Shown here one piece after another: positions 1-64,000 of a stretch of DNA of 64,000 bases. The DNA comes from an uncultured Flavobacteriales bacterium. GTDB taxonomy: Bacteria > Bacteroidota > Bacteroidia > Flavobacteriales_D > Crocinitomicaceae. Numbering within the stretch: the first letter of the stretch is position 1; each line of letters starts with the position of its first letter. The notes under the pieces are model-generated. The model was given only the letters and a program-made list of their open reading frames with translations, was not told the DNA's origin and ran no database searches. The translations under genes and the position numbers were made by a program. The stretch is taken from assembly GCA_903945495.1 (NCBI GenBank), contig CAJAVU010000002.1:1-64000 (forward strand), given 5' to 3'.

Positions 1-1056
1 AGTCAGTTTTCAACGCCGTATCTGCCTGAAAATGCTGACATAAGTATTTTAAATGCGGAAAAAGGGAAAATCAATGGGTTTGATTCTAAAGTAAATGCAC
101 TTGTAACAGAAATGGGTGAACATCCAAATTATGTAAACATGAACATGAATACCCAAAAAACGATTGCTGAATTTGGTGTGTTAAATCTGAATAGTGATTA
201 CCGTGTTTTCTCGTTTGCGAATACCTTCAACGAAACTTCAACAAGTTATTTCCACAAAAGCATTGGTGGTTATCATGGTGCGAAATTGAAACGCTTCCAA
301 GAAATTGTTGATTTCCATATTGGTCAAGAATTGCAAATTGTTAATCAATTAATTGGTACTGCGAAAAATGATAAATTGCGCCAGTATGCAATGACTATGC
401 AAATTCCACAAGAAAAAATGCAAGCAGTATTTGATTCGATTAGCGTACCTGAAATTGCTTTGACAAACGAAACACCTGTATTGAACATGTTGAATACAAA
501 ATACATCGTGGTTAACAAGGCAAGTAAAGCAACCTTGAATACAAATGCAAATGGTCCAGCATGGTTCGTTAGCGGAATTAAAAAAGTGAATTCATCCAAT
601 GACGAAATGTTGGGTTTGAATAAATTGAACACGAAAGAAACGGCAATTGTAAATGTGAAAGATGCTGAAATAGAATTGAAAGATACATACGCTTACGATT
701 CTACAGCAAGCATTAAATTGACGAAATACGGAACAAATGAGTTGACTTACGCTGTTAAGACGAAAACAGAATTACCAGCAATTTTTAGTGAAATTTATTA
801 CCCAGAAGGCTGGAATTGCTATGCCGATGGAAAACAATTGAAACCATTCCGTGCAGATTATTTATTGCGTGGAGCGGTAATTCCAGCAGGAACTAAAACA
901 GTTGTATGGAAATTCGAACCAGCATCGTATTACACAGCAAGTAAAATGGCTTTGATTGGCTCGATTCTTTTACTAATGTCAGTTGCGTTCATTTTAGGAA
1001 AAGCATTGATGAGTAGTTTGAAGAAAACAGAAGTGGAAGCTGAAAAGCAAGCTTAA
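1..1056 (+). CDS. YfhO-family membrane protein, C-terminal part (5' end outside window)
   Basis: Frame of the 112..1056 ORF is open back to base 1 (SQFSTPYLPENADISILN...). C-terminus EIYYPEGWNCYADGKQ...YLLRGAVIPAGTKTVVWKFEP plus a TM helix is typical of YfhO proteins. Confidence 0.75.
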   Translation, partial: SQFSTPYLPENADISILNAEKGKINGFDSKVNALVTEMGEHPNYVNMNMNTQKTIAEFGVLNLNSDYRVFSFANTFNETSTSYFHKSIGGYHGAKLKRFQEIVDFHIGQELQIVNQLIGTAKNDKLRQYAMTMQIPQEKMQAVFDSISVPEIALTNETPVLNMLNTKYIVVNKASKATLNTNANGPAWFVSGIKKVNSSNDEMLGLNKLNTKETAIVNVKDAEIELKDTYAYDSTASIKLTKYGTNELTYAVKTKTELPAIFSEIYYPEGWNCYADGKQLKPFRADYLLRGAVIPAGTKTVVWKFEPASYYTASKMALIGSILLLMSVAFILGKALMSSLKKTEVEAEKQA

Positions 1057-1068
1057 CGAATAGAACGA

Positions 1069-2256
1069 ATGGATATTCTAGCTCTTTTAGGAAGAAAAAA
1101 ACACCTTTTTGAAAATGACATTGAAGCAAATGCGAATCAATTGTCTAAGCTAGTTAGTGGAAGTACTTTTTTAGTGATTGGTGGAGGTGGATCAATAGGT
1201 CAAGCGGTTGTAAAGGAAATTTTTAAAAGAAATCCCTTAAAATTACACGTTGTCGATATCAATGAAAACAATCTAACTGAATTGGTTCGAGATGTTAGAA
1301 GCACATTTGGCTATATTGAAGGTGATTTTCGCACTTTTGCATTAGATATCGGTTCATCGATTTATGATTCATTTATTGAGAATGATGGAAAGTACGACTA
1401 TGTATTAAATCTCTCAGCATTGAAACATGTTAGAAGTGAAAAAGATCCTTACACATTAATGCGAATGATTGATGTGAACATCTTCAATACGGATAAAACC
1501 TTACTTCAATCGATTCAAAAAGGGACGAAAAAGTATTTTTGCGTATCAACGGATAAGGCAGCAAATCCCGTGAATATGATGGGTGCTTCGAAAAGCATTA
1601 TGGAGCAATTCCTTATGAGAAGAAGTAAGGAAATATCTATTTCAACCGCTCGATTTGCAAATGTTGCTTTTTCTGATGGTTCACTTTTACATAGTTTTAA
1701 TCAGCGAATCCAAAAAAATCAACCGATTGTTGCACCTACTGATGTGAGACGTTATTTTTTAACTCCTCAAGAAAGTGGCGAGTTATGTTTAATGTCCTGT
1801 TTGTTCGGAGAAAATCGTGATATCTATTACCCAAAATTATCCGAAGACAACGACTTGTTGACATTCACTGATATAGCAATTAATTATTTGAAAGAATTAG
1901 GATTTGAACCACATTTGTGTCAATCAGAAGAGGAAGCACGAAGCTCAGTTGAATCGCTAAAATCAGTTGGTAAATGGCCTTGTTATTTTTCTCCAAGTGA
2001 CACCACAGGTGAAAAGGAATATGAAGAATTTTTCACAACCAAAGAAGTATTGGATTTAGCAAAGCACGAAAGTTTTGGTATTATCAAAAATGAGGAATTT
2101 GTTGAAAATGAAAAATTGGATTATTTCTCTTCAATGGTTGAATCAATGAAAGAAAAGGGATCTTGGGAAAAGCAAGAACTGGTAAAGTTATTCAGAGAAA
2201 TGCTTCCAGATTTAGAGTACGAAGACAAAGGGAAATATTTGGATTCTAAAATGTAA
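1069..2256 (+). CDS. legB: Nucleotide-sugar 4,6-dehydratase, LegB/CapD-like (SDR fold)
   Basis: Rossmann motif VIGGGGSIGQAVVKEI, STDKAANPVNMMGASKSIME; first gene of a NulO cluster. Confidence 0.75.
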   Translation: MDILALLGRKKHLFENDIEANANQLSKLVSGSTFLVIGGGGSIGQAVVKEIFKRNPLKLHVVDINENNLTELVRDVRSTFGYIEGDFRTFALDIGSSIYDSFIENDGKYDYVLNLSALKHVRSEKDPYTLMRMIDVNIFNTDKTLLQSIQKGTKKYFCVSTDKAANPVNMMGASKSIMEQFLMRRSKEISISTARFANVAFSDGSLLHSFNQRIQKNQPIVAPTDVRRYFLTPQESGELCLMSCLFGENRDIYYPKLSEDNDLLTFTDIAINYLKELGFEPHLCQSEEEARSSVESLKSVGKWPCYFSPSDTTGEKEYEEFFTTKEVLDLAKHESFGIIKNEEFVENEKLDYFSSMVESMKEKGSWEKQELVKLFREMLPDLEYEDKGKYLDSKM

Positions 2257-2257
2257 A

Positions 2258-3418
2258 ATGAAACAAATGAGCGATTCAAAAATTGATCAAATTGTACAGA
2301 TCATCAAAGATGAATTTGCTACAGATAAATTTATTCCTCTTCACGAGCCCTATTTCGGTGGAAATGAAAAAAAATACCTAGAAGAATGTATTGATAGTAC
2401 GTTCGTTTCTAGTGTTGGACCTTTTGTTGATCTTTTTGAACAGCGAATTGCAGAAATAACAGAAACAAAAAAAGGAGTTGCTGTTGTGAATGGAACGGCT
2501 GGTTTACAAGTTGCGTTGCGCTTAGTTGGTGTTCAAGCAAATGATGAAGTTTTAACGCAAGCTTTGACATTTATCGCAACTGCCAATGCAATAAACTACA
2601 ATCAAGCAAAACCCGTTTTTATTGATGTTGATCGCGACACAATGGGCTTGTCTCCAAGTGCATTGAACGCATTTTTAGAAGAATTTGGTGAGTTGCGTGA
2701 AGGTTCTACATTTAATAAGAAAACAGGGAAAAGAATTGGAGCGTGTGTTGTTATGCACACTTTTGGTTTTCCGGCTAGAATTGAAGAATTAGTTGCCATT
2801 TGTGACGCATGGAAAATTCCATTGGTGGAAGATGCCGCTGAGTCACTTGGAAGTACGGTCAATGGAAAAGCCTTAGGAGGATTCGGACAAGTTGGTGTGC
2901 TTTCATTTAACGGTAACAAGATTATAACATCTGGTGGAGGAGGAGCAATTGTTTCAAATGATGTAGAATTGGCAATAAAAGCGAAGTATTTAACGACAAC
3001 GGCAAAAGTTCCTCATCCGTATGAATATGTGCACGATGAGTTAGGATATAATTTTAGAATGCCAAATATCAATGCCGCACTTATTTGTGCCCAGTTGGAG
3101 CAACTTGATTTCTTTTTGAAGAAGAAACGTGAGTTGGCATTGGCTTATAAATCTAGATTTGATCAGTTGGGTGTCAATTTTCGATGGGAATTACCGAATA
3201 CACAACCGAATTATTGGTTAATGTGTGTCGAATTGGAAAATTTGGATGAACGTAACTTATTTCTGAAAGAATCGAATAATTCGAATGCGATGACACGTCC
3301 TATTTGGCAGTTAATGAATAAATTGCCGATGTACAAGGAATGTCAACATGACGGATTGGAAAATTCACTTTATTTAGAAGATCGAATTGTAAATATTCCA
3401 AGTAGCGTAAGAAAATGA
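2258..3418 (+). CDS. legC: LegC-family PLP-dependent aminotransferase (DegT/DnrJ/EryC1)
   Basis: VVNGTAGLQVALRL, VEDAAESLGS, SFNGNKIITSGGGG; cluster context. Confidence 0.82.
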   Translation: MKQMSDSKIDQIVQIIKDEFATDKFIPLHEPYFGGNEKKYLEECIDSTFVSSVGPFVDLFEQRIAEITETKKGVAVVNGTAGLQVALRLVGVQANDEVLTQALTFIATANAINYNQAKPVFIDVDRDTMGLSPSALNAFLEEFGELREGSTFNKKTGKRIGACVVMHTFGFPARIEELVAICDAWKIPLVEDAAESLGSTVNGKALGGFGQVGVLSFNGNKIITSGGGGAIVSNDVELAIKAKYLTTTAKVPHPYEYVHDELGYNFRMPNINAALICAQLEQLDFFLKKKRELALAYKSRFDQLGVNFRWELPNTQPNYWLMCVELENLDERNLFLKESNNSNAMTRPIWQLMNKLPMYKECQHDGLENSLYLEDRIVNIPSSVRK

Positions 3419-4050
3419 AAAACGATCAAAAAATATATCTATTAGGAATGTCAGGCCATGCGTTGAGTGTTATTGATGCACTGCAATCGAATAAACAAGT
3501 TCCATCGGGATATTTTGATCAACTAGAAAATAAAAATTCATTCATCACTTTCCTAGGACCTGAGTCTAAAGAGAAGTGTGGTGAATACCTTGAATCAGAT
3601 GAAATTTTGTTTCCTTCTGTTGGATCAAATCACCTAAGAAAGAAAATGGTGAATTTGATTGAAGACTTGGAATACCATCAAATGGTTATTTCACATCGGC
3701 AAACGATAGTGAGCGAAACGGCTAAAATTGGTTTGTCTACTTTTCTTTCTGCAGGGTCAATTGTAAATGCACACGCACGTATTGGAAAAGGAGTGATAAT
3801 TAATACGGGAGCAATTATTGAACATGAATGTGAAATTGCTGATTTTGTGCATATTGGACCTGGAGCAGTGCTAGCAGGTGACGTTTCTATTGGTGAATTA
3901 TCATTCATTGGAGCAAATGCTACCGTTAAACAAGGTGTTAAAATTGGCAGTAATGTCGTTGTTGGTGCTGGATCTGTAGTTTTAAAAGATATCCCTGATA
4001 ATTGTGTTTACGTCGGTAATCCAGCAAAATACTTAAAGGCAAATGACTAA
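3415..4050 (+). CDS. neuD: NeuD/PglD-like sugar O/N-acyltransferase (left-handed beta-helix hexapeptide repeats)
   Basis: Hexapeptide repeats (VHIGPGAVLAGDVSIGELSFIGANATVKQGVKIG...). ATG overlaps the legC stop. Confidence 0.78.
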   Translation: MKNDQKIYLLGMSGHALSVIDALQSNKQVPSGYFDQLENKNSFITFLGPESKEKCGEYLESDEILFPSVGSNHLRKKMVNLIEDLEYHQMVISHRQTIVSETAKIGLSTFLSAGSIVNAHARIGKGVIINTGAIIEHECEIADFVHIGPGAVLAGDVSIGELSFIGANATVKQGVKIGSNVVVGAGSVVLKDIPDNCVYVGNPAKYLKAND

Positions 4051-5065
4051 GGTATTTATCATAGCAGAAGCTGGTGTAAATCACAATGGTGATTTAGACA
4101 AAGCACTTCAATTAATTAATGTAGCCGCTGAAGCGGGTGCCGATTGCGTAAAATTTCAAACATTTAAGGCTGAAAAATTGGTTTCAAGTTCTGCCCAAAA
4201 AGCAGAATATCAACAATCGAATTTACCTTCTGAAGATAATAGCCAATTGGCGATGTTGAAGAAATTGGAATTGTCAGAAGCATGGCATCATCAATTGAAA
4301 GCGCAAGCAGATTCAAAAGGAATTTTATTTGCTTCTACTGGATTTGACGAAGATAGTGTTGCTTTTTTGGATCAAATGGGTCAACCATTTTTCAAAATTC
4401 CTTCTGGTGAAATAACAAATAAACCCTTAATTGAATTTATCGCTAACCGTGGAAAGGAAATAATTCTTTCAACTGGAATGGCAACGATGAAGGAAATCGA
4501 GGATGCCGTTCTCTTGCTAGAAAAGCAAGGAGTTGACAAAAACCATATTACTGTTTTACATTGCAATACAGAATATCCAACACCAATGAAGGATGTGAAT
4601 CTTCGAGCGATGTTAACAATTCAAGATAAGCTAGGTGTAAAAATTGGATATTCCGATCATACATTAGGAATTGAAGTTCCAATTGCTGCAGTTGCGTTGG
4701 GTGCAAAAGTGATAGAGAAACATTTTACCTTGGATCGTGCGTTATCAGGTCCAGATCATGCGGCATCGCTTGAACCTTCAGAACTCAAAGCAATGGTTGC
4801 TGCAATTCGAAATATTGAGTTAGCAATCAGCGGATCGGGAATAAAAGAACCCAGTCCATCCGAATTAAAAAACATGGTGGTTGCTCGAAAAAGCATTCAT
4901 TATGCGAAGGATTTAACTGAAAATCACATTGTTTCAATTAACGATTTGGTTATGAAACGTCCTGGAGATGGCGTTTCTCCGATGGTGTTAGATGACATTA
5001 TCGGTAAACGTATCAGCCGATTGGTTAAAGAAGGGGATCAAGTTTCTTGGGAGGACATTCAATGA
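4043..5065 (+). CDS. neuB: N-acetylneuraminate/legionaminate synthase (NeuB family, C-terminal SAF domain)
   Basis: IIAEAGVNHNGDLDKA, CVKFQTFKAEKLV, FKIPSGEI, GYSDHTLG, IEKHFTLD, C-terminal SAF region. Confidence 0.92.
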   Translation: MTKVFIIAEAGVNHNGDLDKALQLINVAAEAGADCVKFQTFKAEKLVSSSAQKAEYQQSNLPSEDNSQLAMLKKLELSEAWHHQLKAQADSKGILFASTGFDEDSVAFLDQMGQPFFKIPSGEITNKPLIEFIANRGKEIILSTGMATMKEIEDAVLLLEKQGVDKNHITVLHCNTEYPTPMKDVNLRAMLTIQDKLGVKIGYSDHTLGIEVPIAAVALGAKVIEKHFTLDRALSGPDHAASLEPSELKAMVAAIRNIELAISGSGIKEPSPSELKNMVVARKSIHYAKDLTENHIVSINDLVMKRPGDGVSPMVLDDIIGKRISRLVKEGDQVSWEDIQ

Positions 5066-6171
5066 AAATAGCAGTTTTAACGAGTTCAAGAGCCGATTAC
5101 GGGATCTATCAACCTTTATTAAAGCGGTTGAAAACAGATGATTCAATTGAGTTATCGATTATTGCTTTTGGTTCTCATTGTTCTGAAAAATTTGGCAATA
5201 CAGTCAATCAAATTGAGGAAGATGGATTTAAGGTTTTGTACAAAATTTCGAATTTAGTAGATGGTGATGCACCAATAGATATTGCTAATTCGTATGCCAA
5301 AACAGTTTCGTTATTCGCCGATTTTTGGGCAAATCACTTAGATTTTGATTGGGTTTTATGCCTTGGAGATCGTTTTGAAATGGCGGGGGCTGTGAATGCC
5401 GGAATTCCTTTTGGAGTTAATTTTGCGCACATTCATGCCGGTGAAACAACACTCGGTGCAATCGACAATATTTATCGCCATCAAATAAGTTTAGCCTCGA
5501 AATTACATTTTGTAGCAACAGAAAGTTATGCAGAACGCATTCATGCTTTGATTGGTGAAATGGGTACGACAGAATTGGTTGGTTCCTTGAGTTTAGAAAA
5601 TATTGAAACAATTCCTTTTTTAAGTAAACATGAGTTCAACGAAAAATGGAATATCGATTTAGAAATTCCAACAATTCTAATGACGATTCATCCGGAGACG
5701 GTTGATTATGCGCAAAACACTGAATTTATTGAGGAATTGAAATTGACCATTCCAGAACTTTTAGTGGATCATCAACTGGTTGTAACACTGCCAAATGCAG
5801 ATACTTTTGGATCCTTGTTCCGCGCTTTTTTCCATGAAATAAAACAGCTTTATCCTGAAAAGGTTTGTTTGATTGAAAACTTTGGAACGCAATCGTATTT
5901 TACGTGTATGAAATACACTGATTTACTGATTGGAAATACGTCAAGTGGAATCATCGAAGCAGCTACATTTGGAAAGTTTGTGATTAACTTAGGAAACAGA
6001 CAAGGTGGGCGAGCATGTTCTGAAAATGTGGTAACTGTGCCATTTAAACATTTAGCGATTCTACAAGAATTCACTAAATTGAAAGGAAAAATATATACAG
6101 GTTCCAATTGTTATTATCAAAAGGATTCGGCAAATAAGGTACTTGAACGATTAAAAAAAGAACGACAATGA
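5062..6171 (+). CDS. neuC: UDP-GlcNAc 2-epimerase (hydrolysing), NeuC/LegG type
   Basis: MKIAVLTSSRADYGIYQPLL, HIHAGETTLGAIDNIYRHQISLAS, GNTSSGIIEA. The ORF track starts at a TTG (5047); the ATG at 5062 overlaps the neuB stop as ATGA. Confidence 0.88.
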   Translation: MKIAVLTSSRADYGIYQPLLKRLKTDDSIELSIIAFGSHCSEKFGNTVNQIEEDGFKVLYKISNLVDGDAPIDIANSYAKTVSLFADFWANHLDFDWVLCLGDRFEMAGAVNAGIPFGVNFAHIHAGETTLGAIDNIYRHQISLASKLHFVATESYAERIHALIGEMGTTELVGSLSLENIETIPFLSKHEFNEKWNIDLEIPTILMTIHPETVDYAQNTEFIEELKLTIPELLVDHQLVVTLPNADTFGSLFRAFFHEIKQLYPEKVCLIENFGTQSYFTCMKYTDLLIGNTSSGIIEAATFGKFVINLGNRQGGRACSENVVTVPFKHLAILQEFTKLKGKIYTGSNCYYQKDSANKVLERLKKERQ

Positions 6172-7211
6172 ATTGGCAACAACATATTATTCCAGCAGAG
6201 ACTTCAATCAAAGAAGCGATGGGGAAATTGGATATTCTTGGTCTAGATGCTTTATTGTTTATACATGATACGAAAGTAGAATTGATTGGTTCTATTACGG
6301 ATGGTGATATTCGACGTGGATTATTAGCCGGTTTTTCAATTGAAGCAACGGTTGTTGATGTTTGTAAAAAAAATCCACGCTTCATTCGTGAAAATGAGAA
6401 ATCGATTCACAAACTAATCGAATTTAGAGAGAAGAATCTGAAGATTATACCCGTTTTAGCAGCTGAAACAAACCGAATTATAGATGTAATTAATTTCCGA
6501 TTAAAGCGTTCGTTTTTACCGATTGATGCCGTAATTATGGCAGGTGGAGAAGGGCAGCGTTTACGCCCTTTAACGGAAACAACGCCAAAACCATTGCTGA
6601 AAGTGGGTGACAAACCAATCATTGAACATACCATCGATCGATTAGCCTTTTTTGGATTAAAGAATTTATGGTTGTCTGTCAATTATTTAGCTGAACAAAT
6701 TGAACAGTTTGTAATTGATAAACCGAAGGATATTTCAATTCGCTTGGTGAAAGAAACAAAGCCTTTGGGAACAATTGGATCCATTTCGTTAATCGATACG
6801 TTTTTCAACGATTACATTTTATTGTGCAATTCAGATTTGCTGACAAACGTTGATTTTGAAGCATTTTTCCTTGACTTTGTTGATACAAATGCTGACTTGA
6901 GTGTTGTTACCATTCCATACAATGTAGACATTCCGTATGCCGTTTTAGAAGTTGAAAATGGATTGATTTCTGATTTCAAAGAAAAACCAACGTATACCTA
7001 TTATTCGAACGGAGGAATTTATTTGATGAAACGCGAAATGCTGCAGTTCATTCCTAAGAGCGAAGTGTTTTCCGCAACCGATTTCATGAGCAAACTAATT
7101 GAAGAAAAGAAAAGCGTTCGTTCCTATCCGCATTATGGCTACTGGTTGGACATCGGAAAGCACGATGATTTCAAAAAAGCGCAAGAGGATGTCAAATTAT
7201 TAAAATTTTAA
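6168..7211 (+). CDS. ptmE: CBS-domain nucleotidyltransferase, PtmE-like
   Basis: N-terminal CBS-like region followed by VIMAGGEGQRLRPLTETTPKPLLKVGDKPIIEH nucleotidyltransferase motif; between neuC and neuA as in legionaminate clusters. Confidence 0.8.
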   Translation: MNWQQHIIPAETSIKEAMGKLDILGLDALLFIHDTKVELIGSITDGDIRRGLLAGFSIEATVVDVCKKNPRFIRENEKSIHKLIEFREKNLKIIPVLAAETNRIIDVINFRLKRSFLPIDAVIMAGGEGQRLRPLTETTPKPLLKVGDKPIIEHTIDRLAFFGLKNLWLSVNYLAEQIEQFVIDKPKDISIRLVKETKPLGTIGSISLIDTFFNDYILLCNSDLLTNVDFEAFFLDFVDTNADLSVVTIPYNVDIPYAVLEVENGLISDFKEKPTYTYYSNGGIYLMKREMLQFIPKSEVFSATDFMSKLIEEKKSVRSYPHYGYWLDIGKHDDFKKAQEDVKLLKF

Positions 7212-7212
7212 G

Positions 7213-7914
7213 ATGAATCTGAAAGAGGTACTTGTTGTTATTCCTGCTCGAAAAGGTTCAAAAGGAATTCCCGGGAAAAACAAGAAATTGTTAAATGGAA
7301 AGCCGCTTATAGCTTATACAATTGAAGCAGCTTTGGGAATCTTTGAAAAGGAACAAATTTGTATTTCGACAGATGACGAAGACATTGTTCAATTAGCTGA
7401 ATCGTATGGTATTTCAGTGCCTTTTTTGAGACCAGAAGAAATTTCAACGGATACAGCAGGTTCTCAAGAGGTTTTAATTCATGCGTATGAATTTTATCGT
7501 GAAAAAGGTTTTGATGCAGCGGTTGTTTGTCTATTACAAGCCACTTCACCGTTTAGAACAACCAAGCATATCTCCGAAGCAACAAATGCATATTCAACAG
7601 ACTGTGACATGCTTGTTTCAGTTGTGGAGTCGAAGGCAAATCCTTATTTCAATTTAATGGAAGAAAATGCAAAAGGATTTTTATCAAAAAGTAAAATAGG
7701 AGATTATAAAACCCGTCAAGAAGCTCCAAAAGTATACGAGTTGAATGGAGCAATTTATTTCATTACGATTCAATCACTTTTAAGCCAACCGATCTCATCG
7801 TTTTCTAAAATACGTAAATATGTCATGTCGACCGAATCTTCTGTCGATTTAGATGTGCCAGCAGATTGGGTATATGCAGAGTTTTTGTGTAATAATGGTG
7901 TAAATTATAAATGA
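7213..7914 (+). CDS. neuA: CMP-nonulosonate (acylneuraminate) cytidylyltransferase
   Basis: VVIPARKGSKGIPGKNKKLLNGKPLIAYTIEAA, LLQATSPFRTTKHI, ELNGAIYF. Confidence 0.9.
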   Translation: MNLKEVLVVIPARKGSKGIPGKNKKLLNGKPLIAYTIEAALGIFEKEQICISTDDEDIVQLAESYGISVPFLRPEEISTDTAGSQEVLIHAYEFYREKGFDAAVVCLLQATSPFRTTKHISEATNAYSTDCDMLVSVVESKANPYFNLMEENAKGFLSKSKIGDYKTRQEAPKVYELNGAIYFITIQSLLSQPISSFSKIRKYVMSTESSVDLDVPADWVYAEFLCNNGVNYK

Positions 7915-7965
7915 CAAGAATAGATGATTGATTATTTAATTCTACTTCTAATTTTTTAATGTTCA

Positions 7966-8637
7966 ATGAAGATTACATTTATTACGGATAGTTATGGTGG
8001 AATTCGGATACACGATAACATAGAAGAAGTTAGTGAAAAACAAACTTTTCCAGCCCTCTGTAAAGCAGAATTTATAAAAAAAGGTCATGAGGTTAGTATT
8101 GATTATGCATCCTATCGCAAAGTGACGGATTTGTCAACAATTATGGACAAATACAAAGAGTCCGATTTATTTATTCTTCATGCTGGCATCGTTGATGCCT
8201 ATCCGAGGCCTCTAAATCAAAGACTTACAATGTCAAAAGCTTATTTGCCAAACATTCTTCGCAGATTAATACGTATTAGGAGAAAGTTTGTTATCAACTA
8301 TATTTATAACAAGCCTTGGACTTCAGAGAAGGATTATTTTGATGCGATACGTTTTATTTGTAAGAATTATAAAACAAAAATGCTTTGGATAAATGTCCCG
8401 AAGGTAATTCAAAGGCAAGAAAAAGAAACACCTGGTTCAAACAAAGCTATAGGGGAATATAATGGCATTTTAAATGAAGCATTAAAAAACTATCAGCATT
8501 GCACCGTATTAAATATCAATCAATTGTTGTGTGATCAAAATGATTTTGAATCATTTTTTCATCCTATAGATTCTCATCTTAACATAAAAGGAAACAAATT
8601 TTATGCTGATGAAATTCTTAAATATTTAGACCTTTAA
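7966..8637 (+). CDS. SGNH/GDSL-like hydrolase or acyltransferase domain protein
   Basis: N-terminal FITDSYGG, middle LHAGIVDAYPRPLN, C-terminal HPIDSHLNIKG fit SGNH blocks I, III and V. Confidence 0.55.
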   Translation: MKITFITDSYGGIRIHDNIEEVSEKQTFPALCKAEFIKKGHEVSIDYASYRKVTDLSTIMDKYKESDLFILHAGIVDAYPRPLNQRLTMSKAYLPNILRRLIRIRRKFVINYIYNKPWTSEKDYFDAIRFICKNYKTKMLWINVPKVIQRQEKETPGSNKAIGEYNGILNEALKNYQHCTVLNINQLLCDQNDFESFFHPIDSHLNIKGNKFYADEILKYLDL

Positions 8638-8659
8638 TTCATTTTTCAATCGAAATCGT

Positions 8660-9631
8660 TTGCTGATGCACAAAATAATCATAATCGGAGCAGGAGAACT
8701 TGGTAGTAGACATTTACAATCACTTGTCAATGTGGCTCAAAAAATTGAAATAGAAGTTGTAGATACGTCATTGGAATCTTTAGAAAATGCGAAAAAACGT
8801 TTCAATGATGTAAACTCACATTTCAAAGTTGAAATTTCATTTAAAACTAAAATTTCTGATTTATCAAAAAACATTGATATTGCAATTATTGCGACCAATT
8901 CAAAAGTTCGCAAATTGGTTATTCAGCAGCTTGTTTCGCATGCCACAGTGAAGTATTTAATACTTGAAAAGGTTTTATTTACAAAAGTTATTGATTATGA
9001 TGAAATTTCACAATTATTAAGGATCAACAAGGTTAAAACTTGGGTGAATTGTCCTAGAAGAATGATGCAAGTTTACCAAAATTTAAAGAAGGAGATTACA
9101 GGAACAATTCAATTAAGCGTTACTGGTAGTAATTGGGGCTTAGGTTGCAATGGGATACATTTCCTAGATTTGTTTGCTTTTTTATCAAATTCCAAAAAAA
9201 TAGTTCTGACGAATAATTTAATCGATGAAACAATAATTGAAAGTAAACGAAAAGGTTTTGATGAGTTTACAGGAACTATTACAGGTGAATCTGAAAACAA
9301 CACTTTTCAAATAACTTCACTTTCCTCTGGGAATTCGCCAATTTCGGTAACAATAATGACACAAAATACCTGTTATCAAATTCAAGAAGGGCCAACCGGA
9401 ACACTTATTAAACGTAATCTTGAAAATCAATTGTACTTAGAAGAACAAAAATTTAGTATGCCGTTTCAAAGTCAATTGACAAATATAGTCGTCGATCAAT
9501 TGATTGAAAATGGAGATTGTAATTTAACAACTTTGGAAGAATCTTCAAATTTACACTTGGAGTTTCTATCTAACTTTATTTCATTTTTACAAAATAAAAA
9601 TAAAACTATTGACGAATGTTTGATAACCTAA
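8660..9631 (+). CDS. Divergent Gfo/Idh/MocA-family oxidoreductase
   Basis: IIIIGAGELGSRHLQSL Rossmann start; diverged core motifs (LEKVLF where EKP is usual). Alternative ATG at 8666. Confidence 0.65.
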   Translation: MLMHKIIIIGAGELGSRHLQSLVNVAQKIEIEVVDTSLESLENAKKRFNDVNSHFKVEISFKTKISDLSKNIDIAIIATNSKVRKLVIQQLVSHATVKYLILEKVLFTKVIDYDEISQLLRINKVKTWVNCPRRMMQVYQNLKKEITGTIQLSVTGSNWGLGCNGIHFLDLFAFLSNSKKIVLTNNLIDETIIESKRKGFDEFTGTITGESENNTFQITSLSSGNSPISVTIMTQNTCYQIQEGPTGTLIKRNLENQLYLEEQKFSMPFQSQLTNIVVDQLIENGDCNLTTLEESSNLHLEFLSNFISFLQNKNKTIDECLIT

Positions 9632-10587
9632 ATAAAAAAGTCTTGCTCGTAGGAGCTGGACAAATGGGAGTTGATTATTACAAAGTATTAAAAGCTTTGA
9701 ATTGCACAACAACAATTATTGGAAGGGGAGAAAATTCCGCAAAATTATTTGAAGAAAAAACAGGAATTAGTTGTATTACAGGAGGACTTGAGACGTTTCT
9801 TAATCAAAATGAAATTAATTTTGACGCTGCAATAATTGCAGTAGGTATGGAGCAGCTCGGACAAACCGCAATCCAATTGTTAAATAGCGGTTTCAAAAAT
9901 ATTTTGATCGAAAAACCTGCTGGATTGAATGAAGAGGAAATCACAGAACTTGCGAATCGTTCAAATAAGCATGAAGCTAGTATTTTTGTGGCTTATAATC
10001 GTAGATTTTATGCATCTGTTTTAAAAGCAAAAGAAATCATTGAATTAGATGGCGGAGTTACATCATTTAATTTTGAATTTACGGAATGGGCACATGTAAT
10101 CGAACCACTAATCAAAGCGAACGGAGTTAAAGATAAGTGGTTATTGGGAAATTCAACTCATGTCATTGATTTAGCATTTTATTTAGGTGGTGAACCTTCA
10201 GAAATGAGCTGTTATGCAGGAGGAAAGTTAAGTTGGCATGATAAAGCTATTTATTCTGGGGCTGGAATTTGTGAAAATAATGCATTGTTTTCATATCAAG
10301 CGAATTGGAATGCTCCAGGAAGGTGGGGACTTGAGGTTCTAACAAAAAAATCAAGACTTATTTTCCGACCATTAGAAGAACTCAAAATTCAGTTAATAGG
10401 TTCCGTATCTGTTAGTGAAGTAGAAATCGACCACGAAATTGATAAAAATTATAAAGCGGGTTTATTCATTCAAACGGCGAAATTTTTATTAGGGGAAACA
10501 AATGATTTTCAAACCATTCAAAAACAAGCAAAAATGTGCGAGTTTTATAATCAAATTGCTAAGGGAAATTCGATTGTACATGCTTAA
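9616..10587 (+). CDS. Gfo/Idh/MocA-family oxidoreductase
   Basis: LLVGAGQMGVDYYKVL, IEKPAGLNEEEI, AYNRRFYAS. Overlaps the previous CDS by 16 bp. Confidence 0.78.
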   Translation: MFDNLNKKVLLVGAGQMGVDYYKVLKALNCTTTIIGRGENSAKLFEEKTGISCITGGLETFLNQNEINFDAAIIAVGMEQLGQTAIQLLNSGFKNILIEKPAGLNEEEITELANRSNKHEASIFVAYNRRFYASVLKAKEIIELDGGVTSFNFEFTEWAHVIEPLIKANGVKDKWLLGNSTHVIDLAFYLGGEPSEMSCYAGGKLSWHDKAIYSGAGICENNALFSYQANWNAPGRWGLEVLTKKSRLIFRPLEELKIQLIGSVSVSEVEIDHEIDKNYKAGLFIQTAKFLLGETNDFQTIQKQAKMCEFYNQIAKGNSIVHA

Positions 10588-10602
10588 TTTGTTGTCAAAA
10601 AA

Positions 10603-11472
10603 TTATTTTTTCAAATCTTTTCGTTCAAAAGCATCAATAAATGAATTTGGCGTTACGTTGTATATACTTACATTTTTCGTTTTGCTATATGCTTGTAAGT
10701 CATGATATCCTTTGAAGGTAACCATGAACGTATGTAAAACCTCATGCAATCGCATGTTTTCATGATTGTTCTTTTTTATTTGAGAATTATTTTTTTTATT
10801 ATAAAAATGAGGAATTTGCACGTACACATTGTTGCCTTCATCAACTGCGATTTCATTCAACCAAGAATGCTCGGCACCTAACAAATAAATGTTCGAATAC
10901 GTCAAATTAATTCCATGAAACAAAGATGGTATTAACACATTGTGTGGACGCGGAATTCCCATTTTTAGTTTAAAAAGAAGATATGAAATTGCTGGTATTC
11001 CTTCAATCGGTGTTAGGTTGTAATAAATAATTCTAATGTTCTTATTTGCAGATATACGTTTTTGCCAATCTCCTTTGTTTTTTGCTGTTCGCGGCATAAA
11101 TAGGTAAAATTCCCAATCAACCTTTTCATTGATTCTGTCAAACATCTGTTCAGAGCGTTGAACGAGATCCTGTGAAACGCGTTTGTCCCAAAAAACAGAG
11201 TCGCAGGCAACAAAAAAACGTGGTTTTAATTCTTCAAATAAATGAGTTAAGGGAAAAAAGTTTACACAAATTAAATCTGATTTTGATAATGTTTGCTTAG
11301 CCGCTTGAATACTCGTTTCGAGAGATGGTCCATTGCCTAGAATCACACACGAATCATTCAGTTTTGATGGTAATTTTGAAACAGGCCGTGAACTAATAAG
11401 CGTTTTGCATAAGCTCATGAACGATGAAAAGAGCGCACGTATGAATTCTTGAATATGTTTAAGCGTCTTCAT
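10603..11472 (-). CDS. Putative GT42-like sialyl/nonulosonyl-transferase or DUF115/MptE-like protein
   Basis: CVILGNGPSLETSIQ near N-terminus, NIYLLGAEHSW, C-terminal SIYNVTPNSFIDAF; next to the NulO genes. Confidence 0.5.
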   Translation of the reverse strand: MKTLKHIQEFIRALFSSFMSLCKTLISSRPVSKLPSKLNDSCVILGNGPSLETSIQAAKQTLSKSDLICVNFFPLTHLFEELKPRFFVACDSVFWDKRVSQDLVQRSEQMFDRINEKVDWEFYLFMPRTAKNKGDWQKRISANKNIRIIYYNLTPIEGIPAISYLLFKLKMGIPRPHNVLIPSLFHGINLTYSNIYLLGAEHSWLNEIAVDEGNNVYVQIPHFYNKKNNSQIKKNNHENMRLHEVLHTFMVTFKGYHDLQAYSKTKNVSIYNVTPNSFIDAFERKDLKK

Positions 11473-11609
11473 TTATTGCTGAGATACCATTTTTTAAAGT
11501 GAGCAAAGGTACAAAAATATGAAGAAATAATTTTTCGTTGAGTTTCCTTGAAAAACGATGATTATAGCGGCAATTATTCTATTTTTACCCTATCAATTTA
11601 AAAGAAAGA

Positions 11610-12389
11610 ATGGCATCAATCCTAAAGAAAATCGTTGGGTCAAAAATTGTTGAACGATCGAAACGAAAATTCATCGCTAAAACAGGCGTATTTTTTTCGT
11701 TGAAAAAGCTGTCAGCTTCAACTTCTGATGATTTGGCTCTTGTGAAAGTGCTGAATACTTTTGAATTTGATAAAGTATTGGATGTAGGGGCAAATATTGG
11801 TCAATTCGCTGAGTCGCTCTTAGATTTTGGGTATAAGGGTAAAATCATTTCGTTTGAACCGACGTCTGTTGTTTATCCAACACTTTTAAAGAAAGCTGAA
11901 AAATTCAAGAATTGGCAAATAGCTGAGAAAATGGCTATTGGAAACGAGGATGGAGAAATTGAGATGAATATTTCAGCGGATCCATTGTTCAATTCCATTA
12001 AGGAAATTCAGGACGACTACACAAATTACCATTCTGCTTCTGGAAAAAGTGGTACAGAAAAAGTACGTTTGGCAAAACTTGATAGTATTTGGGATGAATA
12101 TATTCAACCTTCCGAACGCGTATTCTTGAAAATCGATACGCAAGGTTTTGAGAAAGAAGTATTAGAAGGTGCATCGAATTCATTAGACAAGGTAAGTGGA
12201 ATCAAAATCGAAATGCCTTTACAACCAATTTATAAGAATGTTGAGTGGGATATATTTGATTTAATGCAATTTTTCAAATCAAAAGGATTCGCATGTGTTG
12301 GAGTGAGTAAAGTTGCTGTCAATCAACAATCGGGAATTGTGCACGAAGTCGATGGTGTTTTCATAAAAGAAAGCCTTCTGAAACATTAA
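11610..12389 (+). CDS. FkbM-family methyltransferase
   Basis: VLDVGANIGQFAESLLDFGYKGKIISFEPTS ... VFLKIDTQGFEKEVLEGA. Confidence 0.85.
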   Translation: MASILKKIVGSKIVERSKRKFIAKTGVFFSLKKLSASTSDDLALVKVLNTFEFDKVLDVGANIGQFAESLLDFGYKGKIISFEPTSVVYPTLLKKAEKFKNWQIAEKMAIGNEDGEIEMNISADPLFNSIKEIQDDYTNYHSASGKSGTEKVRLAKLDSIWDEYIQPSERVFLKIDTQGFEKEVLEGASNSLDKVSGIKIEMPLQPIYKNVEWDIFDLMQFFKSKGFACVGVSKVAVNQQSGIVHEVDGVFIKESLLKH

Positions 12390-13702
12390 CTTTCAGCTAT
12401 CTCATCCAAATATCCGGCGATTTTTTGTGTAATTGCTTTGTTGGAATATTCTGAAACGTGTTGACTCGGATTGAAATTACCGATTTCGTTGTGGATCAAT
12501 GCTTTCTTTAAATAAGCGTAAATAAAGAGCTCTTCGGAGTAATCAAAGGATTTCCCGAGTTGTTTTTCTTCAACGATTTGTTTTACGTCGCCGTCATTCG
12601 GACCAAAAACGAGAATTGGTTTTCCTGTTCGCAACATTTCAAATAATTTCCCAGGAATTCGTCCTTTCGCATTTGCGGCTTTGTTGATCGGTAACAAAAG
12701 CATTGACGCTTCTGCATATTCTTCCAATACTTGCTGACGTGGAATCATTCCCATATATTCAGTGAGTCCATCCAAATCATTCATGCGAATCGATTCTCGA
12801 ACAGCATGGTCAACTTCACCCGCCAATTTTATACGCACGTTTGAACGGATTTCTGGATGCTCGATTAACAACTGTTTTAAGGCATTTAAGAACGAAATAG
12901 GATTGCGGTCTTCGCCTAATAAACCTCCATGAAAAAATATGAAATCAGTACTTTCTTTGGCTTGAAAATGTTCAAATTCAGGTTCGTCAAAACCGTAATA
13001 AATGACATCAACTTTTTTAGCACCAATCGATTCTAGGTCTTTTTTCCATGTTGGACTAGCAATCGTGATTTTCTTTGCGGTTTTAAAAACAGCTTGTTCT
13101 AAGGCTTTGTGTTTTCTGTCGGCCCGTTTGCCGATGTACAATTTGTCATAGTAGTCGACTTGCGTCCAAGGATCTTGGAAATCTGCCAACCAGGGAATCA
13201 TAAATTTTTGCGCTAATTTCAAACCAATCACCGTGTTTGTGTGAGGTGGTCCATCCGTTAAAATAGCGTCAATTTTGTTGTTTTGAAGATAGTTCTCCAA
13301 GTATTTTACAGATGGTTTAATCCAACGGTAACGCGCATCTGGGATAAAGAAGTTCCCGCGTACCCACATTCCTAAGGTGTCAACAATAGTTTTTTTCTTC
13401 GCCGAATTCGATGTGATATTTTGTAAAGGTTGATTCTTTTTACGACCAGAAAGCTTTTTAAATAAGTTGATTGGTTCAAAAATGGGAACTTTGTGAATCT
13501 CTAAACCTTCAGGAATATCTTTTTCGTTCGTGAAATCTAAAAATTGATAAGAAGCATTTTCGGCTGTGAAAACAACCGGTTCCCAACCAAATTCACGCAA
13601 GTACTTTACGAATTTTAAACAACGAAGTACTGTTATTCCGCCTGAAGGAGGCCAATGATATGTAATAATTAAAACCTTTTTCACGTTTCTTATTCGCTGC
13701 AC
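12386..13702 (-). CDS. Glycosyltransferase family 4-like protein
   Basis: HWPPSGGITVLRCLKFVKYL, FFHGGLLGEDRNP, GRIPGKLFEMLRTGKPILVFG. Start is GTG in the track; a second GTG (13684) is also possible. Confidence 0.78.
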   Translation of the reverse strand: MQRIRNVKKVLIITYHWPPSGGITVLRCLKFVKYLREFGWEPVVFTAENASYQFLDFTNEKDIPEGLEIHKVPIFEPINLFKKLSGRKKNQPLQNITSNSAKKKTIVDTLGMWVRGNFFIPDARYRWIKPSVKYLENYLQNNKIDAILTDGPPHTNTVIGLKLAQKFMIPWLADFQDPWTQVDYYDKLYIGKRADRKHKALEQAVFKTAKKITIASPTWKKDLESIGAKKVDVIYYGFDEPEFEHFQAKESTDFIFFHGGLLGEDRNPISFLNALKQLLIEHPEIRSNVRIKLAGEVDHAVRESIRMNDLDGLTEYMGMIPRQQVLEEYAEASMLLLPINKAANAKGRIPGKLFEMLRTGKPILVFGPNDGDVKQIVEEKQLGKSFDYSEELFIYAYLKKALIHNEIGNFNPSQHVSEYSNKAITQKIAGYLDEIAES

Positions 13703-13773
13703 AAAATTGGTTAAATGCGCTAAACAAAAATAAGCAAATTATCAGTAGTTCGTTCAGATTACAAGGTATCGCT

Positions 13774-13781
13774 TATATTTG
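13774..13781 (+). promoter_or_regulatory. Bacteroidota -7 box (TATATTTG) upstream of the flippase
   Basis: TATATTTG matches TAnnTTTG, 12 nt before ATG 13794. Confidence 0.5.
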
Positions 13782-13793
13782 CACCACAAGATT

Positions 13794-15296
13794 ATGGGAA
13801 TCGTTCAGAAAGATGCTTTTCGTACCATGTTAATTTCCTACGGTGGAATTGTACTTGGTTATTTGAATAAGGGATTATTGTTCCTTCTTATTCTGACGAC
13901 TGAACAAATTGGCTTAGTCAATTTGATTATTTCTTTAGGAACCATGTTTGCTCAATTTTCGAATCTAGGAACCATTTATTCAACGTGGAAATTTTTACCA
14001 TTTTTCAAGAATGAGGCGAAGAAACACCATGGATTTTTGCCGCTGATTTTATTGATTGTCTTTGTAGGGGTTTCTTTTTTTACTGCTCTATCACTGATTT
14101 TTAGACCGCAAATTGAAGAAATGTATTTGGAACATTCAGCCATGTTCGTTTCCTATTATTACTGGTTTATGCCCATTGGTGTTTCCTACGTATTATTTAT
14201 GGTGTTGGAAATTTATTTGAGAAGCTTTTACAAGAATGTAATTTCAGTGGTTGCTTCTGAAATCATTTTGCGTTTGGCATTAACAGTATTATTAGCGCTG
14301 ATTTATTTCAAATTGATAAGTTTCGATTTATTTGTTATTCTGCATAGTTTAATTTACTTGATTCCAACAGGTATTTTATTGATGTATTTATATCGAATAG
14401 GGGAATTGAACTTGTTTCCTTCTTCCATTCAAATATCCAAACGTTTTCGAAAGATTGTAATTTTATTTTCAGCCTTCAATTATATAAACACGCTTGGTGT
14501 TGTGCTTGTTGGTTCAATGGACGTAATCATGATTGCTCAAATGATTGGCTTGGAAGGAACCGGTGTTTATACAACGGTTATTTTCTTGACATCCGCATTA
14601 CAAGTTCCCTATAAATCAATTATTCGAGTTAGTTCTCCTTTGGTATCCGATTATTGGAAATCACGCGAATTTGATAAAATGAAAGACTTGTATCGAAAAG
14701 TGAGTTCGGTTAGTTTAGTTATCGGATTGGGATTGTTCTGTGGTATTTGGAACAATATCGATTTTCTATTCTCATTCTTAAAACCTGAATTTCAAGCTGG
14801 TATTTGGGTGTTTTTCTTTCTGATGATGGGGCGTTTGGTGGATATGTATTTTGGAATCAATGGCGCCATTTTTACGACTTCCAAAAAGTTCAAATACGAC
14901 ATCTATTTTACGCTCTTTTTAATCTTTGCCGTTTTCTTTTTAAACCTTTGGTTTATTCCGATTTGGGGAATTGTTGGAGCTGCCATTTCAACTTCAGTGG
15001 CTATTTTATTCTATAATTTTGGACGCTTACTTTTTGTTTGGTTTGCATTCAAAATTCACCCATTCCACAAGAACCAATTCGTTGTGATCCTTTTAGGTTT
15101 AGTGAGTTTATTCGTTGGTTGGTTGACTTCTGACTTGATCGAAAACAAATACGTAGAGTTTATCGTACAATCGCTCCTTGTTGTTTTGCTATTTTTTGCA
15201 CCAATTTATTGGTTTAAACTAGAACCAGAATCTGTCAACTATTTGAACAAAGGAACCGCTTTTATTGGTTCGAAATTGGGCAGAAAAAAAGCATAA
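13794..15296 (+). CDS. Polysaccharide flippase / oligosaccharide-unit transporter (Wzx-like, MATE/MOP fold)
   Basis: About 12-14 hydrophobic segments, glycan-locus context. Track start 13779 (TTG) lies inside the -7 box, so ATG 13794 is preferred. Confidence 0.78.
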   Translation: MGIVQKDAFRTMLISYGGIVLGYLNKGLLFLLILTTEQIGLVNLIISLGTMFAQFSNLGTIYSTWKFLPFFKNEAKKHHGFLPLILLIVFVGVSFFTALSLIFRPQIEEMYLEHSAMFVSYYYWFMPIGVSYVLFMVLEIYLRSFYKNVISVVASEIILRLALTVLLALIYFKLISFDLFVILHSLIYLIPTGILLMYLYRIGELNLFPSSIQISKRFRKIVILFSAFNYINTLGVVLVGSMDVIMIAQMIGLEGTGVYTTVIFLTSALQVPYKSIIRVSSPLVSDYWKSREFDKMKDLYRKVSSVSLVIGLGLFCGIWNNIDFLFSFLKPEFQAGIWVFFFLMMGRLVDMYFGINGAIFTTSKKFKYDIYFTLFLIFAVFFLNLWFIPIWGIVGAAISTSVAILFYNFGRLLFVWFAFKIHPFHKNQFVVILLGLVSLFVGWLTSDLIENKYVEFIVQSLLVVLLFFAPIYWFKLEPESVNYLNKGTAFIGSKLGRKKA

Positions 15297-15323
15297 AAAA
15301 ATGTAGGCTTAATTAACCTACAT
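15293..15323 (-). terminator. Intrinsic terminator for alaS
   Basis: ATGTAGG-N9-CCTACAT stem; minus-strand U-tract from the A-run at about 15295-15301. Confidence 0.6.
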
Positions 15324-15350
15324 TCCTCATAATTATAAAAAGCTATTTTA

Positions 15351-15398
15351 AATCTTCAAATCATAGAATCTTCAAATCATTGAATTTTCAAATTATTT
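15351..15398. repeat. Three tandem copies of a 16-bp unit
   Basis: AATCTTCAAATCATAG / AATCTTCAAATCATTG / AATTTTCAAATTATTT. Confidence 0.85.
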
Positions 15399-15402
15399 CC
15401 TC

Positions 15403-18015
15403 TTAAATCTTCGCTTTACATTCTTCAATTGCAGCTTTTAAGCCACCTGGATTTTTACCACCAGCTGTAGCGAAGAATGGTTGTCCACCACCACCACCTT
15501 GGATGTGCTTAGCAACTTCTCTAACTAAATTACCTGCATTCAAACCTTTGTCTGCTATAACTGAATCGGAAACAATGATGCTAATTGTACATTTATCACC
15601 TTCATTTCCACCGATTACACCGAAGAGGTTATCTACTTCTCCTTTCAGTTGGAACAAGATGTCTTTAATTGATCCACCATCCAGATTCACAGTTGTTCCT
15701 AAGAAATTGATTCCATTGATTGTTTCAATTTTTGACTTCAATTCACCTTTTACGTTCATCGCTTTTTCACGTTGAAGCACTTCAATTTCTTTGGTTAATT
15801 GATTGTTTTTCGTCAATAAATCTTCAACAGCTTTGATCAAGTCTTTTGGATTCTTCAAAGTCAAAGCAATCGTTTCAAGTGTATCTGCTTTTTGTTTAAA
15901 GAAGTTTTCTGCTACCTTTGATGTGATTGCTTCAATACGACGAACACCTGCCGCGACAGCTGTTTCTGTTGTGATTTTAAATAAGCCAATTTTACTTGTT
16001 GAAGGAACGTGTGTTCCACCGCATAATTCAACTGATTCTCCAAATTTGATTACGCGAACCGAATCACCGTATTTCTCACCAAACAAGGCCATTGCACCAA
16101 GCGCTTTTGCTTCTTCAATTGGTGTGTTTCTGCGTTCGTCTAGCGAAATATTTTGATGAATTCCTTCTGTTACGATTCGTTCAACTTCTGCTAATTCTTC
16201 ATCTGTAACCTTCGAGAAATGCGAAAAATCGAAACGTAAATATTCAGGATTTACCAAAGATCCTTTTTGCTCAACATGCGTTCCTAAAACTGTTCTCAAT
16301 GCATGATGCAATAGGTGAGTAGCAGAGTGATTCGAAGCCGAGGCAATTCTATTTTTCTCATTCACCGTCGCTGTAAAAGTTGCGTTCACGTCAGTTGGCA
16401 CTTTTTCACTCAAATGAATTATTAAATTGTTTTCTTTTTTCGTGTCGAAAATGTGAATCGTTTCACCATTCGCTTCAATCGTTCCTTTGTCTCCAACTTG
16501 TCCACCACCTTCAGGATAGAACGGAGTTTGGTTGAATACTAATTGAAAGAATGATTTTTGCTTTTGACTCACTTTGCGGTATTTCACCAATTGCAATTCG
16601 GCAGTCAAGTTGTCATAACCAATGAATTCAACGTTGCCATCTGGACGTACTTGAACCCAATCATCTGTTTCAACGGCATTTTCATCACGCGAACGATCTT
16701 TTTGTTTTTGAAGTTCAGCGTTGAATGCTTCTTCGTCAATTGAAAGGTCATTTTCTCGTGCGATTAATGACGTTAAATCGACAGGGAAACCATATGTGTC
16801 AAACAATTCGAAAATAGCAACACCATCAATCGTATCTTTATTCTCTTTTTTAGTAGTTTGAATAATTCCATCAATTCGCTTCAATCCTTTCTCCAATGTT
16901 CTGAAGAAGCTAATTTCCTCTTCACGAATTACTTTTTGTACAAGTTCTCTCTGATTGATCAATTCAACGAACGGATCTCCCATGATTTCACTTAATACAA
17001 CAGATAAGTCACACAAGAATGGTTCTTTCATTCCAAGAGTTTGATATCCATAACGAACAGCTCTTCTCAAAATTCGTCGGATAACATAACCCGCACCAGT
17101 GTTTGAAGGCAATTGTCCATCAGCAATAGAGAATGCAATCGCACGAACGTGATCTGAAATTACGCGCAATGCAATATCTGTTTCTTCTTTCACACCATAG
17201 TTAACACCAGAAACTTTTTCCATGTGTTGAATCAATGTTTGGAACAAGTCCGTATCGTAATTCGATGTTTTTCCTTGCAAAGCCATGGCCAAACGTTCCA
17301 ATCCCATTCCTGTATCAACATGTGTTGCAGGAAGTGGTTCCAAACTACCATCCGCTTTACGGTTAAATTGCATGAAAACGTTGTTCCAAATCTCAATAAC
17401 TTGAGGATGGTCATAATTTACCAATGATTTACCGTCAACTAAATCACGTTCAGCTTTCGAGCGTAAATCAACGTGAATTTCTGTACAAGGACCACATGGA
17501 CCTGTATCGCCCATTTCCCAGAAATTATCTTTTTTCGAAGCAAGTATGATGCGGTCTTCAGCAATGTATTTTTTCCAAATAGCAAAACTTTCTGAATCTT
17601 GAGGAACCCCATCTTTTGCGTCACCTTCAAAAACAGTTACATACAACTTGTCTTTTGGAATTTTATACACTTCAGTCAATAATTCCCAAGCCCAACCAAT
17701 TGCTTCTTCTTTGAAATAATCTCCGAACGACCAGTTACCCAACATTTCGAACATCGTGTGATGGTAAGTATCAACACCAACCTCTTCTAAATCGTTGTGT
17801 TTTCCAGAAACACGCAAACACTTCTGAGAATTGGCGACACGCGGATTTTTAGGAATGGCATTTCCAAGGAAGTAATCCTTGAATTGGTTCATTCCGGCAT
17901 TTGTAAACATCAAAGTTGGATCATTCTTAACAACCATTGGTGCTGAAGGAACAATCTCATGTCCTTTTGATGCAAAAAATGTAAAAAATTGCTCGCGTAT
18001 TTCAGAAACTTTCAT
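15403..18015 (-). CDS. alaS: Alanine--tRNA ligase
   Basis: [69 protein letters not shown]-terminal [14 protein letters not shown]. Confidence 0.97.
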
Positions 18016-18163
18016 GAAAGATGTTGTTTTCTATTCGTTTTTAAAGCTGCAAATTTAACGGAATTAGTCAAAAAAATATGTTTTTAGGATGGGAAAATGC
18101 TTGTGAAGGACATTGTTTTTTGTAATTCTAATGGTAAATTCTTTACTCGGTCAGTCTGATGCA

Positions 18164-18198
18164 TAAAAAAAGGTTAGAACTAATTTAGATCTAACCTT
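18164..18198 (-). terminator. Intrinsic terminator for the 18223..18744 gene
   Basis: AAGGTTAGA ... TCTAACCTT 9-bp stem with an A-run on the plus strand (U-tract on minus). Confidence 0.7.
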
Positions 18199-18222
18199 CA
18201 GTGTTGTTATAATTTCCTTGAA

Positions 18223-18744
18223 TTATTTGATTGCATCAATTTTTTCTTGATTAGCGTTCTCTTCCATTTGGAAGTTGAATTTAGTAGCTAATTCTTGTTG
18301 AGCATCAGCAAATTCTTTATCCAATTTCTCCTCTTGTTTTGTTACTTCAACTTCCATTTGTTGAATAAATTCAAGATCTTCTTCAGTAATGTTTTCGCCT
18401 TTATCTAAAATGTCAAACATTTTTTTGTATTCATTTGAATAGATGTTTTTGTAGAATGAAAATAATTCGATTGCAGCATTTTTTAAACGATTACTTCCTT
18501 CAAATCCTTCCATTTTTTTGATTGTCGCCAACGACTCATCACATTGCTTAACGATATCTAAACGAATGTCTTTGCATTTTTCAAGATCTGTATCCATTGT
18601 TTCAACCAAGTCTAAACTTAATTCAATGATTTTTGATTGTTCTTTAATAATAGCATCATTGTATTCAATGGCTTTTTGTGAATCTGTCGCACACGATTGC
18701 AATAGCAAAAACGAAAACGCGAATAATGGTAAAATGTATTTCAT
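18223..18744 (-). CDS. Hypothetical lipoprotein
   Basis: Lipobox FAFSFLLLQSCAT; helical, charged remainder. Confidence 0.7.
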   Translation of the reverse strand: MKYILPLFAFSFLLLQSCATDSQKAIEYNDAIIKEQSKIIELSLDLVETMDTDLEKCKDIRLDIVKQCDESLATIKKMEGFEGSNRLKNAAIELFSFYKNIYSNEYKKMFDILDKGENITEEDLEFIQQMEVEVTKQEEKLDKEFADAQQELATKFNFQMEENANQEKIDAIK

Positions 18745-18994
18745 AATTTTTAGTTTGGAATAAATGTACTTATTCAGTTTTCAAATCGAAAATAATCAGA
18801 CATATTTCTGTCAATTTTGATTTGATTTTTTACAAATGAGATTTTTTTGTCAGTATTTCTGTCATTTCGACATAAAATACCACATCAACATATCGATTAA
18901 TGACAAAATATACGCGAATAATTCCAAAAAAGGTGGTGGCACAAAGATTGACTAGAGGAAAACAGTTTTAAACTGAATATAATTTACAAACAAT

Positions 18995-20893
18995 ATGGGA
19001 AAAATAATTGGAATTGATTTAGGAACTACCAACTCGTGTGTTTCTGTGATGGAAGGAAATGAGCCAGTAGTAATTGCTAACTCAGAAGGAAAAAGAACAA
19101 CACCATCAGTAGTTGCATTCGTAGAAGGTGGTGAGCGTAAAGTTGGGGATCCAGCGAAACGTCAAGCAATTACAAATCCAACAAAAACGATTTCTTCTAT
19201 TAAGAGATTCATGGGATCTTCGTATGATGAAACGAAAGCAGAGGGTGGACGTGTTCCATACGATGTAGTAAAAGGAGATAACAATACACCTCGCGTTAAA
19301 ATCGACGATCGTTTGTATTCTCCACAAGAAATTTCAGCAATGATTCTTCAAAAAATGAAGAAAACAGCTGAAGACTATTTAGGTCATGAAGTAAGTGAAG
19401 CGGTTGTAACTGTTCCTGCTTACTTTAACGATGCGCAACGTCAAGCAACGAAAGAAGCTGGTGAAATCGCTGGTTTAACAATTAAACGTATTATCAATGA
19501 GCCTACTGCAGCAGCATTAGCTTATGGTTTAGATAAAAAAGGAATTGATCAAAAAATCGTTGTATTTGACTTTGGTGGTGGAACGCATGACGTTTCTATC
19601 CTTGAGTTAGGTGACGGAGTTTTTGAAGTATTGGCTACAGACGGAGATACGCACTTAGGTGGTGATGATGTTGATGAGGCAATTATTCAATGGTTGGCTG
19701 ACGAGTTCAAAAATGACGAAGGTTTAGATTTGCGTCAAGATCCAATGGCATTACAACGTTTGAAAGAAGCAGCTGAGAAAGCTAAAATTGAACTTTCTTC
19801 AACAAACTCTTCTGAGATCAACTTGCCATACATCATGCCAGTGAACGGTATTCCAAAACACTTGGTAAGAACATTAAGCCGTGCAAAATTTGAGCAATTA
19901 ATTTCTGATATCGTTGAAAGAACAATCGCTCCATGTCGTTCAGCAATGAAAAACGCTGGTTTGACAAATAGCGATATCAACGAAGTAATTTTGGTTGGTG
20001 GATCTACACGTATTCCAATCATTCAAGATGCAGTAGAGCGTTTCTTCGGAAAAGCACCTTCTAAAGGAGTTAACCCAGATGAGGTTGTTGCTGTCGGAGC
20101 TGCGATCCAAGGTGGAGTATTAACAGGTGAAGTAAAAGACGTATTGTTATTAGACGTTATTCCTTTATCAGTTGGTATTGAAACAATGGGTGGAGTTTTC
20201 ACTAAATTGATTGAAGCGAATACAACAATTCCTTCTAAAAAATCAGAAGTGTTCTCTACGGCATCAGATAACCAACCTTCAGTTGATATTCACGTATTGC
20301 AAGGTGAGCGCTCAATGGCGTCAGATAACAAATCGTTAGGACGTTTCCAATTGACAGATATTCCACCAGCGCAAAGAGGGGTTCCTCAAATCGAAGTAAC
20401 TTTTGATATTGATGCGAATGGTATCATGAACATTTCGGCAAAAGATAAAGGAACTGGAAAACAACAATCAATTAAGATTGAAGCTTCTTCAGGTTTATCA
20501 GACGAAGAAATCCAACGTATGAAAGCAGATGCTGAAGCGAACGCTGAAGCGGATAAAAAACGTCGCGACGAAGTTGAATTAATCAACAAAGCGGATTCTA
20601 CAATTTTCCAAACAGAAAGACAATTGAAAGAATACGGTGATAAAATTCCAGCTGATAAAAAACAACCAATCGAAGATGCATTGGCTGAATTGAAAGCTGA
20701 ATTCGAAGCGCAAAATGTTGCAAATTTAGAAGCAGCAATGGAAAAATTAAACAATGTTTTCCAAGGAGCTTCTCAAGATATGTACAACGCTGCTAACGGT
20801 GGAGCTGAAGCTGGTGGTTCTCAAGAGAACGCTGGTAATCCAACTGACGAAGTTACAGATGTAGACTTCGAAGAAGTAGATGAAAAGAAATAA
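18995..20893 (+). CDS. dnaK: Molecular chaperone DnaK (Hsp70)
   Basis: [52 protein letters not shown]-terminal [11 protein letters not shown]. Confidence 0.98.
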
Positions 20894-20897
20894 GAAA

Positions 20898-21003
20898 TAG
20901 CGTTAGCTATTGATTGAAGCAAACGTTAGAGCAGCTTAATTGAATAGTATTAGCGTTAGCTATTGATTGAAGCAAACGTTAGAATAGCTTAATTGAATAG
21001 CAT
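20898..21003 (+). repeat. Tandem direct repeat, about 2 x 53 bp, immediately 3' of dnaK
   Basis: TAGCGTTAGCTATTGATTGAAGCAAACGTTAGAgcAGCTTAATTGAATAGtAT repeated with a few substitutions. Confidence 0.9.
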
Positions 21004-21044
21004 TCGCATTTGCTTCGTTTCAAAAAAGTACATTCATAAAATTT

Positions 21045-21074
21045 AAAAGTCCCGCAAGTGCGGGACTTTTTTTT
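21045..21074 (+). terminator. Intrinsic terminator downstream of dnaK
   Basis: AAAAGTCCCGCAAGTGCGGGACTTTTTTTT. Confidence 0.88.
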
Positions 21075-21197
21075 GACATGTATAGTTTTGAGAAAAGTTG
21101 ATAGAAAGACGGTATAAAACCAACGAACTGTTTTTATCTTTATTCTAAATTAAGTTATTACGAAGACTTAAGTTAATCCTACCTTTTACAACCAACT

Positions 21198-21232
21198 AAA
21201 AGCCCCGTCATGTATATAAGGACGGGGCTTTT
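21198..21232 (-). terminator. Intrinsic terminator for kup (symmetric, possibly bidirectional)
   Basis: AAAAGCCCCGTC ... GACGGGGCTTTT. Confidence 0.8.
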
Positions 21233-21238
21233 GAATTA

Positions 21239-23248
21239 TTAAATTTCATTCGGTGAAGTATTTTCACCTCTTGTCAATTTGACATTTCCTTTTTTCAACG
21301 AATAGTCCTCATAATCTTCAACTAATTCTTGGTCGTATTGTTTTGTTACACTGATTGGTATGTACTCAACAACGACGTTTGTTTTATCTAAACCAAAGTC
21401 TTCAGCCGGTTTCAAACCTGTTGCTTTAACAAAACGATACGCTTTCACACAAATAGATTCGAAAGCAGTCAATTTATTGTCAGTTGCAACGCGCGAATTC
21501 AACACGATGAATTTAAAGTCAGCTTCTTCGAATTTACCTTTAACGCTGTCAAAAACACTTTCACCAGTTAGCTCACCTTTTTCAACCATTTTGCGCTCAA
21601 TTTTCCGCATCATGTATTCAATTCGGTGTTCTTCCTTAAACCCTAATTGAAGATTTACATAGTAACAAGATTTATCAATGACTTCATTCACTGTATAATG
21701 AACTCCCCATGGATCACTCAAAATATCAAGGTGCAAGAACCAAACAACTCCAGCTTTTCTCGGACGCTTTTTAAATAACGAGAAGAATACTGTTGCATCC
21801 AATCTATTTGGATTGTTACTGCGCGTTGGGTATACAATATTTGATGCTTCGTATTGTAAATTTGGATCGTTTTTAGTGGCGATAAGCAATGGGATTACTT
21901 GCTTCATGGAAATGTACTCCGTAATACTTTTTCGCAATTGTCGCGCTTTGTAATACAAGAATAGAAGAATAAAGAACCCAATTGAAAGTATCAATGTGAA
22001 CGCTCCACCATGCATGATTTTACCAAGGTTGGATAATAGGAAAATCCCTTCGATTGTAACAAAAACGATAAATATACCAATGTATAAGTATTTTAATTTT
22101 GGAGTTCGTAAGATCAATAAATAGGCTAGAAGGAACGATGTCATAACCATGTTAATCGTAATCGCTAGACCATAAGACGCTTCCATTGCTTCTGCTTTTT
22201 TGAAGATTGCAATTACCACTAAACATCCAGCCATCAAAAACCAATTGATGAATGGAATGTAAATTTGACCTTGATGATCAGTAGGATATTTTACTTTTAA
22301 GTTTGTCCAGAGATTCAATTTAATTGCTTCGTTCATTAAGGTGAATACTCCCGTTATCAAGGCTTGAGATGCGATGATCGTAGCTGCAGTAGCGATACCA
22401 ATGGCAAAGTATAACATGTCTTGCGGCACCATTGCATAGAAAACGGTTTGCTTTGGCGCTAATTCAAATCCTGGTGTCAAACAAAGAGCTGCTTGACCAA
22501 GATAGTTGATTACCAAAATTACACTCATTACTGTCCAACTGATTCGGATATTGTGTTTACCGCAGTGACCTAAATCAGAATACAATGCTTCTGCACCCGT
22601 TGTACAAAGGAATACGGCTCCAAGAACCCAGAATCCACCGTCAACATTTGCGACTAGGTTGTATGCGTAATAAGGGTTTAACGCTGCTAAAACTTCAGGA
22701 TTTTTAGAAATATTTATAAAGCCTAGATAAGCAAGAAAAGCAAACCAAATAAGCATTACAGGACCAAAAGCTTTACCAATTGCTGATGTTCCGAACTGTT
22801 GAATCGTAAAAAGCGCAATGATAATTCCAACAATTACTTGATAAACAGGAAAGTCAGGATTGACATTGTTAATACCTTCAACTGCTGATGAAATCGATAT
22901 GGCGGGAGTAATAAAGCCATCTGCTAGGAGCGTAGCGCAACCTATCAATGCTGGAATAATAATCCATTTTACCCGTTTCGCCTTTAGGAGTGCGAATAAA
23001 GCAAAAATTCCACCTTCACCTTTGTTATCGGCATTCAAGGCAAAATATATATACTTGATCGTTGCTAAAAGAATTAATGTCCAAATAACTGCTGATAATC
23101 CACCATAAATTAAATCATGATCGAAATTTTTACCATTTCCTGTAATTGCTTGAAAAACATAAAGTGGTGATGTACCGATGTCTCCGAAAACGATACCAAT
23201 TGTAATAAGAACTCCGGCAAGCGATGCCTTGTTTGTATTAATGGACAT
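21239..23248 (-). CDS. kup: KUP-family potassium uptake protein
   Basis: GVLITIGIVFGDIGTSPLYVFQAI, ADNKGEGGIFALFALL, LYSDLGHCGKHNI. Confidence 0.94.
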   Translation of the reverse strand: MSINTNKASLAGVLITIGIVFGDIGTSPLYVFQAITGNGKNFDHDLIYGGLSAVIWTLILLATIKYIYFALNADNKGEGGIFALFALLKAKRVKWIIIPALIGCATLLADGFITPAISISSAVEGINNVNPDFPVYQVIVGIIIALFTIQQFGTSAIGKAFGPVMLIWFAFLAYLGFINISKNPEVLAALNPYYAYNLVANVDGGFWVLGAVFLCTTGAEALYSDLGHCGKHNIRISWTVMSVILVINYLGQAALCLTPGFELAPKQTVFYAMVPQDMLYFAIGIATAATIIASQALITGVFTLMNEAIKLNLWTNLKVKYPTDHQGQIYIPFINWFLMAGCLVVIAIFKKAEAMEASYGLAITINMVMTSFLLAYLLILRTPKLKYLYIGIFIVFVTIEGIFLLSNLGKIMHGGAFTLILSIGFFILLFLYYKARQLRKSITEYISMKQVIPLLIATKNDPNLQYEASNIVYPTRSNNPNRLDATVFFSLFKKRPRKAGVVWFLHLDILSDPWGVHYTVNEVIDKSCYYVNLQLGFKEEHRIEYMMRKIERKMVEKGELTGESVFDSVKGKFEEADFKFIVLNSRVATDNKLTAFESICVKAYRFVKATGLKPAEDFGLDKTNVVVEYIPISVTKQYDQELVEDYEDYSLKKGNVKLTRGENTSPNEI

Positions 23249-23364
23249 AAATTAAATTTGAACAAATGTAATTGAAATCTAAGGATTGCAAATGTAAGTT
23301 GATAAAAATCTTTATGTAAAATTGATAGACGATAGAATTTTTCAATTTTATCATACATAAATGC

Positions 23365-23402
23365 AAAAAAAAATCCCGATTCCTAAAAGGATCGGGATTT
23401 TG
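23365..23402 (-). terminator. Intrinsic terminator for the thrS-infC-rpmI-rplT operon
   Basis: AAAATCCCGATtcctaaaaggATCGGGATTTT, with an A-run giving a minus-strand U-tract. Confidence 0.85.
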
Positions 23403-23423
23403 CTATATAGAGAAATGTACTTT

Positions 23424-23771
23424 TTATTTTTTCACTGCATCAACAACCGCCTTGAAAGCTTCAGGGTGGTTCATCGCTAAATCTGCAAGAACTTTACGGT
23501 TCAATTCGATTCCACTTTTGTGAACAGCTCCAATGAATTGAGAATAGCTCATTCCGTGCTGACGTGCACCTGCGTTAATACGCGCAATCCACAAAGAACG
23601 GAAGTGTCTTTTCTTTTGTTTACGACCTTCATAGGCGTAATTTAAACCTTTTTCAACTGCGTTTTTCGCAACTGTCCAAACGTTTTTTCTGCGTCCAAAG
23701 TAACCTTTGGCAAGCTTCATCAAGTTTTTTCTACGAGCTCTTGATGCTACGTGATTTACTGATCTTGGCAT
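23424..23771 (-). CDS. rplT: 50S ribosomal protein L20
   Basis: [55 protein letters not shown]. Confidence 0.97.
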
Positions 23772-23882
23772 AATTTCTAGTTTTTTGATAAAGAGTGCGA
23801 CTTTGTTTCAGTCGACTTAGTTACTCGTTACCGGGTTAACAATAATAAAACCTAATCATGTTATCGAATCATCCTAAGATGA

Positions 23883-24077
23883 TCAGATACACAATTGTAC
23901 TTTAATGTTCGACAAATCTGATTTATCAACTAAACCAGCTGCTGTCAAATTTCTCTTACGTTTTTTAGACTTCTTAGTTAAGATGTGACTTTTAAACGCG
24001 TGTTTTCTTTTTAATTTACCGCTTCCAGTTACTGTGAATCTCTTCTTAGCACTAGATTTAGTTTTCATTTTTGGCAT
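23883..24077 (-). CDS. rpmI: 50S ribosomal protein L35
   Basis: [44 protein letters not shown]. Confidence 0.96.
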
Positions 24078-24140
24078 CTCTCTTCGTTTTTAAAGGTTAC
24101 CTCTATATAGCTTCTTTTAAGGTAGTTCTTTTTGTTGGTC

Positions 24141-24174
24141 GCGCTAACGCTTGCTAACAATCAAAAGCTACGCT
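24141..24174 (-). repeat. Divergent copy of the dnaK-downstream repeat, 3' of infC
   Basis: Minus strand AGCGTAGCTTTTGATTGTTAGCAAGCGTTAGCGC aligns with AGCGTTAGCTATTGATTGAAGCAAACGTTAGAGC at 20899..20932. Confidence 0.7.
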
Positions 24175-24179
24175 TTTTC

Positions 24180-24728
24180 TTATTTCTTTTTCGGGTTGAT
24201 CATAATGATCATTCGTTTTCCTTCCAATTTTGGTAGTTGTTCTACTGCACCGATATCTGCTAACTCTTGCGCAAATTTCAATAATAAAATCTCACCTCTG
24301 TCCTTGAAAACGATCGTACGACCGCGGAAAAACACATATGCCTTCACTTTTGAACCTTCTTCCAAGAATTTACGCGCATGCGCCAATTTGAATTGGAAAT
24401 CATGGTCATCCGTGTTGGGACCAAAACGAATTTCTTTCAAAACAACTTTACTTTGTTTCGCTTTCAATTCTTTTTGTTTTCTTTTTTGGTTGTATAAGAA
24501 TTTACGGTAATCCATAATCTTACACACTGGAGGAACAGCATTTGGTGAAATCTCAACCAAGTCTAGTTCTTGCTCTTCTGCTAAACGAATAGCATCTGCA
24601 GTTGACATTACTTTCGGTTCTTCACCTTCAATTACCAAACGGATCTCACGTGAAAGAATTTTCTCGTTAATCTTGTGTTGGTCTGCTTCCTCTCTTCTTA
24701 CAAAAGGTTTTTTTGTGTTTTTTCTCAT
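24180..24728 (-). CDS. infC: Translation initiation factor IF-3
   Basis: [43 protein letters not shown]; thrS-infC-rpmI-rplT order. Confidence 0.95.
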
Positions 24729-24736
24729 TTAATTAA

Positions 24737-26680
24737 TTAAACATTAGATGATAACTCATCTTCAATCGATTTTTGTACTAACTCAGCAAATTTTTCAACA
24801 CTCATTGAGCCTTTATCACCATCACCTCTTTGGCGAACAGAAACCTCAGTGTTTTCAGCCTCTTTCTCACCAACGATAAGCATAAATGGTACTTTTTTCA
24901 ACTCAGCGTCGCGTATCTTCTTGCCAATCTTTTCGTTACGATCATCAACGAATCCGCGAATATCGTAATTATTTAGCAATTCTGAAACTTTTTCTGCGTA
25001 GTCGTTATATTTATCCGAAATTGGTAAAATAGCAAATTGTTCAACAGCCAACCACAGTGGGAAGTCTCCTGCACAGTGTTCAAGTAATACTGCAACAAAT
25101 CGTTCCATCGAACCAAATGGCGCACGATGAATCATTACAGGTCTGTGTTTTTGATTATCAGCTCCAGTATATTCCAATTCAAAACGCTCAGGTAAATTGT
25201 AATCTACCTGAATTGTACCCAATTGCCATTCTCTTCCTAAAGCGTCTTGAACCATGAAATCCAATTTCGGCCCGTAGAATGCTGCTTCACCATATTCAAC
25301 AACAGTTGGAAGATTTTTTTCCGCTGCTGCCTCAATGATTGCTGTTTCTGCTTTTACCCAATTTTCTTCAGCTCCAATATATTTTTTACGGTCAACTTGA
25401 TCACGTAAAGAAATTTGCGCTTTGAAATTTTGGAAATCCAATGTTTTCAAAACGTAAAGAACAATGTCAATTACTTTTTTGAATTCTTCTTTAACTTGCT
25501 CCTGTGTACAGAAGATATGCGCATCATCTTGCGTAAATCCACGAACACGTGTCAAACCATGTAATTCACCAGATTGCTCGTAACGGTAAACAGTTCCGAA
25601 CTCAGCAAAACGTGCTGGTAAATCTTTGTATGAACGTGGTTTTGATTTGAAAATCTCACAGTGGTGAGGACAGTTCATCGGTTTCAAGTAAAACTCCTCG
25701 TTTGGATCTGGAGTTCTAATTGGTTGAAATGAGTCAGCACCATATTTTTCGTAGTGACCAGAAGTCACGTACAATTCTTTGTTTCCAATGTGAGGAGTGA
25801 TTACTTGTTGGTAACCAGCTTTACGTTGTGCTTTCTTTAAGAAATTTTCCAAACGCTCACGCAAAGCAGCTCCTTTCGGCAACCACATTGGTAATCCTTG
25901 TCCAACTTTCTGAGAGAAAGTAAACAACTCTAATTCTTTTCCTAATTTACGGTGGTCACGACGTTTTGCTTCTTCAACTTTTTCTAAATATTCAGTTAAA
26001 TCAGCATTTTTTTGGAACGTGATTCCATAGATACGCGTTAATTGCTTGTTATTTTCATCACCTTTCCAGTATGCACCAGCAATTGAAGTTAACTTCACCG
26101 CTTTGATGAATCCAGTATCAGGAATATGTGGTCCACGGCATAAATCTGTAAAATTTCCTTGAGTATAGAACGTGATGCTGCCATCTTCTAACCCTTCGAT
26201 TAATTCGATTTTGTATGGATCTTGTTTTTCTGTGAAATACGCTAATGCATCAGCTTTAGAAACTTCTTTACGGATGTAAGGATTTTTCTCTTTCGCCAAT
26301 TCTTTCATTTTTTGCTCTACTTTTTCCAAATCTTTCTCGGAAATAGAGTACTCCATGAAATCTACGTCATAGTAGAAGCCATTGGCAATTGGTGGTCCAA
26401 TCGCTAATTTAATTCCAGGGAAATAAAATTCTAAGGCTTCTGCCATCAAGTGTGCAGATGAATGCCACATGGTCGATTTCCCTTCGGTGTCGTTCCAGGT
26501 CAATAATTGCAAGGTGCAGTCATTGTTCAAGGGGCGAGTTGCATCAATCACTTGACCGTCTACCTTAGCGGCAAGTACATTTCTAGCAAGACCTTCAGAT
26601 ATGCTTTTTGCGACATCCAACGAAGTTGTGCCGTTTTCACATTGTCTTACTGATCCATCCGGAAGAGTTACGTTAATCAT
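24737..26680 (-). CDS. thrS: Threonine--tRNA ligase
   Basis: TGS domain [40 protein letters not shown]. Confidence 0.97.
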
Positions 26681-26743
26681 GTTTCAATTCAATTTTGCTA
26701 GCAAAGATAATGATTCACTTGAATTTTAAAGCTACGAAATGGG

Positions 26744-28792
26744 TTGGATTCAACTTATTCTGTCATAATTTTTGTTTTTTCAAAAAAAAGTGTTCATTTG
26801 TATCTGATATTGAAACCATTAACGGACTTGAAACTACATTTTTTCTCTGCACCTTTTCTGCCAATAAGTATCTGTTTTGGAAGTGGAATTTTACTTGGAT
26901 TTGAGAATCAAAATTCAACGCTTTTTTTTATTTCCCTGTTTTTAATTGCTTTGATATTTTTTGGAGTGACACTTGCTGCAAAGTTACAATCGACAAAAGC
27001 ACTTTACACATCGATTTTTGTTTCTTTTTTCTCTTTGGGCGCATTGTCAGTGCATGAACATTTAGGTTTGTTAAATTCTGCTAGACTTGAAAACAATTAC
27101 CATGAATTTGATCCTTTACAAGTTGAAATCAATGAAGTTGGTACATCGACATCCGATTGGGTAAAAATTGTTGGTAAAGCGCAATTTCTCTTTCATAATG
27201 AAAAGAAAATTGAATTGAATGAGTCAATTGTTTTGTATGTTAAAAATGATGGAAATCTCTTATTGAAAGGAGATGTTGTACTAGTTAATTCGAATTTAAA
27301 CAAAATCAAAAATAACGGAAATCCCGGCGAGTTTGATGCTGAAAACTATTGGTCCAAAAAAGGAATTTTTTACACTGCATTCGTTGGAGAAGATGATTAT
27401 AAATTATTGGAACATCAACCATCGAATTGGTTGGTGCAGAGCATGGAGTCTTGCCGAATATATTTGAGTGAATCACTTTCTGAAAATTTAGAAGGAAAGG
27501 AATTGGCAATTGCACAGGCCCTAATTCTCGGTGACAAAAGTTTGTTGGATCAGGAAGTGAAAAATAGCTTCACGAATACAGGAGCAATGCATGTGCTCGC
27601 TGTTTCGGGTTTACATATTGGGATCATCATGCAAATTCTAATGGTTGTTTTGGGGTATTTCCCCAAAGTAATAAGTCGAAACAAAGCGTTAACTGCAGTG
27701 TTAATTGTCATGTGGATTTATGCGTTTATAACTGGCATGTCACCTTCTGTCGTACGCGCTGTTTTTATGTTTTCCGTTTTGGTAATCGCACAATTGTTTG
27801 GAAAGCAATATCATTCAATTAATGCCTTGTTTTTTACTGGATTTGCGCTTTGTTTGGTAGATCCATTTGTTATGTATGACATTGGATTTCAATTATCGTT
27901 TTTAGCAATGTTGGGAATCTTTTTGCTTTACAAACCCATTGGTGAACTTATTTATATCGAGAACAAGTGGATGCGAATAGTGTGGGAAGGAACGGCAATT
28001 GGTTTCGCGGCTCAACTAATGACAACTCCATTATCACTTTATTATTTTCATCAATTTCCGAATTATTTTATTCTCACGAACATTGGTTTAATGGCATCGT
28101 CTGGTTTGATTTTAGGTGTAGGAATTTTCTTATTTGCAACGAGTTGGTGGAAAGCCTTATCAAAAATTACAGGAATTGTTTTGACTTGGGTGATATTTTT
28201 GTCACTCGCGTTCATTGAATGGGTGGAAGGATTGCCTGGTGGTGTTGCCTACGGATTTACACTTTCTTTAATGACTGTGGCTGGATTCACTCTTTTGGTT
28301 TTGATCTTATTTCTTCTTGTCAAAAATAAACGCCATCAGTCTATAGGTTTAGGACTTGGGTTTGTATTGTTAATGCTCATTGTTTTTGATCGCTTTCAAA
28401 ACATGAGTAACAACGAGTTTTGTGTTTTTAATTCAAAACAAGTGGTCTTCGTTGTTAAGAGTGAACAGAGTCTATTTTGTTTTTACAAAGCGAAAAAGGA
28501 GGATTTTGATAAAGTTGAAAAAATGGTGGATGCGTATCGCAAAATTTATCCTGCCGATGTACACTACTTCGATCTAACCCAAAAGAATTATTCTGTTTCC
28601 TCACAATCGTTGAATGTGAGAACAACTAAAAGGGGAGCGAATTGGGAAGTCAAAGTGAACAATAAACAATATGTTTTAGTTACTAATTATGATTCAAAAA
28701 CATCAATGAAAGGTCAAAGAATTGTCATGCCCTACATCGAAAGTTCTACTTCCTATGAATTGTCAAAAGGAGCGTATCGAGCAAAACTCTAA
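26744..28792 (+). CDS. comEC: ComEC/Rec2-family competence protein
   Basis: Competence-domain signature TGAMHVLAVSGLHIGIIMQIL, multiple TM helices. Start is TTG in the track (a second TTG is at 26810), so the 5' end is uncertain. Confidence 0.85.
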   Translation: MDSTYSVIIFVFSKKSVHLYLILKPLTDLKLHFFSAPFLPISICFGSGILLGFENQNSTLFFISLFLIALIFFGVTLAAKLQSTKALYTSIFVSFFSLGALSVHEHLGLLNSARLENNYHEFDPLQVEINEVGTSTSDWVKIVGKAQFLFHNEKKIELNESIVLYVKNDGNLLLKGDVVLVNSNLNKIKNNGNPGEFDAENYWSKKGIFYTAFVGEDDYKLLEHQPSNWLVQSMESCRIYLSESLSENLEGKELAIAQALILGDKSLLDQEVKNSFTNTGAMHVLAVSGLHIGIIMQILMVVLGYFPKVISRNKALTAVLIVMWIYAFITGMSPSVVRAVFMFSVLVIAQLFGKQYHSINALFFTGFALCLVDPFVMYDIGFQLSFLAMLGIFLLYKPIGELIYIENKWMRIVWEGTAIGFAAQLMTTPLSLYYFHQFPNYFILTNIGLMASSGLILGVGIFLFATSWWKALSKITGIVLTWVIFLSLAFIEWVEGLPGGVAYGFTLSLMTVAGFTLLVLILFLLVKNKRHQSIGLGLGFVLLMLIVFDRFQNMSNNEFCVFNSKQVVFVVKSEQSLFCFYKAKKEDFDKVEKMVDAYRKIYPADVHYFDLTQKNYSVSSQSLNVRTTKRGANWEVKVNNKQYVLVTNYDSKTSMKGQRIVMPYIESSTSYELSKGAYRAKL

Positions 28793-29697
28793 TTCAAAAG
28801 TTTTTTCTCTGTTAATTGAAGGAATTCGTCAAAAATGAGGGAATAATTACGCGTAACTTGAACATTATTTTCATTCATTTCAACATAGCTGCAGTTTAGC
28901 TTGTATCCGATTAGTATTTCTTCCTTTTTATCGTTTATTTGAACTAATTGTTCAATTGCCGAAAATTTATCTAAATGGTTCACGTAACTGTTTCCATGAA
29001 GATTTTTCAACGCTGAATATCGTAACAATGTTTCTATGTCGAGTGTGCGGTTTTTTGTAGCGTAATCCATTAAATTTAAGGTGTGAAGAATGAATGCATC
29101 TCGTTTGCTTCCTGTTAGATTTCTACTTACTGATTTATAATAGGCATAAAATTCTTTTTCCCCTTCAGTTGGCGGGTAACCGACTGTGATAAATGCTTCC
29201 TCGAATAAGTACACTTTGTACATTTCTTCATATTTCTTAGGTAAATAAACACTTTCATTTAAATGAACATCGTCTATTTTTAAATCGTTTGAAAGTCTGA
29301 AATTTCCATCATAAATTTCAAAAGTATCACCTTTCACCAAGGCGAAAATGTGATTTTCTATGTAAATAACTTTATTGGTATCATTCAATGAAATCATTCG
29401 TTGATTTTCAATTAGATTATCCAGTCTTTTATCGGAAATCCCCTTTTTTTCATTACTGTATTTTTGAGCAAACAAGGAATCTAATTTCTGATAACTTAAA
29501 GGTTTAATTGTTTGAGGTGTTGCAAAGGCTATGGATTTATAGCGAATATCAGACTTGCTAAATGTTCTGGTTAGATATGCCTCGATTGAATCGTGTCGTC
29601 TTTGTTCAAAAGCTGCGGGAGATTCTATAGGTGTATATGTTAATCCGCAAGAACCAATCGAAACGAAAATGAATATGAAAAAGATGAAACGAACCAT
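28789..29697 (-). CDS. Hypothetical lipoprotein
   Basis: MVRFIFFIFIFVSIGSCGL lipobox; no further domain recognised. Confidence 0.65.
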   Translation of the reverse strand: MVRFIFFIFIFVSIGSCGLTYTPIESPAAFEQRRHDSIEAYLTRTFSKSDIRYKSIAFATPQTIKPLSYQKLDSLFAQKYSNEKKGISDKRLDNLIENQRMISLNDTNKVIYIENHIFALVKGDTFEIYDGNFRLSNDLKIDDVHLNESVYLPKKYEEMYKVYLFEEAFITVGYPPTEGEKEFYAYYKSVSRNLTGSKRDAFILHTLNLMDYATKNRTLDIETLLRYSALKNLHGNSYVNHLDKFSAIEQLVQINDKKEEILIGYKLNCSYVEMNENNVQVTRNYSLIFDEFLQLTEKKLLN

Positions 29698-29757
29698 AGG
29701 TTTGAGTTTAGCTTAATTACCAAATTTACGAATTAGATTTAGTCTTTCAGTTTAAAG

Positions 29758-29791
29758 CAAAAAAAAATCCATCTCGAAAGATGGATTTAAG
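29758..29791 (-). terminator. Intrinsic terminator for dnaN
   Basis: ATCCATCTcgaaAGATGGAT with an A-run on plus (U-tract on minus). Confidence 0.78.
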
Positions 29792-29805
29792 ATTGAAATA
29801 TTGAA

Positions 29806-30924
29806 TTAACGATTCAACATAACTGGCATAACCAGCATAAGAATGTCTTCGTCTTCATTGTCTTTTACAGCTGGCATCAATAATCCTGCACGAGAAGGTT
29901 CACTCATTTCAAGTTTCACTTCTGTTGTGTCAAGATTGTTCAACATTTCCATTAAGAAACGCGAATTGAAACCAATTTCCATATCGTCCCCATCATAATT
30001 ACATGTCAAACGCTCATTCGCTTCATTTGAGAAATCAATATCTTCTGCCGATAACGATAATTCAGAACCAGCTAATTTCAATTTAATTTGATGTGTTGTT
30101 TTGTTGGCGAAAATCGAAACACGTTTGATTGAACTCAAAAATTGAGCACGATCAATAACTAGAACGTTTGGATTTTCTTTTGGAATTACAGCTTCGTAAT
30201 TTGGGTATTTCCCATCAATCAAGCGACAGATTAAAACAATATCGTTGAATGTGAAAATTGCATTTGATTCATTGTATTCCAATAAAACTTCTTCAGCACC
30301 ACTTAAATTTGATTTCAACAAATTCAATGGTTTCTTTGGTAGAATGAATGACGAACTTCCTGTCGCTGTTGAATCTGTTCTGCGGTAACGAACTAATTTA
30401 TGCGCATCAGTCGCAACAAACGTTATGTCTTGTGGACTAAATTGACAGAAAACACCGCTCATCACTGGACGAAGGTCATCGTTACCAGTAGCGAAAAGTG
30501 TTTTATTGATTGCTTTTGAAATAATTTCTCCAGAAATTTTCGTTGTACTGCTATTTTCAATAGATGGAGTTCTTGGGAAATCATCACCGTTGTAACCAAC
30601 CATTTTCGATTTACCATTGTCGTATGCGATTTCAACTGAATAATTTGTTTTATCGATAAGGAATGTACAAGGTTGATCTGGAAGATTTTTTAACACATCC
30701 AACAATAATTTCGCTGGAATCGCAATTTTACCAGCTTCATTTGCTTCGACCTCTAAAGAAGTGCGCATTGTTGTTTCTAAATCTGAAGCAGAAACTGTTA
30801 GTTGTCCGTCAACAATTTCGAACAAAAAATTATCCAAAATTGGCAGCGTATTACTTGTGCTCAAAACACCAGAAATACTTTGTAAGTGACGAAGTAATGT
30901 TGTACTTGATAATATAAAATTCAT
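29806..30924 (-). CDS. dnaN: DNA polymerase III subunit beta
   Basis: MNFILSSTTLLRHLQSISGVLSTSNTLPILDNFLFEI; track N-terminal extension MNKFVINFRE removed. Confidence 0.95.
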   Translation of the reverse strand: MNFILSSTTLLRHLQSISGVLSTSNTLPILDNFLFEIVDGQLTVSASDLETTMRTSLEVEANEAGKIAIPAKLLLDVLKNLPDQPCTFLIDKTNYSVEIAYDNGKSKMVGYNGDDFPRTPSIENSSTTKISGEIISKAINKTLFATGNDDLRPVMSGVFCQFSPQDITFVATDAHKLVRYRRTDSTATGSSSFILPKKPLNLLKSNLSGAEEVLLEYNESNAIFTFNDIVLICRLIDGKYPNYEAVIPKENPNVLVIDRAQFLSSIKRVSIFANKTTHQIKLKLAGSELSLSAEDIDFSNEANERLTCNYDGDDMEIGFNSRFLMEMLNNLDTTEVKLEMSEPSRAGLLMPAVKDNEDEDILMLVMPVMLNR

Positions 30925-30965
30925 TTCTCTGAAATTTATAACAAATTTATTCAACGAAGGCCTTT

Positions 30966-30988
30966 AAAACACACGTTGAATGTGTTTT
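30966..30988 (-). terminator. Candidate A/T-symmetric terminator hairpin between the DUF4340-like gene and dnaN
   Basis: AAAACACA cgttgaa TGTGTTTT, 8-bp stem. Confidence 0.4.
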
Positions 30989-31063
30989 TTTAAACTATTT
31001 ATTAACAATTGAATTGAATCGTTTACAAAAGAGATTTCGATAAATTAGAACAAGAAACAATGC

Positions 31064-32128
31064 TTACAAAGCATTATAAACTGCACTACCTTGTCCTAAG
31101 CTCGATTTTCGTTTGCTTATATCCATTGGGAAGTAAATATGACCTAAAATCAGCGGGTTGAAGACGAAATATTGACATTTAACAACATCTCCAGATGGAA
31201 GTTCACACCAAAAACGATCCATGTCAACATCAACAATTTCACCAAATTCATTTACCGATTGATTTGCTGTTTTAATTCGAAACATGCGTAAAACAGATTT
31301 TTTACCAGAAATTTCTGAAACAGATAATTTAGCAAAAGGCATTGATTTTTTTAAACTATCGACTTGTTTGTCAGAAAGTTCAAAGTTTGCAATGTCGTAA
31401 TGGATTTTTTTGTATTTCTGCAAATAGCGGTAGACCATCGCTGTGTCAATACTTGGTAATCGAACACCTTGCTGATAAACATCTACACGACTTCCTTTTT
31501 TTGTAACCGAAAAACTCAATGTTGGGTCATCATAAACTTTTAATTCAACTTTTGAAATTTGATCAATTCCTAAAGCAAAAATGTTCGTACAAGCCCATTT
31601 GCGCTTGTCAGCAAAGAAACGCGGTTCAATTATTCCGTTTTCTCCTTTAATTTTCATGATAACTGGCTTGCCACTTTTACCAAATTCATCTGAATCTAAG
31701 AGCATAATTTGTCCATAATGGTCAGCAGATGATGGGCCGATGAACCATGTTTTTGTCCATTCGCCATTTTGAAAAATTTCAACTTTCGTGCTTTGTGAAG
31801 CCATTAAATTGGTAAACTTTTCAATTGAGTTTTCAGGTAAATAACCTTTGAATTCAATGTTTTTAAACGTCTCTAAAATAAAGTTTACATTCGGAATCGA
31901 GATACAGTCACCAGTAGCTTCGGTCCATGTCTTTCCGTTTCGAACCAATTCGATTTTATTCGAAAAAGCATCCGTAATAATTATTTTGTCAACTGTGCTA
32001 GTATCCGATATACTGAATTCAATTAACTCCGAATCAGACTTGCCTTTACTTTTCATTAGGTTCATAGTGTACCAAGTTAAAAAGCCTAAAACGCCAACTG
32101 CAACAATTAAAATAATTAGTTTTTTCAT
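31064..32128 (-). CDS. DUF4340-like membrane-anchored protein of the gld locus
   Basis: N-terminal TM, directly downstream of gldG; GKTWTEATGDCISIP resembles DUF4340. Confidence 0.6.
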   Translation of the reverse strand: MKKLIILIVAVGVLGFLTWYTMNLMKSKGKSDSELIEFSISDTSTVDKIIITDAFSNKIELVRNGKTWTEATGDCISIPNVNFILETFKNIEFKGYLPENSIEKFTNLMASQSTKVEIFQNGEWTKTWFIGPSSADHYGQIMLLDSDEFGKSGKPVIMKIKGENGIIEPRFFADKRKWACTNIFALGIDQISKVELKVYDDPTLSFSVTKKGSRVDVYQQGVRLPSIDTAMVYRYLQKYKKIHYDIANFELSDKQVDSLKKSMPFAKLSVSEISGKKSVLRMFRIKTANQSVNEFGEIVDVDMDRFWCELPSGDVVKCQYFVFNPLILGHIYFPMDISKRKSSLGQGSAVYNAL

Positions 32129-32132
32129 AGGT

Positions 32133-33917
32133 TTATTTTTGAACGTACTTTCTTCTTCGTAAATAGCTCATTAGAAGAGCGAACAACAATACAAAAGCAA
32201 TAGGTATCAGGATATTGATAATTTTATAAAAAGTAGCGTCTGCTTTCACTTTTTCTTTGTCGATGGCATGAATATCGATTTGGCGACTGCGAATGTCCAA
32301 TACTGAATTGTCACCGAGCATATAGTCGACCAGATTTTGAAAAAATTCTTGGTTACCAAAATAAACAGGAATGTTTATGCTTGCCATCTCAAAATCCATG
32401 CGTAAATCGTTGAATTGTGTTGGGCGATACATATAACCTTGTCCGTTTCGGGCAGGCATCGAATCATACGAATTGGCTATAAAACGTCCATTTCCAATCA
32501 AAAGAACTTTACCTTCTTTCTTCGATTCAGCTAGGTAACGTGCTGACGGATTGTTCGCATATTCTTCAACGATGCGATTTCTAAAGTGGGATTCAAATTT
32601 CCCTTCCGTTAATGCCGCCAAAATAACTTTGTTGTTTTCATCGGACGGATTCGGCACTAAAACAGGGTTTTCACCATAATTTAATGGCATTGCTAAGCTT
32701 ACCATTGGAGCGAGTCCAGTTGCACTAGCATTGGTTGAAGAAGTTAATATCGGTGTGAATTTATAATTTCCAGAACCGACAGAATCAATTTGACTGGTGT
32801 ACTTTAAAGATACAGGCTCCAAATTACGTGATATTGGATGCTTCGTTGGTGTTGCCAATACATGGAAAAACCAAGGGATTTTTGATTGATTGGCGAATGG
32901 AACAGGTTTATCAACGCAGCTAACATCAACAACATAATTATCGTTTAATTTTAATCCATAATCAAAGAGCATACGTTCAATTCCTGTGTCGTAACGCATG
33001 GTATGTGTTGAACCATTTCGATTGAGTGTGTCTTCATTTAGGTATAGCGCATCAATAAAACACATCAATCGACCACCGTTCATGACGAATTGATCGATGA
33101 CGAACAAGTCTTTGTCACTGAATTTTTGGGTTGGTCGAGCAATGATTAATCCATCTAAATTATCAAGCGCCGCTAATGAATCGTTTATGGTGATATCCGC
33201 AATCGAGAAGTAAGGAGCGATTAAAGAACGAACGCGCTGTGTCTGTTGGAAATTTAATTCTCCGTGTCCTTGTAAGAAAGCAACTCTAGGCTTTTTAATC
33301 AAGGTTGTTTTGCGCAACGAACTGACAAGAATGTATTCTAAGTTTTTCGTTGAATTATCAATTAAATCCGTTAATTCTTCTAAAACATATGGATGTTCAA
33401 CAGGCGTTCCAGGTAAAAATTGAATCGTTTGAACAGTTGTTCCTCCATAATCAATCACCGCACCAGGCCAAAGCATTTTTTTGATCTGAGAACCATCTTT
33501 CATGTAGACAATTTCCAACGGCATGATGCCTTTTCCTTTAGCGTACAACTGTTCAAAAAGTGCTTGCTTTTCTCCTTCTGTACCAACATTTGGATCCAAA
33601 AATTGGAATTCAATGCGGTCACCAGCAATTTCTTTAAATTCTTGCAGTTTAGCTTCAATTTCATTTCTCAAATGCTTGATTTCTGCCGGTAATTCACCTT
33701 CAAGATAAATCTTAATACTTACGCGATTTTTAAACTGCTCTTTATTTTCAAGAAAGGCAATCGTTCCATTTGTTAGTGAATAACGCTGATCTTCGGTCAT
33801 ATCGATTCTTGTATACAAGAACGAACTGATAATGTTAATTAAGATTATTGCAGCGATAACAATTGCAAGAAAAGTCCAATTAAATAAACCTTTGGTGATT
33901 TTTTTCTTTTCTGACAT
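32133..33917 (-). CDS. gldG: Gliding-motility ABC transporter auxiliary protein GldG
   Basis: N- and C-terminal TM helices, SSFLYTRIDMTEDQRYSLTNGTIAFLE, FLQGHGELNF; next to gldF. Confidence 0.9.
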   Translation of the reverse strand: MSEKKKITKGLFNWTFLAIVIAAIILINIISSFLYTRIDMTEDQRYSLTNGTIAFLENKEQFKNRVSIKIYLEGELPAEIKHLRNEIEAKLQEFKEIAGDRIEFQFLDPNVGTEGEKQALFEQLYAKGKGIMPLEIVYMKDGSQIKKMLWPGAVIDYGGTTVQTIQFLPGTPVEHPYVLEELTDLIDNSTKNLEYILVSSLRKTTLIKKPRVAFLQGHGELNFQQTQRVRSLIAPYFSIADITINDSLAALDNLDGLIIARPTQKFSDKDLFVIDQFVMNGGRLMCFIDALYLNEDTLNRNGSTHTMRYDTGIERMLFDYGLKLNDNYVVDVSCVDKPVPFANQSKIPWFFHVLATPTKHPISRNLEPVSLKYTSQIDSVGSGNYKFTPILTSSTNASATGLAPMVSLAMPLNYGENPVLVPNPSDENNKVILAALTEGKFESHFRNRIVEEYANNPSARYLAESKKEGKVLLIGNGRFIANSYDSMPARNGQGYMYRPTQFNDLRMDFEMASINIPVYFGNQEFFQNLVDYMLGDNSVLDIRSRQIDIHAIDKEKVKADATFYKIINILIPIAFVLLFALLMSYLRRRKYVQK

Positions 33918-33920
33918 GCC

Positions 33921-34652
33921 TTATTTTTTTAATGTTTTAATAACTGTTAAAGCAGCATAAATAAAAATGCCAATAAATGTCAAGAAATAGATTATGTCAC
34001 TTGTATCGATTATTCCTTTTTTGATGGCATCGTAGTGATAAGAAAGGCTTGTGTATTGAACAACGTAATCAAATCTCCCCATTAGGTTAAAAGATCCCAG
34101 TAGGCGAAGACCGTCAAAAAATATCCAGCATAAAAACATAGAAAGTATAAAAGCAACGATTTGACTGCTTGTAATGGAAGAAGCAAAAATGCCAATTGAA
34201 ACAAATGCTGCGCCAATCATAACGAGACCAACGTATGAAGTAAAGGTTGCGCCACCATCGATCACGCCCACAGGAGCGCCAAGGTTGTACATCGAAATAT
34301 AGTATGTTATGGTTGGTAAAATGGCAACGACTAATAAAGTAACTCCTGCAAAATATTTTGCCATTAGAATTTTTAAGTCAGATATAGGGCGTGTAAACAA
34401 CAATTCGATTGTGCCAGTTCGACGCTCTTCTGCGATAGAACGCATGGTAATTGCTGGAATTAAAATCAAGAAAATGATAGGGGACAAATTGAAAAATGGA
34501 ATTAAATCCGATTCAGAACCTTGCAGTAAGTTGGTATTGTAGGTAATGATCCAATGAAAAAGCCCCGAGGCAATTAAATAGATTAAAATAAAAATATACC
34601 CAATAATTGATGTTAGGAAACTTTTTATTTCTTTGAAATAAAGTGCTCTCAT
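33921..34652 (-). CDS. gldF: Gliding-motility ABC transporter permease GldF
   Basis: MRALYFKEIKSFLTSIIGYIFILIYL; PAITMRSIAEERRTGTIELLFTRPISD. Confidence 0.9.
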   Translation of the reverse strand: MRALYFKEIKSFLTSIIGYIFILIYLIASGLFHWIITYNTNLLQGSESDLIPFFNLSPIIFLILIPAITMRSIAEERRTGTIELLFTRPISDLKILMAKYFAGVTLLVVAILPTITYYISMYNLGAPVGVIDGGATFTSYVGLVMIGAAFVSIGIFASSITSSQIVAFILSMFLCWIFFDGLRLLGSFNLMGRFDYVVQYTSLSYHYDAIKKGIIDTSDIIYFLTFIGIFIYAALTVIKTLKK

Positions 34653-34811
34653 TCTATGTATTTAATTAATGTCCCCAAAATTAAGATTTCCTTTTGAAAC
34701 ATCAATAGGGATTTAGTTTATAGCAACGATTATTGATTAAAAGGGAATTGTTTATAACCTTCTTGGACTAGGGGAGGTCCTGCAACAATTGAATTGGGGC
34801 TGTAAAAATCG

Positions 34812-34847
34812 AAAAAGTCCCGTCCGTTGATACGGTACGAGACTTTT
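34812..34847 (-). terminator. Terminator for the cold-shock gene
   Basis: AAAAAGTCCCGTCCGttgataCGGTACGAGACTTTT imperfect stem. Confidence 0.65.
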
Positions 34848-34874
34848 AAGAATTAATTTGATGAAATATATTAG

Positions 34875-35066
34875 TTAAGCTAACTTCACATTCACAGCAT
34901 TCAATCCTTTTCTTCCTTCTTCAAGTTCGAATTCAACTTCGTCGTTTTCTTTAACCTTGTCAACAAGACCTGAAACATGTACAAAGTACTCTTTACTTGA
35001 ATCAGACTCGATAATGAAACCAAATCCTTTAGTTTCATTGAAGAATTTAACAACTCCTTTACTCAT
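34875..35066 (-). CDS. Cold-shock domain protein (CspA family)
   Basis: MSKGVVKFFNETKGFGFIIESDSSKEYFVHVSGL. Confidence 0.95.
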   Translation of the reverse strand: MSKGVVKFFNETKGFGFIIESDSSKEYFVHVSGLVDKVKENDEVEFELEEGRKGLNAVNVKLA

Positions 35067-35174
35067 TATTACGCGTATTAATTTTTGCTAAAGATATACT
35101 TATAATTTAATTAGTGCGATTTTTTTTAAAATTTCTAAAGTATATTTTTTTTGCTAACACTTGATGTAGAGCAC

Positions 35175-35483
35175 TTAAGCGTTTAAATCAAAGCCGTTGA
35201 AGTGTTCTTTTACGCTCCACGCTTCGGGTTTTTCGGAGAACCAAGGTTTGATTTTTGGCCAGATTTCACCGAATGTTTCAGACGTTCTGTAATGTGCTAA
35301 ATCACGTTCATTTTCCCAATGACTATATGTCATCACAATGTTCGGATCATTCAAATCACGCAATAATTTCATTCCTAAACAACCTGGAAATTCATTTACC
35401 TTGTGTTTTACGGTTTCGAAAAATTCTAAAAAGCCGTCAATTTTATCTTCTTGAAAGTGAAGTTTTACGATTCTGATTAGCAT
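35175..35483 (-). CDS. ABM-domain protein (putative quinol monooxygenase)
   Basis: LIRIVKLHFQEDKIDGFLEFFETVKHKVNEFPGCLGMKLLRDLNDPNIVMTYSHWENERDLAHYRTSETF. Confidence 0.82.
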   Translation of the reverse strand: MLIRIVKLHFQEDKIDGFLEFFETVKHKVNEFPGCLGMKLLRDLNDPNIVMTYSHWENERDLAHYRTSETFGEIWPKIKPWFSEKPEAWSVKEHFNGFDLNA

Positions 35484-36340
35484 TAAAATAAAGATTCAAG
35501 TGTGTTTCTCGACCCACGAGGTGTAAATTCAATGCGTATTACATCACCAATGCGAACACCAAATAAGCGTTCTGCTCCACCGTTGCTCATGTTTGCTCCT
35601 CGGTTTATTGCGATTTCTAATAATCCATTGTTATTGAAAATGGCCACTTTTTCACCATTCGGAACAGAATTATAGGTTGCCGAGATCTCATCAATATGAT
35701 AATCCTTGTTGCGATAGAAGATGGTAAACGGCGTATCTTTTCCAAAGCGATCAAATAAACTTTCGTGAACGTTTGTAATTAAATTCCCATAATTATCAAT
35801 GTGTTGAACAGAACCTTTAATTAAATTGGTTTCAATTACAGGATTGATAGCAAAGGCTTTTTTGAATGAGTTGAAAGAAGAAGCAAAAGATTCAATCGTT
35901 TCGCCATTTACAATTCGACAAGCTGCCGGAACGAGCATGTTTTTCGTTGGGAATTTAAATAAATCCATTCGAGATAAAACATCGTCGATTCTGAAAAATC
36001 CTTCATGCGCATTGTCGTTTAAGAAAGCACCAAAAAAACCATTGTCATTCGAAACAAAATAATGCCCTTTGAATTTCATGATGGAAGGAAAAGAGCCTTC
36101 TGATCCAGAAAAATTGACCATCGGTTCACTATCTACTCCAACAATGTGAACTGTTCCTTCTGGAAATTCTTCAAAACAAGAAGAAACATAATACGCGGCT
36201 TCAGCAATATCGAAGGGTTTGACAGTATGCGAAACATCAACAATGTGCGCAGAAGGACAATGGCGGTAAATGGCACCTTTGATTGCTGCGACGTAATGAT
36301 CGCGCACTCCCATATCTGTTGTTAATGTAATTATTTGCAT
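35483..36340 (-). CDS. S-adenosyl-L-methionine hydrolase (DUF62 family)
   Basis: MQIITLTTDMGVRDHYVAAIKGAIYRHCPSAHIVDVSHTVKPFDIAEAAYYV. The track ORF extends 61 codons further upstream; ATG 36340 is chosen from the family start. Confidence 0.88.
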   Translation of the reverse strand: MQIITLTTDMGVRDHYVAAIKGAIYRHCPSAHIVDVSHTVKPFDIAEAAYYVSSCFEEFPEGTVHIVGVDSEPMVNFSGSEGSFPSIMKFKGHYFVSNDNGFFGAFLNDNAHEGFFRIDDVLSRMDLFKFPTKNMLVPAACRIVNGETIESFASSFNSFKKAFAINPVIETNLIKGSVQHIDNYGNLITNVHESLFDRFGKDTPFTIFYRNKDYHIDEISATYNSVPNGEKVAIFNNNGLLEIAINRGANMSNGGAERLFGVRIGDVIRIEFTPRGSRNTLESLF

Positions 36341-36445
36341 AACCTTTGTTTCGGTGGTATTTTGTCCCGAATAATTTTCTAATTTTGAAGCAAAAATAAG
36401 GTAAATAGACCGATTTTTAATGAAACAAACGACAAAATAGTTAGA

Positions 36446-37441
36446 TTGCAAGAGAAAATTATCGAAATTAAAGGGATAAATCCCGCAGAACTGTTTGGTG
36501 TGAATAATGCAAATTTGAAACACATCAAAAGTTTCTTCCCGAAATTAAAGGTGGTTGCACGTGGAAATGTGCTGACAATAGCTGGTGACGAAGAGGCTAT
36601 GGATCAATTCGAACGCAAGTTTGAATTGATTATACAACACTATCATAACTTCAACGCTGTTACGGAAAATAATATCGATAATTTGATGATGGAAGATGGT
36701 TCCAAAATGATTTCAATCGATGATGGTTCGGAAACGATTGTTCATGGAAATGGCGGAGCAAAAATCAAGGCGCGCACTTTAAATCAGAAGAAACTTGTTC
36801 AAGCAATTAAAGCACAAGACATGGTGTTTGCTGTGGGACCAGCCGGAACAGGAAAAACATATACAGCGGTTGCAATGGCAGTTCGTGCTTTAAAAGCGAA
36901 AGAAGTTAAGCGAATCGTTCTGACGCGACCCGCAGTTGAAGCAGGGGAGAACCTTGGTTTCTTACCAGGAGATTTAAAAGAAAAGTTAGATCCTTATTTA
37001 ATGCCCTTGTATGACGCTTTGCGTGATATGATTCCGCCAGAAAAGTTAGCCGATATGTTGGAATTTGGAATCATCGAAATAGCTCCTTTGGCATTTATGC
37101 GTGGTCGCACTTTAGACAAAGCATTTGTGATTTTGGACGAGGCGCAAAATACGACTTCCATGCAAATGAAAATGTTTTTGACGCGTATGGGAATGACTGC
37201 AAAATTTGTCATAACTGGTGATATGTCACAGGTGGACTTACCGCACAAACAGCGTTCTGGTCTTTCTTATGCCCTGGATGTTTTAAATGAGGTTGAGGGA
37301 ATCGAAGTGGTTCGATTAGGCCAGAATGACGTAATTCGTCATAGCTTAGTAAAACGGATTATAGAAGCGTTTGACATCGCAGAAGCAGCTGAAAAGCAAG
37401 CAAAATTTGAAAAAGAACAAAAAGCAAAGAATCAGGAATAA
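36446..37441 (+). CDS. PhoH-family ATPase
   Basis: GPAGTGKTYTAVAMAV, FVILDEAQNTTSMQMKMFLTRMG, ITGDMSQVDLP. Apparent TTG start. Confidence 0.92.
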   Translation: MQEKIIEIKGINPAELFGVNNANLKHIKSFFPKLKVVARGNVLTIAGDEEAMDQFERKFELIIQHYHNFNAVTENNIDNLMMEDGSKMISIDDGSETIVHGNGGAKIKARTLNQKKLVQAIKAQDMVFAVGPAGTGKTYTAVAMAVRALKAKEVKRIVLTRPAVEAGENLGFLPGDLKEKLDPYLMPLYDALRDMIPPEKLADMLEFGIIEIAPLAFMRGRTLDKAFVILDEAQNTTSMQMKMFLTRMGMTAKFVITGDMSQVDLPHKQRSGLSYALDVLNEVEGIEVVRLGQNDVIRHSLVKRIIEAFDIAEAAEKQAKFEKEQKAKNQE

Positions 37442-37485
37442 TCAATTGAGATGAAATCCTTAAAATAGATTAAAACGAGTATAGA

Positions 37486-38433
37486 ATGAGCAACGCAATT
37501 ATTAAAACAGATTTTAATTTCCCAGGACAAAAAGCAGTTTACAAAGGAAAAGTTCGCGATGTATATACACTAGAAAATGATATTTTGGTGATGGTTGCAT
37601 CTGATCGTATTTCAGCTTTTGATCACATTTTGCCAAAAGGAATTCCTCACAAAGGTCAAGTTTTAAATCAAGTTGCTACGCTGTTCTTAAATGCTACAAA
37701 AGATATCGTTCCGAATTGGTTGATTGGAACACCAGACCCAGCTGTGGCAGTTGGTTATGCTTGTGATCCTGTGCGCGTTGAGATGGTTATTCGTGGCTAT
37801 TTGGCAGGACATTCTGCACGTGAATATAAATTAGGAAAACGTGAATTGTGTGGTGTTGCACTTCCAGATGGAATGAAGGAGAATGATAAATTTCCAGCGC
37901 CGATTATTACGCCCGCTTCAAAAGCAGAAGAAGGACATGATGAAGATATTTCACGTGAAGAAATCATTGCTCAGAATATTGTTCCAGAAGCGATTTATGT
38001 GCAAATGGAAAACTATACGCGTGCTTTATTTCAACGAGGTACCGAAATGGCTGCTGCTCGTGGATTAATCTTGGTTGATACAAAATATGAGTTTGGTATT
38101 CGCAACGGTGAAGTAGTGTTGATTGATGAAATTCATACGCCAGATTCATCGCGTTATTTCTATGCAGAAGGTTATCAGGAAAGACAGGATAATAACGAGC
38201 CGCAAAAACAATTATCGAAAGAATTTGTGCGTCAATGGTTGATTGAAAACAATTTCCAAGGATTGGATGGACAAACTATGCCGGTGATGCCAGACGATTT
38301 TGTGCAAGTTGTAACTGAACGATACATTGAGTTATATGAGCGCATCACAGGAAACGATTTTGAAGAAGCGGATACTTCCAACATTGAAGGTCGCATTCAA
38401 GCGAATGTTGAGGCTTTCTTGAAAACGCTTTAA
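37486..38433 (+). CDS. purC: Phosphoribosylaminoimidazole-succinocarboxamide synthase
   Basis: [55 protein letters not shown]. Confidence 0.95.
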
Positions 38434-38438
38434 TACGG

Positions 38439-38798
38439 ATGAAAAAAACGCTAGTTATTGGTGCGAGTTTAAATCCAGAACGCTATTCGTTTAGGGCGAT
38501 TAAAGCATTGAGAATGGCTGGTCATACTGTTGTTGCGTTTGGTTTAAAGGAAGGGCTAGTTGAGGATGTATACGTTCAGAAAGAATGGCAGTGCTCCTCA
38601 GATATTGATACAGTAACGATATATATGAATCCACAGCGACAAGTTGAATTGTATGATAAAATCATTGACTTGCATCCAAAACGGGTGATTTTTAATCCAG
38701 GAACTGAAAATCCGGAATTCGAGACCTTGTTGGCTTCAGAGGGTGTTGAAACAGAAATTGCATGTACTTTGGTTTTGCTGTCAATTGATGACTACTAA
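38439..38798 (+). CDS. CoA-binding domain protein
   Basis: KTLVIGASLNPERYSFRAIKALRMAGHTVVAFGLKEG; VIFNPGTENPEFE. Confidence 0.82.
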   Translation: MKKTLVIGASLNPERYSFRAIKALRMAGHTVVAFGLKEGLVEDVYVQKEWQCSSDIDTVTIYMNPQRQVELYDKIIDLHPKRVIFNPGTENPEFETLLASEGVETEIACTLVLLSIDDY

Positions 38799-38884
38799 GA
38801 GTGATTCAAACTGTTTTTATGAATTTTTAGGTTTTCGGTAAGCAGTTTTATCGTTTTTCTTTTCCGTATCAAGGTCGCAATGCG

Positions 38885-38892
38885 TATTTTTG
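38885..38892 (+). promoter_or_regulatory. Candidate -7 box (TATTTTTG) for ccsBA
   Basis: TAnnTTTG match 24 nt before ATG 38917. Confidence 0.4.
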
Positions 38893-38916
38893 CTACTAAA
38901 TATACACGGACAAATT

Positions 38917-41900
38917 ATGGATAAATTCCTACGCGCATTTTTTTCAATCGGAGCAATGTCTTTGGGCTTGCTAGCATTTCTGGTTTCAATTGGATTAGCA
39001 ACGTTTTTGGAATCAATGTATGATACGCAAACAGCAAAGATTATAATTTACAACGCTAGTTGGTTTGAGCTATTATTAGTTTATTTAGGGCTCAATTTAA
39101 TTGCAAATATTTTCCGATACAAAATGTATCAACGCGAAAAAATCGCAATGTTCATGTTCCACCTTTCATTCATCGTTATTTTAATTGGAGCAGGAATTAC
39201 GCGCTATTTCAGTTTTGAAGGATTAATGTTGATTCGTGAAGGTGAAAAGAGCAATTTTATTTATTCTTCTGATCCATATGTTTGGATGAAAATCAACGAT
39301 GGGAAATTGCAATATACGTTCAGCGAAAAACATTTCATGTCTGAACAAACAGATAATTACTTTGAAATTCCAATTGAGTTCCCAAATCATAAAACGCCCA
39401 TCAACATCGAATATGTGCGTTTCGATAAAAAGATGATAGATTCATTGGTGATCGATAAAAAATTCAATACGGTTGCTTTAGAGATTGTTACAGATGGAAT
39501 GCAATCGAACTATGTTGCACAAGGTGGATTTTTGATGGCAGGAGATTTAGCCATTTCTTTTGAGAAAAAGGATGCAATGCCAGGCGTACATTTATTCCGT
39601 AGAGGAAATAAAATCATGGTAAAATCAGCCGTTCCGATGCGTTATTTGCCTATGGCAGAAATGCAAAAAGCACGTCAGTCTGGACAACAAGTTTCCGATT
39701 CGTTGTTTGTTGAAATTCCTGCAGATACCTTGGTTCCATTCCAAACAACTACATTGTACCAAATTGGAAATCAGCAAATCGTATTCAAAAGTGTTGTGCA
39801 AAATGCGAAGAAAATGTTATTGCCTTCAGGAAATAAAAATGTTGGATTGGATTATTTAACACTGAAAATCACAGACGGTAATCAATCGAAAATCGTTCAA
39901 TTGGAAGGTGGAGCGGGCTCAATTCCAACGCATGAAGTCTTTGCATTTGGTGGATTAACCTATGAAATGGAATACGGACCAATGAAAATTGAATTACCAT
40001 TCTATGTAGCTTGTCGAGATTTTCAATTAGACCGTTATCCCGGTTCTTCATCACCTAGTTCTTTTGCAAGTGATGTGACAGTAATTGATGAGAAAAACAA
40101 GCATACACACGATCAACATATATTCATGAACAATGTTATGGATTATGGTGGTTATCGATTCTTTCAGTCGAGTTATGATCAAGATGAAAAAGGAACGCGT
40201 TTGAGCGTTAACCACGATTGGTTGGGAACAAATGTCACGTATATCGGTTATTTGTTGATGTCAATTGGAATGATTATGTCTTTGTTTGCAAGAGTTGGAC
40301 GATTTAAAGAACTAAACGGTTTATTAAAAAAATCAAGAGAAAAACGCCAAAGTTTAATGAATATACTTGTTTTGGCTGTTTCTGTGGCTTTTGGGTCAAC
40401 TGGATTTTCGCAAGAGCACGATCATGCCGATCATGACCATTCTGCACATGAACAAACTGCAACTCAGCAACCAAAGGCAGCTCCGGTAAAAGCAATTTAC
40501 CGTGTCATTTCTGAAGAACATTCAAACGAGTTGGCTACATTATTGGTTCAAGATTTTCAAGGTCGAATCATCCCGATGCATACCATGTGTGATCAATTGT
40601 TGAGAAAAATTTATCGCTCAAACAAATACAAAGATTACAACGCTGTGCAAACGATTATGAGTATGCACATGTATCCAAGTTATTGGATGGATCAAAAAGT
40701 GATTCAAGTTCCAGCTGTGGTTCGAAATGAATTGAAGGTTGGGGAATATGCATCCTTCAGAGAATTGGCAGACGTGAATGGCCAATTCAAAGCAATGAAA
40801 AAATACACTGAAGCTCATCAACGTTTGGATAAGCAACGTGATGAGTTTGATAAAAAATTGATTAAAGTAGTTGAGAAGTTTGAGGTTGTACAGGCAATCT
40901 TCAGTTGGCAGTATATGAAGTTGTTGCCAGTTAAAAAGGACCCAACAAAAACGTGGCATGTTCCATTGTCTCAGGAGGTAATGCAGTTGGACTCAAATTC
41001 ATCAATGAAAGCATTGCGCTATATTGCAGGATTAGACGAAGCAGCTAAATCTAATCAATATGGTCAAGTAAATGATTTATTGGTTCAATTGAAAAGCTAT
41101 CAACGTTCCGAAGCAGGTGAAATTTGTCCTTCTGAATCAAAAGTGAATATTGAAATTAGTTACAATAAAATGGGGATTTTCAAAAATTCCATGTATAGTT
41201 ATTTAATGCTAGGGTTTGTTTTACTAATTGTTTTCTTCATTCGAATTTTTACGCAACCAACTTTAGCCGCCGAAAAAAAATTCAAAATAATCGGTCGTAT
41301 TTTTATTGGTTTGTTGATTGTCATTTTTGCCTATCACGGAACTGGTTTAGGTTTTAGATGGTACATTTCAGGTCATGCTCCATGGAGTAATGGCTATGAA
41401 GCTGTTGTCTTTATTGCCTGGGTTTCGATGATTGCTGGTTTTGTTTTTGCAAAGAAGAACCCTGTTGTAATTGCCGTAGCAGCGATATTGGCTTTCTTCC
41501 TGATTTTTGTTTCGGAAATGAATTTATTGGATCCAGAAATTACTCCATTACAACCAGTTTTGAAATCGTATTGGTTGATGATTCACGTTGCAATTATCAC
41601 AGGTAGTTATGGTTTCTTGGGATTAAGTGCAATTTTAGGATTCATTAATCTGACTTTGTACATTACAAGAGGAACGAAAAGCAATCAAACCATTAATTTA
41701 AACATCAATGAAATTACCTATGTTTCTGAGTTGACAATGACGATTGGATTGTTCATGCTAACCATCGGAACATTCTTAGGTGGTGTTTGGGCGAACGAAT
41801 CGTGGGGAAGATACTGGGGCTGGGATGCGAAAGAAACTTGGGCTCTTGTTTCAGTGCTAGTGTATGCGATTATTTTACATTTACGTTACATTCCAGGATT

Positions 41901-42144
41901 AAAAAGCAAGTTTACCTTTAACATGGCAAGTTTATGGGGATTCTCAGCAATTCTATTTACCTTCTTTGGAGTAAACTTTGTATTAGGCGGATTACATTCG
42001 TATGCGCAAGGAGATAGCATTTTGAAATTCCCAAGTTGGTTGAAATACATTATTTTTGGTTTCTTTGTTTTTTCTGCAATCGCCGCATTCATCAATTTGA
42101 AGTACAACAAGAAGATGAAAGCTGAATTAGAAAAAGAGTTTTAA
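38917..42144 (+). CDS. ccsBA: Cytochrome c biogenesis protein, fused ResB(CcsB)-CcsA type
   Basis: N-terminal ResB-like TM region, C-terminal CcsA motif WGRYWGWDAKETWALVSVLVYAIILHLRY. ATG 38917 preferred over track start 38890. Confidence 0.88.
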   Translation: MDKFLRAFFSIGAMSLGLLAFLVSIGLATFLESMYDTQTAKIIIYNASWFELLLVYLGLNLIANIFRYKMYQREKIAMFMFHLSFIVILIGAGITRYFSFEGLMLIREGEKSNFIYSSDPYVWMKINDGKLQYTFSEKHFMSEQTDNYFEIPIEFPNHKTPINIEYVRFDKKMIDSLVIDKKFNTVALEIVTDGMQSNYVAQGGFLMAGDLAISFEKKDAMPGVHLFRRGNKIMVKSAVPMRYLPMAEMQKARQSGQQVSDSLFVEIPADTLVPFQTTTLYQIGNQQIVFKSVVQNAKKMLLPSGNKNVGLDYLTLKITDGNQSKIVQLEGGAGSIPTHEVFAFGGLTYEMEYGPMKIELPFYVACRDFQLDRYPGSSSPSSFASDVTVIDEKNKHTHDQHIFMNNVMDYGGYRFFQSSYDQDEKGTRLSVNHDWLGTNVTYIGYLLMSIGMIMSLFARVGRFKELNGLLKKSREKRQSLMNILVLAVSVAFGSTGFSQEHDHADHDHSAHEQTATQQPKAAPVKAIYRVISEEHSNELATLLVQDFQGRIIPMHTMCDQLLRKIYRSNKYKDYNAVQTIMSMHMYPSYWMDQKVIQVPAVVRNELKVGEYASFRELADVNGQFKAMKKYTEAHQRLDKQRDEFDKKLIKVVEKFEVVQAIFSWQYMKLLPVKKDPTKTWHVPLSQEVMQLDSNSSMKALRYIAGLDEAAKSNQYGQVNDLLVQLKSYQRSEAGEICPSESKVNIEISYNKMGIFKNSMYSYLMLGFVLLIVFFIRIFTQPTLAAEKKFKIIGRIFIGLLIVIFAYHGTGLGFRWYISGHAPWSNGYEAVVFIAWVSMIAGFVFAKKNPVVIAVAAILAFFLIFVSEMNLLDPEITPLQPVLKSYWLMIHVAIITGSYGFLGLSAILGFINLTLYITRGTKSNQTINLNINEITYVSELTMTIGLFMLTIGTFLGGVWANESWGRYWGWDAKETWALVSVLVYAIILHLRYIPGLKSKFTFNMASLWGFSAILFTFFGVNFVLGGLHSYAQGDSILKFPSWLKYIIFGFFVFSAIAAFINLKYNKKMKAELEKEF

Positions 42145-42166
42145 TAACGCTTATAGAAAGTTACTG

Positions 42167-42883
42167 ATGAAATTAGACATTTTAGCGTTTGCAGCACATC
42201 CAGATGATATTGAGTTGTCAGCGGCTGGAACGTTGATGAAACACATTGCTCAAGGTAAAACTGTTGGAATTATTGATTTAACTCAAGGAGAATTGGGATC
42301 AAGGGGCACGATTGAAACGCGCTATGAAGAAGCTGATGCGGCATCTAAAATCATTGGGATTTCTGCACGTGTCAATTTAAAAATGGCCGATGGATTTTTC
42401 AATGATTCTGAAGAAAACAAGCGTTTGGTTATTGAACAAATTCGACGTTTTCAGCCGAAAGTGGTTCTTGCAAATGCTATCGAAGATCGTCATCCTGATC
42501 ATGGACGCGCAGCGAAGTTGGTTTCTGAAGCATGCTTCTTGGCTGGATTAAGAAAAATTGAAACGGTTTGGGAAGGTGAAAGTCAATTGGCGCATCGCCC
42601 AAAAGCTGTTTATCACTACATCCAAGATCATTATTTAAAAGCTGATTTTTGTGTTGACGTAACAGAATTTATTGATCGAAAAATCGAAGCAATTAAAGCG
42701 TATAAAACCCAATTTTACGATCCAAATTCAAAGGAGCCAATCACTCCTATATCTGGTGAAGAATTCTTTGATTTTATTAAAGGAAGAATGATGCAATACG
42801 GTCGACCAATCGGCGCTAAATATGCAGAAGGTTTTACGGTTGAACGTGAACTTGGAATAAATTCGTTCGACGACCTAATTTAA
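42167..42883 (+). CDS. bshB1: Bacillithiol biosynthesis deacetylase BshB1 (LmbE/PIG-L fold)
   Basis: MKLDILAFAAHPDDIELSAAGTLMKHIAQGKTVGIIDLTQGELGSRGT; ANAIEDRHPDHGRA. Confidence 0.9.
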   Translation: MKLDILAFAAHPDDIELSAAGTLMKHIAQGKTVGIIDLTQGELGSRGTIETRYEEADAASKIIGISARVNLKMADGFFNDSEENKRLVIEQIRRFQPKVVLANAIEDRHPDHGRAAKLVSEACFLAGLRKIETVWEGESQLAHRPKAVYHYIQDHYLKADFCVDVTEFIDRKIEAIKAYKTQFYDPNSKEPITPISGEEFFDFIKGRMMQYGRPIGAKYAEGFTVERELGINSFDDLI

Positions 42884-42949
42884 TTGAACCACTCATACAA
42901 CTTTTTGTTGTAAATGATAGTCATAGTATTGACTACAAAAATTAAGAAA

Positions 42950-44746
42950 ATGAAATTGTTTTTAAGTGCTTTAACCTTAATAGTTGGCTTTACAAGTTAT
43001 TCTCAGTGCAATGGTAATGAACCAGTGATAGATTTGGGAAATGATACAGTATTGTGTAATGGTCAAAGTTTGTATTTATCAGCACCAGCCGGTTTTGATT
43101 TTTATAATTGGTCAAATGGAACATCTCTAAATAATATTACTGTCAATGCAGCTGGAACATATTCTGTGGTTGGAAGCGTTGTTGGTACAAATACCATTTT
43201 AAATGGCAATTTTAGCGGTGGAACAACTGCAGCAGCAAATAACTTCACAACTGCGTATAATCCTGGAACAGGTGGGACGTATGGTCTTTTATCGAACGAA
43301 GGACAGTATGCAATTTCTACATCACCTAGTTTAGTACACAACAACTTTTCTGTTTGCGGGGATCATACGACTGGAACTGGTAATATGTTGATTGCGAATG
43401 GATCGGGCTTTGCGAATACAATTGTGTGGTCACAAACTGTTACTGTTACTCCAGGTGTTAATTATGTTTTTTCGTTTTGGGAGGCAAATGCTTTGAATGC
43501 TGTTGAGGTATCAAGCTTACAGTTATACATCAATAATGTTCCAATTTCTTCCATTGTACCAACTTCAACAACTGCTTGTACTTGGCTACAAAACACAGGT
43601 TTTTGGAACTCAGGAGGAGCAACAACAGCTATTCTTTCTATTGTAAATCAAAGTACTTTAACTTCTGGAAATGATTTTGCAATCGATGACATCTTTTTCG
43701 CACCGGTATGCACGTCAACGGATACAATTAACGTACAAGTTGAAAATGTCATCATTAACGCTGGTCCAGATTTAACGTACTGTGCGAATGAAACAGGTTT
43801 GATTACCGCTACTACAAATGTTCCTATTGCAACTTGGTCTTGGGGATCTGGACAAACTGTTCCAACCGTAGTTCCTGATATTTCAGGTTTGTATCAAGTT
43901 GTTGCAACAAGTGTAAATGGATGTGTTGGAATTGATGGTGCTCAAGTAACGATAATACCGATCAATTGGACGATTTCTGATGTAATTTCAGGACCAACAG
44001 ATTGTGGAGCAAATAGCGGTTATGTTTCTGCAATAACAGGAGGAACGTTTAATGATCCAGCTGCTTATACATGGTCTGGACCAGGTGCTAATAGTTCCAA
44101 TCAAATAAATGCTTCTGTATGGCAAGATTTATCTGTTGGTTGGTACTACCTAGAAGTTGAATCCGATGGTTGTTATCAGTATGACTCAGTTCAAGTTGTG
44201 CCAAGCAATCCGCCTTCAGCAGCCCTGACAGCTTCTCCAATTTCAGGTTATTATCCGTTGACCGTGAATTTTCAAAATAATAGTCAGAATGCAGATGAAT
44301 TTTTCTGGAATTTTGGAAATGGAAATGTTCAAAACGAAACAACAACAGTATCACAAAACCAAGTATATGATACTACGGGTGTTTATACCGTGATGTTAGT
44401 CGCAGGAAATGGCGCTTGCTCTGATACAGCTTATGTAACGATTAATGTTTTAGAGCCACCAGTTTTTGTTCCTGTAGATTTAGAAACGGCAAATGTATTT
44501 ACACCAAACAATGATGGTGTAAATGATGTTTTCCAATTTAACATGTTAAACATAGTGGAGATTGAACTTACGATTTTAAATCGTTGGGGAAATGTGATGT
44601 ATACCACGACAGATGTAAATGCAGGTTGGAATGGGAAAAGTAACGGTATAAATGCAGAACCAGGAGTTTATTTTTACACTTTTAAAGCCAAAGGAGCTCA
44701 AGGTGAACCTTTCCAAGGACAAGGATTTATCCATTTAGTTCGTTGA
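42950..44746 (+). CDS. Secreted PKD-containing protein with gliding-motility-type (T9SS type B) C-terminal domain
   Basis: Signal peptide MKLFLSALTLIVGFTSYSQ; PKD-like FQNNSQNADEFFWNFGNGN; C-terminal NVFTPNNDGVNDVFQF...NRWGNVMYTT...GVYFYTFKAKG. ATG 42950 preferred. Confidence 0.88.
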   Translation: MKLFLSALTLIVGFTSYSQCNGNEPVIDLGNDTVLCNGQSLYLSAPAGFDFYNWSNGTSLNNITVNAAGTYSVVGSVVGTNTILNGNFSGGTTAAANNFTTAYNPGTGGTYGLLSNEGQYAISTSPSLVHNNFSVCGDHTTGTGNMLIANGSGFANTIVWSQTVTVTPGVNYVFSFWEANALNAVEVSSLQLYINNVPISSIVPTSTTACTWLQNTGFWNSGGATTAILSIVNQSTLTSGNDFAIDDIFFAPVCTSTDTINVQVENVIINAGPDLTYCANETGLITATTNVPIATWSWGSGQTVPTVVPDISGLYQVVATSVNGCVGIDGAQVTIIPINWTISDVISGPTDCGANSGYVSAITGGTFNDPAAYTWSGPGANSSNQINASVWQDLSVGWYYLEVESDGCYQYDSVQVVPSNPPSAALTASPISGYYPLTVNFQNNSQNADEFFWNFGNGNVQNETTTVSQNQVYDTTGVYTVMLVAGNGACSDTAYVTINVLEPPVFVPVDLETANVFTPNNDGVNDVFQFNMLNIVEIELTILNRWGNVMYTTTDVNAGWNGKSNGINAEPGVYFYTFKAKGAQGEPFQGQGFIHLVR

Positions 44747-44810
44747 TGAATGTAACTTACATTACCTTTCAAGTGATTCAAAAATCGTCTTTTTGTAATA
44801 AATAGAACGT

Positions 44811-45419
44811 ATGGAATCTAGAAAGCAGCATTGGGAAACGGTTTACGAAACTAAAACACCAGAACAAGTCAGTTGGACGCAGGAAAAGCCTGAAGGGTCA
44901 TTGAAATTTATTCATGATTTAGGTTTAGATAAAGATGCTTCAATTATTGATATCGGTGGAGGAGATAGCAAGTTGGTTGATTTTTTACTTGCAGATGGTT
45001 ATTCAGATGTAACAGTTCTAGATATTTCGGGAAAAGCAATTGAACGTGCTAAAAAACGTTTAGGAATGCTTGCCGACAAAGTAACATGGATTGAATCAGA
45101 TATTAATGATTTTGTTCCCTCAAGAACATATTCTATCTGGCATGATCGCGCAGCCTTTCATTTCTTAACCTCAACCGAAGAACAAGAAAGGTATGTCAAA
45201 TTAGTTAATTCGTCAGTCACAGACTTTTTGGTAATTGGTACTTTTTCAGAGGATGGTCCATTAAAATGTAGCGGACTAGAAATTCAACAATATTCTGAAT
45301 CAACAATGGTTGATCAGTTTAGAGGATTTGAAAAAATCAAATGTGAATATGAAAACCACTTAACACCATTTGATACGATTCAAAATTTCATTTTTTGCAG
45401 TTTTAAGAAACTTGGATGA
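44811..45419 (+). CDS. Class I SAM-dependent methyltransferase
   Basis: ASIIDIGGGDSKLVDFLLADGYSDVTVLDISGKAIERAKKRL. Confidence 0.88.
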   Translation: MESRKQHWETVYETKTPEQVSWTQEKPEGSLKFIHDLGLDKDASIIDIGGGDSKLVDFLLADGYSDVTVLDISGKAIERAKKRLGMLADKVTWIESDINDFVPSRTYSIWHDRAAFHFLTSTEEQERYVKLVNSSVTDFLVIGTFSEDGPLKCSGLEIQQYSESTMVDQFRGFEKIKCEYENHLTPFDTIQNFIFCSFKKLG

Positions 45420-45867
45420 TTTCAATATTTTTCCCTTGCCATTCAATTTGTTCTCCTTGTTGTTTTCCAAGTAATAATTGACAAACGGGTGCCATTGGAG
45501 TGATGCAAAATACGCTTGTATCTTCAAATTGAAATGCGCCAATTCCGATTGAAATAAAAAACAAGCCATTCGTTGTTTCGACAAGACTTCCAAGTTCTAT
45601 TTTTTCATGGCTTTTATCAGGTTGTATGCGGAAAAGAATTTCTTTTAGTTTAGTTATTTCTGCAATTTGACTTCCAATCTTTTCTTGCTCCAATTGAGCC
45701 ATAGCTCTTCCAGTTTCATGTTTATCACCAGCAGTGGATTTCGTTTCATTGGCAGTTGAATCCAATGCGTCATTCAGTGAATCTTGAAGATTCGCAGAAC
45801 GTTTTTCAACTTCTTGGATAAGTGCAGAATGCAGTTTCTGTTTAAATGTATTATTGATGGTTGTCAA
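45403..45867 (-). CDS. GreA/GreB-like coiled-coil factor
   Basis: N-terminal coiled coil with acidic/polar tip (STANETKSTAGDKHETGRAM), C-terminal Gre-like domain (IELGSLVETTNGLFFISIG...GKNIEIIQVS). Confidence 0.65.
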   Translation of the reverse strand: MTTINNTFKQKLHSALIQEVEKRSANLQDSLNDALDSTANETKSTAGDKHETGRAMAQLEQEKIGSQIAEITKLKEILFRIQPDKSHEKIELGSLVETTNGLFFISIGIGAFQFEDTSVFCITPMAPVCQLLLGKQQGEQIEWQGKNIEIIQVS

Positions 45868-45868
45868 A

Positions 45869-47128
45869 TTATGTCGTTTGTTCGGTGAAAAAGATTTTTA
45901 AAGAACCAATTGATGGAACCAACTCTCTAAATTTGGTTTTGCTTTGTTTTTTAAATTGATAAACAAGGTAAATGAGCATAATGAAATAGCTTATGCTTGT
46001 GGCAATTCCTGCACCAATAGACCCAAGAATTGGCACCAATAAAATACCTGAAATAACCGTAGTAACGTTACCGATAACAGATCCAAAGATGTTTAATTTA
46101 TTTAGACCGATCCCAGTGAAATAATGATTAATAATCGTGAAATAGGATAATTCTAACACTGCGATACTTAAGGAAAATAGAATAGGTCTGAGGTTGTTAA
46201 AATCCGTTCCGAATAAAAATGTAAAAAAGTTCGTTGGAAGTAATAGTAAGATGACGATCAATGGGAAGGTTGCTAAAAAGCTCAAATGTAAGCTTACTAG
46301 TGTGATTCGCTTTTTTTCATGAACATCTTCCGTATTAACTAATCTTGAGTATTGAAACGTAGCGATGCTTTTACAAACAATCCAAATGGCTTCCGAGATT
46401 GAAATTGCTACAGAGAAAATACCCAATTCAGACTTACCTTTCAGTTTTTCAATTAAGAAAAAGCAAAAACGATAATTAATCATCTGCGATATATTATTCA
46501 GCTGAATTTGAAATCCGAATTTGAAAAAGTCAGAGATTAATGTTGATGTGGAATTTCTCTCAGAATTTGTTTGTGAGCAAAGTGGAATTAACCAGAAAAG
46601 ACTGATTAAAAAAGGCAAACTGTAACTGGCTAAATAAGCGTAAAACGTTACTTCTATACTGATTGTACCGTACACATAAAACCACATCAATAAAGTACCA
46701 ATCAACGTTATAGACTTGATTATTTCCAAGTAATTGAATGAAGCTATTTTCTCTTTGCCCAATAACAGCGATTGCGAACTAGTTAATGCACCTTGAAACA
46801 AACTGAGTATCAAAAGAAAGTTGAAATGATCTTCTTCAATCAAATGAATTTCTAAAAAGAATGTTGTCAAGAGAAGACTTAGAAGAATCGAAAAAACATT
46901 TGATACCAATGTTAACTTCAAGAATGAATAACGAGGAGTTAAAAAGGTCAAGGAAGAACCATTAAAAATCCCTTGTATTAATCCGATAATTGAAATGTTT
47001 AAAAGCATTAATGCGATTTCACCCCTTGCTGAAGAACCTAATTCTTTCGAGGTAATAATCACAATCAGAAATCCAATTCCAGTAGTGAAAACTTTAGATA
47101 ATATGGTTCCGATTACTTTTAGAAGCAT
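45869..47128 (-). CDS. Oligosaccharide flippase (MOP/MATE-like)
   Basis: Polytopic; GFLIVIITSKELGSSARGEIALML; next to a GT4. Confidence 0.8.
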   Translation of the reverse strand: MLLKVIGTILSKVFTTGIGFLIVIITSKELGSSARGEIALMLLNISIIGLIQGIFNGSSLTFLTPRYSFLKLTLVSNVFSILLSLLLTTFFLEIHLIEEDHFNFLLILSLFQGALTSSQSLLLGKEKIASFNYLEIIKSITLIGTLLMWFYVYGTISIEVTFYAYLASYSLPFLISLFWLIPLCSQTNSERNSTSTLISDFFKFGFQIQLNNISQMINYRFCFFLIEKLKGKSELGIFSVAISISEAIWIVCKSIATFQYSRLVNTEDVHEKKRITLVSLHLSFLATFPLIVILLLLPTNFFTFLFGTDFNNLRPILFSLSIAVLELSYFTIINHYFTGIGLNKLNIFGSVIGNVTTVISGILLVPILGSIGAGIATSISYFIMLIYLVYQFKKQSKTKFRELVPSIGSLKIFFTEQTT

Positions 47129-48303
47129 TAATTTTGAGCTAAAACTTTGCGATAAACAGTATCAAACGATTTCCCAACAGACTGATAACTAAAATGAGCT
47201 TCAGCGTATTGTCGTATTTCATCCTTATTAAACACGATTTCGGTATTCAAAAATTGAACGATTGCTTTTTCCAATTGATCTTCATTTCTTGGTTCTACTA
47301 AAATACCATTTTGAGAATTAACATGTTCGGGAATTCCGTTCACGTTGCTAGAAATTACAGGTATTCCAGTCATCAATGATTCAGCAATCACACAAGGGAA
47401 ATTTTCATAATTACTAAACATCAGTAAAGCATCACTTTGTTCTAACATTTCGGCAATTTCGATTGTCGTTTTCGTAGAATGAAAACTGATAAACGCTTCA
47501 CAACCCAATGATTTCACAAGTTCCTTTGCGTATAAAGTGTCTCCATCGCTCACAATATCCAAATGAAAATCAGTTCGATAGTTTGAAATTCTTTTTAAGG
47601 TATTGATTATGCCTGTTAAATTCTTGTGCGGGTCAAATCCCGTTGAAATGTGAATTAGTTTAATTTGGGAACCTTGAAGTGCCGTTTTGAGCTTGAATTT
47701 GTGTTCATCTACCACGTTAGAAATGATTTCAAATTGACTTGCTGGTGCCAATTGTTTCATGTAATTCTTTAAGTTTTCACTAACAGGAAGTAAAACACTC
47801 GCATTTTGAATGATGAGTTTACACAGTTTTAAGACGGAATAGGGATACGCGTGTTCACTATCTACATGAAGTCCTGTTGAATTTTCAGTGATAACGTATG
47901 GAATATTTTCTTTGCGTTTTAGATGCAATGCCCATGTTCCGAGTGGATAAACAATATTGAGATGAACAATGTCTGGTTTACCTGTAGAGTTCTTAATTTC
48001 AGAATAAACTTTTTTAAAGGCTTTTTTTTGAACGAAATAACCTCTTATTTTATTTAGAAATTTTATTCTGTATGTTGATTTTGGATAATACACAATGTAT
48101 TCCGTGATGCCATTTTTCGACTCTTTGTCAATAACGATTTTATCGACAGATGGACTCGAGAACATGGCAAGTACTGTGACATCGTTAAATTTTCCAGCTG
48201 ATTCAGCGTGTTTTTGAACAAAATTACCTAATGTAGGATTTGTAGTATTCGGATACCACGAACAAAGTGTTAAGACATTAAGCTTTTTTGTAGCATTACT
48301 CAT
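47128..48303 (-). CDS. Glycosyltransferase family 4
   Basis: LNVLTLCSWYPNTTNPTLGNFVQKHAES; NFPCVIAESLMTGIPVISSNVNGIPEHV. Confidence 0.9.
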   Translation of the reverse strand: MSNATKKLNVLTLCSWYPNTTNPTLGNFVQKHAESAGKFNDVTVLAMFSSPSVDKIVIDKESKNGITEYIVYYPKSTYRIKFLNKIRGYFVQKKAFKKVYSEIKNSTGKPDIVHLNIVYPLGTWALHLKRKENIPYVITENSTGLHVDSEHAYPYSVLKLCKLIIQNASVLLPVSENLKNYMKQLAPASQFEIISNVVDEHKFKLKTALQGSQIKLIHISTGFDPHKNLTGIINTLKRISNYRTDFHLDIVSDGDTLYAKELVKSLGCEAFISFHSTKTTIEIAEMLEQSDALLMFSNYENFPCVIAESLMTGIPVISSNVNGIPEHVNSQNGILVEPRNEDQLEKAIVQFLNTEIVFNKDEIRQYAEAHFSYQSVGKSFDTVYRKVLAQN

Positions 48304-48338
48304 AAGGTGATTTTACTTGAAGCTACTAAATTAAGAAT

Positions 48339-49478
48339 TTATGCCAATGTCTTTTCAAAAACCACTTTCACTTGTTCCAAAGCAAAATCGATTTCTTCCT
48401 TTGTTGTGAAACGTGAAAAAGAAAAACGAACATTTGGTCGTGTCATATCTGCATTGATTCCTTCAAGTACATGCGATCCTTTCGTTGCTCCAGAAGAACA
48501 AGCTGAGCCACCACTTACAGCAACACCTTTTAGATCAAGTGTAAATAATAACATTCCAGCTTTTTCAGTACGTGGGAAACAAACATTCAATACTGTATAA
48601 AGCGCTTTTGAGGGTTCTGTTTGACCATGGAAAGAGATATCAGAAAAAATAGATTTTAATTGGTCAATCATGTAAGATTTTAAACCTTGAACATGTTGTT
48701 GGTGTGCTTCAACATCGTCGTATGCCAATTCCATCGCTTTTGCTAAACCAACAATTCCGTATACGTTTTCAGTTCCACCGCGTAATCCACGTTCTTGTGC
48801 ACCACCGTGAATCAATGCTTCTGCTTTCACATTCTTATTCACGTATAAAAAGCCAATTCCTTTTGGTCCATGAAATTTATGTGCAGCGCATGTGATGAAG
48901 TCAATATCCAATTCTTTCAAATCGAATGCGTAATGTCCCATCGTTTGAACAGTATCTGAATGAAAATAAGCTGAATATTTTCTGCACAAAGTACTAACCT
49001 CTTTCAAAGGAAGTAAGGTTGCAATCTCATTGTTGGCGTGCATCAAAGAAACCAATGACTTGTCTTCAGTATTTAACAAACGTTCTAAATCTGCTAAATC
49101 GACAGTTCCATTTTCATCTAATTTCACGTAACTCACGCGCGCTAAACCTTCTGCTTGAATCGCTTCTGCTGTGTGTCCAACCGCATGGTGTTCAATAGAA
49201 GAAGTAATGATGTGTTTTACGCCTAATTGATTTACACTTGAATACAAAGCCATGTTATCTGCTTCCGTTCCACCTGAAGTGAAAATAATTTCAGATGCTT
49301 GGCAATTCAACAACTTAGAAACGGTTCTGCGTGAAGTCTCAATTAATGCTTTTGTCTGTCTCCCATAAAAGTGAGTCGATGAAGGATTCCCAAAACCGTC
49401 TTTTAAAACTGGTAACATAGCCTCAACTACTTCTGGAGCAATTGGTGTTGTGGCAGCATTGTCAAGATATACGCGCAT
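48339..49478 (-). CDS. Cysteine desulfurase (IscS/NifS-like)
   Basis: VYLDNAATTPIAPEVVEAM, SFSAAHKFHGPKG-type lysine region (TCAAHKFHGPKGIGFLY), GGSACSSG. Confidence 0.93.
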   Translation of the reverse strand: MRVYLDNAATTPIAPEVVEAMLPVLKDGFGNPSSTHFYGRQTKALIETSRRTVSKLLNCQASEIIFTSGGTEADNMALYSSVNQLGVKHIITSSIEHHAVGHTAEAIQAEGLARVSYVKLDENGTVDLADLERLLNTEDKSLVSLMHANNEIATLLPLKEVSTLCRKYSAYFHSDTVQTMGHYAFDLKELDIDFITCAAHKFHGPKGIGFLYVNKNVKAEALIHGGAQERGLRGGTENVYGIVGLAKAMELAYDDVEAHQQHVQGLKSYMIDQLKSIFSDISFHGQTEPSKALYTVLNVCFPRTEKAGMLLFTLDLKGVAVSGGSACSSGATKGSHVLEGINADMTRPNVRFSFSRFTTKEEIDFALEQVKVVFEKTLA

Positions 49479-49550
49479 AGAATAAAGTTTTCGCGAAGAT
49501 AATTATTTGCTACGGAACTAGAAGGGAAATTGCGCCTTATTCTTGGATAC

Positions 49551-50210
49551 TTAACTAACTAATATGTTCTCTGCAAACTTTTTTGAAACGGTAAAATCTT
49601 GTTGATTCACGCGAATGTGCAACAAATCGTCATATTCTTCTCGCGACACAAGTTCAATTTGTTCACCGATGCGCAATCCTAATTTATTGACATATTGTAA
49701 GAAAGAGGAAGTATTGTCTTTTACTCCCATCAATTGACTTTGCTGACCAAGAGCTAAATCATTCAATGTTTTGTAGTTGAAAATTTCAATTTCTCCTTGT
49801 GCGTTCGGAATCGGATCGCCGTGCGGATCTACTTTCGGAAAATCTAAAAATGCATCCAAGCGATCGACCAGTTTTGTTGACTGAATGTGTTCCAATTGTT
49901 CGGCTACTTCATGTACTTCATCCCACGAAAAAGAAAGTTTTTTGAACAAAAAGGTTTCCCATAAACGGTGCTTGCGAATGATTTCCATTCCGGCCAACTT
50001 ACCACTTTCTGTTAAGCTGATTTTACCATAACGCTCGTAATTGACCAATTGTTTTTCTTTCAATTTTTTCAACATGTCATTTACAGTGGCAGGTTTTAAT
50101 TCTAAATAACTCGCTATTTCATTCGTGCCAACTTCAGATTTTGTGCGCGTTAGAACGGTTAAATGCAACAGCGTTTTTAGATAATTCTCTTCTGTAAATG
50201 ATAAACTCAT
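49551..50210 (-). CDS. DtxR/MntR-family metal-dependent transcriptional regulator
   Basis: SFTEENYLKTLLHL...ATVNDMLKKLKEKQLVNYERYGKISLTESGK; DFPKVDPHGDPIP. Confidence 0.92.
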   Translation of the reverse strand: MSLSFTEENYLKTLLHLTVLTRTKSEVGTNEIASYLELKPATVNDMLKKLKEKQLVNYERYGKISLTESGKLAGMEIIRKHRLWETFLFKKLSFSWDEVHEVAEQLEHIQSTKLVDRLDAFLDFPKVDPHGDPIPNAQGEIEIFNYKTLNDLALGQQSQLMGVKDNTSSFLQYVNKLGLRIGEQIELVSREEYDDLLHIRVNQQDFTVSKKFAENILVS

Positions 50211-50263
50211 GTCTCGTGTTTTGCTTACGATTATAAAGTTAAAATAATTTTCTAATAAATAAA

Positions 50264-50279
50264 GTTAGATAAGTCTAAC
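50264..50279. promoter_or_regulatory. Candidate DtxR-family operator palindrome
   Basis: GTTAGA-TAAG-TCTAAC perfect 6-bp arms between the divergent regulator and receptor; resembles the TTAGGTTAGGCTAACCTAA-type core. Confidence 0.55.
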
Positions 50280-50298
50280 AAAATTAATTTAGTTCGTC

Positions 50299-50306
50299 TA
50301 TATTTG
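50299..50306 (+). promoter_or_regulatory. Candidate -7 box (TATATTTG) for the TonB-dependent receptor
   Basis: TAnnTTTG match ending 4 nt before ATG 50311. Confidence 0.5.
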
Positions 50307-50310
50307 TCAA

Positions 50311-52584
50311 ATGAAATTATTCGCACTTGTCCTTTTTATCTGTTGTTATTATCAAATCAGTGCACAACGATTAATTGAAGGAAGCGTTCAGTTAGATAAT
50401 CAATCAGTCCCAATAGCAACAATTGCAATCAAGGAATTGAATCGAATGTTCACTTCGGATAGTTTGGGAAAGTTTTCGTTTCAACTGCCAGAGGGAAATT
50501 ATACCTTAAAAATTCAATCCTTTGATTCAAAGTCTTTGATTTATGTGTTGGATACAAAAAGTTATACTAAACCATTGAATTTAGTTCTTGAACTCAATGA
50601 AAAATTGATGGAAGAGGTTGTCGTAAGCGGACAATTACGTGAAATCAATAAACTGAAAAGTATTGTTCCAGTTGAAATTTATAACGAGAGTTTTTTCAAA
50701 CGAAATCCAACAGCTTCTGTGTTCGAAGCGCTGCAAACAATCAATGGTGTTCGACCGCAAGTGAATTGCAATATTTGTAGTACAGGCGATATTCACATCA
50801 ATGGTTTGGAAGGACCTTACACCATGATTCTCATAGATGGAATGCCAATTGTTAGCAGTTTGGCTACAGTTTATGGATTGTCAGGAATACCAAATTCATT
50901 GGTTGAACGAATGGAAATTGTGCGTGGTCCATCATCAGCTTTGTACGGAAGTGAAGCAATTGGCGGCGTAATCAACATCATTACAAAATCGCCGCAAAAT
51001 TCCTCTAAAATCAGCGCCGATGTCCAAACAAATTCGTGGTTAGAAATGAATGTGGATTTAGGTTTTAAGTTCAAGTATGCCAAACATGTGGAAAGTTTAA
51101 CCGGAATCAATTATTTCTCGTACTCAAATCCTCAGGACAATAACAAAGATGGATTTACGGATATAACATTACAGCAACGTATTTCATTCTTTCATAAACT
51201 GGCAATTGAGCGAAAATCAAAAAAAGCATTTTCTGTGGCTGCGCGTTATTTATACGAAGATCGTTGGGGAGGACAAACATCTTGGAACAAATCCTTTCGC
51301 GGAGGTGATAGTATTTACGGTGAAAGTATTTACACAAATCGTTTTGAGCTGTTAGGAAAATACGAATTACCAATCAAAGAAAAGATGTTAATCACAAGTT
51401 CGTTCACTTCTCATCAGCAAAATAGTTTTTATGGAACAACGCCTTTTTTTGCTGAACAACAAGTGACTTTTGGCCAATTAACATGGTTTAAAGATATCAA
51501 TCGACATGCTGTAGTTCTTGGTGTTTCTGCTCGCCAAACCAATTACAATGACAATACTCCAGCGACAACTACCGGCGATTCGTTGAATTTGATGGATCAA
51601 GCTAGTAAGGTGTTTTTACCTGGCATTTTCTTTCAAGATGATTGGACCTTGAATGAAAAACACCAAGTGTTGTTTGGTTTGCGTTATGACTATTCTTCAG
51701 TGCATAAAAGCATCGTAACTCCGCGAATTGGGTATAAATATGTCGTTTCGAAAAATCAATTGATTCGCTTAAATGCAGGAACTGGCTATCGCGTCGTTTC
51801 TATCTTCACGGAAGATCACGCGGCATTAACTGGAGCTCGAAAAACAGTCATTGAGGAAGAATTGAAACCAGAGACTTCGTATAACATCAACTTAAATTAT
51901 TATGGAACGTTCTATTTGAAAAGCGGAACAGTTTTGAAGTTGGATGTGAGTCCATTTTACACCTATTTCGGAAATAAAATTATTCCAGATTACTTATCTG
52001 ATCCAACTAAAATCATCTACAAAAATGTGGATGGTTATGCTGAAAGCAAGGGAATTAATCTAAATCTAGAAATCAGAACTGAGCAATGGAAATGGATGCT
52101 AGGAGGAACGTTTTTGGATGTTTCGAAGGTTGAAAATGGCATTCGAAATCGTCAGTTGCTCACCGAACGTTTCAGTGGAACTTGGACTGTAAGTTATGAA
52201 TGTAAAAAGTTGCCTTTTACAATTGATTATTCAGGAAATGTTTATAGTCCAATGTTGTTGCCTGTTTTAGGAGAATTAGATCCAAGAAGTAAAACATCTC
52301 CATGGTGGTCGATACAGAATATTCAATGCAGTTACGCTGGAAAAAAATCGGTTGAATTTTTTGCGGGGATTAAAAATCTCTTGAATTGGGTTCCAGGAAA
52401 AAAAGATCCATTCATTATTGCGCGTGCACATGATCCGTTCGATAAACAGGTTCAGTTTAACGCTGATGGTTCAGTACAGTCAAGCAGTGAAAATCCATAT
52501 GCGCTAACCTTTGACCCAACCTATTTGTACGGACAAAATCAAGGCATTCGCTTATTTTTAGGAATTCGTTATAAGTTGAAATAA
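50311..52584 (+). CDS. TonB-dependent receptor (probable metal or metal-chelate uptake)
   Basis: Signal peptide, carboxypeptidase-like N-domain, plug VNCNICSTGDIHINGLEGPYTMILIDGMPIVSSLATVYGL ... RGPSSALYGSEAIGGVINIITK, C-terminal beta-strand. Confidence 0.92.
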   Translation: MKLFALVLFICCYYQISAQRLIEGSVQLDNQSVPIATIAIKELNRMFTSDSLGKFSFQLPEGNYTLKIQSFDSKSLIYVLDTKSYTKPLNLVLELNEKLMEEVVVSGQLREINKLKSIVPVEIYNESFFKRNPTASVFEALQTINGVRPQVNCNICSTGDIHINGLEGPYTMILIDGMPIVSSLATVYGLSGIPNSLVERMEIVRGPSSALYGSEAIGGVINIITKSPQNSSKISADVQTNSWLEMNVDLGFKFKYAKHVESLTGINYFSYSNPQDNNKDGFTDITLQQRISFFHKLAIERKSKKAFSVAARYLYEDRWGGQTSWNKSFRGGDSIYGESIYTNRFELLGKYELPIKEKMLITSSFTSHQQNSFYGTTPFFAEQQVTFGQLTWFKDINRHAVVLGVSARQTNYNDNTPATTTGDSLNLMDQASKVFLPGIFFQDDWTLNEKHQVLFGLRYDYSSVHKSIVTPRIGYKYVVSKNQLIRLNAGTGYRVVSIFTEDHAALTGARKTVIEEELKPETSYNINLNYYGTFYLKSGTVLKLDVSPFYTYFGNKIIPDYLSDPTKIIYKNVDGYAESKGINLNLEIRTEQWKWMLGGTFLDVSKVENGIRNRQLLTERFSGTWTVSYECKKLPFTIDYSGNVYSPMLLPVLGELDPRSKTSPWWSIQNIQCSYAGKKSVEFFAGIKNLLNWVPGKKDPFIIARAHDPFDKQVQFNADGSVQSSSENPYALTFDPTYLYGQNQGIRLFLGIRYKLK

Positions 52585-53100
52585 CTATTCTTTTCCAAAT
52601 AATTGGCGCATGGTTTCCTTGCCAGGCGTGCATCTTTTTAAATTATTCATAAATGACAAGGAACGTTCAATCCGCTTATCCGATGTTTTCATTTGTAAGA
52701 TGTAATAGATCAATGTTCGTTGTTTTCCTGGTGTTAAATTGAAAAAACGTTCGTGTGCGTCTGGATCTTGCTTCAAGACTTCATTTAATTCGATTGGAAA
52801 CTCATGCCCAAATTCCGAGAAATCTTTTGTGAATTCAACGTTTACTTCATCGCCAAAGTGGATGTCCAATTCCTTCATACGCGCTTTTGAAACGGCAACA
52901 TATCCTTTTCCTTCTCCAAGTGCTACAACACCACCTTGCCATTCAACTTGTTGATTGATTTTCACAATTACACGCTGATTGAATTTTCCTTTTTCTTCGC
53001 CACCATTCAAATAGGTCAAAGTATCGCCATTCAATTCGATGTAGTGCATTTTCAGTTTATCCAAATAGAGTAGAGGAGATGTTTGTTCAATTGGTTCCAT
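52585..53100 (-). CDS. YdeI/OmpD-associated, DUF1905-like protein
   Basis: Beta-barrel-like N-terminus (VIVKINQQVEWQGGVVALGEGKGYVAVSKARMKELDIHFGDEVNVEF) and C-terminal FFNLTPGKQRTLIYYILQMKTSDKRIERSLSFMNNLK. Confidence 0.75.
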   Translation of the reverse strand: MEPIEQTSPLLYLDKLKMHYIELNGDTLTYLNGGEEKGKFNQRVIVKINQQVEWQGGVVALGEGKGYVAVSKARMKELDIHFGDEVNVEFTKDFSEFGHEFPIELNEVLKQDPDAHERFFNLTPGKQRTLIYYILQMKTSDKRIERSLSFMNNLKRCTPGKETMRQLFGKE

Positions 53101-53109
53101 GAAATAAAG

Positions 53110-53868
53110 TTAAGGTTCTTTGTCGAGGATTTTATACTTCGTTAAAGCGTCATTTCTCGAGCAAGCGTTGAAGTGCCACCATTCGGTTGGTAAGTTGCGA
53201 AACCCTTGCGATTTCATTACTTTTCGCAGTAATTTACGATTGACAATTTGTTGTTGGGTTAGTTCTCCTTTCGCAAGAAAATGTGCTTCCATTGTAGGAT
53301 AAGCAATTTCATTGAATTCATCGAATTCTGCACCCATATCCAAGGCTTTTCCTTTTGCATCACAAATCGTCAAATCAATTGCCGCTCCAAAATTGTGTAA
53401 ACTTTTATTTGCTGGGTTCGAGACATATTTGCCACGCTCTTTACTTGGAATGGAATCCAACGCTCTCCACATTTTCGTTTGAATGCTTACTGGTCGAACA
53501 GCATCGTAAATGAGTAAATGTAACGACGAATCAATTGAACTTAAATAATCTTGACATTTCGATAAACGTTCAGCAACATCCTTCTGTAAATAGCCATTTT
53601 TCAATCGGTCATACAGCTTCATGTTCATGAAATTGTCTGTCGTGGCATATTTTAAATCTACAAAAATGGATGGATTCAGCGTTTGAACATTGACTAAATC
53701 TGTCAGTAAAAGTGCCGAATCAATTGAAGGGTCATTTTTATCTTCGAGTAAAGTTGAACTAGTTGTATCCACTTGTGTTGTTTTAGAAGATGTTGCATTT
53801 CTTGGTCCCTGCTGCATTGAACAAGAAAAAAGTAGTATTGAGAGAATGAAAAGATTTAACAACTTCAT
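53110..53868 (-). CDS. VanX-type D-Ala-D-Ala dipeptidase (M15 family), lipoprotein
   Basis: Lipobox LLFSCSMQ; IYDAVRPVSIQTKMW, SLHNFGAAIDLTICD, EWWHFN. Confidence 0.9.
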   Translation of the reverse strand: MKLLNLFILSILLFSCSMQQGPRNATSSKTTQVDTTSSTLLEDKNDPSIDSALLLTDLVNVQTLNPSIFVDLKYATTDNFMNMKLYDRLKNGYLQKDVAERLSKCQDYLSSIDSSLHLLIYDAVRPVSIQTKMWRALDSIPSKERGKYVSNPANKSLHNFGAAIDLTICDAKGKALDMGAEFDEFNEIAYPTMEAHFLAKGELTQQQIVNRKLLRKVMKSQGFRNLPTEWWHFNACSRNDALTKYKILDKEP

Positions 53869-53953
53869 AGCTCAAAGTTCGAAAAAGAATTGAAATGCTC
53901 CTAACTATTTGAACATTTGACGTAAATTTGCGGCAATAAAAACCAGAAAAGTT

Positions 53954-55153
53954 ATGCCGAAATTATCACAGAAGGCTATTGATATGCCAGCGTCTCCGAT
54001 TCGTAAGTTAGTTCCTTACGCTGAGGCTGCTAAAAAGCAAGGAAAAATTGTTTACCATTTGAACATTGGTCAACCAGATATCGAAACGCCAGAAGTTGCA
54101 TTGAATGCAATTAAGAACTTGGATCGTAAAGTGATTGAATATAGTCACTCAGCTGGATTCGAAAGTTACCGTAACGGTTTATCGGCTTATTACAAGAAAA
54201 CAGGGATTAATGTTAATCCAGAAGATATTTTAATTACAACAGGAGGTTCTGAAGCTTTGATTTTTGGTTTCATGACAACATGTAATCCAGGTGATGAAGT
54301 AATTATTCCTGAACCATTTTATGCAAATTACAATGGTTTTGCTGTAATGGCAGGTTTGAATGTTGTTCCGGTTACATCAACAATTGAAATAGGATTTGCA
54401 TTGCCACCAGTTGAAGAAATTGAGAAAAAAATCACGTCAAAAACGAAAGCAATCGTTATTTGTAATCCAGGAAATCCAACAGGATACTTGTATTCAAAAG
54501 AAGAATTGGAGCAATTGCGTGATATCGTTTTGAAACACGATTTGATTTTGTTTGCTGATGAGGTGTACCGTGAGTTTTGTTACGACGGAGCAATTCCTTT
54601 TTCAGTTATGAATTTGGAAGGATTAGAAAACAATGTCATCATGATTGATTCAGTTTCGAAACGTTATTCAATGTGTGGAGCTCGAATCGGTGCATTGATT
54701 ACAAAGAATTCAGAAATCATGGCAGCTGCATTGAAATTTGGACAAGCACGTTTATCTCCTCCAACAGTTGATCAAATTGCTTCGGAAGCAGCATTGAATA
54801 CACCTCAATCATATTTTGATGATGTTGTTGCAGAATATGTACAACGTAGAAATATTACAGTTGATGGTTTGAATGCTATCCCAGGTGTATTTTGTCCGAA
54901 ACCAAGTGGCGCATTTTATGCGGTAGCGAAATTCCCAGTTGATGATGCTGAGAAATTCTGTCAATGGTTGTTAGAAGATTTCGAATTCGAAGGTCAAACG
55001 GTTATGATGGCTCCAGCGAATGGATTCTATTCAACAAAAGGTGCAGGACAGCAAGAAGCGCGAATTGCATATGTATTGAACCAAGATTCATTACGTAAAG
55101 CAGTTAAGTGTTTGGAAGAAGCATTAAAAGTTTATCCAGGAAGAACAATTTAA
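53954..55153 (+). CDS. PLP-dependent aminotransferase, class I/II
   Basis: HLNIGQPDIETPE, VICNPGNPTGYLYSKEEL, DSVSKRYSMCGARIG. Confidence 0.94.
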   Translation: MPKLSQKAIDMPASPIRKLVPYAEAAKKQGKIVYHLNIGQPDIETPEVALNAIKNLDRKVIEYSHSAGFESYRNGLSAYYKKTGINVNPEDILITTGGSEALIFGFMTTCNPGDEVIIPEPFYANYNGFAVMAGLNVVPVTSTIEIGFALPPVEEIEKKITSKTKAIVICNPGNPTGYLYSKEELEQLRDIVLKHDLILFADEVYREFCYDGAIPFSVMNLEGLENNVIMIDSVSKRYSMCGARIGALITKNSEIMAAALKFGQARLSPPTVDQIASEAALNTPQSYFDDVVAEYVQRRNITVDGLNAIPGVFCPKPSGAFYAVAKFPVDDAEKFCQWLLEDFEFEGQTVMMAPANGFYSTKGAGQQEARIAYVLNQDSLRKAVKCLEEALKVYPGRTI

Positions 55154-55174
55154 TTGTTTACTAACAATAGTATT

Positions 55175-55204
55175 AGCCTCATTCATTGAATGGGGCTTTT
55201 TTTG
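55175..55204 (+). terminator. Terminator downstream of the aminotransferase
   Basis: AGCCTCATTcattgAATGGGGCTTTTTTT (one G-T wobble). Confidence 0.78.
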
Positions 55205-55273
55205 TGTCCAGAAAGAAAGTCGTGCTAGCTTAGAAGAATTTGTGGTTCCGTAGATTCGTAAATAATAGGGCAC

Positions 55274-55302
55274 AAAAAAACGGGACTAAAAATAGTCCCG
55301 TT
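55274..55302 (-). terminator. Terminator for the T9SS protein 55322..56140
   Basis: AACGGGACTA aaaa TAGTCCCGTT with an A-run on plus. Confidence 0.85.
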
Positions 55303-55321
55303 CATATTAAGAGAATCTTAA

Positions 55322-56140
55322 TTATTTTTTAACGAAAGTGTTACGAACTACTGTACCGTTTTCAGCAACGATTTCGTAGAAGTAAACACCAGCAACTAAG
55401 TTAGAAACATTAACTGCAGCAGTGTTAGCGTTGATAGCTTCTGTTGAGATAACTTTTCCATCCAATCCAATGATTGAAACTGAAGTAGCGTTAACTGACA
55501 AGTTGAAGTTCAATACATCATTAGCTGGGTTAGGGAAAACTGTAGCGTTGATTGTATTGTTATCCAATCCTAATGAACTGTTTACATTGATATCATCTAA
55601 TACTACGAAGTTCTCATCTGTACAATTGTGGTGACGGAAAGCAATCATCAATGAATCAGATCCAGCGAATGAAGAAATATCATAATCGAAAGAGAACATT
55701 TGCTCACCAGCAGTTAAAGCACCAGCGTATACTGGAGTTCCTGCAACTGCAGCAGCAAAACCACCTACACCGTCAAATGCATAAACTGATACATATTCTT
55801 CGTACCAACCTGAAGCTGTAGTCTCAGGAGAACCTAATTTGAAATGTAAAGCAACTGTTCCTGAAACTGCAGACAAGTCAATTACTGGAGTGATAATGAA
55901 ATTATCTGGTACCAATGGCCCTAAATCGTTGTCATAAGAGAAAGACATTAAAACTTCACCTTGCGCTACAATAGGAGCAGGCAAAGTAGACCCTGTTAAA
56001 TCATAGATTCCCCATGTGTTCGTGTCTGCATCAACTAAAGAGAAGTTAGTAAAGTCTGCACCTGCTGAAGCAGTAAAGTACTGCGCATTAGATACTAAAG
56101 AAGTCAAAACAACTCCAACAGAAAGTAAAAATTTTTTCAT
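55322..56140 (-). CDS. Secreted protein with T9SS type A sorting domain
   Basis: Signal peptide MKKFLLSVGVVLTSLVSNAQ; C-terminal VFPNPANDVLNF...GVYFYEIVAENGTVVRNTFVKK. Confidence 0.9.
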   Translation of the reverse strand: MKKFLLSVGVVLTSLVSNAQYFTASAGADFTNFSLVDADTNTWGIYDLTGSTLPAPIVAQGEVLMSFSYDNDLGPLVPDNFIITPVIDLSAVSGTVALHFKLGSPETTASGWYEEYVSVYAFDGVGGFAAAVAGTPVYAGALTAGEQMFSFDYDISSFAGSDSLMIAFRHHNCTDENFVVLDDINVNSSLGLDNNTINATVFPNPANDVLNFNLSVNATSVSIIGLDGKVISTEAINANTAAVNVSNLVAGVYFYEIVAENGTVVRNTFVKK

Positions 56141-56230
56141 ATTCTAATAAAATTAAGTTAAACGTGGTCAAATATACGTTAAAAAAAAGTTTTCAAAAAA
56201 AAAACACAAAATTAAATGCACATTGAAATG

Positions 56231-56890
56231 TTAAATTGTATCTAAAATAATTTTGTTTCGCTGGATTTTTATTTTCCCTTTAATTTCAAGTTGTTTCAAC
56301 AAGCGTGAAATTACCACACGTGAAGAATGTAAATCTTCAGCAATTTGTTGATGTGTATGATTTATTTCAAGGCTACCAAGTAGTTTTGCTTGATCAGTAA
56401 GGTATTTCAATAGACGTTCGTCTAAACGCATAAATGCGATCGCATCGACAGTTTCCATTAATTCGGTTAACCGTGTATGATAACTTTGTAGGATAAATTC
56501 ACGCCACGTTCGGTACTTGTTCATCCAGATCTCCATCATTTCAACCGGAATCATCAAAAGTAGAGAATCCTCCATACTTGTCGCTTTTATCTCACTCGAT
56601 GTATGGCGAACACAACATTGTAATGTCATTGCACATGTGTCACCTCCTTCAATGTAATAAAGGAGAAGTTCATCACCTTCATCATTTTCACGCGAAATTT
56701 TAATGGAACCTTCTAAAACAATAGGAATGTATTGCATGGAATCACCAACATTGAGAATAATTTCATCTGCAAGTACATCCTTTACCTGCGAAACCTTTAC
56801 TATCTCGTCAATTAATGCTTCTTCAAGCGCATATCCCAGCACATCATGCAAATACTTATGCTTGTTCTCTTTTAATAGCGTCCTTGTCAT
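56231..56890 (-). CDS. Crp/Fnr-family transcriptional regulator
   Basis: cNMP-type domain (PIVLEGSIKISRENDEGDELLLYYIEGGDTCAMTLQCC) plus C-terminal HTH (THQQIAEDLHSSRVVISRLLKQLE). Confidence 0.9.
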   Translation of the reverse strand: MTRTLLKENKHKYLHDVLGYALEEALIDEIVKVSQVKDVLADEIILNVGDSMQYIPIVLEGSIKISRENDEGDELLLYYIEGGDTCAMTLQCCVRHTSSEIKATSMEDSLLLMIPVEMMEIWMNKYRTWREFILQSYHTRLTELMETVDAIAFMRLDERLLKYLTDQAKLLGSLEINHTHQQIAEDLHSSRVVISRLLKQLEIKGKIKIQRNKIILDTI

Positions 56891-57248
56891 ACTTAATAAA
56901 CATATTTGCCCAAATTATTTTAGACAAGGCATAAAGATAAGGAGCTAAAAGTATAGTTGCAAAAATAATAATGCCAATTTGCCATCCAATAGAAACATGA
57001 TCAAAAAATAAATTGAAGGAAACCCATAATGTAACAAATAGAGCGACACCTAAAGCATAGGCAACATACATTGCACCGTAATAAAATCCTGGCTCTTTCG
57101 AATATTTTAAACCACACACATTACAATGTTCATGGATTTCTCCAACTTTCGATAAGTCATACGCATGAGAAACCATAAAATCGCCTTCTTGGCATTTTGG
57201 ACAACGCATTTTGAAAATGCTGTATAGTCTTGATCCTTTTCCGAACAT
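56856..57248 (-). CDS. DUF983-type membrane protein with zinc-ribbon-like CPxC...CxxC
   Basis: RCPKCQEGDFM...EHCNVCGLKYSKEPGFYYGAMYVAYALGVALF; two TM helices. Confidence 0.85.
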   Translation of the reverse strand: MFGKGSRLYSIFKMRCPKCQEGDFMVSHAYDLSKVGEIHEHCNVCGLKYSKEPGFYYGAMYVAYALGVALFVTLWVSFNLFFDHVSIGWQIGIIIFATILLAPYLYALSKIIWANMFIKYDKDAIKREQA

Positions 57249-57291
57249 GTTTATTTTTTTTCAAAAATAATTATATCTGAATTCGTAAAAA

Positions 57292-57305
57292 GTAACCTAA
57301 GTTAC
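57292..57305. promoter_or_regulatory. Candidate Crp/Fnr-family palindromic site
   Basis: GTAAC-CTAA-GTTAC, perfect 5-bp arms with a 4-bp spacer, between divergent DUF983-Crp/Fnr and the lysyl-oxidase-like gene. Confidence 0.45.
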
Positions 57306-57406
57306 AAGTAGGTAATTTAGAAAGAGAATAAATTAAATTACTTAAACTGTTAAATTAATTTGTCAATTTATTCTAAAGTGGTATATTTCAGCAAGAAAAC
57401 TATAAA

Positions 57407-59515
57407 ATGATGAGAAAACTACTACTATTTTTTGGGCTACTTATGCTCTCACAATCCAATCTTTATGGTCAATGTACAACAACAAATGCAACGTCTTGTG
57501 TTTGTGAAGATGGTACAGCCAACTGTTTATTGTTGCCAGATATTACTGCTTCTTGGAAGGGTATTAGTAACAATGGATATATCGAATATCCTCAAACCGG
57601 TGCTGGAACAAATTATGCTGGTCAAGGGCCAGACGATGGTCGTTTGAGAGTTTCAGGTTCAACACCAAACATAGGTCACGGTTCATTTACGGTAAGAGGA
57701 CAAGATGCCAATGGAAACCGAACGTTTCTTTGCGGAAATGATACTGTATTTAATGTCCCAGCAAGCGGTGCTTTTACTTGTCCAAACGGGTATCAGAATC
57801 CGAAACAATTAATTACGCAGCGTATTTATAAAAAGGATGGAAATGCAATGACGTATGTCGATCAATATGCGGGAAGCGTTACGTATCACCCGTCTCATGG
57901 TCACAATCACGTGGATGATTGGGCAGTAATGACATTGAGAATTCCTACTTCAGATCCAAATCCTTTAAGTTGGCCAATCGTCGGCACTGGAGCAAAAATT
58001 GGATTCTGTTTGATGGATTACGGACAATGTGGTAGTGCGGGAAGTACATATGATGGACACTGTCGAGATGATAATACTGTTTATTTAGGTGGAAATACTT
58101 TACACAATGTTGATTTTCCAAACTGGAATTTGGGTGGTGGAAATTACAATTGCTCGGTAATCGAACAAGGAATTTCTTCTGGTTGGACAGATGTTTATGG
58201 CAAACACCTGGATGGAATGTGGATCAATGTTCCACCAAATACATGTAATGGTGATTATTACATTGTTTTAGAAGTAGATAAAAACAATATCTTCCTTGAA
58301 GAAAATGACAATAATAATTTTACAGCTGTCCCGGTAACATTGACAATGCAACATCCAGCAGGAACACCTCAAGCTCCTATTATTTCTTCAAATAACTCAA
58401 ATAATTTGTGTGAAGGACAAACAATTACGCTTACAGCAACTGCTGGTACAAGTTTTTTATGGTCGACAGGTGACACTACTCAAAGTATTACTGTTTCACA
58501 AGCCGGATCGTATACATGTGAGGTTACAAACTTCTGTGGCACAAATACATCGAATCCATTCATTGTGAATAACGTTATTCCAAACCCTCCAAGTACAATT
58601 GGCGATACAGTTTGTTTTTCAGGAATTGCTCAATTATCAGCAAATGCATCTGGAAATGTAACATGGTATGATGAAAACGGATTGTATGTTGGCACAGGTT
58701 CAACATTTACAACTCCAACGATTTCAGCGTCGACAACTTATTTTGTTCAAAACACTGATACATATGCAGATACTTCTAACGCTGAGCCGTTTACAAACGG
58801 AATTGGAGGAGGAGGATATGTGAATTCAGAGCAATACGAAGTATTTAATAGTTATATAAACTCTACACTTAGTTCTGTTTTGGTTTATGCTCAAAGTGCA
58901 GGAAGTGTAACAATTCAGCTACAAGATGAGACTGGTGGAGTTTTAGCAACAACAACAGCAACAGTTCCGGCTGGGTCCAGTCGTGTGAATTTGAATTTTG
59001 CAATTCCAATCGATTCGAACCTTCGCCTTGTAGGAAAAAATATAACTACCGGAACAGGATTGTATCGGAACAATAACTCTGGAACCTATCCTTATGATAT
59101 GACAGGTGTTTTATCAATCGTTGGTGCTTCCGCTGGTGCTTCTTACTATTACTATTTCTATGATTGGGAAATTTTAAGACAAAACAGTACGTGTTCTAGT
59201 GAATTAGTTCCTGTTACCGCTGTTGTAAGTACGTGTGCTGGTTTAGCTGAAAACACTCCATTCAAAAATTCAATTAAAGTTGCACCAAATCCTTCAAATG
59301 GACAATTCAATGTACAATTTCAAACAGGATATTCTGGAGAGATTTATGCTGAAATGTACAATTTAGTTGGTGAAAAAGTCTATACAACAAATTTAAATCA
59401 CCATGAAGGAATGAATTCTTTTTCAGTGAATACGTCGAATTTGTCAAAAGGAGTTTATATGTTTACCCTAGTGTTTGAAGGTAAAAATTACACTTCTCGA
59501 TTGATAATTAATTAA
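57407..59515 (+). CDS. Secreted lysyl-oxidase-like protein with Ig-like segments and T9SS type A sorting domain
   Basis: Signal peptide LSQSNLYGQ; YHPSHGHNHVDDWAVMTLR, GAKIGFCLMDYGQC, DVYGKHLDGMWINVPPNTCNGDYYIVLEVDKNNIFLEENDNNNF; C-terminal VAPNPSNGQFNVQF...GVYMFTLVFEGKNYTSRLIIN. Confidence 0.8.
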   Translation: MMRKLLLFFGLLMLSQSNLYGQCTTTNATSCVCEDGTANCLLLPDITASWKGISNNGYIEYPQTGAGTNYAGQGPDDGRLRVSGSTPNIGHGSFTVRGQDANGNRTFLCGNDTVFNVPASGAFTCPNGYQNPKQLITQRIYKKDGNAMTYVDQYAGSVTYHPSHGHNHVDDWAVMTLRIPTSDPNPLSWPIVGTGAKIGFCLMDYGQCGSAGSTYDGHCRDDNTVYLGGNTLHNVDFPNWNLGGGNYNCSVIEQGISSGWTDVYGKHLDGMWINVPPNTCNGDYYIVLEVDKNNIFLEENDNNNFTAVPVTLTMQHPAGTPQAPIISSNNSNNLCEGQTITLTATAGTSFLWSTGDTTQSITVSQAGSYTCEVTNFCGTNTSNPFIVNNVIPNPPSTIGDTVCFSGIAQLSANASGNVTWYDENGLYVGTGSTFTTPTISASTTYFVQNTDTYADTSNAEPFTNGIGGGGYVNSEQYEVFNSYINSTLSSVLVYAQSAGSVTIQLQDETGGVLATTTATVPAGSSRVNLNFAIPIDSNLRLVGKNITTGTGLYRNNNSGTYPYDMTGVLSIVGASAGASYYYYFYDWEILRQNSTCSSELVPVTAVVSTCAGLAENTPFKNSIKVAPNPSNGQFNVQFQTGYSGEIYAEMYNLVGEKVYTTNLNHHEGMNSFSVNTSNLSKGVYMFTLVFEGKNYTSRLIIN

Positions 59516-60771
59516 TGAAATTTATAAAAAATATACTTTTTATGCTTCCGTTACTTGTTAGTAACGGAAGTTTTTTTTTCGCACAAACGATCACTGATTT
59601 TACTGTTTTCGATGAAGCCAATTCACTGCTTCCTAATAACACCATTCGTTGCTTATTAGTTGATCATGACAACATACTTTGGATAGGAACAGATCATGGC
59701 TTGGCTAAATTAGATCAAGGTGTTTGGGAAATATACAATACAACAAACTCTGGTTTAACCGACGATTATGTTCGTGCATTAGAAGTGGATAGTTTGAATC
59801 ATTTATGGGTAGGAACAACATTAAGCGGAATCTTTAAATTCGATGGTGTAAACTGGGAAAATTATACTACCTCTAATTCTGGGTTACAAGATAATTTCAT
59901 TCGAACAATTAAAGTTGACCAACTTGGTAATAAATGGATAGGAACGGTCGAAGGATTTTCATGTTTCAACCAATCTGGATGGACAACATGGACGATTTCG
60001 AATGCTGGAATTCTATCAAACAACATTACATCGTTTGCGATTGATGAAAATCAGCAAAAATACATTGGAACAATCAATGGAGGTTTGATTTACATGGAAC
60101 CAACAAACGTATTACAAGTATATACCTTATTAAATGCAGGAGTGCCTGACAATTCAGTGATTTCTATTCAACTTGATGCAACGAATAAACCATGGTTTGC
60201 TAGCACGGCTCAAGGGTTATTTACGGATGTTGGTAATCAAACTTGGCTTTCATTGAATGTTGCAAATTCAGCTTTACCATCAAATAGCCTAACGGCTTTT
60301 GAAATAGATCGTGACCAAAATTTTATCATCGGAACACATCAAAATGGAGTTGTTATAAGAACTCACGATGCGCTTTGGTCCAATTTCACCGTAAACAATT
60401 CCGAATTACCTGAGAATCATATTTTGTCAATAACCAAAGACTCCAATGATATCATTTGGATTGGGACCTACTCGAAAGGATTGGTTCGAATGGAACAAGG
60501 AGAAACAGGAATAGATGAGGTGATTCATGAAGCATTAAACGTATTTCCTAATCCTGTTCAATCCAATCAACAAATTTATTTTTCGAAATTACTGAACTGT
60601 GATCTATTAGAAATCAAAGACTTAACTGGAAAAAAGGTGTTTTTAGATGAAACAAATTGGACAAATCAGAGTTATCATCTACCTGATTTAATTTCAGGAA
60701 CATACCATGTTCGGATTTTAGCTGATTCAGAACAGTATATTTTTCGCTTAAACGTTTTTGGCGCCTATTAG
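59515..60771 (+). CDS. Secreted two-component-regulator-type beta-propeller protein with T9SS-like C-terminus
   Basis: Propeller repeats (LLVDHDNILWIGTDHGLAKLDQGVWEIY, KVDQLGNKWIGTVEGFSCF, ...IWIGTYSKGLVRME); C-terminal NVFPNPVQSNQQIYFSKL. Confidence 0.88.
   Translation: MKFIKNILFMLPLLVSNGSFFFAQTITDFTVFDEANSLLPNNTIRCLLVDHDNILWIGTDHGLAKLDQGVWEIYNTTNSGLTDDYVRALEVDSLNHLWVGTTLSGIFKFDGVNWENYTTSNSGLQDNFIRTIKVDQLGNKWIGTVEGFSCFNQSGWTTWTISNAGILSNNITSFAIDENQQKYIGTINGGLIYMEPTNVLQVYTLLNAGVPDNSVISIQLDATNKPWFASTAQGLFTDVGNQTWLSLNVANSALPSNSLTAFEIDRDQNFIIGTHQNGVVIRTHDALWSNFTVNNSELPENHILSITKDSNDIIWIGTYSKGLVRMEQGETGIDEVIHEALNVFPNPVQSNQQIYFSKLLNCDLLEIKDLTGKKVFLDETNWTNQSYHLPDLISGTYHVRILADSEQYIFRLNVFGAY
59545..59579 (+). 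terminator. Intrinsic-terminator-like hairpin inside the signal-peptide codons of the propeller gene
   Basis: CTTCCGTTAC TTGTTA GTAACGGAAG TTTTTTTTT: perfect 10-bp stem, 6-nt loop, T9 tract. Confidence 0.75.
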
Positions 60772-60922
60772 GCGCAGAATGGATATATGACTTTTATCAT
60801 GTTTTCATTTGAATTTTATCATTTCTAAACCTTTTCGTTTACTTTTTCTTTGCAAGGATGAAGAGCCCTCGATTTCAAGAAGGTTATTTCTAATCAAGCA
60901 ATTAACTTAAAACGAATTGAAA

Positions 60923-61858
60923 ATGAGTACTATCGCACCTTCAAAAGAACAGCTTTTAGCTGAGTTTGAATCGAAAATAGCTGCTGAAATGAAAATTGAG
61001 CCAAGAGATTGGATGCCGGATGAATACCGTCAGCACTTAGTTCGTCAAATTTCGCAACATGCACATTCAGAAGTTATTGGTATGCAACCAGAGGGAAACT
61101 GGATAACGCGTGCCCCATCTTTAAGAAGTAAAAAAATACTTTTGGCCAAAATTCAAGATGAAGGTGGTCATGGTTTATATCTATACAGTGCTGCTGAAAC
61201 CTTAGGAATTAGCCGTGAGCAATTTATTCAATGGTTGCACGTAGGAAAAGCAAAATATTCTTCAGTCTTTAATTATCCAGCATTGAATTGGGCTGATATT
61301 GGCGCAATTGGATGGCTTGTTGATGGTGCTGCAATTACGAATCAAGTTTCGTTGCAACGTACATCGTATGGCCCATACTCAAGAGCAATGGTAAAAATTT
61401 GTAAAGAGGAATCGTTTCACCAACGTCAAGGGTACGAAATCATGTGGAAAATGATGGAAGGAACGAAAGATCAACAACAAATGGCGCAAGATGCGTTGAA
61501 TCGTTGGTGGTGGCCAGCATTGATGATGTTCGGACCTCATGACAATGAATCAGCGAATACTTCCAATGCAATGAAATGGAAAATCAAACGCGAATCAAAT
61601 GATCAATTGCGTGAGAAATTCATCAATAAAACAATTCCACAGGCTGAATTAATTGGCTTGAAAGTGCCTGATGCTAATCTTCAATTGTTGGATGATGAAA
61701 CCTACAAACACGGAGATATTGACTGGAATGAATTCTGGGAAGTGGTTAAAGGTAATGGACCTTGCAATCAACAACGCTTAGAACATCACAAACGCGCGCA
61801 TGACAATGGAGCATGGGTAAGAGAAACAGCTTATGTAGCTGGATTAAATCAAAAATAA
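60923..61858 (+). CDS. paaA: 1,2-phenylacetyl-CoA epoxidase subunit PaaA
   Basis: [72 protein letters not shown] 60923 preferred over 60917. Confidence 0.96.
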
Positions 61859-61862
61859 GAAA

Positions 61863-62306
61863 ATGAACAAACAACTTTTGCATCATCATTTAATTCAAAG
61901 TCAAGAAGAAATTATTCAAGACTTACGTGAAAAAATAACTTCTTCAAACGGAATGGTCGATATCGACGAAACAGATACGATAGATCCTGAGGATTTGTCG
62001 CATCAGACAGAGTCGGGTGAAATGAAACATTTGTTTGAGAAAAAACTTTTCCGTGCAGAAGTTGAATTGGAACAATTAAAAAACATGAATGTCGAACCTA
62101 AAACTTCTGTTGAAGCTGGAGCGTTTGTGTCAACCGAAAAATTTCATTTTTTCGTTGGCCATGCAACCATGCCGTTCGATTTTGAAGGTAAACACATTAT
62201 CGGCATCTCTGTTGATTCGCCAATCTTCCCGACAATGAAAGGGAAGGGGCATGGAGATTCTTTTTCTCATGCAGGCAATGATTATACGATTTTAGAAATT
62301 AATTAA
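61863..62306 (+). CDS. GreA/GreB-like coiled-coil protein encoded between paaA and paaB
   Basis: Coiled coil with acidic centre (DIDETDTIDPEDLSHQTESGEM) and C-terminal domain matching the 45403..45867 protein in pattern. Confidence 0.6.
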   Translation: MNKQLLHHHLIQSQEEIIQDLREKITSSNGMVDIDETDTIDPEDLSHQTESGEMKHLFEKKLFRAEVELEQLKNMNVEPKTSVEAGAFVSTEKFHFFVGHATMPFDFEGKHIIGISVDSPIFPTMKGKGHGDSFSHAGNDYTILEIN

Positions 62307-62319
62307 AAAACTTTAGAAA

Positions 62320-62613
62320 ATGGAAGCATCAGAATCACAAGGACAATTATGGGAGGTTTTCATCCAATCAAAACCAGGTCAAGCATTTAAACACGTTGGT
62401 AGTGTTCATGCTTACGATAAAGATTTGGCAGTTGAAAACGCACGTGATATTTACACAAGAAGAGGAGAAGGAACAGGCTTATGGGTTGTTCCAGGAAAAG
62501 AAATCGTTGCGGTAACAATTAACGAGGCGGAATATTTCTTTGAACCAATTGACGAGAAAATTTACCGTCACCCAACTTTTTACGATTTACCAGAAGGTGT
62601 TAAACAAATGTAA
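62320..62613 (+). CDS. paaB: 1,2-phenylacetyl-CoA epoxidase subunit PaaB
   Basis: LWEVFIQSKPGQAFKHVGSVHAYDKDLAVENARDIYTRRGEGTGLWVVP. Confidence 0.95.
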   Translation: MEASESQGQLWEVFIQSKPGQAFKHVGSVHAYDKDLAVENARDIYTRRGEGTGLWVVPGKEIVAVTINEAEYFFEPIDEKIYRHPTFYDLPEGVKQM

Positions 62614-62622
62614 TTCGGAGCG

Positions 62623-63372
62623 ATGGAAACGAAACTAAACTATTATCTACAGATAGCAGACAATGCCTTGATTTTAAGTCATCGTTTGAGCGAGTATTCT
62701 AGCCATGGTCCATTCTTAGAAGAAGACTTGGCGAATACAAATGTTGCCTTGGATTTAATTGGAATCGCTGAGTCAATTTATAATGAATGTGCACGTATTG
62801 AAGGAAAAGGAAGAATTGGAGACGATTTCCCGTACCGTCGTGGTGAGCATGAATTCTACAATTGTTTGTTGGTGGAACAGCCAAATCGCGACTTTGCGTT
62901 TATTATGGTTCGCCAGTTTTTAACAGATGCATTCAACTTTTATTTCTATTCTGAAATGACGAAAAGCAAGGATCAATTCTTGCAAGCTATCGGATTTAAA
63001 GCCATCAAACAAGTGACGTATCATTTGCGTCGTAGCTCTGAATGGATGATTCGTTTGGGAGCAGGAACTGAATTAGCGAATGGTAAAACACAATTTGCAT
63101 TAGATACCTTGTGGAGATACTCACAAGAGTTTTTCGTTGCAAGTGAAGCAGAGGCCGCAATGATTAAAGCGGGAATTGGTGTAGATTTGGAAGTTGTAAA
63201 AGAATTATGGTTCCAAAAAGTAAGAGAAATACTTTACATGTCACATTTATCGATACCTGAAAACCAATTCCAATTGAATGGAGGTAAACAAGGTAAACAT
63301 TCAGAAAATTTAGGATTTATATTGACAGAAATGCAATATTTACCAAGCAAATATCCCGAGGCAAAATGGTAG
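62623..63372 (+). CDS. paaC: 1,2-phenylacetyl-CoA epoxidase subunit PaaC
   Basis: LILSHRLSEYSSHGPFLEEDLANTNVALDLIGIAESIYNE; RRGEHEFYNCLLVEQPNRDFAFIMVRQFL. Confidence 0.95.
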   Translation: METKLNYYLQIADNALILSHRLSEYSSHGPFLEEDLANTNVALDLIGIAESIYNECARIEGKGRIGDDFPYRRGEHEFYNCLLVEQPNRDFAFIMVRQFLTDAFNFYFYSEMTKSKDQFLQAIGFKAIKQVTYHLRRSSEWMIRLGAGTELANGKTQFALDTLWRYSQEFFVASEAEAAMIKAGIGVDLEVVKELWFQKVREILYMSHLSIPENQFQLNGGKQGKHSENLGFILTEMQYLPSKYPEAKW

Positions 63373-63374
63373 GA

Positions 63375-64000
63375 TTAACGTCCAGCCAATTGCATTAATT
63401 TCTCATTATCAATTATTTCAAGTTTGCGGGTGTGAATTTCAATCATGCCCTCATCCTTGAAATCTTTCAATAAACGAATCAAGGTCTCGGTTGCTGTACC
63501 AACAAAGTTGGCCATGTCTTCACGTGTCAAATTGATTTGCTCTTCACCATAAATATCGCCTAAAATCAACAAAGCAAATGCTAAACGTTCACGCACCGAT
63601 TTTTGAGCCATGTTTGTAATGAAAATTGCACGATCACCTAATTCTTTCGATAATTCTTTCATGATACCATTACGCAGCGTTACGTTCGTATCAATCATGT
63701 TTAAGAAATCTTCTTTGCCGATAAAACAAATATTACATTCTTCTAAAGTTGAGGCTGAAACTTTGTATGGTTCACCACTGAACATAGCACGGAAACCAAT
63801 GATTTCTCCTTCTTTCGCAATGTGAATGATTTGTTCTTTTCCTTCGTCCCCGCGTGTAAAGATTTTAACTTTTCCTTGATTCAAACAAAAGACACCACGT
63901 GGGAAACTTCCCTCAATAAATATTGGTTGACTTTTTTTATAGTAAGCGCACGCTTTTTGTTCGTCAACTTGCGATACTTCGTGGTCACAAAAATTACCGA
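63375..64000 (-). CDS. Crp/Fnr-family transcriptional regulator, N-terminus outside window
   Basis: Track start is a TTG; the frame is open to the window edge (GNFCDHEVSQVDEQKACAYYKKSQPIFIEGSFPRGVFCLNQGKVKIF...). C-terminal HTH LTREDMANFVGTATETLIRLLKDFKDEG. Confidence 0.88.
   Translation of the reverse strand, partial: GNFCDHEVSQVDEQKACAYYKKSQPIFIEGSFPRGVFCLNQGKVKIFTRGDEGKEQIIHIAKEGEIIGFRAMFSGEPYKVSASTLEECNICFIGKEDFLNMIDTNVTLRNGIMKELSKELGDRAIFITNMAQKSVRERLAFALLILGDIYGEEQINLTREDMANFVGTATETLIRLLKDFKDEGMIEIHTRKLEIIDNEKLMQLAGR

Follow-up and report, generated by a model that had tools for sequence, protein, structure and literature searches.

A Gre-like gene inside a second paa set

The window, by which I mean the whole 64,000-nucleotide stretch of DNA analysed, carries an open reading frame, here called greX, that starts with ATG, encodes 147 amino acids and occupies 61863-62306 of the forward strand, including the stop codon. 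Four base pairs separate it from the stop codon of the preceding paaA gene and 13 bp from the start of the following paaB gene. On re-reading, the sequence agrees with the original prediction in this placement (gaps of about 4 and 13 bp), and the acidic centre and C-terminal domain quoted there are present. The features are:

60788..60799, + strand: candidate CRP/FNR-type operator box 1, TGACTTTTATCA, centred at predicted position -63.5
60810..60821, + strand: candidate operator box 2, TGAATTTTATCA, centred at predicted position -41.5, the class II activator position
60845..60852, + strand: predicted -7 element, TTTCTTTG (the Bacteroidota consensus, TAnnTTTG, and its position follow PMC9723704)
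60923..61858, + strand: paaA-2, catalytic subunit of the second-set phenylacetyl-CoA epoxidase, 66% identical to the canonical PaaA
61863..62306, + strand: greX, 147-amino-acid Gre-superfamily protein (open reading frame, homology, AlphaFold2, Foldseek)
61959..62006, + strand: tip loop of the GreX coiled coil, residues 33-48, DIDETDTIDPEDLSHQ (alignments, column counts)
62320..62613, + strand: paaB-2 (match to a curated model)
62623..63372, + strand: paaC-2 (match to a curated model), followed by neither paaD nor paaE
63375..64000, - strand: fnr-like regulator gene, convergent to the paa-2 operon and extending beyond the end of the window
45403..45867, - strand: greY, 154-amino-acid paralogue in the Gre superfamily whose acidic tip, AGDKHET, resembles that of GreA

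The neighbours of greX match the models for PaaA (TIGR02156, E 5e-147), PaaB (TIGR02157, E 2.5e-32) and PaaC (TIGR02158, E 1.6e-65), and the EXXH-type motifs of PaaA-2 look intact. Of 296 genomes sampled from the order, 277 have PaaA, usually as a single copy. This genome has two PaaABC sets, one in the window (60923-63372) and the canonical one on contig C19 (L102 6510-9083), where paaA-B-C-D stand with divergent paaE-like genes and without greX. The A, B and C proteins of the two sets are 66, 52 and 45% identical, respectively, and the window set lacks paaD and paaE. In a PaaA tree the canonical and second groups are split (SH-aLRT 99), and all 18 greX-bearing rows fall in the second. Thus the claim that greX sits within the phenylacetate operon is correct as to its position between paaA and paaB but not as to the operon, which is a paralogous second paaABC. 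As this second set has no paaD or paaE and is preceded by FNR-type boxes (see below), it may use a substrate or an electron supply other than that of phenylacetyl-CoA degradation.

A survey of paa operons shows that the insertion is not peculiar to one strain: 18 genomes from three genera have greX between paaA-2 and paaB-2, a count in which related genomes are not independent observations. A contig search with the GreX protein found only one near-identical locus, the sister locus L033, whose GreX is 90% identical. The dN/dS of greX is mostly 0.04-0.09, with a single pair at 0.22 (paaB and paaC values for G011/G014 were left out, the extracted pieces being apparently frame-broken). The constant order paaA-greX-paaB-paaC across these genomes, together with the low dN/dS, makes greX a genuine gene far beyond chance.

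Fold and coiled-coil tip of GreX

GreX almost certainly belongs to the Gre superfamily. An AlphaFold2 model built with 30 related sequences as input (pLDDT 87.5, pTM 0.75) consists of two helices, 3-30 and 42-73, which form a coiled coil around the loop 31-41, and a beta C-terminal domain (85-146) with strands spanning 88-146, the architecture of the superfamily. When this model was compared with the PDB by Foldseek, the first six ranks were all Gre factors, each with a probability of 1.00: GreA (9a7t_B), Gfh1 bound to RNA polymerase (3aoi_X, 3aoh_X), free Gfh1 (2f23_A, 2eul_A) and GreB (2p4v_A). Every match below rank 6 had E > 0.3. The TM-scores against solved Gre factors are just 0.36-0.56, with 3aoi_X at 0.56, and a differing angle between the two domains of the model may be part of the cause.

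Sequence comparisons point the same way. Searched alone against Pfam and NCBIfam, GreX matches no family, those of PaaA-E included; 15 of the 30 members of its alignment match PF01272, and an independent hmmsearch of PDB sequences with the GreX profile recovered Gfh1 (E 0.0015), GreB (E 0.047) and, weakly, Rnk (E 0.82). The by-eye pairing of GreX with the protein encoded at 45403..45867, which I call GreY, proved to be true homology: BLASTP gives 26% identity over 150 positions (E 8e-12 as a single comparison), a search of the genome with GreX returns GreY as the sole other match (E 3e-6), and profile-profile alignment is full length with 99.6% probability (E 1.4e-24). GreY is predicted to have the same fold. 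Foldseek, the PDB profile search and GreY together bear out the Gre reading of the fold; a predicted structure without a Gre fold, which had been named as the observation that would overturn it, is not what AlphaFold2 and Foldseek give.

Other Gre-like proteins occur among the genomes examined. A standard GreA is also encoded in this genome. One genome (G044, L026 814-1770) has a tandem pair of GreY-type genes, and a third type with a DQHDLDQ tip is found in G308 and G263 (L117 4183-4641 and L118 4500-4958), preceded in both by two TGAYN4RTCA boxes 26 bp apart.

What distinguishes GreX is its tip. Across 15 GreX-type homologues drawn from several families, invariance within the coiled coil is confined to D33, D35, D41, P42, E43, D44, S46 and Q48, all eight of which fall within the tip loop. 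The paired acids of the superfamily tip are represented by the invariant D41 and D44, accompanied by D33, D35 and E43. The canonical GreA of the same genome reads GDLSENAEY at this point and GreX reads DPEDLSHQ; the Asn and Tyr of the cleavage-factor signature GDxxENxxY are replaced by Leu, Phe or Tyr at position 45 and an invariant Gln at 48. An acidic tip without the cleavage residues is a feature of Gfh1 and of Rv3788, a Gre homologue of M. tuberculosis that inhibits RNA polymerase (PMC4598747). In cleavage factors the Asn and Tyr hold the backtracked RNA, and their absence was offered as the reason why Rv3788 does not cleave (PMC3132773). In the C-terminal domain, the Ser of the SP motif, probably the equivalent of GreA S119, is Ser in 14 of 17 sequences and Ala in 3.

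GreX might be a transcript-cleavage factor of the ordinary kind, a further GreA that rescues backtracked polymerase and is simply induced at low oxygen, and the Gre fold and the acidic pair spaced i,i+3 at the tip would suit this role. I consider it rather improbable, however, because the RNA-holding residues discussed for Rv3788 (PMC3132773) are replaced, the second acid is Asp and not Glu, further tip acids are conserved and a standard GreA is already encoded in the genome. With the tip acids kept and the cleavage-factor Asn and Tyr missing, GreX is most likely non-cleaving.

The tip also recalls DksA. The pattern DP.D.[AS].Q is present in 17 of 17 GreX-type proteins and in 0 of 13 other relatives, and the tip of E. 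coli DksA reads DPVDRAAQ, in which Asp71 and Asp74 are required for function (PMC2613031). A protein acting at initiation in the manner of DksA/TraR, with a tip that has converged on that of DksA, is therefore conceivable from the sequences but unlikely: the motif is short, GreX has no zinc-finger domain, and the resemblance is not significant, since the ungapped score of GreX against E. coli DksA was reached by 195-893 of 1000 shuffles and a profile of the GreX tip found no DksA in the PDB. Homology between the two coils was rejected on these same results, and the DksA resemblance is a lead only. Nor does GreX match PF01258, the C-terminal domain of the model being of Gre type.

Operator, likely regulon and retention of greX after paa loss

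In the regions upstream of the second sets I noticed by eye, and then tested as a stated pattern, the motif TGAYNNNNRTCA (TGAY-N4-RTCA), with shuffles, canonical paaA promoters and greY-type genes as controls. It occurs in 21 of 24 second-set promoters, counting those of G019 and G026 where only greX remains, and in 0 of 10 canonical paaA promoters, against a shuffling expectation of about 0.03 per promoter; here too related genomes are not independent. Many of the second-set promoters contain another TGA-N6-TCA 22 bp downstream of the first. Enrichment of exact 5-bp palindromes, looked for upstream of paaA-2, failed to pick out this operator. The spacing is nearly fixed: in 20 of the 21 boxed promoters a TTTG lies 55.5-56.5 bp from the box centre, or 33.5 bp when measured from the second box. 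CRP/FNR activators of class II classically bind at -41.5. Flavobacterium promoters have their -7 element, TAnnTTTG, at -12 to -5 (PMC9723704), and this position, taken with the box-to-TTTG distance, puts the conserved CRP/FNR-type boxes upstream of the operon at about -63.5 and -41.5. The predicted start of the paaA-2 transcript is near 60857.

The paa-2 promoters were the discovery set, and the independent tests are the greX copies outside paa operons, hemN and a genome-wide count. Of five off-paa greX genes, three carry a box at this same distance from TTTG (shuffling P 0.004-0.009 for each), as against 0 of 11 greY-type controls; the exact spacing was not found at the greX promoters of G604 and G075, and no FNR-type box lies upstream of the greY of this genome. 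Three of the five hemN promoters examined have a box 33.5-34.5 bp from TTTG. Across this genome the class II pattern occurs 33 times, some of them inside genes, compared with 6 in a reversed control, and it stands upstream of hemN, moeA, an MFS transporter (C87) and others. A c-type cytochrome and a ModE-like regulator, both by eye, are further likely members of this set.

The gene convergent to the paa-2 operon encodes an FNR-like protein (Fnr model NF008365 at E 4.7e-25, short of the curated cut-off). Beyond the window it is followed by hemN, a copper-type P-type ATPase, ccoS, ccoNO, ccoQ and ccoP, so that a cluster of fnr, hemN, copper ATPase and cbb3 oxidase genes (L003 3379-12066) adjoins the second paa set. 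The FNR-like proteins share a CxxC and further conserved Cys. In F. psychrophilum, cbb3 oxidase and haem genes go up under oxygen limitation (PMC9723704). Judged from these patterns, an FNR-type regulon is likely in this genome, and the greX operon is very probably under FNR-type control.

The fate of greX where the epoxidase genes decay separates it from its operon partners. In G019 and G026 paaABC-2 has been lost, and greX is intact with the operon promoter kept. By eye, the sequence upstream of greX in G026 reads ELT, a stop, VTAETLLKEFQVKIAAKVKI and another stop, which is the start of paaA-2 interrupted by stops, with the start of greX close behind; the reading frame of greX is intact, its dN/dS against G048 is 0.075, and G048, of the same genus, has an intact paaA-2. 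In G019 the upstream sequence ends in EHHNKAHEEG, a fragment of the paaA-2 end, and downstream stands MEACENKG, resembling the start of paaB-2 (both by eye). A further decaying second set, in G010 (L181 1507-1746), retains a stop-bearing remnant of paaA-2, and greX is gone.

In other families greX stands outside any second paa set (G075, G047, G580, G604 and G1007). In G075 the gene row around it also encodes a histidine kinase, a receiver-CRP regulator and universal stress proteins. The copy in G047 (L037 6307-6995) has one in-frame TGA near its end and is preceded by a 92-amino-acid gene that by eye looks like a heavy-metal-associated domain and has no NCBIfam match. In G604 (L158 6223-9781) greX is followed by TauE, an MBL-rhodanese gene and rhodanese and thioredoxin genes, the last two recognised by eye; the neighbourhood is of sulphur type.

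The original prediction had taken GreX to be dedicated to the phenylacetate pathway, or a Gre fold recruited to the epoxidase complex. A chaperone, assembly or regulatory factor devoted to the second PaaABC, with the Gre fold as a protein-binding scaffold, would agree with the order paaA2-greX-paaB2-paaC2, constant across 18 genomes from three genera, and in genus g1 I found no second set without greX. Yet greX and its promoter outlast paaABC-2 in two genomes, it occurs in five without neighbouring paa genes, second sets without it exist in G149, G237, G034, G279 and G068, and its invariant residues are at the coil tip, as in factors of the polymerase channel. The dedicated epoxidase helper was rejected on the paaA scars and the off-paa copies, and I give it little chance; recruitment to the epoxidase complex is unsupported for the same reasons.

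One could also suppose that greX was captured by a convenient promoter and has a weak or redundant role, having inherited paa context and box passively. Most genomes sampled from the class and the phylum lack greX, and it was lost in G010, a loss that, coming together with paa-2, also counts against the explanation I prefer. However, dN/dS values mostly of 0.04-0.09, a tip invariant across families and an equally spaced box before greX genes in unrelated contexts make passive capture improbable as well. As far as sequence can tell, greX is more tightly associated with the FNR-type operator than with epoxidase genes. The low-oxygen-type control site and the two relatives in which greX outlives the epoxidase genes suggest that its job is probably low-oxygen transcription and not phenylacetate breakdown.

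Proposed role and comparison with known factors

The explanation I favour, and think reasonably probable, is that GreX is an FNR-controlled, non-cleaving regulator of the RNA polymerase secondary channel for low oxygen. As a GreA paralogue it would bind RNA polymerase through its C-terminal domain and insert its acidic tip (D41 and D44, with D33, D35 and E43 around them) into the secondary channel, where it would slow or re-tune initiation or catalysis like Gfh1, Rv3788 or DksA, most likely without stimulating RNA cleavage. Under oxygen or energy limitation, an FNR-type regulator, very likely the product of the adjoining fnr-like gene, would activate the paaA2-greX-paaB2-paaC2 promoter along with hemN and the genes of the cbb3 oxidase. 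The second paa set would thus supply greX with an FNR-type promoter, and GreX would not serve the epoxidase. More tentatively, part of the Bacteroidota may possess an oxygen-responsive Gre paralogue with a DksA-like tip, induced by an FNR-type regulator encoded beside the cbb3 oxidase genes, that re-tunes RNA polymerase itself as oxygen becomes scarce.

Secondary-channel factors such as GreA, GreB, DksA and Gfh1 govern the starting, pausing and recovery of RNA polymerase. We know of no described Gre or DksA factor that links respiration to global transcription. A conserved low-oxygen-type operator at a Gre paralogue would give one such factor a clear trigger and open the link between respiration and transcription to direct tests in a phylum whose promoters are unusual. 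For several secondary-channel factors the physiological role is still open (PMC4598747). That greX outlives its operon partners is also a warning against reading function from operon membership.

Compared with known systems, the second paa set keeps the order paaA, paaB, paaC of the canonical paaABCDE operon but is 45-66% identical to it, lacks paaD and paaE, contains greX and has an FNR-type operator. With GreA and GreB, GreX shares the two-helix coiled coil, the beta C-terminal domain and an acidic pair at the tip, and its C-terminal SP...GK..GD motif is as in GreA; it differs in lacking the GD-x-x-EN-x-x-Y cleavage signature and any Pfam or NCBIfam match, and in having an FNR-type promoter. 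Rnk has a short coiled coil that leaves the active centre out of reach, whereas the GreX helices are 28 and 32 residues long. The GreY-type proteins of Bacteroidota (AGDKxET tip) are homologous to GreX over the full length but have another tip sequence, and none of 11 greY-type genes has the FNR-type box. DksA/TraR proteins resemble GreX in the tip motif DPxDx[AS]xQ; GreX has no zinc finger, a different, Gre-type C-terminal domain and no significant sequence similarity to them. Rv3788 is like GreX in lacking the cleavage-factor Asn and Tyr. Gfh1 gives GreX its strongest sequence-profile match and some of its strongest fold matches, and both proteins have many tip acids, although identity is about 16%, the tip sequences differ, and the literature searched mentions no low-oxygen promoter for Gfh1, whereas GreX has one predicted. 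In that literature, which was covered in part, I found no published description of a Gre paralogue with the GreX tip and a low-oxygen-type promoter. An invariant tip of its own and this type of promoter set GreX apart among Gre paralogues.
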